30,806 nt of DNA. It comes from a virus. Shown one piece after another: positions 1 through 30,806 of this stretch (position 1 is its first letter; each line of letters opens with the position of its first letter). The stretch is from IMG/VR virus record IMGVR_UViG_3300030451_002151, positions 1 through 30,806 of that record; one strand, written 5' to 3'. The notes under the pieces are model-generated. The model saw nothing but the letters and a program-made list of their open reading frames with translations, searched no databases and was not told the origin of the DNA. The translations under genes and the position numbers were made by a program.

Positions 1-14
1 GGTTATTCTCGATG
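1..14. repeat. 14-bp terminal direct repeat (left copy)
   Basis: The sequence GGTTATTCTCGATG opens the window and is repeated exactly as its last 14 bases (30793-30806). This is what a circular or circularly permuted phage assembly looks like before the overlap is trimmed, and it implies a unit of about 30,792 bp. A physical short terminal repeat is possible but less likely. Confidence 0.9.
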
Positions 15-70
15 CACACAAGTTTTGTAGCGATAGGAACTATAAATGATGGTTATGAACGTGGTACAAG
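1..70. promoter_or_regulatory. Presumed cos/leader region before the terminase genes (left part)
   Basis: Non-coding stretch between the closing point and the terminase small subunit. Joined to 30720-30792 it makes an intergenic region of about 143 bp, the largest gene-free stretch apart from the divergent promoter region. In lambda-like phages with Nu1/GpA terminases the cos site lies just upstream of the small subunit gene, so this is the natural place for cos. I see no match to a known cosN and no convincing promoter; TATAAA at 41-46 lacks a properly spaced -35. Function is inferred from position. Confidence 0.4.
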
Positions 71-550
71 ATGGCATCAATTAAAGACGTAGCAAAACAT
101 TTGGATATCACGCCAAAGCACATGACAAAGCTATTTAACGATAATGTGTTGATAAAATCACATAAAAAAACTGGGCAAGATATAGATGAGTGTCGTGTCC
201 GTTACATAAGATATTTGAGAGCAAGAGGAAAGGGGTTACACAACAATTCCACAGATCTGAATGAAGAACGTACAAGACTAACCAAAGCACAAGCCGATAG
301 AGCAGAACTAGAGCTACAAGAAAAAGAAGCTGATTTGATATCAACAGACACAATAAAAACTATATGGTCAGATTATGTAGCGAATGTTAGAAGCAAACTA
401 TTAGCCTTACCATCGAAGTTAGGACATCTTACCCAAGCTGCTGAAACCTATGCTGAAGCAGAAGCCATTATCAAAGAATCAGTTTACGAATGTTTGGAAG
501 AACTATCAGAAGATGCAACAGCTAGATCAAGTCTGGAAACTACTGAGTGA
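71..550 (+). CDS. Terminase small subunit (Nu1-like)
   Basis: A 159-residue protein that should bind the cos DNA and recruit the large subunit for packaging. The first 30 or so residues (SIKDVAKHLDITPKHMTKLF) read as a winged-helix/helix-turn-helix segment of the type found at the start of lambda Nu1. Residues 60-90 are charged and helical, suited to oligomerisation. Position directly before a GpA-type large subunit supports the call. The ribosome site is weak. The gene overlaps the large subunit start at 513 by 38 nt, so the two are probably translationally coupled. The product class is fairly secure, mainly from context and the N-terminal helix-turn-helix. Confidence 0.8.
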   Translation: MASIKDVAKHLDITPKHMTKLFNDNVLIKSHKKTGQDIDECRVRYIRYLRARGKGLHNNSTDLNEERTRLTKAQADRAELELQEKEADLISTDTIKTIWSDYVANVRSKLLALPSKLGHLTQAAETYAEAEAIIKESVYECLEELSEDATARSSLETTE

Positions 551-2339
551 TTTGTGGCGACCTCCGCCAAACTTGCAAGTAGATGAGTGGGCGGATAGTT
601 ACAGAAAACTATCAACAGAATCATCAGCCGAAGCAGGACAGTGGCGAACAGATCGTGTGCCATTTCAACGTGAGATTATGCAAGTCATCAATGACCCATC
701 TGTTGAAGAAATAGTATTTATCAAATCTGCACAGGTGGGCGCAACTGAAATATTACTGAATACCATCGGTTACTACATTGACCAAGAACCATCGACCATA
801 CTTTGCATACAGCCATCTTTGTCAATGGCACAAGCTTTCAGTAAAGACAGATTAGCGCCCATGCTTAGAGACACACCAAATCTCAAAGGAAAGGTCAAAG
901 ACCCTAGATCGAGAGATGCCGAAAACACCACCCTACATAAAAAGTATGCAGGTGGTCATATTACAATGGTAGGTGCAAACTCTGCCTCTGGTCTAGCCTC
1001 ACGACCAATCAGAATATTGTTGTGTGACGAGGTTGACCGCTATCCGCCAAGCGCAGGTAGTGAGGGTGACCCAATATTACTAGGTCGCAAAAGAACGACT
1101 ACATTCTGGAATCGTAAAATTATAATGACATCAACGCCAACAATAAAAGGACTATCGAGGATAGAAAAAGCATACGAGGAATCAGATAAAAGAACATACC
1201 AAGTACCATGCCCAGAATGTAACCAAAAACAAGAATTAAAATGGCAGAATATAACATGGCTTGAAAACCAACCAGAAACAGCAGCCTTATCATGTACACA
1301 TTGTGGCTCAGTTATACCAGAAAGTAAAAAACAATGGATGCTTCAGAATGGTGAGTGGGTCGCACAAAAACCATCAGCAAAAAAGGTTGGCTTTCATATT
1401 TCCGAATTATATTCACCCTTCCGTACTTGGGTGGAGCTAGTAGAGGATTTTCTTGAAGCCAAGAAATCTCCTGAACTTTTACAGACCTTTGTCAATACTA
1501 CCCTTGGTGAGACATGGGAGGAACAGGGCGAGGAAGTAGCAGCAGAGGGTTTAATGGCTAAGTGTGAACAATACAACCATGAAGCTGTGCCTAATGAAGT
1601 TGCTGTACTGACAGCAGGTATAGATACTCAAAAAGATCGGCTCGAAGTGCAAGTCATAGGCTGGGCTGAGAATCAAGAAGCTTGGGTAGTAGAATATAAA
1701 ATCGTTTGGGGCAATCCAGCGACCAAAGAAGTTTGGCAAGAACTAGATCTGTATCTTAAAGAAGTCTTTACGAAAGAAGATGGCAGTAAACTAACTATTG
1801 CTTGTACTGCTATTGATAGTGGTGGTCATCATACAGATCAGGTTTACGCTTTCTGTCGTGGTCGCAATCAAAGACGTATCTTTGCTATCAAGGGTAGCAA
1901 CCAAGCAAACAAACCTATAGCCTCAAGACCGACTTTTGTGGGCAGAAGAAGAACAGCATTGTATTCCATAGGTACAGATACCGCTAAAGAGTTCATACAC
2001 GCAAGACTTAAAGACGAAGATACCAACCTGATACATTTTCCGAATACAGTTGATGATGAATATTTTAAGCAACTGACAGCAGAAAAGAAGATAAGCAAGT
2101 TTGTTCGTGGTCGGAAAACAGTCGTCTGGAAACAGACCAGAGAGCGTAATGAAGCATTAGATACCTTTGTCTATGGGTTGGCTGCTTTGCACATCTTACA
2201 GCCTGATTTTAAGGCTCTGAAAGGCAAAAAAGAGGCTAAAGAACCACAAATACAGCCACAAAAACCAGATTATTTGAATCAAAGAAGAAGATTAATGCGT
2301 AGAAAACAGTCCAACTTTGTCACTTCTTGGAAAGATTAA
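513..2339 (+). CDS. Terminase large subunit (GpA family)
   Basis: The packaging motor: an ATPase that translocates DNA into the prohead and a nuclease that cuts the concatemer. From the ATG at 513 it is 608 residues, normal for lambda GpA. It opens with the family signature SDLWRPPPNLQVDEWADSYR. The ATPase has a Walker A-like stretch KSAQVGATE at residues 71-79 and a Walker B LLCDEVD around D172-E173. A CxxC...CxxC pair (CPECNQ, CTHCG) forms a zinc knuckle between the domains. The nuclease half shows the expected acidic clusters: AGIDTQKDRLE, TAIDSGGHH and a late EALDTFVYG. An earlier in-frame ATG at 450 would overlap the small subunit by 101 nt, so 513, preceded by a purine-rich AGAAG, is preferred. 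The region 2340-2366 after it holds no gene. Confidence 0.95.
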   Translation: MQQLDQVWKLLSDLWRPPPNLQVDEWADSYRKLSTESSAEAGQWRTDRVPFQREIMQVINDPSVEEIVFIKSAQVGATEILLNTIGYYIDQEPSTILCIQPSLSMAQAFSKDRLAPMLRDTPNLKGKVKDPRSRDAENTTLHKKYAGGHITMVGANSASGLASRPIRILLCDEVDRYPPSAGSEGDPILLGRKRTTTFWNRKIIMTSTPTIKGLSRIEKAYEESDKRTYQVPCPECNQKQELKWQNITWLENQPETAALSCTHCGSVIPESKKQWMLQNGEWVAQKPSAKKVGFHISELYSPFRTWVELVEDFLEAKKSPELLQTFVNTTLGETWEEQGEEVAAEGLMAKCEQYNHEAVPNEVAVLTAGIDTQKDRLEVQVIGWAENQEAWVVEYKIVWGNPATKEVWQELDLYLKEVFTKEDGSKLTIACTAIDSGGHHTDQVYAFCRGRNQRRIFAIKGSNQANKPIASRPTFVGRRRTALYSIGTDTAKEFIHARLKDEDTNLIHFPNTVDDEYFKQLTAEKKISKFVRGRKTVVWKQTRERNEALDTFVYGLAALHILQPDFKALKGKKEAKEPQIQPQKPDYLNQRRRLMRRKQSNFVTSWKD

Positions 2340-2366
2340 GGCTATAATCTAGGGTAAACTATTGAC

Positions 2367-2957
2367 ATGAGCAACATTTTCGACAGGGTTAACTATCCGA
2401 CACAAGAACCAGACGAGATAGTAGCAGGTGACAGACTTACTTGGCGCAGACCAGATCTAGCTTCTGACTTCGATCCTAGTGAATACGCTTTGACTTACGA
2501 GTTTCATGAAGATAGCGGTGGTGGTGGTAGTCACAAGTTTACTATTACAGCAACAGAAACTTCTGATGATTACATCATAGAAGTAGGCAGTTCAACAACA
2601 GCTAACTATACAGCAGGAGATTATGTTTGGTATGCTTTTATTACCAGATCAGCAGACAGCGAAAGAGTATCAGTTGACGAAGGTCGTACTAAAATTGTCG
2701 TCAACTTCGCTAATACTAACGCTGATGTCAGAAGTCATGCTAAGAAAGTGTTAGATGCCATCGAAGCTGTCTTAGAGAACAGAGCATCACAAGATCAAAT
2801 GTCTTACTCGATAGCAGGTCGAAGTCTGTCAAGAATGTCGATTGATGATTTGATGACTTTTAGAAATAGATACAGAGCCGAGTATCTGAGAGAAATAAAA
2901 CTAGCCCGTATCAAAAACAAACAAGATTCTGGTAATACAATCAAAGTGAGATTCTAA
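2367..2957 (+). CDS. Head-tail joining protein, gpW-position
   Basis: A 196-residue protein in the position of lambda gpW, between the large terminase and the portal. The N-terminal 120 residues are beta-rich with a glycine run (SGGGGSH) and resemble an immunoglobulin-like or coat-decorating domain I cannot name. The C-terminal 75 residues, containing AGRSLSRMSIDDLMTFRNRY, are helical and resemble gpW-type proteins, which plug the portal after packaging. The stop overlaps the portal start by one base (TAATG). The gpW link rests on synteny and the character of the C-terminal helices. The extra N-terminal domain is unusual, since lambda gpW has only about 68 residues. Confidence 0.6.
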   Translation: MSNIFDRVNYPTQEPDEIVAGDRLTWRRPDLASDFDPSEYALTYEFHEDSGGGGSHKFTITATETSDDYIIEVGSSTTANYTAGDYVWYAFITRSADSERVSVDEGRTKIVVNFANTNADVRSHAKKVLDAIEAVLENRASQDQMSYSIAGRSLSRMSIDDLMTFRNRYRAEYLREIKLARIKNKQDSGNTIKVRF

Positions 2958-4447
2958 TGGCAATCTGGGATAACCTTTTTAAACAACGAAAAAAGCAAAT
3001 CAAGTTGAGAAGAAGTTACAAAGCAGCTTCAAACGCTAACATCTTTTCTGACTTTATCGGCTTATCAAGCAATGCTGACAGTACAATACGTTTCAATCTA
3101 CGAAAGATAAGAGACAGATGTCGTGAACAAGCCAGAAACAACGACTATGCCAAGCGTTATCTTCAGCTAATGACTACAAACGTAGTAGGTCAAAATGGTA
3201 TTAGAATACAATCTAAGGCAAGAAACGAAGATGGCTCACTCGATTTCATTGGCAATCAAGTCATTGAGAACGCTTGGAAGCAATGGTCAAAGAAAGGTAA
3301 CTGTACTATTGATGGCAAGTTGTCCTTTGTTGATGCCCAAAAGCTTTTTATCGAATCATTAGCCAGAGATGGTGAGGTTTTAGTCAGACATATTACTACT
3401 AACAATCCGCTAGATCCTTACAAGATTCAGTTCTTAGATGCGGATTATCTTGATGAAGAAGAAAATCAAGTAATGAAAAATGGTGAAGAGATTATCATGG
3501 GTGTCAAGCTAGATGCGAATGGTAAGCCAAAATCATATCTATTGTTCAAAGATCACCCACACAATCAATACTTCGGTAGTTACAACAGAGAGCATATCGA
3601 GCTACCAGCAGATCAGTTGATTCATGCTTATGTACCAGAAAGAGCAGAACAAACCAGAGGTGTACCCTTTATGACTACAGCACTGACACGTCTAAAAATG
3701 CTCGATGGTTACGAAGAAGCAGAGTTAGTAGCAGCTAGAGTAGGCGCAAGTAAGATGGGTTTCTTTACTTCTCAAAGTGGCGATCAATATACTGGCGATG
3801 ATTTAGAAGATGACTACACCCCAATAATGAACGCTGAAGCAGGTACATTCGAGCAACTACCTGATGGTATGGATTTCAAATCTTTTGACCCACAACACCC
3901 AGCATCAGGCTTTGACAGCTTTCATAAGTCTGTGCTAAGAGGTATAGCTTCTGGGCTTGGTGTCAGCTACGTTTCACTTGCTAACAACTTAGAAGGGGTC
4001 AACTATTCGTCCATCAGACAAGGTACACTAGAAGAAAGAGACAACTTTAGAATCATGCAGAGGTTTATGATTGAGCATTTTATTCAACCAGTGTTTGACA
4101 AATGGTTATTACAAACGATGTCATTCAAAGATGATTTCTTGCTACCGCCAGATAAGTACAATAAATTTGCTAATAACATAGTGTATATACCTAGATCTTG
4201 GGGCTGGATCGATCCTGTTAAGGAAGTCAAGGCTAATGTCGATGGTCTCAATGCTGGTGTTGTCACTATGCAAGATGTCCAAGCCAACTATGGTCGTGAC
4301 GTTGAAGAATTGTTTGAACAACATCAAAGAGAAGAAGAACTAGCCAAACAATACGATATTCAAACAGCTTATCAGCCATTCGGTGCTATGAAGATGCCAG
4401 TTGATGCTGTTGTCCAAGACGATGGTGAGGCAGACGATGGCGACTAA
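2957..4447 (+). CDS. Portal protein (lambda gpB family)
   Basis: The dodecameric ring at the capsid vertex through which DNA enters and leaves. It has 496 residues, a usual size for lambda-family portals. Recognisable stretches are RDRCREQARNNDYAKRYLQL, the following TTNVVGQNGIRIQ, DGEVLVRH and the stem/wing region GVPFMTTALTRLKMLDGYEE. Later GVSYVSLANNLEGVNYSS matches the conserved portal core. It follows the gpW-like gene with a one-base overlap and precedes the protease-capsid gene, as expected for head operons. The C-terminus is strongly acidic (DDGEADDGD), and its last 11 nt overlap the next start. Confidence 0.93.
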   Translation: MAIWDNLFKQRKKQIKLRRSYKAASNANIFSDFIGLSSNADSTIRFNLRKIRDRCREQARNNDYAKRYLQLMTTNVVGQNGIRIQSKARNEDGSLDFIGNQVIENAWKQWSKKGNCTIDGKLSFVDAQKLFIESLARDGEVLVRHITTNNPLDPYKIQFLDADYLDEEENQVMKNGEEIIMGVKLDANGKPKSYLLFKDHPHNQYFGSYNREHIELPADQLIHAYVPERAEQTRGVPFMTTALTRLKMLDGYEEAELVAARVGASKMGFFTSQSGDQYTGDDLEDDYTPIMNAEAGTFEQLPDGMDFKSFDPQHPASGFDSFHKSVLRGIASGLGVSYVSLANNLEGVNYSSIRQGTLEERDNFRIMQRFMIEHFIQPVFDKWLLQTMSFKDDFLLPPDKYNKFANNIVYIPRSWGWIDPVKEVKANVDGLNAGVVTMQDVQANYGRDVEELFEQHQREEELAKQYDIQTAYQPFGAMKMPVDAVVQDDGEADDGD

Positions 4448-7226
4448 CTTCCCCAAACAAGGTGATGACAAAAAGATCTCGTTACGAAACAGTAACTATC
4501 CTCTGTTCGACAGAAACTTTGCAGCGGCAATAAAAAAAGACGACCCTAAGATTTGGAAAGCTGGGGGCAACATAGAGGGCAACAACTCTTACAACTTATT
4601 ACTCAGAGCTTTAGATGGCGATGACAGCCCAGCAGTCTTAAGAAAAATAAAAGAACGTGAAGCTTGGGCAGCAAGACATTTTGAAGATGGCGCACAATTT
4701 AAAACAGGTGATAAGAAAGCTAGACCATCAAACATAGCTGGGGTGGTCGCTCAAATTAAATGGTTGGTCATAGGTACATTAGGTGAGCAAAAGATGAAAG
4801 ACGTTATCTTAGAAGCAGTGAAATACCTTGAAGATAAAGAAGATCGTGCTATGGAAAGACAAGTATCAGCTAAAGAAGAGAAAGGCATAAGAAATAAATT
4901 AGAAGAACATAATGCAGAATATGGCGATGATCCTAGAAAAAGGGGTACTTATCGTATGTTCAAAGCAGTGTTTGAGAGGGGTTTGGGGGCGTACAAAAAC
5001 AATCCTTCTTCGGTTCGACCATCAGTGCAAAGTGCCTCCCAATGGGCTTTTGCACGTTTGAACGCTTTCATGTTTGCCCTGAGAAATCTTAGATTTCCAA
5101 GCAAGAATAAATTTGACACTGACTTATTACCTAAAGCTCACCCTTTATCTTCTAAGGAAAATGGTGATAGAATACAAAATATGGACACAGAACAAAGACA
5201 TATCAAAGACATTCGTGAGACAGACGAATCATATATCGTAGAGTTTGCGAAAGCGAAAGAAGAAAAAATGGAGATGGAAGAAGAAGAAAGACCATACCAT
5301 GATGACGAAGAGAAGCGCCCTTATCACGATGAACAAGAAGAGAAAGATAAGAAAGGCATGAAAGACGAAGAGGAGAGAGCAGAGGAACTAGACCAAGAGG
5401 TTAGAGACTTCTATGCCGAAGAGGGTCTGAGACGTGACTTCGAGTTTGACAGAAACAAGATCGATGAAGAAAAGCGCACAGTAACAATAGGTGTGTCCAG
5501 CGAAGAACCAGTACAAAGAAGATTTGGTTTTGAGGTGCTTGGACATAAAGAAGATGAAATAGATATGGATTTTATGGCAAGTGGTAGAAGTCCATTGTTG
5601 TTAGACCACGATGCCAGTAAACAAATAGGGGTAGTAGAAGAATTTGCTATCGACCCAGAAAACAAAAGAACAGTAGCCAGAGTAAGATTTTCAAAGAACA
5701 GAATGGCAGATGAAGTCTTTGAAGATGTCAAAGATGGCATACGACAGAACATATCTGTAGGCTATCAAGTCAACAGTATGCAGAAGGAAGATGAAGAAAG
5801 AGAGGGTGTTCCTGTCTATCGAGTTAATTCTTGGTCTCCTTTGGAAGTTTCAGCAGTCAGCGTACCAGCAGACCAGTCACGTTTGGTTGGCTTCGCTAGA
5901 TCTAAAGAAACACCAAAAATAACTATTAATTCAAATAAGGATAAAATTATGGAAAACGTAGAAAATAATACTCCAGAAGTAAATCCTGAAGAGTTAAGAA
6001 AACAATTTGCACAAGAAGCAAAGCAAATTAGCGACCTTGGACAACAACATGGACAAGCTGGATTAGCTAAAGATGCTATTGCTAAAGGCATGAGACTTAA
6101 CGAATTTCAGAATGAACTTTTGAAAGCATTAGAAAGCAAACCTCTTGATTTACCTTCTGACGTTGATATGAAAACTGAAGAGAAAAGAGAATACTCTTTA
6201 CTCAAAGCTATTCAAGAATCAGCGAATGGCAATCTCACAGGTCTCGAAAGAGAAGTGTCAGACGAAATTGCTCACAGAACAGGCAAAGCAGCAAGAGGAT
6301 TTTATATGCCAACTAATATTGGTTTCGGAAAAAGAGACCAAACAGTTGGATCAAACAGTGGCGGTGGCTTCTTAAAAGGTACAGATCATCTTGCTAACGA
6401 ATTTATCGAAGCTGTTTATGCAAAATTAGTTATCGGACAAGCTGGTGCAAGAACACTACAAGGCTTGAAAGGTGATGTAGCGATACCAAAACTATCTGCT
6501 TCTGTCACAAACTCAGCTTTTGTAGCAGAAAATGCAGCCCCAAGTGAAGGTGCAGCTACTTTTGCACAAGTAACAATGTCACCAAAAACTTTGGCAGCAT
6601 TTATAGATGTTTCAAGAAAGCTTATGCTTCAATCTGATCCGTCAGTCGAAGCTGTATTGAGAGAAGATATCATCAATACTTTTGCTAGAAAGATCGATGA
6701 AGTAGCTATCGAAGGTGGTGCAAGTAATCATCCAAGCGGTATCATCGCTTCTGTATCTAACAATGTTGTAGGTCTCGGTTCTAATGGTGCAGCAGTAGCT
6801 TATACTAATATTGTTGAATTGATTAAAGCAGTAGAAGAAGATAACGCTATCAGAAATGATGCAACAACCAAGTTCTTAGGTAACTCAAAAGTTACAGCTA
6901 AACTAAGAACAACTGCTAAACAAAGCAGTGGTGTTGAGGGTAACTTTATATTAGAGCCAAACAACACAATGTTGGGATATGATTATCTATCATCTTCATT
7001 AGTGCCATCTGACCTAACTAAAGGTTCAGGTAGCAACTTGTCAGCTTTAATATTTGGTGACTTTAGTCAAGTCTTACTTGGCTACTACTCAGGTGTTGAC
7101 GTAGTTGTCGATCCTTATACTGGTTCAAGTGCAGGTACTACAAGACTTGCCTTCTTCCAAGATATGGATGTTGCAATTAGAGACGAAAATGCCTTTGCAG
7201 TAATCAAAGACATTGTGACTACTTAA
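4437..7226 (+). CDS. Prohead protease-major capsid protein fusion
   Basis: A single 929-residue open frame holding what are usually two or three separate genes. Residues 1-130 and 180-250 are domains I do not recognise by name; the second contains RGLGAYKNNPSSVRPSVQSA and FDTDLLPKAHPL, a motif seen in other phage head proteins. A very charged linker (runs of E, K, D) spans about 255-330. Residues 330-490 are an HK97/U35-type prohead protease with the catalytic His in LLLDHD (H391) and Ser in ISVGY (S440). From about 505 to the end is an HK97-fold major capsid protein with a helical scaffold-like N-terminal segment. The start at 4437 has GGTGAGG upstream; an in-frame ATG at 4401 lies deeper inside the portal gene. 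An internal start at 5949 may yield free capsid protein. Confidence 0.9.
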   Translation: MATNFPKQGDDKKISLRNSNYPLFDRNFAAAIKKDDPKIWKAGGNIEGNNSYNLLLRALDGDDSPAVLRKIKEREAWAARHFEDGAQFKTGDKKARPSNIAGVVAQIKWLVIGTLGEQKMKDVILEAVKYLEDKEDRAMERQVSAKEEKGIRNKLEEHNAEYGDDPRKRGTYRMFKAVFERGLGAYKNNPSSVRPSVQSASQWAFARLNAFMFALRNLRFPSKNKFDTDLLPKAHPLSSKENGDRIQNMDTEQRHIKDIRETDESYIVEFAKAKEEKMEMEEEERPYHDDEEKRPYHDEQEEKDKKGMKDEEERAEELDQEVRDFYAEEGLRRDFEFDRNKIDEEKRTVTIGVSSEEPVQRRFGFEVLGHKEDEIDMDFMASGRSPLLLDHDASKQIGVVEEFAIDPENKRTVARVRFSKNRMADEVFEDVKDGIRQNISVGYQVNSMQKEDEEREGVPVYRVNSWSPLEVSAVSVPADQSRLVGFARSKETPKITINSNKDKIMENVENNTPEVNPEELRKQFAQEAKQISDLGQQHGQAGLAKDAIAKGMRLNEFQNELLKALESKPLDLPSDVDMKTEEKREYSLLKAIQESANGNLTGLEREVSDEIAHRTGKAARGFYMPTNIGFGKRDQTVGSNSGGGFLKGTDHLANEFIEAVYAKLVIGQAGARTLQGLKGDVAIPKLSASVTNSAFVAENAAPSEGAATFAQVTMSPKTLAAFIDVSRKLMLQSDPSVEAVLREDIINTFARKIDEVAIEGGASNHPSGIIASVSNNVVGLGSNGAAVAYTNIVELIKAVEEDNAIRNDATTKFLGNSKVTAKLRTTAKQSSGVEGNFILEPNNTMLGYDYLSSSLVPSDLTKGSGSNLSALIFGDFSQVLLGYYSGVDVVVDPYTGSSAGTTRLAFFQDMDVAIRDENAFAVIKDIVTT
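5936..5951 (+). promoter_or_regulatory. Internal ribosome-binding site and ATG at the capsid domain boundary
   Basis: Within the fused frame, AAGG (extended TAAGGA) at 5935-5941 is followed after 7-8 bases by ATG at 5949, exactly where the capsid domain begins. This is one of the better Shine-Dalgarno arrangements in the window and falls at the protein domain boundary, so in-frame internal initiation is plausible. Confidence 0.6.
5949..7226 (+). CDS. Major capsid protein, HK97 fold (product of internal start)
   Basis: If initiated at the internal ATG this is a 425-residue capsid protein. Residues 1 to about 125 are helical and charged (PEELRKQFAQEAKQISDLGQ and onward), resembling the delta-domain scaffold that the protease removes in HK97. 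The rest shows capsid features: GARTLQGLKGDVAIPKLS, FAQVTMSPKTLAAFIDVSRK, and a C-terminal stretch ending in RDENAFAVIKD. A terminator follows the stop closely, consistent with the end of a highly expressed gene. The capsid domain itself is secure; separate translation from the upstream protease is inference from the ribosome site. Confidence 0.55.
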   Translation: MENVENNTPEVNPEELRKQFAQEAKQISDLGQQHGQAGLAKDAIAKGMRLNEFQNELLKALESKPLDLPSDVDMKTEEKREYSLLKAIQESANGNLTGLEREVSDEIAHRTGKAARGFYMPTNIGFGKRDQTVGSNSGGGFLKGTDHLANEFIEAVYAKLVIGQAGARTLQGLKGDVAIPKLSASVTNSAFVAENAAPSEGAATFAQVTMSPKTLAAFIDVSRKLMLQSDPSVEAVLREDIINTFARKIDEVAIEGGASNHPSGIIASVSNNVVGLGSNGAAVAYTNIVELIKAVEEDNAIRNDATTKFLGNSKVTAKLRTTAKQSSGVEGNFILEPNNTMLGYDYLSSSLVPSDLTKGSGSNLSALIFGDFSQVLLGYYSGVDVVVDPYTGSSAGTTRLAFFQDMDVAIRDENAFAVIKDIVTT

Positions 7227-7246
7227 TTAAGTAACACTTAATATTT

Positions 7247-7271
7247 AGGGCTACTTCGGTAGCCCTTTTTT
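7247..7271 (+). terminator. Rho-independent terminator with UUCG loop
   Basis: AGGGCTAC at 7247-7254 pairs with GTAGCCCT at 7259-7266 around a TTCG tetraloop, and is followed by a T run. It lies about 20 bases after the capsid stop. It probably attenuates rather than ends transcription, because the following genes read the same way and show no clear promoter. Confidence 0.9.
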
Positions 7272-7286
7272 ATGTATAATCGAAAT

Positions 7287-7451
7287 ATGAAAGAAAAAAG
7301 AATTAAGTTCGAGGTCAATCAGACTTTTTATTATGCAGGTAACAAATACATATCAGGCGATGTGGTAGAGTTACTTGAAACAGAAGTTTCGGAATGGGAA
7401 GCAAAAGGCTATGGCAGTACAGCCAAAGCTAAACCAAAGAAGAGTAAATAA
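7287..7451 (+). CDS. Small connector-type protein, copy 1
   Basis: A 54-residue product beginning MKEKRIKFEVNQTFYYAGNK and ending in a lysine-rich tail (AKPKKSK). The core pattern FYYAGNKYISGDVVELLE, then a Trp and KGYG, reads as a small SH3-like beta barrel, a form common among head-tail accessory proteins. The next gene encodes the same pattern, so the two look like diverged tandem copies. It starts after the capsid terminator and its stop overlaps the next start as TAATG. No function can be assigned; location suggests a head or connector role. A TATAAT at 7275-7280 lacks a partner -35. Confidence 0.65.
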   Translation: MKEKRIKFEVNQTFYYAGNKYISGDVVELLETEVSEWEAKGYGSTAKAKPKKSK

Positions 7452-7627
7452 TGGAAGTAACAGCTACAAGAAAAGTATGCTATAACGGAAACTGGTATGA
7501 TGCTGGTGATCTGTTTGTATGTAATCCAAAAGACTATGAGGGTTTACAGGCAGCAGGTGTCGAAGAAGTAAAAGGCAAAAGCAGAGCCAAATCCGATAAA
7601 GCAGCTAAAGATTTAAAAACTAGATAA
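7451..7627 (+). CDS. Small connector-type protein, copy 2
   Basis: A 58-residue product opening MEVTATRKVCYNGNWYDAGD. Aligned to the preceding protein it shares Y-x-G-x-x-Y-x-x-G-D, a hydrophobic strand, a 'y..l.a.G' turn and a basic C-terminus (KAAKDLKTR). It overlaps both neighbours by one base (TAATG on each side), which strongly supports that it is a real translated gene despite its size. Likely a structural or connector accessory protein; exact role unknown. Confidence 0.65.
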   Translation: MEVTATRKVCYNGNWYDAGDLFVCNPKDYEGLQAAGVEEVKGKSRAKSDKAAKDLKTR

Positions 7628-7929
7628 TGGCGCTAGAGACAGCACAAGATTTGTTGAATTTTTTCGACACTGAAACTCATGGTTCTAGTGCTACTGTTAC
7701 TATCAATGGTTCTGCTTCGACTATTAGTGTCATTCTTAACAAAGAATACTTTGCTATAGCAGGTGAATCAGTTGACGTTGATGGCACTCAACCAGTCGTA
7801 ACTTGCAGATCTTCAGACGTTACAAATATAGACACAGCAGATACCATAGCTATAGATGGTATAACTTACAATATAGTCAACATACAGCCTGACGGAACAG
7901 GCACAACAACCTTAATATTACAGGATTAA
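7627..7929 (+). CDS. Head-tail joining protein (gpFII-like)
   Basis: A 100-residue beta-rich protein. The C-terminal pattern AIDGITYNIVNIQPDGTGTT followed by LILQD is typical of gpFII-type head-tail joining proteins, which sit on the filled head and receive the tail. Position between the capsid gene and the tail terminator fits the lambda order E-FI-FII-Z-U-V. It overlaps the previous gene by one base and is followed one base later by the holin-like gene. Family assignment is from pattern and order. Confidence 0.65.
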   Translation: MALETAQDLLNFFDTETHGSSATVTINGSASTISVILNKEYFAIAGESVDVDGTQPVVTCRSSDVTNIDTADTIAIDGITYNIVNIQPDGTGTTTLILQD

Positions 7930-7930
7930 T

Positions 7931-8398
7931 ATGCTTAAAAATCTTATTAGCACAATAGCTCCAGCGTTAGGATCGGCACTTGGCTCACCCTTAGGTGGAG
8001 CAGCAGTAAGCATGATAGCTGAGAAGCTAGGCGTACCCAACAATCAAAAAGCAGTAGAGAAAGCCATACAACAAGCCACACCAGAACAATTATTAGAACT
8101 TAAAAAGGTTGAGAAAGACTTTGAAGTTAAGATGAAAGAGCTTGAAGTCGATGTTTTTAAACTAGAAACTCAAGACGTACAGAATGCTAGAAAGACTTTT
8201 GCTTCTGATTGGACATCTAAGTTCATGGGTCTATTGGTAATCTGTGGCTTCTTAGGTTATATATTTTTAGTGACCTTACAACCGCCAGAGCAGAACTCAG
8301 AGGCTCTTATTAACCTTGTACTCGGATATTTAGGTGGTTTGGCTAGTGCAATCATATCTTTCTACTTTGGCGCTTCACACACGAAAGACAAAGACTAA
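7931..8398 (+). CDS. Holin-like membrane protein (3TM/GTA-type)
   Basis: A 155-residue protein with an N-terminal glycine/alanine-rich amphipathic segment (APALGSALGSPLGGAAVSM), the phrase ATPEQLLELKKVEKDFEVKM, a helical middle, and two clear membrane segments at about 97-115 (FMGLLVICGFLGYIFLVTL) and 124-147. It ends in a short charged tail (SHTKDKD). This architecture matches the three-segment holins of gene transfer agents and many marine phages, which open the inner membrane for the endolysin. It is oddly placed inside the head-tail connector block, 17 kb from the endolysin at 25187. A structural role cannot be excluded. TAATG couples it to the next gene. Confidence 0.7.
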   Translation: MLKNLISTIAPALGSALGSPLGGAAVSMIAEKLGVPNNQKAVEKAIQQATPEQLLELKKVEKDFEVKMKELEVDVFKLETQDVQNARKTFASDWTSKFMGLLVICGFLGYIFLVTLQPPEQNSEALINLVLGYLGGLASAIISFYFGASHTKDKD

Positions 8399-8829
8399 TG
8401 GCACACAAAAGACAATCTATCAGAGAAAGAGTGGCAACTACACTTACAGGTTTGACTACTACAGGCTCTAATGTCTTTCAGAGCAGAGTTTATCCTATCG
8501 AGAACACCAAACTACCATGTTTGTTAATCTACACCACAGAAGAGACCTCAGAGCCTCTAACGACAAATCCGCCCAGAGCGATAGAAAAAGTATTGTCTTT
8601 AGTTGTTGAGGGTTATGTCAAAGCTAACACCAACTTTGACGATACAATAGATACTATTTGTGAGGAAGTAGAAGAAGCTTTATTCACAGATAGATTGATA
8701 AATGATTTAGCTTTAGATAGCTTTTTAGTCAACACAGATATATCATATAACGGAGAAGGTGATAATCCGTTAGGAATTGTTGTAATGACATTTCAAATAA
8801 CTTATCATCATACAGAAGGAAGTATTTAA
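8398..8829 (+). CDS. Tail terminator / tail completion protein (gpU-like)
   Basis: A 143-residue protein. It has an N-terminal helix (SIRERVATTLTGL), a beta strand 'NTKLPCLLIYTTEE', a central helix rich in acidic residues (DDTIDTICEEVEEALF), and the ending VVMTFQITYHHTEGSI. That arrangement is typical of gpU-type proteins, which cap the tail tube and dock it on the head. It lies immediately before the tube protein, as in lambda (U-V). The start overlaps the holin-like stop as TAATG. Confidence 0.65.
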   Translation: MAHKRQSIRERVATTLTGLTTTGSNVFQSRVYPIENTKLPCLLIYTTEETSEPLTTNPPRAIEKVLSLVVEGYVKANTNFDDTIDTICEEVEEALFTDRLINDLALDSFLVNTDISYNGEGDNPLGIVVMTFQITYHHTEGSI

Positions 8830-8831
8830 TT

Positions 8832-9221
8832 ATGGCAACTTTTTCAGGTTCAGCAGGTGTAGTAAAAGCAGGTGGTAACGCTATTGGCGAAATCAGATCT
8901 TTCACTGTCGATCAAACAGGTGACACAGTAGAAGATACAGCTATGGGCGATACTAGCAGAAGTTTTAAAGCTACCCTAAATACATTTACAGCGTCTATTG
9001 ATGCGCTTTTCGATGACACAGATACAACTGGACAAGGAGCAATGACTATCGGAAGTAGTCTTGCATTTTTGTTCCAACCAGAAGGCAGTGGTTCAGGGGC
9101 GTTCCAATTATCAGGAACAGGGATCGTGACAGGTATATCACAATCACAAAGCTTTGATGGTTTAGTTGAGAGGTCATTCACAGTACAAGGTACTGGCGCA
9201 TTAACTATCGGCACTGTCTAG
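8832..9221 (+). CDS. Major tail tube protein
   Basis: A 129-residue beta-rich protein forming the rings of the tail tube. It has the family pattern of an N-terminal strand, then IGEIRSFTVDQTGDTVEDTA, SRSFKATLNTFTASIDALFD, and a C-terminal strand pair ending RSFTVQGTGALTIGTV. Small residues dominate and there is no cysteine. It sits between the gpU-like gene and the chaperone, exactly where the tube gene lies in siphoviruses. Only two bases separate it from the preceding stop. Confidence 0.88.
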   Translation: MATFSGSAGVVKAGGNAIGEIRSFTVDQTGDTVEDTAMGDTSRSFKATLNTFTASIDALFDDTDTTGQGAMTIGSSLAFLFQPEGSGSGAFQLSGTGIVTGISQSQSFDGLVERSFTVQGTGALTIGTV

Positions 9222-9223
9222 TA

Positions 9224-9559
9224 TTGAAAGCAATAGATCGAGCTAAAGCGCACTTTGACAGTCTTGATGTCAAAAAAATAGTTGTACCTGAGTGGGGTGA
9301 CGATGATGCACCCCTAGAGATCTACGCTAAACCCCTTACTCTGCAAGAAACCTCTAAGCTTTATGCGATGGCAAAAGACAATGAGATGACTATGTTAGCT
9401 TATGTCCTTATTTACAAAGCTTTAGATGCCAATGGCGATCAAATCTTTTCTCTGGAAGATAAACAAACACTGCTTACCAAAGTAGATCGTAATGTCCTTA
9501 TCAGAGTATCTAATGAAATCATGGCAGAGAAGCCAGAAGAAGAAGTAAAAAAAAGTTAA
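9224..9559 (+). CDS. Tail assembly chaperone, short form (gpG-like)
   Basis: A 111-residue protein, likely starting at TTG 9224 two bases after the tube stop. No ATG lies near enough to include the N-terminal helix KAIDRAKAHFDSLDVKKIVV. It binds the tape measure protein and guides tail polymerisation. Seen features are 'APLEIYAKPLTLQETSKLYA', a Leu-rich helix and an acidic/lysine tail EKPEEEVKKS. It occupies the gpG slot between tube and tape measure. The reading frame ends in an eight-A run that is a good -1 slippery site; see the next entry. Confidence 0.82.
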   Translation: MKAIDRAKAHFDSLDVKKIVVPEWGDDDAPLEIYAKPLTLQETSKLYAMAKDNEMTMLAYVLIYKALDANGDQIFSLEDKQTLLTKVDRNVLIRVSNEIMAEKPEEEVKKS

Positions 9560-9705
9560 CAGACGATCACAACCTCTACAACCAATTTCAACTAGCTGAA
9601 TTGCTAGGCAAGTCTCTGTATGAGATACAGCAAATGTCTATAGAAGAATACCAATTATGGACAGCTTACTTTAGAATAAAAGCAGAAAGACAAAAAAATG
9701 GCTAG
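9224..9705 (+). CDS. Tail assembly chaperone, long form by -1 frameshift (gpGT-like)
   Basis: At 9547-9554 eight consecutive A bases lie over frame-0 codons GTA AAA AAA AGT TAA. A -1 slip on A-AAA-AAA moves to a frame open for 50 more codons, beginning KLTDDHNLYNQFQLAELLGK and ending ERQKNG. The stop at 9703-9705 overlaps the tape measure start. The product would be about 160 residues. The extension is a plausible T domain (helical, WTAYFRIKAE near the end), and no start codon exists that would express it independently at useful length. Programmed -1 frameshifting of the G/GT pair is known across long-tailed phages. Confidence 0.85.
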
Positions 9706-11506
9706 TCAAAGTTACAAAATTCTAATCTCTGCAAAGGATAAAGCTAGTGCTTCCTTTAGAGGTTTGAGTAAAGTAGCAGGGACAACAAGTAAAGTTGTCG
9801 GTGGTCTGACTAAAGGTGTAGCAGCAGCAGGTGTAGCTTTCACAGCAGCCTCAGTCGCAGTTGCAGCTATAGCACGAAGTTCTTTTGAGTTTGCAGACGC
9901 TATCGGCAAAGTCTCGACTAGAACAGGTATAGCCACAGATACAGTACAAGCTTTTCAAATAGCAGCAGTTGAATCAGGATCTTCTGTCGAAATAGCCAAC
10001 AAATCCTTAGAAAAATTTACACGATCCGTAGGTGATGCTCAAAGAGGTTTGAAAACTCAAGCTGATATATTTAAAGATCTTGGAGTATCTATCACAGATG
10101 CTAATGGGGCTACTAAGACTATGGATGTCTTGCTCAGAGAGGTATCAGATGGTATGGCAGGTCTGCAATCACAGTCTGAGAAAGCCACAGTAGCAGCCAA
10201 CTTGTTTGGTCGTGCTGGTATTCAAATAGTAGATATTTTGGATAATGGCGGTGCTTCGTTTGATGCTTTCATAGACAAAGCAAAGGACTATGGTTTGATA
10301 CTAAGTGAGAGCGGTATTAGACAGTCAGAGAAGTTTAACGATACCTTGGCGTTCATTAACAGACAATTCAAGACTGCCACAGCAGCAATATCTATAGCTT
10401 TCTTGCCTATCTTGCAACATCTAGCTACAGCTTTCAAAGAATTGACAGCCTCGACTTTAGCTGGTGATGCTGGAGTTATGAAGTTTGGTGAGAATATTAG
10501 AGACAAAGTATTAGATATGTTTGATGCTTTTCTGAGAAGCATTGCCGACACACTAGATAGCTTCCATCAGTTCAGAATAGGTTTAGCAGGTGTTGAGGCT
10601 AACTTAATAAACACAGCAGCTAAAGCAGAGAACGCTGGTAATGCTTTGGCATTTATGGCTCATGCAGCGCTTGGTAATGTAGCTGAGATGGCAAAATTTG
10701 CTGCCAAAATAGGATTAGCAAATAATAAAATCGTTGATGCAGATGAAGCTATGCAAAAGTTTGCAGAATCTAATGTATCTGGGGGTGATGCTGTAAGGGG
10801 TTTTGCAGATGACTTACAAAATAGATTAGTCAAGATACTAGGTGAAAATAACGAAGAAGTTACAAACCTTGTTGAATCTTACAAAACTTTATTTGCTGGT
10901 ATTCAAACTGGTATTACAGACTTACAAAGTCCGTTAGATGTTTATGAAGATCAGCTGACAAATGCTCAAACCAGAACTAAAGACTTTGAAACCTCAGCAG
11001 TTAATGCTTTCAAGAAAGCTGAAGATGCTTTAGTAAATTTTGTCAAAACAGGTAAACTAGATTTCAAAGACCTAATAGATTCTTTGATATCTGATTTGAT
11101 AAGATTTGAAATAAGGCAAAGTTTTATCACACCTATGTTTGAAGGTTTTAAATCAAGTAGAAGTAGTGGCAAGGGTTTCTTCACATCTTTTCTGGATGGT
11201 CTTGGTTCATTATTCGGAGTTAGCGCTCAGGGCGGTGGTTTCACTGGCATGGGAGCTAGAGCAGGGGGTATAGATGGTAAGGGTGGTTTCCCAGCTATAC
11301 TCCACCCTAACGAAACTATTATAGACCATCATCAAGGACAATCAGGTGGTGTTGTCATCAATCAATCACTTAACTTTGCTACAGGTGTGCAAGATACTGT
11401 CAGAAACGAAGTGCTACAAATGTTGCCTGATATTGCAGAAACATCAAAAAACGCTGTAGCAGAAGCTATGCAAAGAGGCGGTAGTTTTAGGAGAACCATG
11501 CGATGA
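9698..11506 (+). CDS. Tail tape measure protein
   Basis: A 602-residue protein that fixes tail length and is ejected ahead of the DNA. The N-terminus is repetitive and helical (ASASFRGLSKVAGTTSKVVG), followed by an Ala/Val-rich hydrophobic segment near residues 35-60. The phrase 'TRTGIATDTVQAFQIAAVES' with GLQSQSEKATVAANLFGRAG is typical of tape measure proteins. The C-terminus has GGFTGMGARAGGIDGKGGFP and LHPNETIIDH, a motif common to lambda-type tape measures. By the usual 0.15 nm per residue, the length predicts a tail of roughly 90 nm. Its ATG overlaps the frameshift product by 8 nt (ATGGCTAG). Confidence 0.92.
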   Translation: MASQSYKILISAKDKASASFRGLSKVAGTTSKVVGGLTKGVAAAGVAFTAASVAVAAIARSSFEFADAIGKVSTRTGIATDTVQAFQIAAVESGSSVEIANKSLEKFTRSVGDAQRGLKTQADIFKDLGVSITDANGATKTMDVLLREVSDGMAGLQSQSEKATVAANLFGRAGIQIVDILDNGGASFDAFIDKAKDYGLILSESGIRQSEKFNDTLAFINRQFKTATAAISIAFLPILQHLATAFKELTASTLAGDAGVMKFGENIRDKVLDMFDAFLRSIADTLDSFHQFRIGLAGVEANLINTAAKAENAGNALAFMAHAALGNVAEMAKFAAKIGLANNKIVDADEAMQKFAESNVSGGDAVRGFADDLQNRLVKILGENNEEVTNLVESYKTLFAGIQTGITDLQSPLDVYEDQLTNAQTRTKDFETSAVNAFKKAEDALVNFVKTGKLDFKDLIDSLISDLIRFEIRQSFITPMFEGFKSSRSSGKGFFTSFLDGLGSLFGVSAQGGGFTGMGARAGGIDGKGGFPAILHPNETIIDHHQGQSGGVVINQSLNFATGVQDTVRNEVLQMLPDIAETSKNAVAEAMQRGGSFRRTMR

Positions 11507-12363
11507 TTATAGATATACCAACTAATACCAACTTTGCTACTGTCACTTTTACCCTGAACAGAAACATAGCAGCTTCAAGATCTGTATTCACCAACAGACA
11601 AAGAGTACAAGAATACGATGGTGTGTTTTGGACAGCACAAGTGACGTTACCGCCCTTACAAAGATCAGATGCGGTAGAGTGGGTAACATTCTTGACCAGA
11701 CTACAAGGTGTAAAGAATACCTTTTTGCTCGGTGATCCTTCACACACCACTAATACTGGCACTTACAACGAAACCTTTTTAGCAACTGATAATCTGATAT
11801 CAGATACTAGCGAAACTTTATCATTCACAGCCTCAAGCAAAACAATCTCAGCAGCCAACAGTATTTTTACTTCTGCTTTAGCAGGTGCATTTATTTTAGT
11901 TTCAGGCGCTACTAATGATGAAAATAATGGTACATTCAAGATAACCTCAAAAACTTCTAATACTGCTGTAGTAGTAGATCGTGATTTAGTAGATGAATCA
12001 TCGACAGCAAGTTGCAAGGTACAGCAAAATGTCAAAGGTGTAACTGGTTTATCACTTAACAGACTGTCTAGTGGTACAGGCACAATCAAGAAAGGAGACT
12101 ATCTAGCTGTACATAATGCAGCTTCAGCGACCTCAGACCCAGTACAGTATCTATTAGCTGTAGAAGATGCAACTGTAACCAGTACAAACTATGGTGTCAG
12201 AACAGAACCGAAACTTAGGCAAGATATTACCAACGGACATTATGTTAAATTTGCGACCCCTAAAGGACAGTTCAGATTAGCTTCTAACCAAGCTAATTGG
12301 TCGGTCAATCAAGCCAGTTTATATGGCATATCTTTTACAGCGATAGAGGCGATAAATGGCTAG
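11503..12363 (+). CDS. Distal tail protein (minor tail protein)
   Basis: A 286-residue protein directly after the tape measure (ATGA overlap, AGGAG 9 bases upstream). The N-terminal 80 residues resemble distal-tail domains: 'YDGVFWTAQVTLPPLQRSDA', VEWVTFL, then NTFLLGDPS. A Ser/Thr-rich beta insertion occupies about 85-175, and the family-like end is KGQFRLASNQANWSVNQASL followed by YGISFTAIEAI. Probably part of the ring linking tube to tip. The insertion may be a carbohydrate-binding-like or galectin-like domain, but no specific family is visible. The exact lambda equivalent (M or L) is uncertain. Confidence 0.65.
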   Translation: MIIDIPTNTNFATVTFTLNRNIAASRSVFTNRQRVQEYDGVFWTAQVTLPPLQRSDAVEWVTFLTRLQGVKNTFLLGDPSHTTNTGTYNETFLATDNLISDTSETLSFTASSKTISAANSIFTSALAGAFILVSGATNDENNGTFKITSKTSNTAVVVDRDLVDESSTASCKVQQNVKGVTGLSLNRLSSGTGTIKKGDYLAVHNAASATSDPVQYLLAVEDATVTSTNYGVRTEPKLRQDITNGHYVKFATPKGQFRLASNQANWSVNQASLYGISFTAIEAING

Positions 12364-12973
12364 TAGAGACATACCAGCAGACATAACAAACAGGTTAGCC
12401 AATGACAAACAACAAATCGCTTTTGCAGTAAATCTTGATTTTGATTCTGGTGCTGTCAATCTATGGACAGGCACAGGTGATTTTACTGGTAGCGATGGTT
12501 TGACCTATGTCGGTGCTGGTGAGTTTCTTAAAATTTCTAATGTTGAAGAAAGTGCAGAATTGTCATCAACCAATCTAACGATCACGATCTCAGGTCTTAA
12601 CAACAAAATAATTGGCTATGCTGCCACAGAAAACTATCAAAGCAGACCAGTCACGCTGAATATGTTTTTCTTTCATCCTGATACTACTCAAGAGATTGAC
12701 AAAGTTATTTTGTTCAAAGGCAGAATAGATACTTTGACTGTTATAGAAGGCGACAGTTTTGCGGTGGCAGTGTCTTGTGAAAATCAGTTAATAGATCTGA
12801 CCAGACCTAAAAATCTATTCTTCACTCCTGAAACCCAAGACTTTTTACATTCAGGGGACAAAGGCTTAGAGTTTGTACCAAAAATACAAGAACAAACTAT
12901 CAACTGGGGTGGTTTGACAGGAGGTGGTACAGGTCGGGCAGCAGGAGATAGACCACCTTCACAACGATTCTAG
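12356..12973 (+). CDS. Tail tip assembly / hub protein
   Basis: A 205-residue protein starting in an 8-nt ATGGCTAG overlap with the previous gene. It contains 'QIAFAVNLDFDSGAVNLWTG', repeated beta strands (STNLTITISGLNN), FHPDTTQEIDKVILFKGRID, and a C-terminal segment 'HSGDKGLEFVPKIQEQTINW' followed by a Gly/Arg-rich tail. This is the pattern of tail proteins lying between the distal tail protein and gpJ-like tip in many siphoviruses, resembling DUF2163-like or gpL-type proteins. Likely a tip scaffold for the following giant protein. No catalytic motif is seen. Confidence 0.6.
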   Translation: MASRDIPADITNRLANDKQQIAFAVNLDFDSGAVNLWTGTGDFTGSDGLTYVGAGEFLKISNVEESAELSSTNLTITISGLNNKIIGYAATENYQSRPVTLNMFFFHPDTTQEIDKVILFKGRIDTLTVIEGDSFAVAVSCENQLIDLTRPKNLFFTPETQDFLHSGDKGLEFVPKIQEQTINWGGLTGGGTGRAAGDRPPSQRF

Positions 12974-12974
12974 C

Positions 12975-15900
12975 ATGGGAAAGTTAAGAGATTTTTTTGA
13001 AGCTGTAGTTGGATTTGCAGCAGGTTCTACACTTGTAGGTTTAGTCTTAGGTACTGTACCACTTACAAAAGTAGTATCAACTTTTATAGGCGCAGTACAA
13101 CAAAATTTTTTATATTTCGGTCTTAGCTATATTACAAGTAAAGGTTCTGAAGATACCGCACAAAGAAACTTAGGTATCAAAACAGCAGTCACAAACCCAG
13201 TAGCGCCCAGAAATGTAGTCTATGGTAAGACCAGAGTAGGTGGTACTATTGTCCAAAGAACTGTTAGCAGTAAATCAGGTTCGACATCTCAGAACGTGTT
13301 ACACCACGTCATAGCTGTCGCTGGACACGAAATAAACAATATCACAAAGGTTTTTATAGATGGTGGTAAAGGCACAGTAGAGCTAGATTTAAGTTCTGAT
13401 TTTACCTCAGCTACTGAAAACAGCACCACAGTCTTTCGTTGCACTAATTCTGATTTTGTTAACGCTGATAATACTGATGCTTATACTGGCGGTAGTCTAA
13501 TTAAATTAGCATTTGAAAAAGGCGATCAAACAGCAGCAAATGCTTATGCAGTAGCACAAATACCAAGTAGTAACTGGACGACAGATCACAAAATGTTAGG
13601 TATTGCTTTTGTTTATGTTAATTGTATTTATGACAGTGAAAAGTTTACTGCCATACCTACTTTCAGTTTTGAGGTTGAGGGTAAGAAGGTCTTTGATCCT
13701 GTGTCTAGCTCTACTGTTTACTCGACCAACCCAGCCTTAATTATCAGGGATTATTTGATGGATAGCACATATGGCTTTGGTGCGGTTGCTGATGAAATAA
13801 ACGATGCTGCTTCTGGGGCAGGGTTCGTTCAAGCTAGAAGCGACTGTAACGATAGTGTAAGCATTACAGGTGGCTCTGAAAGTAGATTTACTTTAAATGG
13901 TGAGTTTGTGGCTACAGAAGAACCCCAACGTGTGTTAGAAACTATGTTGTCAGCTTGTGCAGGACAACTCCTTTACAACAATGGTAAGTTTTCGCTTTTC
14001 GTTGGTAAGGGTCGAACAGCATCAGGCACAATCACAGACGATAAGATCTTAGCCCCTATCCAAATACAAACCAAAGCCTCTGGTAAAGATTTAGTCAATG
14101 GGGTCAAAGCTACTTATGTCAGACCAGATGACAAATATATAGCAGGAGAGATTACACCTTACAAAGACAGTACCTTCTTAACAGAAGATACCCCAACAGG
14201 TAAAGCTTCAGCCGATTATGAAAACTTTTTGGATTTAGCTTTCCCTTACACTCATTCAAGTTTCACTGCGCAAAGACTGGCACGAATAGCTTTGAATTAT
14301 GAAAGACAAGATCAGACGTTAAGTGTACTTGTACCTTTGGATTTTCTCAGTCATCAGGTGGGTGATATCGTCAATCTGGACAACGACAGACTAGGTTACA
14401 GCGGCAAAGATTTTGAAATAATTGGTATGTCCTTTGAGTTTTTGAACGACCAATATCTAGCGCTACGTTTGAGTTTGAAAGAATACAGCTCGACTATCTT
14501 TGACTTCTTTACTTATGTCGCAGATCCTACACTACCAAGTGAACCGCCAAGCGGTGACAATACTGTCGGTTCACCGACTGGTTTAGCTTTGGCAGAGTTT
14601 ATTAAAGAATCACAAATGCGGTTGCACTTTATTAGAGCAAGTTGGACAAACAATTTAGACGATAAAATTATAGCAACAGAAGTAGCTTACAAAAAATCTT
14701 CTGATTCTAACTTTGATACAGCTAGTGTTAATTATCCAAGTGCTTTGTTTTCTTTCTATGTCGAACCAGCTACAACTTACAATGTCAAGGTTAGACACAT
14801 AACAGCAACAGGAGTTAGGAGTGATTTCACAGGTACAGTCAACATCACAACTTCTGCTGACAGAGCTACGCTGACTGATGGCACTATCGGTGGGATTACC
14901 ATAGAATCTGGCAAACTTTATCAAGGCACAGGCACATTTAATAACAGCAACACAGGCTTTTATATTGATAGTTCAGGTCAGTTCTCTTTGAAAGATAAGC
15001 TGTCTTTCAATGGCACAACACTCAATATCTCAGGTAATCTGACTGTCGAGAACACTATTAGTGCTGATAAGATAGTGGTTGGTGGCATAACACTAGATAA
15101 TTTAATATCAGCCTCAGATCAAGCTAGTAGCAATTATCTAACCACTTTCGCTGGTGCAGTCAAAATAGCTTCAGGTGGGGCTAGTGCTGGTTATCCAGCA
15201 GAGTTACAGATACAAGCAACCGAACACACCAACGCTATAGGCACACTGCAACAAAGCCAGTCACAACTGACAATCAGAGCTAGAAACAATACTTCTAATG
15301 GCGGAATTGCTTTCCAAGGCTTCAATGGTACAACACCAACAAACTATGGTAATTTCGATGCTTCAGGTAATCTTAATCTGGAGCAAAACCTCGTAGTCAA
15401 TGGCGATCTGACAGTCTCAGGCACAACCACAACAGTTGATACAACTAACACCAACGTCAAAGACAACAACCTAACCCTGAACTATTCGACAGGAGATTCT
15501 AGCTCAACAGCCAATGGTGCTGGTTTAACAATACAAGATGCAGTCAGTGCTTCTACAGATGCCACCATTTTATGGGATAGTACGAATGACGAGTTTGATT
15601 TTTCACATGGCATTAATATTAGTGGTAGTTCAAACTTCAACAATGCTTTAACAATACAAGGCACAACTACGTTCAATGATGATGCTATTTTTGTAAATGA
15701 TGCTTTGTTCGGAGACAACGATAAAGCTATCTTTGGTGCAGGTAGTGACCTACAAATTTATCACGATGGCGGTAATAGTTTGATACAAGATACAGGTACA
15801 GGTGATTTAATTCTTAAATCTAATGGTACTGCTACTGTCATAAAAACAAATGCAGGAAATAATCTAATATCTGCAAGAGATGCTGGAAGTGTTGGTGTTT

Positions 15901-18275
15901 TCCATGATGGCTCAGAAAAGCTAACCACCGCCTCAACAGGTATAGATGTAACAGGGATAGTAAAGGCAACCGCAAATGGTTCTGACGAAAAACATTTACG
16001 TTTAGTAGATTCAGCTAACACTTCTATTACTGGAGCTATTTATCACGATAACGGTATTATGTCGATTGAATCTGGCAACAATACTGCATTTGGTCAGATT
16101 GTTTTTAAAAGACAAGCAACAGGTGGTACAGCCGAATCTGCTAGATTTGATGCTTCTGGCAGATTATTAGTCAATAAAAGCTCTGCAACTGGCTCTTTAA
16201 ATTTAGAAGTACAAGCACCTTCAGGTTTCAGTGTTGGTTCAGGTTTTTACAGTGCTTCCACACAATCTACCATAGATTTCAAAGATACAAATACTACAGC
16301 TAATTATAAAGTACGTATCGGCTCAGAAACAGACGATTTAGTAATGTTTGCTGGTGGTTCAAAAAGAGTGACCATAAATTCATCAGGAAATGCTACCTTT
16401 ACAGGAACTATCAGTAGTGGTGCAATAACTACAAGCGGTCTTTTAACTGTCGGTAGTGGTGCAGGAGCAATAAAAATAAATGAAAGCTTTATCACAGCAA
16501 GAAGCTCAGATAATGCAAATGACATAAATCTGATTGCCAATATAAATGTCTTTGATGCTGATGATGTTGTAATTGGTTCTACTTCAGGTCAAAGGTTTAA
16601 CGATAATATTGTCTTTAGAACAAATGGCTCACAAGCACTTAGGTTGGACAGTTCACAAAATGCCACCTTTGCAGGTAATATTGAGGGTAGCTTAATAAAA
16701 GCAACCGACCAGTTCCAATCTATTTCAGGTAGCAGAACTTTAGTTATGAATGCAAACTTTAGTGGTTTGGGTGCTATTGGTATGTCTAGTAATGACCATC
16801 TAACTTTTGTCACTAACAATACTGAAAGAATGAGATTGGATAATTCAGGCCGTCTAGGTATCGGCACAACCTCAGTCACTAATGCTCTTGGTTGGGGTTC
16901 TATTGCTCAAATAGGTGGTGCAAATCCTGCTCTATCTTTAAGAAATTCCAGTAGTAATCAATGGGATATTGCGAATTTTGGTGGAACATTCAATATTTAT
17001 AACGGCTCAAATGCAAGACTTAAGATTGATAGCTCAGGCAACGTTGGAATCGGCACAAACAGCCCTTCTCATAAACTAGATGTTGTTGGTGGTGGCTTAG
17101 AAATAACAGAAGAAGAAACTACTGATGCTATAGCCTTGCTGGATTCTAGTAACTCAAACACTAAGTATCTTAGTATTCAAGGTGATAATGGTGATTGTAA
17201 TATTAATGCTCCAGCAGGTGGACTTGTCTTACAAACATCTGGCTCATCAAGAGCGACTGTTGGTTCTGCTGGGATAAGTATCGCTAGTTTAGGTAATGGA
17301 ATACAGTTAAGTAGAAGTGGTTTTGACACTTATGCCTTTGAACATTCTGCTGGTGTCGGTATGGCTATTTTAAATGTAACAGACAGTAGAAAGGAGATGT
17401 TTTTCAAAGGTGATGGATCTATTGGAATTGGCACAACCAGCCCTGATAATGTTTTACACGTTCAAGAAGCTGCCCTATCAGGTAGAAGTGCATCAAATGG
17501 TAATACTTCACTAACTTTAGAACATTCAACAGATACAGGGATTCAATTCTTTTCAGCAACACAAACACAACTTAGGTTTGGTGATGCAGCCTCTACTGGT
17601 GCTGGTTCGATTATTTATACACACAGCGATAACATACTAAGATTTGAAGCAAGTTCTGCTCATAGGTTTACAATAGGTGGTTCTGAGAAAATGAGGGTTG
17701 ATCCAGATGGTGACATACTTTTCGGTGTGACATCTGATCCAAGTTCATCAAATGCTGGTGCGGCTTTTACTGCCGAAACAGGCAATAGAATGCTGTTGAA
17801 ATTAGCTACTACTGCGACAAGTTTAGATACGTTAGCTGAAATAATAAATGGTAACGGAACTGTGGGTACAATCAGAACTACAGGCTCTTCAACACAATTT
17901 AACACTTCCTCTGATGCTAGATTAAAAAATGTTACTGGTTATGCTCGTGGTCTCAAAGTAATCAACAGGCTTAATCCAGTAGCTTACAACTGGAAAGCAG
18001 ATGGCAAAGCTGGTGAGGGTCTAATAGCTCAAGAGGTTCAAGATCTAGTACCAGATGCAGTGTCAGGCTCTGAAGAAGATATGTATCAAATGGATTACTC
18101 TAAGTTAGTAGTGCATTTAGTTAAGGGTATGCAGGAACAACAAGAACAGATCGAAAAGTTACAAGCAGATTCACATTCTCCTAAAGGTTTAGAAGATATG
18201 GATGGCTATAAAGACTTATTAAGTGTCATTGAAAAACTACAAGAAGAAGTTAAACTACTCAAAGGAGTAAACTAA
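12975..18275 (+). CDS. Tail tip (gpJ-like) and tail fibre fusion with S74 chaperone
   Basis: A 1766-residue host-recognition protein. Residues 1 to about 518 form a gpJ-like hub: a Gly/Val hydrophobic N-terminus, VVYGKTRVGGTIVQRTVS, HHVIAVAGHEINNITKVFID, then ETMLSACAGQLLYNNGKFSL. About 521-630 is a fibronectin-III-like domain (YKKSSDSNFDTASV, TYNVKVRHITATG). The remainder is a fibre of beta repeats, with several 'GIGT(T/N)SP' loops (near 16860, 17050, 17430) and ASTDATILWDSTNDEFDFSH. The last 120 residues are an intramolecular chaperone: S1646-D-A-R-L-K, then LKVINRLNPVAYNWKADGK and a coiled coil. By family knowledge it cleaves itself before that serine after trimerisation. ATG 12975 lies just past the previous stop; a GTG at 12924 is less likely. 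Confidence 0.88.
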   Translation: MGKLRDFFEAVVGFAAGSTLVGLVLGTVPLTKVVSTFIGAVQQNFLYFGLSYITSKGSEDTAQRNLGIKTAVTNPVAPRNVVYGKTRVGGTIVQRTVSSKSGSTSQNVLHHVIAVAGHEINNITKVFIDGGKGTVELDLSSDFTSATENSTTVFRCTNSDFVNADNTDAYTGGSLIKLAFEKGDQTAANAYAVAQIPSSNWTTDHKMLGIAFVYVNCIYDSEKFTAIPTFSFEVEGKKVFDPVSSSTVYSTNPALIIRDYLMDSTYGFGAVADEINDAASGAGFVQARSDCNDSVSITGGSESRFTLNGEFVATEEPQRVLETMLSACAGQLLYNNGKFSLFVGKGRTASGTITDDKILAPIQIQTKASGKDLVNGVKATYVRPDDKYIAGEITPYKDSTFLTEDTPTGKASADYENFLDLAFPYTHSSFTAQRLARIALNYERQDQTLSVLVPLDFLSHQVGDIVNLDNDRLGYSGKDFEIIGMSFEFLNDQYLALRLSLKEYSSTIFDFFTYVADPTLPSEPPSGDNTVGSPTGLALAEFIKESQMRLHFIRASWTNNLDDKIIATEVAYKKSSDSNFDTASVNYPSALFSFYVEPATTYNVKVRHITATGVRSDFTGTVNITTSADRATLTDGTIGGITIESGKLYQGTGTFNNSNTGFYIDSSGQFSLKDKLSFNGTTLNISGNLTVENTISADKIVVGGITLDNLISASDQASSNYLTTFAGAVKIASGGASAGYPAELQIQATEHTNAIGTLQQSQSQLTIRARNNTSNGGIAFQGFNGTTPTNYGNFDASGNLNLEQNLVVNGDLTVSGTTTTVDTTNTNVKDNNLTLNYSTGDSSSTANGAGLTIQDAVSASTDATILWDSTNDEFDFSHGINISGSSNFNNALTIQGTTTFNDDAIFVNDALFGDNDKAIFGAGSDLQIYHDGGNSLIQDTGTGDLILKSNGTATVIKTNAGNNLISARDAGSVGVFHDGSEKLTTASTGIDVTGIVKATANGSDEKHLRLVDSANTSITGAIYHDNGIMSIESGNNTAFGQIVFKRQATGGTAESARFDASGRLLVNKSSATGSLNLEVQAPSGFSVGSGFYSASTQSTIDFKDTNTTANYKVRIGSETDDLVMFAGGSKRVTINSSGNATFTGTISSGAITTSGLLTVGSGAGAIKINESFITARSSDNANDINLIANINVFDADDVVIGSTSGQRFNDNIVFRTNGSQALRLDSSQNATFAGNIEGSLIKATDQFQSISGSRTLVMNANFSGLGAIGMSSNDHLTFVTNNTERMRLDNSGRLGIGTTSVTNALGWGSIAQIGGANPALSLRNSSSNQWDIANFGGTFNIYNGSNARLKIDSSGNVGIGTNSPSHKLDVVGGGLEITEEETTDAIALLDSSNSNTKYLSIQGDNGDCNINAPAGGLVLQTSGSSRATVGSAGISIASLGNGIQLSRSGFDTYAFEHSAGVGMAILNVTDSRKEMFFKGDGSIGIGTTSPDNVLHVQEAALSGRSASNGNTSLTLEHSTDTGIQFFSATQTQLRFGDAASTGAGSIIYTHSDNILRFEASSAHRFTIGGSEKMRVDPDGDILFGVTSDPSSSNAGAAFTAETGNRMLLKLATTATSLDTLAEIINGNGTVGTIRTTGSSTQFNTSSDARLKNVTGYARGLKVINRLNPVAYNWKADGKAGEGLIAQEVQDLVPDAVSGSEEDMYQMDYSKLVVHLVKGMQEQQEQIEKLQADSHSPKGLEDMDGYKDLLSVIEKLQEEVKLLKGVN

Positions 18276-18276
18276 T

Positions 18277-18636
18277 ATGGCAATAGCATATACATGGGAT
18301 GTAGCAACAGTTGATACTTACCCATCACATTCAGATGGTAGCAATACCAAATCAGATGTAATTTACAATGTCCACTGGCGTTTGAAAGGCACAGATGACA
18401 CTAACAAGGATGCCGAGGGCGAATATCAAACAGCAGAAATTTATGGCACACAAAGCCTTGATGTCTCAGATCACACTAGCTTCAAAGCTTTTGCTGACGT
18501 AAAACTAACAGACGTCCAAGCTTGGGTAGAAGCAGCAATAGGCTCTACCGAAGTGACTGCTTTGAAAGCTAATATAGATGCCCAAATAGCAGAGAAAGTA
18601 ACACCAACATCTGTCGTTAAGACAATCAGCAGTTAA
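18277..18636 (+). CDS. Fibre-associated small protein, conserved in marine phages
   Basis: A 119-residue protein behind a strong ribosome site (AAAGGAG at 18261-18267). It opens MAIAYTWDVATVDTYPSHSD, contains VIYNVHWRLKGTD, and ends with a helical half (TDVQAWVEAAIGSTEVTALK). Small proteins beginning 'MAI.YTW.V..', with an internal 'V.W...G.D', are common next to tail fibre genes of cyanophages and other marine phages, where they are uncharacterised. It may be a fibre chaperone or virion component. The call rests on pattern memory. Confidence 0.6.
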   Translation: MAIAYTWDVATVDTYPSHSDGSNTKSDVIYNVHWRLKGTDDTNKDAEGEYQTAEIYGTQSLDVSDHTSFKAFADVKLTDVQAWVEAAIGSTEVTALKANIDAQIAEKVTPTSVVKTISS

Positions 18637-18821
18637 TGTTGTATGATTTACTTATGTGGATTTTAGACATTGTAATTTATGTGTTAGCTTTCGTTGGATT
18701 AGCTAACATTATCATCAGACTTTATCCAACACCTAAAGCTAATTGGAACATCAAGCTTTATGATTTTATAGATTATTTATCATTGAGAAAAGGAGTTACC
18801 AATGGCAGAAGAAAAAAATAA
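18636..18821 (+). CDS. Small membrane protein
   Basis: A 61-residue protein with one strong membrane segment at about 4-28 (DLLMWILDIVIYVLAFVGLA) and a basic C-terminus (RKGVTNGRRKK). It overlaps the previous stop as TAATG and runs 20 nt into the next gene. Unrecognised. Size and shape would fit a holin-like or antiholin-like protein or an envelope modifier, but nothing proves this. Confidence 0.6.
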   Translation: MLYDLLMWILDIVIYVLAFVGLANIIIRLYPTPKANWNIKLYDFIDYLSLRKGVTNGRRKK

Positions 18822-18948
18822 AAAAACTGACGAAGTAAAAGATTTACAAAATCAGGTAGAAGCATTACAAAAGCTTTTGAATCATTACATGGCTAAGTCC
18901 AACCAACTAGAGCAACAACTGGTCTTGAACCAAGAGGAGCAAACATGA
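18802..18948 (+). CDS. Small coiled-coil protein
   Basis: A 48-residue product (MAEEKNKKTDEVKDLQNQVE onward). Residues 10-44 have a heptad pattern (VKDLQNQVEALQKLL) and form a probable coiled coil. AGGAG at 18791-18795, six bases before the ATG, is one of the clearest ribosome sites here, and the stop overlaps the next start as ATGA. Unrecognised; possibly a small assembly factor. Confidence 0.65.
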   Translation: MAEEKNKKTDEVKDLQNQVEALQKLLNHYMAKSNQLEQQLVLNQEEQT

Positions 18949-19103
18949 GTTGGTGGGCAAAGTTTATAGACGTGATGACTGGCACACATCGTAAAAAAGT
19001 TCGTGCTAGAAACGACAAAGGTCAATATATAGGTGACGACAAATCAACACCTGATATTAATGAGGCTTACAAGGAAATTAGGGTAAAAACTAAGAAGAAG
19101 TAA
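18945..19103 (+). CDS. Small basic protein of unknown function
   Basis: A 52-residue, lysine/arginine-rich protein: MSWWAKFIDVMTGTHRKKVR then RARNDKGQYIGDDKSTPDIN. The 'RA+.dKG.y..DD.STPD.NEA' phrase resembles short conserved marine phage proteins. A GAGGAG ribosome site lies 5-6 bases upstream. It is the last gene before the long inverted repeat at 19102-19167, so it closes the virion operon. No function can be stated. Confidence 0.6.
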   Translation: MSWWAKFIDVMTGTHRKKVRARNDKGQYIGDDKSTPDINEAYKEIRVKTKKK

Positions 19104-19167
19104 AAGGGCTGGTACAACCTTTTATTCATATTGATTTCCTAAATATATTCTCGAGACCAGCCCTTTT
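19102..19167 (+). terminator. Long-loop inverted repeat, probable terminator
   Basis: AAAAGGGCTGGT at 19102-19113 is an exact inverted repeat of ACCAGCCCTTTT at 19156-19167, a 12-bp stem with GC-rich centre and a T-run on its 3' side. The loop is 42 bases, unusually long for a simple terminator, and AT-rich. The stem overlaps the stop of the preceding gene and ends 6 bases before the ATG at 19174. It separates the virion genes from the accessory operon. A structured leader RNA or attenuator for that operon is the alternative. Confidence 0.65.
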
Positions 19168-19173
19168 CTTGTT

Positions 19174-19524
19174 ATGGAAGATCTAGTTTTAGTTATACAA
19201 CAGTTAGGGTTTCCGATAGCTGCTGCTGTCGGTCTAGGTTTTTTTATTTACAAGCTTATCATGCGGATAGTAGATGGCATGGAAAGCAAGTTGGATGTGG
19301 TAGATGAAAAGGTGGCAGAGCAAATTAGTGCTATGGAGCAAAGGTTGGGTACTAAGCTAGATTCCCAACATGGTATCTTGGTAGCTCTGATTGACAGAAT
19401 CAGAAGTCTTGACAACGAGATTATAAGACAGGACACTTTAATTAAGACTATCTTAGGTGTGCCACAACTGATAGAGCCAAACAAGATAGCCAAGGCAGAT
19501 AGAGATGACCAAAGAAAAGATTGA
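19174..19524 (+). CDS. Membrane-anchored coiled-coil protein (holin-like?)
   Basis: A 116-residue protein with one membrane segment at about 9-31 (QLGFPIAAAVGLGFFIYKLI), followed by a long charged helix (VVDEKVAEQISAMEQRL ... LIDRIRSLDNEIIRQDTLIK) that should be a coiled coil facing the cytoplasm or periplasm. Small phage proteins of this plan are often annotated as holin-like or YvrJ-like, without proof. It is the first gene of the curli-type operon and overlaps the CsgF-like start by 20 nt. No Shine-Dalgarno is evident, because its start follows the hairpin directly, so translation may depend on that RNA structure. Confidence 0.6.
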   Translation: MEDLVLVIQQLGFPIAAAVGLGFFIYKLIMRIVDGMESKLDVVDEKVAEQISAMEQRLGTKLDSQHGILVALIDRIRSLDNEIIRQDTLIKTILGVPQLIEPNKIAKADRDDQRKD

Positions 19525-19999
19525 CGATTATTACACAAGCAAACATAAGCGAATGGGCTGTGCGATATTTTTAATCCCTTTATTAGCACTGCCCCTCTTC
19601 GCTGATGAAATCAAGTTTCAATTCAAGTCTCCGTCATTTAGTGGCATAGGCACGTCAGCACATTATCTCACAATAGAGAATCAAGAGTTTACCAGAAGCG
19701 AAACTATCAGACTTGAGCTGGAAGCCAAGCTAGAAGAACAACTTAGAGAAAAAAACAACACCTTATTAGAAAGATGGAAAAACAATCTGCAATCCAGAAT
19801 ACTATCTAACATCTCCAGACAGATTACAGATTCTTTGTTTTCTGACGATCCGCAACTAACAGGTTCATTCGTGTTGTTCGACAATGTGATAAGTTGGGAT
19901 AGCGATGGACAATTTATTACTCTAAGCATATATAATACTCTTGATGGCACGACTACTGAAATTACTATTCCTATCAACTCTTTCGGTTTTACTGATTAG
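19505..19999 (+). CDS. csgF: CsgF-like curli assembly factor
   Basis: A 164-residue secreted protein; an alternative ATG at 19553 gives 148. A Sec signal peptide spans 17-33 (MGCAIFLIPLLALPLFA) with cleavage before DEIKF. The mature N-terminus FQFKSPSFSG matches the invariant CsgF start (FQF.nP.FgG), the part known to enter the CsgG channel. A helix 'LQSRILSNISRQITDSLF' and a C-terminal strand pair (DNVISWDSDGQFITLSIYNT, TTEITIP) also follow CsgF. In bacteria CsgF sits outside the pore and couples fibre nucleation to secretion. An extra charged helix (ETIRLELEAKLEEQLREKNN) replaces the usual linker. It is adjacent to csgG, as in bacterial operons. Confidence 0.85.
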   Translation: MTKEKIDDYYTSKHKRMGCAIFLIPLLALPLFADEIKFQFKSPSFSGIGTSAHYLTIENQEFTRSETIRLELEAKLEEQLREKNNTLLERWKNNLQSRILSNISRQITDSLFSDDPQLTGSFVLFDNVISWDSDGQFITLSIYNTLDGTTTEITIPINSFGFTD

Positions 20000-20789
20000 T
20001 TGCGCTACTCATAGAGAATACATCTCACCCTGTTTAACCAACCCAGACAACGACTACAAAGATGTGGTCACTATTGTAGGCAAAGCCGAGTGTTTTTCTA
20101 AATCTGCTTTCGTCAACGAACCGATCACTGATGCCATCACTAAAGTAGGGATAGCTAATGTGCAACCAGTAGTAGCTGTGTACAAGTTTCAAGATCTGAC
20201 AGGACAGCGTAAATCCATTGATGGGTATGCTAGTTTTTCGACAGCTATGACCCAAGCGCCAGAAACTTACTTAATTCGTGCCTTGAAACAATCCAAATTC
20301 TTCAGGGTAGTAGAACGTGTTGGTATCGACCACATCACTAGAGAACGTCAAATAATCAGATCTACTAGACAGAAGTTTGATGATGATACTGAAGAGTTGC
20401 CTCTACTCTTCGCAGGTATTTTGTTTGAAGGTGGCATCATAGACTACAACACCAATCTATTGTCAGGTGGTATTGGGGCTAGATATCTAGGCATAGGCAA
20501 CAGCAAACAATACCGAGAAGATACTGTCATTGTCGCTATGCGAATTGTCTCAGTCAGCACAGGTGAAGTTTTGCTAGAAAACTTAACGACTAAGACTATT
20601 TTATCGGTTGGTTTGTCAAACGACTTTTTTAGATATATAGCTGATGGCACTAAGCTAGTAGAGTTTGAGACAGGCAACGCTATGAATGAGAGCAAGTCTA
20701 TCGCTTTGCAAAGTGCTATTGAAATCGGTATAGTTAATATTATTGAACAGGGCATTGAACGAGGCTACTGGTCGGTGAAAAGCTTATGA
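19944..20789 (+). CDS. csgG: CsgG-like outer-membrane curli secretion channel
   Basis: A 281-residue lipoprotein. The signal peptide ends in the lipobox LISC with C20 as lipidation site, as in CsgG. The core follows E. coli CsgG closely: VVAVYKFQDLTGQRK, FSTAMTQAPETYLIRALKQS, FFRVVERVGIDHITRERQII, SGGIGARYLGIGNSKQYRED, IVSVSTGEVLLENLTTKTIL and the end AIEIGIVNIIEQGIERGYW. CsgG forms a nonameric beta-barrel pore that exports unfolded curlin. In the constriction loop a Phe (F98) is kept but the neighbouring Asn appears replaced. There is an N-terminal insertion with two extra cysteines (C30, C50). The gene begins 56 nt inside csgF. ATG 19944 is preferred over the adjacent TTG 19941. Confidence 0.9.
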   Translation: MARLLKLLFLSTLSVLLISCATHREYISPCLTNPDNDYKDVVTIVGKAECFSKSAFVNEPITDAITKVGIANVQPVVAVYKFQDLTGQRKSIDGYASFSTAMTQAPETYLIRALKQSKFFRVVERVGIDHITRERQIIRSTRQKFDDDTEELPLLFAGILFEGGIIDYNTNLLSGGIGARYLGIGNSKQYREDTVIVAMRIVSVSTGEVLLENLTTKTILSVGLSNDFFRYIADGTKLVEFETGNAMNESKSIALQSAIEIGIVNIIEQGIERGYWSVKSL

Positions 20790-21505
20790 GATTTTTAATT
20801 ATATTTTTCATTTCATTTGGTGTATATGCAGATAATGAGATCTTTGTCTCACAGACAGGGGCTAATGCTGCAATTAAGTTGGAACAGCTAGGTAGTTCTA
20901 ACCTCATGGGTGGTACACAAGCAACGTCTGGTAGCCTCACTGCTTTAGGTTTGAGTGGTAGTGATATGACACTTACCATCAATCAGATTGGCTCAAGCAA
21001 TATCTTTAGAGCGGATGACTTCAATGGTGATAACGTCACAGCTTATTGGAACTTTGCAGGAGATAGTAATGTCTTTGATGTCGTTATGAATAGCTTAGAA
21101 GCTAACTCTAGTGATTACGTCAATGTCAATGTCCAAACTACAGGCAGTAGCAACACCTTTGATCTAGCCATTGCTGAAGATAGTAATGCCAGTTATCTGG
21201 ATTTAGACTGGATTATAGATGGTGATAATAATGAATTTGAGTTTGATATCGACTATGAATATGCTACTAATTATGTGGACGTTTTAGGAGACAGCAACGA
21301 ATTAACATTTTCTGGTAGTGGTTATGCTGGTACTTCTGCCACAAATTCTGGCTACTTTTACCTAGACTTAGATGGTTCAAGTAATACGTTCAACATTACT
21401 CAAGCTTCGACACTAGCAAGAGATTACCTTAAGATAACTGCTAATGGCTCGAATAGCACTTTTTGTATTGTTCAAAATGATGGTGGTACATCCACTTCAT
21501 GCTGA
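20786..21505 (+). CDS. Secreted curlin-like repeat protein
   Basis: A 239-residue protein with a signal peptide (residues 1-15, MRFLIIFFISFGVYA) and a mature chain of repeats. Turns of form G-[SD]-[SN]-N occur at residues 36, 69, 92, 120, 146, 168 and 197, 22-33 apart; looser ones start at 25 and 221. Each is preceded by alternating beta residues and usually followed by x-F-x. The second and third units keep the true curlin core Q-x-G-x-x-N (LEQLGSSN, INQIGSSN). Curlin subunits are exported by CsgG and stack into amyloid. The product is acidic, Ser/Asn/Asp-rich and has a C-terminal pair of cysteines (C227, C239). The start overlaps the csgG stop as ATGA, with GGTGA upstream. Assignment combines motif, signal and neighbours. 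Confidence 0.75.
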   Translation: MRFLIIFFISFGVYADNEIFVSQTGANAAIKLEQLGSSNLMGGTQATSGSLTALGLSGSDMTLTINQIGSSNIFRADDFNGDNVTAYWNFAGDSNVFDVVMNSLEANSSDYVNVNVQTTGSSNTFDLAIAEDSNASYLDLDWIIDGDNNEFEFDIDYEYATNYVDVLGDSNELTFSGSGYAGTSATNSGYFYLDLDGSSNTFNITQASTLARDYLKITANGSNSTFCIVQNDGGTSTSC

Positions 21506-22523
21506 CACAATAGGCGATATTTCAGAACTCAAAGGCTTTGGACAGATAGTTCGAGACCAACCTTATCCAGCAGTCTTAGATTTTGCTATAGAATCCTACG
21601 ACAACGTCCAAACTAGAGCAGGTCGTGTCGCTATTACCTTCTTAGACAACACACAAGTCCGTCTAACAGAACATTCTAATTTAGTCATAGACGAGTATAT
21701 CTACAACCAAAACAATAGCTCTATGAGCCTTAAATTCGCTTCTGGCACTATCAGATTTATCAGTGGGGCGTTGGATAAGCAAAAGGTCAAACTAACAACT
21801 GACAGCGCTGAGATCGCCATATTAGGCACAGACTTTACTGTGACAACCACAGAGTTTGGTTCTAGTCTAATAATCTTGTTGCCTGATCAGTTTGGTAATG
21901 CCAGTGGCGAGATCATAGTCTCAACAGGGGCAGGGCAAGTTACCCTAAATCAACCCTATCAGGCTACTACTACCAGTGTCTTTGAATCAGCACCCACCAA
22001 GCCAGTAACCTTAGATATTACGCTTGACTTCATAGACAATATGCTCATTATCAACCCACCTAAGGAAGTCGTTGTGCAAGAAGAAGAAAGTCGTCAGCAG
22101 ACCACAGATTATTTGGATTACAACGAGTTAGATGTCGATTTGTTAGCCGAAGATTTTCTTAAGCTCGATGAAGATTTTGAGTTCACAGAGTTAGATATAG
22201 ATTATCTTGATGTCAACTTCTTAGAAGATTTGTTAGATGTCTTAGATGCACTTGATACAGGCGAGGAACAAGATCAATTAGCCATCAACCTAGAATCAGC
22301 TAACATCAGTGGTACAAGTATAGGACAAGATACGGAAACCCAAATCACAACCTTTATACAGGGTGAACGCTTAAGTATGCAGAGAGTAGTCAATCAACAA
22401 GCTTATTTAGATTTAGATAGCAGTGGTGCATACACAGTTATCTTTATCCAAGATGGGGTCAGTAAGACTGTCAAGATCAATGGTGGGTCATCATCTAGTA
22501 TTACCATTACCCAGAACCCATGA
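21444..22523 (+). CDS. FecR-domain secreted protein with acidic repeat region
   Basis: A 359-residue exported protein. The signal peptide is residues 1-20 (MARIALFVLFKMMVVHPLHA). Residues 22 to about 150 are a FecR-type periplasmic domain: TRAGRVAITFLDNTQVRLTE, SSMSLKFASGTIRFISGALD, then VKLTTDSAEIAILGTDFTV. About 213-275 is extremely acidic with recurring LD-[VI]-D and YLD units. The C-terminus is a small beta domain (YLDLDSSGAYTVIFIQDG) ending SSSITITQNP. FecR domains relay envelope signals and in bacteria are often found beside CHASE2 cyclases. It begins 62 nt inside the curlin-like gene, with no strong ribosome site, so coupling is likely. Whether it is a sensor, a surface protein or a second CsgG client is open. 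Confidence 0.78.
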   Translation: MARIALFVLFKMMVVHPLHADTIGDISELKGFGQIVRDQPYPAVLDFAIESYDNVQTRAGRVAITFLDNTQVRLTEHSNLVIDEYIYNQNNSSMSLKFASGTIRFISGALDKQKVKLTTDSAEIAILGTDFTVTTTEFGSSLIILLPDQFGNASGEIIVSTGAGQVTLNQPYQATTTSVFESAPTKPVTLDITLDFIDNMLIINPPKEVVVQEEESRQQTTDYLDYNELDVDLLAEDFLKLDEDFEFTELDIDYLDVNFLEDLLDVLDALDTGEEQDQLAINLESANISGTSIGQDTETQITTFIQGERLSMQRVVNQQAYLDLDSSGAYTVIFIQDGVSKTVKINGGSSSSITITQNP

Positions 22524-23059
22524 TTGAATTACCGAACAAAAAATACAACACAATAGTTCTTGACCCACCTTGGGACATAACCATGTCTGGCAAAAACATT
22601 AGAAGAAAAAAACAAGCCACTAAGTTAGATTATCCGACTATGACACTTGATCAAATCAAGGCATTACCAATATCAGATGTAGCTAATTTAGGATGTCATG
22701 TATATACATGGACAACAAATAAAATGTTGCCTTATACATTTGATGTTTTAAAAACTTGGGGTGTGAATTATCATTTAACTCTTGTCTGGACAAAACACAA
22801 TGGAATGACACCTAACTTCGCTTACAAGTTTGCCACAGAATTTTGTTTACTTGGTTTTTATAAAAAACCAATGCAAAAATTCAAAAAATGCGGAAAGCTT
22901 AATTGGATAAACACAAATGCACCTAGAAAACATTCTACAAAACCACAAGAATTTTTTGATTTAGTAGAAGAAATGTCACCAAGTAATTATTTAGAAATGT
23001 TTGCAAGGAACAAAAGAACAGGCTGGGATGTCTGGGGTAATGAAGTAGATTGTGATTAG
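22520..23059 (+). CDS. MT-A70 family DNA N6-adenine methyltransferase
   Basis: A 179-residue methylase. The catalytic motif DPPW is at residues 15-18 (NTIVLDPPWD), followed by YPTMTLDQIKALPISDVANL, VYTWTTNKMLPYTFDVLKTW, and the S-adenosylmethionine-side motif near the end (SPSNYLEMFARNKRTGWDVW). Length and motif order are those of short phage MT-A70 enzymes, which methylate adenine in DNA and probably shield it from host restriction. It starts with an ATGA overlap and ends in an 8-nt overlap, so it is embedded in the operon. By eye it is more AT-rich than its neighbours, with A-runs (e.g. 22850-22900), suggesting separate acquisition between FecR and cyclase. Confidence 0.9.
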   Translation: MIELPNKKYNTIVLDPPWDITMSGKNIRRKKQATKLDYPTMTLDQIKALPISDVANLGCHVYTWTTNKMLPYTFDVLKTWGVNYHLTLVWTKHNGMTPNFAYKFATEFCLLGFYKKPMQKFKKCGKLNWINTNAPRKHSTKPQEFFDLVEEMSPSNYLEMFARNKRTGWDVWGNEVDCD

Positions 23060-24791
23060 AATAGGTTTGGCACTCATAACTTTGTTAGCTATACCACTAG
23101 CACTACAAGTCACACCTCTGGAGATTTTGAAGCTCAAAGTCTTTGATACTTTTGTGGAGAAACATAAACCAAGTGAATACTTTACCATCTTAAATATAAC
23201 TGACAGTGATGTTAGAGCAGAGGGTGGTTATCCCTTTCCTAGACAAAGATTGGCAGAAATCAACGATGAAATCATGGCAAAAGGCGCTCTGGGTGTCGGT
23301 TTCGTTATATCATTCATAGACAAAGATCGGTTTGGTGGTGACAGCTTGTTCCTCAATTCCATACAACAGCATAGTACAGTTGTTGCCACCTTCGAGACTG
23401 ACAATGGCTTGTATCCTAAACCTACAGGTACAGTCTTATTAGGCGAAGAAGCGACAGGCATACAGCTACAAGGCTATATGCCAAACATACCTATGATAGC
23501 TAACGTGGCACTTGAGGGTATGGTTTCAGCCCCAGTTGATGCCGATAATCTAGTCAGACGATTACCTTTGCTACTGCAAACACCTGATGGCTGGATTCCT
23601 AGTTTTGGTACTCAGGTACTTAAAAGTCTAGTCGGTGCTGATACCTTCATTATCAAAACAAATACCGCAGGTATAGAAGAAATCAGGGTCAGAGGCTTAC
23701 CACAAACCAAGGTGGATAGTTTAGGGCGACAGTGGATTAGTTGGGTTGACACACCCCAAACCACATTGCAAGAGATGGCTGTCAAAGATAAGTTTGTGTT
23801 TGTCGGTGTGACAGCAAAAGGGGTCATGCCCCAACTAGCTACAAGTGTTGGTTTGTTAGAACCCCATAAGATACAAGCAGCACTAGCTGAATCTATGCTA
23901 ATACCAAACAGCCCTTACATACCTTATTGGCATTTAGTGGCTGAATTGTCTGCTTTGCTCATTTTGTGTCTCCTTATTTGGCTTGTAAGCTCTTTTCTTG
24001 GACTTACTTGGTCTATTACCCTTGGTTCTGTAATCTTTTGCTCTACAGCTTTATATGGCTACTACACCATTAGAGCAGGTCTTTTGCTGGATTTAAGCTA
24101 CACTTTGATAGCAGAATTCGTGACAGCAAGTGTCGCTTACTATCTTAACTTTCGTAAACAATATAAATTACGTCAACAAATCAAGAAACAGTTCGAGCAT
24201 TACCTTGACCCACAACAAGTCAAACGTCTGCAAGACAATCCTAGTTTACTAAAGCTCGGTGGCGAGAAGCGTTACTGCACATTCTTATTTACAGATGTCA
24301 GAGGCTTCACTGTCCTGTCAGAAACCAAGCCACCAGAAGAAGTCACAGCCATTATGAACAAAGCATTAACCATACAAGCCAAGGCTGTGCAAGAGCATGG
24401 TGGTATGGTTGATAAATATATAGGTGATGCGATGATGGCTATCTTTAATGCGCCCATAGATCTAGACAAGCATGAAGAGGCAGCTATCAAAGCTGCTCTA
24501 CAAATAAAACACGAAATGCAAGAAGCACAGTTAGGTATTGATATTGGTATAGGGATAAATGCAGGAGAAGCTGTGTTAGGTAATATGGGGTCTGATTCAC
24601 GATTCGACTATACTGCCATAGGTGATGCCGTAAATACAGCAGCACGATTAGAAAGTGCTACTAAAGAAGTTGGAGTAGATTTATTAATTGGTGAAAGTAC
24701 CGCACAAGCAGTTGATTATGAGTTACAATCATTGAAGCCGATCAAAGTGAAAGGCAAAGCAAAACCGCTTAAAATATATACTTATGGTTGA
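23052..24791 (+). CDS. CHASE2-domain class III adenylate cyclase
   Basis: A 579-residue membrane sensor enzyme making cAMP from ATP. It has one N-terminal membrane segment (about 4-20), a periplasmic CHASE2 sensor domain (about 25-290; DTFVEKHKPSEYFTILNITD, SFGTQVLKSLVG, KFVFVGVTAKGVMP), three membrane segments (about 294-318, 320-341, 346-368), a helical linker and a cyclase domain (about 395-579). Catalytic residues are intact: metal aspartates D415 (FTDVRGFT) and D459 (KYIGDAMM), K455 and T521 for adenine choice, and N528/R532 in GDAVNTAARLE. The GTG start at 23052 gives an 8-nt overlap with the methylase, a junction repeated elsewhere in this genome. Substrate choice as ATP rather than GTP is inferred from the K/T pair. 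Confidence 0.9.
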   Translation: MIRIGLALITLLAIPLALQVTPLEILKLKVFDTFVEKHKPSEYFTILNITDSDVRAEGGYPFPRQRLAEINDEIMAKGALGVGFVISFIDKDRFGGDSLFLNSIQQHSTVVATFETDNGLYPKPTGTVLLGEEATGIQLQGYMPNIPMIANVALEGMVSAPVDADNLVRRLPLLLQTPDGWIPSFGTQVLKSLVGADTFIIKTNTAGIEEIRVRGLPQTKVDSLGRQWISWVDTPQTTLQEMAVKDKFVFVGVTAKGVMPQLATSVGLLEPHKIQAALAESMLIPNSPYIPYWHLVAELSALLILCLLIWLVSSFLGLTWSITLGSVIFCSTALYGYYTIRAGLLLDLSYTLIAEFVTASVAYYLNFRKQYKLRQQIKKQFEHYLDPQQVKRLQDNPSLLKLGGEKRYCTFLFTDVRGFTVLSETKPPEEVTAIMNKALTIQAKAVQEHGGMVDKYIGDAMMAIFNAPIDLDKHEEAAIKAALQIKHEMQEAQLGIDIGIGINAGEAVLGNMGSDSRFDYTAIGDAVNTAARLESATKEVGVDLLIGESTAQAVDYELQSLKPIKVKGKAKPLKIYTYG

Positions 24792-25149
24792 AGCATTTAT
24801 ATATAACTGCAAATTAGATCGAGTAGTCGATGGTGATACTATTGACGTACATATTGATTTAGGCTTTGGGGTCTGGCTCTACAAACAAAGAGTACGACTG
24901 CATGGCATAGACACACCAGAATCCAGAACCAGAAACAAGGCAGAAAAAGCTTTAGGTTTGTTAGCTAAATCCAGACTTGGTGAGTTGTGCGGTGAAGAGT
25001 TGCTGGTCAAGAGTTTAGGTAAAGGCAAGTATGGCAGAATCTTAGGCATACCTTACACCAAAGACGGAGAAGATATCTGCCAAAAATTAATAGAAGAAGG
25101 TCACGCTGTCGAATACTTTGGTGGCACAAAAAAGAAAGTCTGGGGTTAA
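24784..25149 (+). CDS. Thermonuclease-like nuclease (SNase family)
   Basis: A 121-residue nuclease with the staphylococcal nuclease active site in place: D16-G-D18, R38, D43, E46 (spacing R+5 = D, R+8 = E) and R85 in KYGRILG. It lacks a signal peptide, so it should act in the cytoplasm, possibly degrading host DNA or processing nucleic acid during replication. It starts in an 8-nt overlap with the cyclase and so belongs to the same transcript. Slightly short of the usual 135-150 residues; the C-terminal helix after EEGHAVEYFGG is cut down. Confidence 0.9.
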   Translation: MVEAFIYNCKLDRVVDGDTIDVHIDLGFGVWLYKQRVRLHGIDTPESRTRNKAEKALGLLAKSRLGELCGEELLVKSLGKGKYGRILGIPYTKDGEDICQKLIEEGHAVEYFGGTKKKVWG

Positions 25150-25186
25150 GATCAAGATAAAAATAAAACCGAGATATGGGGGTAAG

Positions 25187-25630
25187 ATGAAAATATCAGA
25201 AGAGGGCAAAGCCCTGATTAAAAAGTTTGAAGGTTGTGAGTTAGAAGCTTATCAATGTCCAGCAGGGGTCTGGACAATAGGTTATGGACACACTAAGGGC
25301 GTACAGCAGGGTGATGTTTGGTCACAAGCTAACGCTGACGAAATGTTAGATATAGAATTAGAAGAGTATGAGGGTTACATCAATGAGCTGGTTGATGTGC
25401 AGTTAGAACAGCATCAATTTGATGCTTTGGTGGCTTGGGTCTATAACTTGGGTGCAGGTAACTTAATTAGCTCAACCTTGTTGATAAAACTTAATGCAGG
25501 TGAATACGCTGACGTACCGCATGAAATCCAACGCTGGAACAAAGCAGGTGGCGAAGTGCTAGAGGGTTTAGTCAGACGTAGAAAAGCTGAGGCTTTGCTG
25601 TTTGAGGGCAAAGACTGGTCAGAGGTCTAG
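25187..25630 (+). CDS. Endolysin, GH24 lysozyme (E-x8-C-x5-T type)
   Basis: A 147-residue muramidase that cuts peptidoglycan at lysis. Catalytic triad positions are E15, C24 and T30 in KFEGCELEAYQCPAGVWTIG, the E-x8-C-x5-T form common in P21/P22-related endolysins; then YGHTKG and AWVYNLGAGNL. There is no signal-anchor sequence, so it should need a holin to cross the inner membrane. Start 25187 is chosen for the GGGGGT stretch 4 bases upstream and the conserved N-terminus; an upstream ATG at 25118 would add a Lys-rich non-family extension. Its stop overlaps the stop of the opposite-strand methylase (CTAG, 25627-25630). Confidence 0.93.
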   Translation: MKISEEGKALIKKFEGCELEAYQCPAGVWTIGYGHTKGVQQGDVWSQANADEMLDIELEEYEGYINELVDVQLEQHQFDALVAWVYNLGAGNLISSTLLIKLNAGEYADVPHEIQRWNKAGGEVLEGLVRRRKAEALLFEGKDWSEV

Positions 25631-26037
25631 CCAAAAATCACCAACATAGAATCGTGCATACCTGATTGATTATCAACAAACTCGCCTTTGGTGTTGACAC
25701 CCTGGAATCTAATCCTTCTTCGTATAAATCTAATCTCTGTGGCGTTTGGTTGTATGAAGTCATGGAATAAAGCTGTTGAGGTTGACACTGGTAAGAGGCA
25801 GACAGACAGTTTGCCTTTTTTGGCTTCAAGTATAGCTTTTTTGACAAAGGCTTCTTTGAGGTGTTGGGTGTAAGGAGGGTTGACAAAGTTTCTTGACCCC
25901 CATTCAATCGTCAAACCATCAAAGTCAGCGTGTAGAGGACAAGGATCGAAATCAAACTCAAACTCTTTGTCTAATTCAGCGTAGAAGTCTTTAGGTGTAG
26001 CCCAATGGTCGCTGTGGTCTAAGTTACGACCCTTCAT
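25627..26037 (-). CDS. Phage Dam-type DNA N6-adenine methyltransferase
   Basis: A 136-residue enzyme of the phage Dam family. Features are HSDHWATPKDFYAELDKEFE at the start, DPCPLHADFDGL, and the catalytic NPPY at residues 53-56 (NFVNPPYTQ), with a conserved ending SGMHDSMLVIFG. It would methylate adenine in phage DNA, probably against host restriction. It is the last gene of the leftward operon, converging on the endolysin with overlapping stop codons and no room for a terminator between them. It starts 14 nt inside the nuclease gene. With the MT-A70 gene it gives the phage two unrelated adenine methylases. Confidence 0.9.
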   Translation of the reverse strand: MKGRNLDHSDHWATPKDFYAELDKEFEFDFDPCPLHADFDGLTIEWGSRNFVNPPYTQHLKEAFVKKAILEAKKGKLSVCLLPVSTSTALFHDFIQPNATEIRFIRRRIRFQGVNTKGEFVDNQSGMHDSMLVIFG

Positions 26038-26545
26038 AGTCGAAACCGAATGATAACTGCGGATTTGATTTTTTGCTTGTATTTATATCTTCAGTAGAAA
26101 AAATTTTAAGATTTTTTTGCCATGACCATTTAGCTTGTATGATAAATTGGCTTCTCGATAATGTTATACGTTCCTGTGCTATGTCACTATGCACAAGAAG
26201 GGCAGCGTATTCTGGCTCATCTATCAAATCGTTTGCGACCAATACAAAATATTCTATTTCAGCAGTATCGTAAAACTGCTTACTTACTACATTTTTATCA
26301 TTTGCTCTTATGCTAAGGGAACACCTTCGTAAATCGAAAACGTAAGCTTTATTTCCACTTCGGTCTTTTGTCCTGTAGCTTGAACTTTTAACTTGGACAC
26401 CATAATACTGGCTCAACAAAGGGTGTCTAATTAAGAAATCTACGGCGTGGCTTTCTGGTGCTTCAAATATTTCGAATCCCTTTGCCCCAAAAAGCGCTTT
26501 GGCGTAATTTTCACAGGCGTGAGCTAATTGATAATTGCTACTCAC
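26024..26545 (-). CDS. PD-(D/E)XK-like nuclease
   Basis: A 173-residue protein from the GTG at 26545, which overlaps the exonuclease stop by 8 nt (GTGAGTAG); an ATG at 26593 would add 16 residues. Core motifs fit the PD-(D/E)XK fold with a Gln variant: a helix LAHACENYAKALFGAKGFEI, then an Asp in SHAVDFLI and YYGVQVKSSSYR (D...Q-x-K). Related intron-associated and restriction-type endonucleases use this D-QxK pattern. It lies between YqaJ exonuclease and Dam, so it may resolve or cut recombination intermediates or act on unmethylated DNA. The family is inferred from the motif; the substrate is unknown. Confidence 0.65.
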   Translation of the reverse strand: MSSNYQLAHACENYAKALFGAKGFEIFEAPESHAVDFLIRHPLLSQYYGVQVKSSSYRTKDRSGNKAYVFDLRRCSLSIRANDKNVVSKQFYDTAEIEYFVLVANDLIDEPEYAALLVHSDIAQERITLSRSQFIIQAKWSWQKNLKIFSTEDINTSKKSNPQLSFGFDYEGS

Positions 26546-27497
26546 TATCTTTCTTTTTGATAGTAGCTGTCTTACGTCTAACAGTGTAGCCATCTTTAGC
26601 AGGTACGACTTTCTCAGGTTGGGGTTTGTAAGTCGTTGTACCCCAAGTGACTTTGTATTTGTAGTTATGACCGATTTCAGCATCGCCCATCTTGCTTTGT
26701 ATGTAGATTTGTGATTTCTCTACTTCTTCATTCAGCAGCTTAATCTTTTCTTTATTATCCATAATTCTATCTAAATGGAAGCCACATTCATCGTCACTTA
26801 GATCTACTTCTTCTTGTTTACTAACAGGGTGCATAATCTGAAGATCAGGCAAGACTTGGGGTGCATACCAGTCTTGTTCTTTGATACGTCTTTCAAAGTC
26901 AGTTATGATGTCTTTGAGTTCTTTTTCAAAGGCGAAGTCTCTGCGCAACAGGAACATCTTAAAATCGTTGGTATTATGCAGGGTTGACACAAGCCCCCAC
27001 GAATACCCACATATTGCGCAGAGCGCCTTCGTTTGTAGTACACCACGCCATAAAGGTGGTTTGCCATCTGGTTCTGGTAGTTGTCTGGTTGTTTTGATTT
27101 CGATAATGCCTTTACCATCGAGCAAAATGTCTTGGTCATCTTCAGTATATATAAGTTCATTGTCTGGTTTGATGATGAGATTTTTAGCGTAAGCAGTACC
27201 ATCAATAGAACCTTCGAGGGGAAAATCTAAGTGCTGTACCGCTTGGTTAATGCTAACTTCTACGTTAGTCAAACCTAACTTCTCAGCAGAAAGCTCTATC
27301 AATGGTTTCTCTAATATGTTGCCAATCTCTATCGGCATATTGTTTTTGTCTGATCTGACATCGACACCTGATCTGGCATCTATCCTAGACTTCAAGTATT
27401 CATTCTTGGTTTCGTAGGGTGACACACCAAACAGCACTGGTATGCCTGAACAGGAAGCGTGTTTGTCGCTGGATAACTTACCGAGTGCTTTGTCCAT
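26538..27497 (-). CDS. YqaJ/lambda-type recombination exonuclease
   Basis: A 319-residue 5'-3' exonuclease for single-strand annealing recombination. The active site is visible: E57 (EIGNILEKPLIE), D99 (EGSIDG) and E133-I-K135 (GIIEIKTTR), the D...E-x-K of the YqaJ/lambda exo fold. SCSGIPVLFGVSPYETKNEY near the start is the usual YqaJ lead-in, and the C-terminal 100 residues are helical and charged (FERRIKEQ, KEKIKLLNEEVEKS). It starts 20 nt inside the small regulator gene and is followed by an 8-nt overlap. A separate annealing protein is not recognisable; the SSB-like protein at 28154 could serve. Confidence 0.9.
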   Translation of the reverse strand: MDKALGKLSSDKHASCSGIPVLFGVSPYETKNEYLKSRIDARSGVDVRSDKNNMPIEIGNILEKPLIELSAEKLGLTNVEVSINQAVQHLDFPLEGSIDGTAYAKNLIIKPDNELIYTEDDQDILLDGKGIIEIKTTRQLPEPDGKPPLWRGVLQTKALCAICGYSWGLVSTLHNTNDFKMFLLRRDFAFEKELKDIITDFERRIKEQDWYAPQVLPDLQIMHPVSKQEEVDLSDDECGFHLDRIMDNKEKIKLLNEEVEKSQIYIQSKMGDAEIGHNYKYKVTWGTTTYKPQPEKVVPAKDGYTVRRKTATIKKKDSE

Positions 27498-27627
27498 CTT
27501 GTTTTGCTAGGTACTGGTTAATAATCTGATCCGCTATGCCTTTCATCTTCAAGTTATTTTTCAGGCAATACGACTTTAGTTTTTTGTGTGTCTTGTCCGT
27601 GATCATTAAGGTTTTTAATTTAATCAT
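27478..27627 (-). CDS. Small ribbon-helix-helix-like protein, candidate regulator
   Basis: A 49-residue product: MIKLKTLMITDKTHKKLKSY followed by CLKNNLKMKGIADQIINQYL. The pattern (short beta strand 'LKTLMIT', helix 'DKTHKKLKSYCLKNN', turn, helix 'MKGIADQIINQYL') is that of Arc/CopG-type ribbon-helix-helix repressors. It is the first gene of the leftward operon, overlapping the exonuclease start by 20 nt, and directly faces the palindrome at 27661-27682. That position fits an autoregulator controlling the divergent early promoters. The fold is inferred from pattern only. Confidence 0.65.
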   Translation of the reverse strand: MIKLKTLMITDKTHKKLKSYCLKNNLKMKGIADQIINQYLAKQDGQSTR

Positions 27628-27728
27628 GTTAGTAGTATAAGGGCATAAATAAAAAAAGATATACTTTTTTATAATAAAGTATTGTTTTTTGTTGTTTAGT
27701 GTGTAAGCTTGTAAATGTAGGAGATTAT
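27628..27728. promoter_or_regulatory. Divergent early control region
   Basis: About 100 bases, very AT-rich, between the leftward regulator and the rightward early genes. It holds a rightward -10 match TATAAT at 27670-27675 without a good -35, a possible leftward -10 (TATACT, complement of 27634-27639) very close to the regulator ATG, and the palindrome listed separately. It ends in a clear rightward ribosome site, TAGGAG at 27718-27723, five bases before the ATG at 27729. It is the only divergent gene boundary in the window. Confidence 0.6.
27661..27682. promoter_or_regulatory. Candidate operator palindrome
   Basis: ATACTTT (27661-27667) and AAAGTAT (27676-27682) form a perfect 7-bp inverted repeat with an 8-bp spacer that contains the -10 match TATAAT. 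A dimer bound here would block the rightward promoter. The adjacent small ribbon-helix-helix-like protein is the natural candidate. AT-richness raises the chance of coincidence. Confidence 0.45.
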
Positions 27729-27902
27729 ATGATAGATCAAAAAATCGACAGACTAATACGTTTATCAGATAAATGTTTTGCCAAAGGGCAAACAGAGAGA
27801 GGAGATAAGCTTTGGGCAGAGGCTATGCGCTTGGTAATGCAAAGAGATGGTTGCAGACACCATGAGGCGTTTAATCACATAGTGGGGTACAAATATGACT
27901 AA
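27729..27902 (+). CDS. Small early protein of unknown function
   Basis: A 57-residue protein (MIDQKIDRLIRLSDKCFAKG, then ERGDKLWAEAMRLVMQRDG). It is helical with His/Cys near the end (GCRHHEAFNHIVG). A strong TAGGAG ribosome site fixes the ATG; a GTG at 27699 is less likely. It is the first gene of the rightward early operon and overlaps the next gene by 8 nt (ATGACTAA). Unrecognised; first-expressed phage proteins often act on host functions, but nothing in the sequence shows how. Confidence 0.7.
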   Translation: MIDQKIDRLIRLSDKCFAKGQTERGDKLWAEAMRLVMQRDGCRHHEAFNHIVGYKYD

Positions 27903-27984
27903 GCAAGATCTTTACGATGTCATAGGTGGCATATTCTTAGTCGTAATGTGGTCATTAATTATTATTATGATGTTCGGCTTATGA
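27895..27984 (+). CDS. 29-residue membrane microprotein
   Basis: A tiny protein, MTKQDLYDVIGGIFLVVMWS then LIIIMMFGL, made of a short charged head and a single membrane helix. Support for translation is positional: its ATG overlaps the previous stop by 8 nt and its stop overlaps the next start as ATGA, both junction types used repeatedly in this genome. Role unknown; a superinfection-exclusion or envelope-stress function would be guesswork. Confidence 0.55.
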   Translation: MTKQDLYDVIGGIFLVVMWSLIIIMMFGL

Positions 27985-28151
27985 AAAAACAAAACATCAA
28001 AGAAGAGTTTCTAAGTTATGCCAGAAACAAAATGATCTGGTGTAACTATGAACGCTATCAATATGGGCAAGAGGAATTTGCTGATGTTGAAAGCTTTATC
28101 AAACATTATCCACATATTTTGGATGATTGGCTAAATGAGAAGAAGGAGTAA
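27981..28151 (+). CDS. Small early protein of unknown function
   Basis: A 56-residue protein (MKKQNIKEEFLSYARNKMIW, ending DDWLNEKKE), predicted helical and acidic with several aromatics (CNYERYQYGQEEF). The ATG at 27981 overlaps the previous stop as ATGA. It is followed two bases later by the SSB-like gene, whose AAGGAG ribosome site overlaps its end. Unrecognised. Confidence 0.65.
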   Translation: MKKQNIKEEFLSYARNKMIWCNYERYQYGQEEFADVESFIKHYPHILDDWLNEKKE

Positions 28152-28153
28152 TT

Positions 28154-28702
28154 ATGTCTTTTTTAGAATTAGACGATAAGGAAGGTCTAGGTATGTATAT
28201 CAAACATGACTTCAGACTAGGTAAATTCGTAATAAATAACGCTGAAGGTGTTGAGCCTTTGGACTTTGAGTATATGTTGATTGATACAGATTTTCAGACT
28301 GGCTATGGTAAATACGATGGTCAGTATCAGTTTGTCTGGGATCAGCAGGTCGGTGTCAAACCTGATAACGCTAAAGATTTAGTAGCACAGGATTACAAGA
28401 GAGCTTTCTCAGCCAGAGTTTTCATAAAAGATAAAGGTGTATATCTTTGGCAAAGGTTTGGTTTGTTAGAGGGGCAAACTTTTGATGAAGCTATGTCGGC
28501 TGCTTGGAAGCATAAAGAAGAGGGTAAAGTGCCTTGTTTTAAGTATGCTGGGTCAGAAAAGATTACCTTTTCAGGCGGTGCTAGTGGCTTTAAAGGTAAG
28601 CTTGAATACGTTAAGTGGGTCGATAGACCAGCCGATTTTGACGAGCCAGAAGAGATGCAAAATAAGCCATCAGACGATTTAGAAGATGGCATACCATTCT
28701 AA
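28154..28702 (+). CDS. Single-stranded DNA-binding-like protein
   Basis: A 182-residue protein with a perfect AAGGAG ribosome site. The body is beta-rich with many aromatics (DFQTGYGKYDGQYQFVWDQQ; GVYLWQRFGLLEGQ), consistent with an OB fold. The last residues form an acidic tail ending DDLEDGIPF, very close to the DDDIPF tip by which bacterial SSB proteins recruit partners. It overlaps the helicase start by 17 nt. The call rests on the tail, composition and placement beside a helicase. It may also be the annealing partner of the YqaJ exonuclease. I do not recognise the exact family of the body. Confidence 0.65.
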   Translation: MSFLELDDKEGLGMYIKHDFRLGKFVINNAEGVEPLDFEYMLIDTDFQTGYGKYDGQYQFVWDQQVGVKPDNAKDLVAQDYKRAFSARVFIKDKGVYLWQRFGLLEGQTFDEAMSAAWKHKEEGKVPCFKYAGSEKITFSGGASGFKGKLEYVKWVDRPADFDEPEEMQNKPSDDLEDGIPF

Positions 28703-29795
28703 AGACAGCCAAAACCCTAGTGGTGTATCTGATATATCTCCTAAAAGTGTTGAGACTGCTAGGGTGCATGGCTCTGAGACTAAGCTTTGGGTCGAGAATC
28801 TAGGCTCAATCTTAGATAAAAAATATCCCAAACCTGAACCTTTGATTGAGGGTTTACTGCATAGCGGTACACAAACTATTTTGTATGGTCGGTCTGGTTC
28901 AGGTAAGTCTTACATCACCCAAAAGCTGATGTTGCATTTAGCTATGGGTTTGGACTTTGGTTACTATCAAGTGCCTAAGTCTTGCAAGATCTTGTATGTT
29001 GATGGCGAGATGTTGCCTTCATCATTACAAAGCAGATATCTCAAAATGAAACCAAAGCTATCTAATATGGATGATTGGGTGACAGCATTAGAGAATCTAC
29101 ATTACTGTTCTAGGTTTATACAGCCTGAGTTTAAAGAATTAAATATAGAGACAGGTCAGTATGAGTACAGACAATATCCAGAGATGATGCTCAGAACCTT
29201 AGACGATAAAGAGAATATGCAACAACTAATGAACACCATAGAAATGAATCAATATGAGGTAGTGGTCATGGATAACATCTTTACCCTTTTTGCTTTTGAG
29301 GACTTTAGCAGTCCGACAGAGTGGCTTATTCATGTCCAACCTTTTTTAAACTGGTGTCGGCAAAAAAACATTACAGTTTGGATAGTGGATCACGCTAGAA
29401 AAACCTCAAGTGTGGGTGGTAACTCAGCCCTTTATGGCACGATGGTCAAGACTGTGACTTTAGACTTACTGATAAATGTCGAATCAGAAAAGAAAGAAAT
29501 AGACTATGAGGACGATACAGATATAGAGTTTGGTTTCAAGTGGACGTTTGAAAAGGCTAGACACTTGACAGCATTAGAGCAAGAAGAGGTTGAGTTTGAA
29601 ATTAAGAATGGTGACATATTAGTTGTCGAGAATCCGTACAAAAAACAAATGGCAGAGGCTAAGAAATATTACGAACAGGGTATGCCTTTGCGCAAGATAC
29701 AAGAAACATTGTTAGAAGAGATTAACTACAATGTTTCACACAGTAAAATAAATAGATGGGCAAAAAAAGAAGGATGGCAAAGACCAAAGGAGTGA
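28686..29795 (+). CDS. RepA-like replicative helicase / RecA-fold ATPase
   Basis: A 369-residue ATPase. Walker A is GRSGSGKS at residues 68-75; the strand ILYVDGEM (D106, E108) carries the RepA-type catalytic Glu; a second acidic strand VVVMDNIF follows near 195, then IVDHARKT (sensor His/Arg) and SALYGTMVK. This is the hexameric RepA/AAA_25 type that unwinds DNA at the origin or loads the host replisome. The C-terminus has a helix-turn-helix (GMPLRKIQETLLEE ... SKINRWAKKEGW), perhaps origin-binding. As the only replication ATPase in the genome, with no polymerase seen, it implies host replication machinery. It overlaps the SSB-like gene by 17 nt. Confidence 0.85.
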   Translation: MAYHSKDSQNPSGVSDISPKSVETARVHGSETKLWVENLGSILDKKYPKPEPLIEGLLHSGTQTILYGRSGSGKSYITQKLMLHLAMGLDFGYYQVPKSCKILYVDGEMLPSSLQSRYLKMKPKLSNMDDWVTALENLHYCSRFIQPEFKELNIETGQYEYRQYPEMMLRTLDDKENMQQLMNTIEMNQYEVVVMDNIFTLFAFEDFSSPTEWLIHVQPFLNWCRQKNITVWIVDHARKTSSVGGNSALYGTMVKTVTLDLLINVESEKKEIDYEDDTDIEFGFKWTFEKARHLTALEQEEVEFEIKNGDILVVENPYKKQMAEAKKYYEQGMPLRKIQETLLEEINYNVSHSKINRWAKKEGWQRPKE

Positions 29796-29807
29796 ATATA
29801 TATGTAT

Positions 29808-29836
29808 CATATATCCCTCTCTAAGAGAGGTATATG
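29808..29836. promoter_or_regulatory. Imperfect hairpin between helicase and DUF3310 genes
   Basis: CATATA (29808-29813), bulge TC, CCTCTC (29816-29821), loop TAA, GAGAGG (29825-29830), TATATG (29831-29836). The 12-bp imperfect stem can be extended outward (GTATCATATA against TATATGATGATAC) with one bulge. There is no T run, so it is not a standard terminator. It could be an operator, an RNA processing site or part of an origin. The gap 29796-29899 holds no confident gene; an ATG at 29834 inside the right arm would extend the next frame by 22 residues. Confidence 0.5.
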
Positions 29837-29899
29837 ATGATACAAATAATATGTTCAGGAATAAAGGGCTGTAGAGGAGGCTGTAACAGAGGTAGTAAA

Positions 29900-30136
29900 A
29901 TGAGTGATACAAAATATAATCCTTTAGAAAAACAAGTCAGTGGATCGCATTATAAAAATTATGAGGTTCAACCTGTTGAGTTCTGTCAAAGGAATAAATT
30001 AAATTATTGTGAATCAGCAGCAATCAAATACTTATGTCGGCACAGAGATAAGAATGGTTTAGATGATTTACTCAAAGCTAAACACTATATAGAATTACTG
30101 ATAGAAATAGAATATGCAGATCAAGATAAAAGATAA
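29900..30136 (+). CDS. DUF3310 protein (nucleotide-kinase-like annotation)
   Basis: A 78-residue protein with the DUF3310 signature: QVSGSHYKNYEVQPVEFCQR, CESAAIKYLCRHRDKNGLDD, LLKAKHYIELLIE. These proteins are common in phage replication regions; they are sometimes labelled nucleotide kinase, but no kinase motif is present and the function is unproven. ATG 29900 is chosen because GAGGT lies about 7 bases upstream and the family motif begins soon after. The upstream extension to 29834 (Cys/Gly-rich, KGCRGGCNRGSK) is not part of the family. It overlaps the following gene by 23 nt. Confidence 0.85.
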   Translation: MSDTKYNPLEKQVSGSHYKNYEVQPVEFCQRNKLNYCESAAIKYLCRHRDKNGLDDLLKAKHYIELLIEIEYADQDKR

Positions 30137-30719
30137 CATCAAACAATTTACCAAGGGTTTATCTAGCTTTGAGAAAAAACAAATACCTTTTGCTGTAGCT
30201 ACTGGAATCAATACAACGCTGTTTGGATTGCGCAAAGAGATGGGTAAACAAACAGTTAAGAAGTTAGACAGACCAACACCAGCCACTCAAAAAGGTTTTA
30301 CAATAAAAAAAGCAAACAAAAGAAATCTGACAGGCGCACTAGCTATAAAAGATTTTGTAGCGGATTATTTAAAGTATCAAATCGATGGCGGCACAAGACA
30401 GACTGGTAAGAAGATACCAGTGCCATACACACAAAACGCCAGACTAAATAAATTTGGTAACATACCAAATAAAAGAAAAGGTTTGATCAAACGACCACTA
30501 AAACAATTTATAGCAAAAATTGGTGGAGTGTCAGGTGTATTTGAAAAGAGTGGTAGAGGCGGTAAACAACTCAAGCTTATCATTGCCTTTGAGGACAGTG
30601 TCACCTATGACAAAAAACCCTTTCCTTTTTACAAGATTGGTAAGGGATATATAAACAGTGTTTATAGTAGAAATCTAGCTGTAGGTTTCAAAAGAGCCAT
30701 GAGGACAGCGAGAAAATGA
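30114..30719 (+). CDS. Minor tail protein Z-like
   Basis: A 201-residue, very basic protein. The N-terminus FEKKQIPFAVATGINTTLFG, the following 'LRKEMGKQTVKKLDRPTPAT', and a beta region with glycines (YLKYQIDGGTRQTGKKIPVP) resemble the gpZ-type minor tail proteins that act at the head-tail interface. In lambda Z lies between FII and U. Here it sits at the end of the replication operon, just upstream of the presumed cos and terminase genes. The start overlaps DUF3310 by 23 nt with no strong ribosome site. Being a late protein behind early genes, it may be transcribed at both stages. Confidence 0.75.
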   Translation: MQIKIKDNIKQFTKGLSSFEKKQIPFAVATGINTTLFGLRKEMGKQTVKKLDRPTPATQKGFTIKKANKRNLTGALAIKDFVADYLKYQIDGGTRQTGKKIPVPYTQNARLNKFGNIPNKRKGLIKRPLKQFIAKIGGVSGVFEKSGRGGKQLKLIIAFEDSVTYDKKPFPFYKIGKGYINSVYSRNLAVGFKRAMRTARK

Positions 30720-30806
30720 GACAAAGCTCTGTAAGTCACTATACATACAGTATAGGGGGTACATATAGGTACTTACCTACATACGCTGTGCAGGTTATTC
30801 TCGATG
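30720..30806. promoter_or_regulatory. Presumed cos/leader region (right part) with two inverted repeats
   Basis: Non-coding stretch after the gpZ-like gene, continuous with 1-70 in the circular form. It has CTATAC-ATACA-GTATAG (30739-30755) and TAGGTA-CT-TACCTA (30766-30779), both perfect inverted repeats within 41 bases. Such paired dyads could be terminase-binding or nicking elements of cos, or operators. No T-run follows either. The role is inferred from position next to the terminase genes. Confidence 0.45.
30793..30806. repeat. 14-bp terminal direct repeat (right copy)
   Basis: Exact second copy of the first 14 bases of the window. It marks the closing point of the circular map. Confidence 0.9.

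Follow-up and report, generated by a model that had tools for sequence, protein, structure and literature searches.

What would a phage gain from carrying genes of type VIII secretion, the curli system, and do these genes form a system that could work in an infected cell? The question has been raised by the virus record IMGVR_UViG_3300030451_002151, whose whole length of 30,806 nt (30.8 kb) has been studied here and is referred to as the window. A preliminary description made from the letters alone had placed CsgF, CsgG and a repeat protein in a row, overlapped head to tail, and both the coordinates and the content of these genes have proved right. The three-gene set is real, but it extends both ways into a nine-gene chain on the plus strand (19174-25630) with an overlap at every joint; the FecR-domain protein, the adenylate cyclase and the upstream membrane protein, all counterparts of published module parts, had been overlooked. 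In its order, the chain consists of the following genes:

19174..19524 (+), small protein of 116 aa before CsgF, in which a single hydrophobic segment near the N-terminus is combined with a coiled coil (hydropathy; phrog_18771)
19505..19999 (+), CsgF homologue, 164 aa (PF10614 E=1.1e-14; phrog_35372 2.6e-25), with the FQF..P.F.G motif common to E. coli CsgF
19944..20789 (+), CsgG homologue, predicted outer-membrane lipoprotein export pore (PF03783 E=3.3e-46; phrog_20175; lipobox LISC)
20786..21505 (+), curlin-like substrate, 239 aa, with signal peptide, repeats and C-terminal Cys227/Cys239
21444..22523 (+), FecR-domain protein, predicted secreted, with signal peptide (PF04773 E=3.1e-11, residues 54-137 only; phrog_37870 3e-61)
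22520..23059 (+), MT-A70 adenine methyltransferase (PF05063 E=1.5e-27)
23052..24791 (+), CHASE2-adenylate cyclase (PF05226 2.5e-29; PF00211 6.3e-20)
24784..25149 (+), staphylococcal-nuclease-like (SNase) protein (PF00565 7.2e-13)
25118..25630 (+), phage lysozyme (endolysin), last of the chain (PF00959 6.9e-50; phrog_7)

The overlaps amount to 56 nt between CsgF and CsgG, 4 nt between CsgG and the substrate and 62 nt between the substrate and FecR, and the methyltransferase gene shares 4 and 8 nt with its FecR and cyclase neighbours. The window further encodes a GpA-type large terminase, a portal, a fused protease-capsid, a major tail protein, a tape measure and a J-like tail protein, and this set of terminase, portal and tail genes therefore points to a siphovirus-like build. 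The head and tail genes have been found collinear with those of Roseobacter phage CRP-821, a CRP-822-type isolate (PMC12629253), with identities in tblastn of 47% for TerL, 49% for the portal and 57% for the major tail protein, by which measure the window phage is related to the CRP-822-type family. The curli module is present in the window and absent from CRP-821, and curli are unmentioned in the paper on that family (PMC12629253). A scan for sigma-70 promoters and terminators has given no signal clearly above that of shuffled sequence. Just ahead of the module, at 19107-19165, stands an inverted repeat, AAAGGGCTGGT...ACCAGCCCTTTT, which is terminator-like or boundary-hairpin-like, and right past the lysozyme lie a Dam-type methyltransferase and a RecE/YqaJ-like recombinase (25627-26037 and 26538-27497, both on the minus strand). 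The product of 7931-8398 (155 aa, two membrane segments), possibly a holin, is encoded in the head-tail region here, but among 118 loci of relatives, 48 have its counterpart immediately 5' of the curli genes.

For the export apparatus, the Pfam profiles have placed the products of 19505 and 19944 in the CsgF and CsgG families to which the preliminary description had assigned them. The CsgF profile PF10614 is matched by residues 22-156 at 55.2 bits (cut-off 25.8), and the mature protein starts with DEIKFQFKSPSFSG. In an alignment with E. coli CsgF the residues F40, P43, F45 and G47 are invariant, and F38, F40 and F45 correspond to Phe24, Phe26 and Phe31 of the E. coli protein, which are in contact with the lumen of CsgG in the structure of the complex; the eyelet asparagine (E. 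coli CsgF Asn36) is not kept. From this alignment, CsgF would be the extracellular coupler, and its mature N-terminus should line the CsgG channel. A phmmer search of the PDB with CsgF missed the CsgF structures and returned an unrelated kinase chain (E 6e-4), which has been set aside. CsgG covers positions 9-209 of the 210 in PF03783 at 157.7 bits (cut-off 20.8) and matches the solved E. coli CsgG (3x2r/6l7a) over residues 75-279 (phmmer 2.2e-42, 148 bits). Counted from the ATG at 19944 its lipobox, LLISC, ends in Cys20; a TTG at 19941 is an alternative possible start. The constriction loop contains one extra residue, and in the alignment to the E. coli precursor one of the three residues of the ring is kept: Phe71 equals F98, with Asn70 opposite Ser97 and Tyr66 opposite Ile92. 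Compared with the E. coli csgBAC-csgDEFG genes, the pore and coupler are thus homologous with the pore-plugging residues conserved, whereas CsgC, CsgD and CsgE are lacking in the window and the substrate, a degenerate one, exceeds CsgA and CsgB in length and aligns with them only weakly. Neither CsgE nor CsgC was found by Pfam scans spanning most, not every, ORF of the 30.8-kb record. The preliminary description had taken this lack to mean a reduced or host-borrowing system, a reading that is unneeded, as alphaproteobacterial curli operons also occur without csgC, csgD and csgE (PMC3521004). Under the name Salmonella phage S.Kent 1-2-1, a record of 1.5 kb (OR851715.1) encodes a CsgG 37% identical to that of the window; a piece of a host csgG may have been deposited there under a phage name.

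The identity of the substrate requires a more graded answer. The signal peptide and Q-x-G-x-x-N repeats described for it do exist, and the motifs exceed those of shuffled mature sequence (P about 0.003 each for Q-x-G-x-x-N and G-x-x-N), but just two of the seven G-x-x-N units are strict, the other five being without the Q. A stricter count of G-[SDTNG]-[SDNG]-N has been matched by none of 20,000 shuffles, and the positions invariant over 34 diverse relatives are Q, G and N. Against the curlin profile PF07012 the window protein itself scores an insignificant E=2.1, under the cut-off, and nothing matches it at the usual Pfam threshold, so that the curlin assignment holds at the level of the family: 15 of 18 family members match PF07012, mostly weakly, the Melnitz relatives stand above the cut-off (one with 26.1 bits vs 20.7), and hhalign gives a probability of 98.7% for the match of the family profile to the second of the curlins annotated in Melnitz. 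Direct hhalign comparison to E. coli CsgB (13.7%) and CsgA (4.0%) is too weak to serve as stand-alone evidence, and the substrate profile found nothing significant among PDB sequences. By its profile relationships the substrate is accordingly placed, at family level, among curlins that occur in other phages too. The AlphaFold2 model (pLDDT 84.3, pTM 0.80) is a beta-solenoid, but the fold is unspecific, being common to many non-fibrous proteins (PMC10192328). The CsgA fibril 8enq is matched by the model with Z 11.8 (rmsd 8.9) and is outranked by non-fibrous beta-helices with Z up to 17.9, and Foldseek has given zero matches at E under 1e-3. The modelled solenoid is what would be expected for a curlin, yet it leaves amyloid unproven.

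Whether these genes belong together has been addressed with 168 related loci from two viral-contig scans and one genome-contig scan, some of them the same contig fetched twice, so that the counts are not independent. CsgF precedes CsgG in 153 of the 156 loci long enough to tell, and a small membrane protein stands in front of CsgF in 143 of 146 with enough upstream sequence. Of 153 loci, about 148 have the substrate gene directly after CsgG: the script counted 142, and in six of the eleven that it scored as lacking the gene (L004-L007, L015, L119) it is present, overlapping or abutting CsgG. FecR follows in 134 of 137 loci and the cyclase in 80 of 89, and an SNase-like gene is often close by. 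What lies between FecR and cyclase varies: HTVC008M and Melnitz have another curlin-like gene there, the window and only one relative (L006) have MT-A70, and elsewhere other small proteins fill the place. All cassette genes are under purifying selection, as the Nei-Gojobori dN/dS, calculated for the window against those relatives whose dS is usable, lies at about 0.02-0.18 over the cassette and at 0.06-0.13 for the substrate; close relatives give about 0.02-0.13, and the values up to 0.18 come from distant ones with dS near saturation. Both the linkage and the selection support the earlier proposal that pore, coupler and substrate carried together make a working system. Because the genome-contig scan gave mostly phage-like contigs binned into MAGs, the cellular origin of the module is taken from the literature.

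The pore could also serve other ends. As proposed for Melnitz (PMC9004378), CsgG and CsgF might have been repurposed as a pinholin-like or secretin-like pore that times lysis, with the other genes as passengers, and the overlapping chain does lead straight to a lysozyme; of 89 loci long enough to show it, 40 have a lysozyme downstream. That proposal was based on the absence of csgA and csgB, but in Melnitz two genes bear the annotation of curlin associated repeat proteins. The inner membrane is where holins act, whereas CsgG sits in the outer one. The substrate gene, which is under purifying selection, is kept at almost every related CsgG locus, and its near-constant presence beside the pore therefore argues against a bare pore, so we regard a role in lysis as improbable. 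The small upstream protein has been considered as a holin as well, with weak YvrJ matches only (best E 0.09), and no such claim is made. Still less can be said for a pore that takes up larger molecules such as iron complexes or vitamins, with FecR as an iron-linked regulator, as suggested in PMC7029224 and PMC9599517. A FecR domain is indeed present, but the protein that bears it is a secreted one, with a signal peptide ahead of the domain, and its layout in the family alignment is completed by a conserved acidic Leu-Asp stretch and a beta-rich C-terminus; neither the Pfam scan nor the alignment has revealed an anti-sigma domain or other cytoplasmic anti-sigma part, and the iron-regulator role is therefore without sequence support. 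(The structure model of this protein, with pLDDT 48.8, was too poor for use.) As uptake would also leave coupler and substrate unexplained, we judge it highly improbable.

A closer competitor accepts export of the curlin-like protein through the pore and differs in the product: instead of an amyloid fibre there would be a single capped beta-solenoid, acting as a surface adhesin or as a mask, with its growth end shut by a disulphide at the C-terminus. It is retained mainly because Cys227 and Cys239 could cap the solenoid: 61 of 63 close relatives have both, as do 29 of 34 diverse ones, and no cysteine occurs in E. coli CsgA or CsgB. The Q that stabilises curlin stacking is gone from five of the seven repeats, and non-fibrous beta-helices are the best structural matches. 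Set against this, the T4-like phages HTVC008M and Melnitz keep the same module with substrates that are without the cysteine pair, and degenerate curlins bearing insertions are known (PMC10192328), so the capped, non-amyloid product seems rather unlikely to us. We hold it fairly probable that the locus is a type VIII secretion module carried by a marine phage of siphovirus-like build, its substrate being exported to form a fibre on the infected cell; more generally, the gene content suggests that the module most likely displays a curli-like fibre or an adhesin there.

The implied novelty of a phage curli system has not stood, as the same module was published in 2020-2022 and is annotated in GenBank for HTVC008M and Melnitz. 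CsgF and CsgG have been described in pelagimyophages (PMC7029224), csgF and csgG in Melnitz, where the absence of clumping among infected cells counts against a fibre (PMC9004378), and the fuller module of CsgF, CsgG, CsgA/B, FecR and adenylate cyclase in podo- and myoviruses, with environmental transcripts (PMC9599517). HTVC023P-type podoviruses and pelagimyophages (PMC9599517; PMC7029224) have the same order as the window, from the upstream gene through CsgF, CsgG, CsgA/B-like and FecR to the cyclase, and CsgC, CsgD and CsgE are missing in either. The window differs from this pelagiphage module by its siphovirus-like backbone, its single curlin gene and the MT-A70 in the FecR-cyclase slot. 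The pelagiphage gene before CsgF is labelled histidine kinase, whereas its window counterpart is without a kinase domain, and no kinase family has been found by Pfam in this small protein and 11 relatives, HTVC008M and Melnitz included. The published label may denote the same kind of small protein; the kinase and FecR labels have been compared with the window by their published descriptions. In GenBank, the Methylophilales phage Melnitz and the Pelagibacter phage HTVC008M carry the module in the same order, with CsgG 39-42% and the substrate 30-31% identical to the window, but on a T4-like backbone and with two repeat proteins. The published cases belong to Podoviridae and Myoviridae, and no siphovirus carrier has been found in the literature, in a search that left subscription journals and preprints mostly outside. 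The gene set is thus already known from other ocean phages, and the window adds a different build and a closer view of the substrate.

This third build also bears on how the module is distributed. Contigs with a CsgG 74-81% identical to that of the window carry another portal family (phrog_1216), with no GpA-type terminase seen, and further CsgG-bearing relatives have phrog_2-type (T4-like) terminases. Typing of the relatives' backbones by the podovirus connector PF12236 and the sheath PF04984 has given no match over the cut-off. In a quick CsgG tree the siphovirus-like rows fall among the phrog_1216 rows, and a single phrog_1216 clade is rejected (p-AU 0.0002). As the tree mixes phage backbones, the module has therefore passed from one type of phage to another, which agrees with earlier reports of such transfer. 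A bolder reading, which we offer as no better than tentative, would make the module a self-contained mobile virus unit passed between unrelated phage families, siphoviruses included, and equipped with a cAMP switch of its own that senses the periplasm and with an exported beta-solenoid that is specific to viruses and, in most lineages, capped by cysteines; infected cells would thereby acquire a surface structure other than ordinary amyloid curli.

For the preferred reading, a fibre-forming secretion module, we infer a sequence of export, fibre formation, cyclase signalling and benefit to the phage. In an infected cell, four proteins (CsgF, CsgG, the curlin-like protein and the FecR-domain protein) would reach the periplasm by way of the host Sec system. 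The pore in the outer membrane would be built from CsgG, with CsgF inserted as a plug on its outer side. Through this pore the curlin-like protein would travel unfolded, to fold outside as a beta-solenoid, and such solenoids may stack into a short surface fibre, which could aid sticking to other hosts or shielding from rival phages. All three class III motifs of the cyclase (FTDVRGF, KYIGDAMMAIF and GDAVNTAAR) are intact, and the enzyme might raise cAMP upon a periplasmic signal sensed by CHASE2. The substrate is now testable, with its cysteines defined, and a siphovirus-like backbone joins the known carriers. If the module works, phages of the commonest ocean bacteria would re-dress the surface of the infected cell, and both clumping and infection by rival phages could change.
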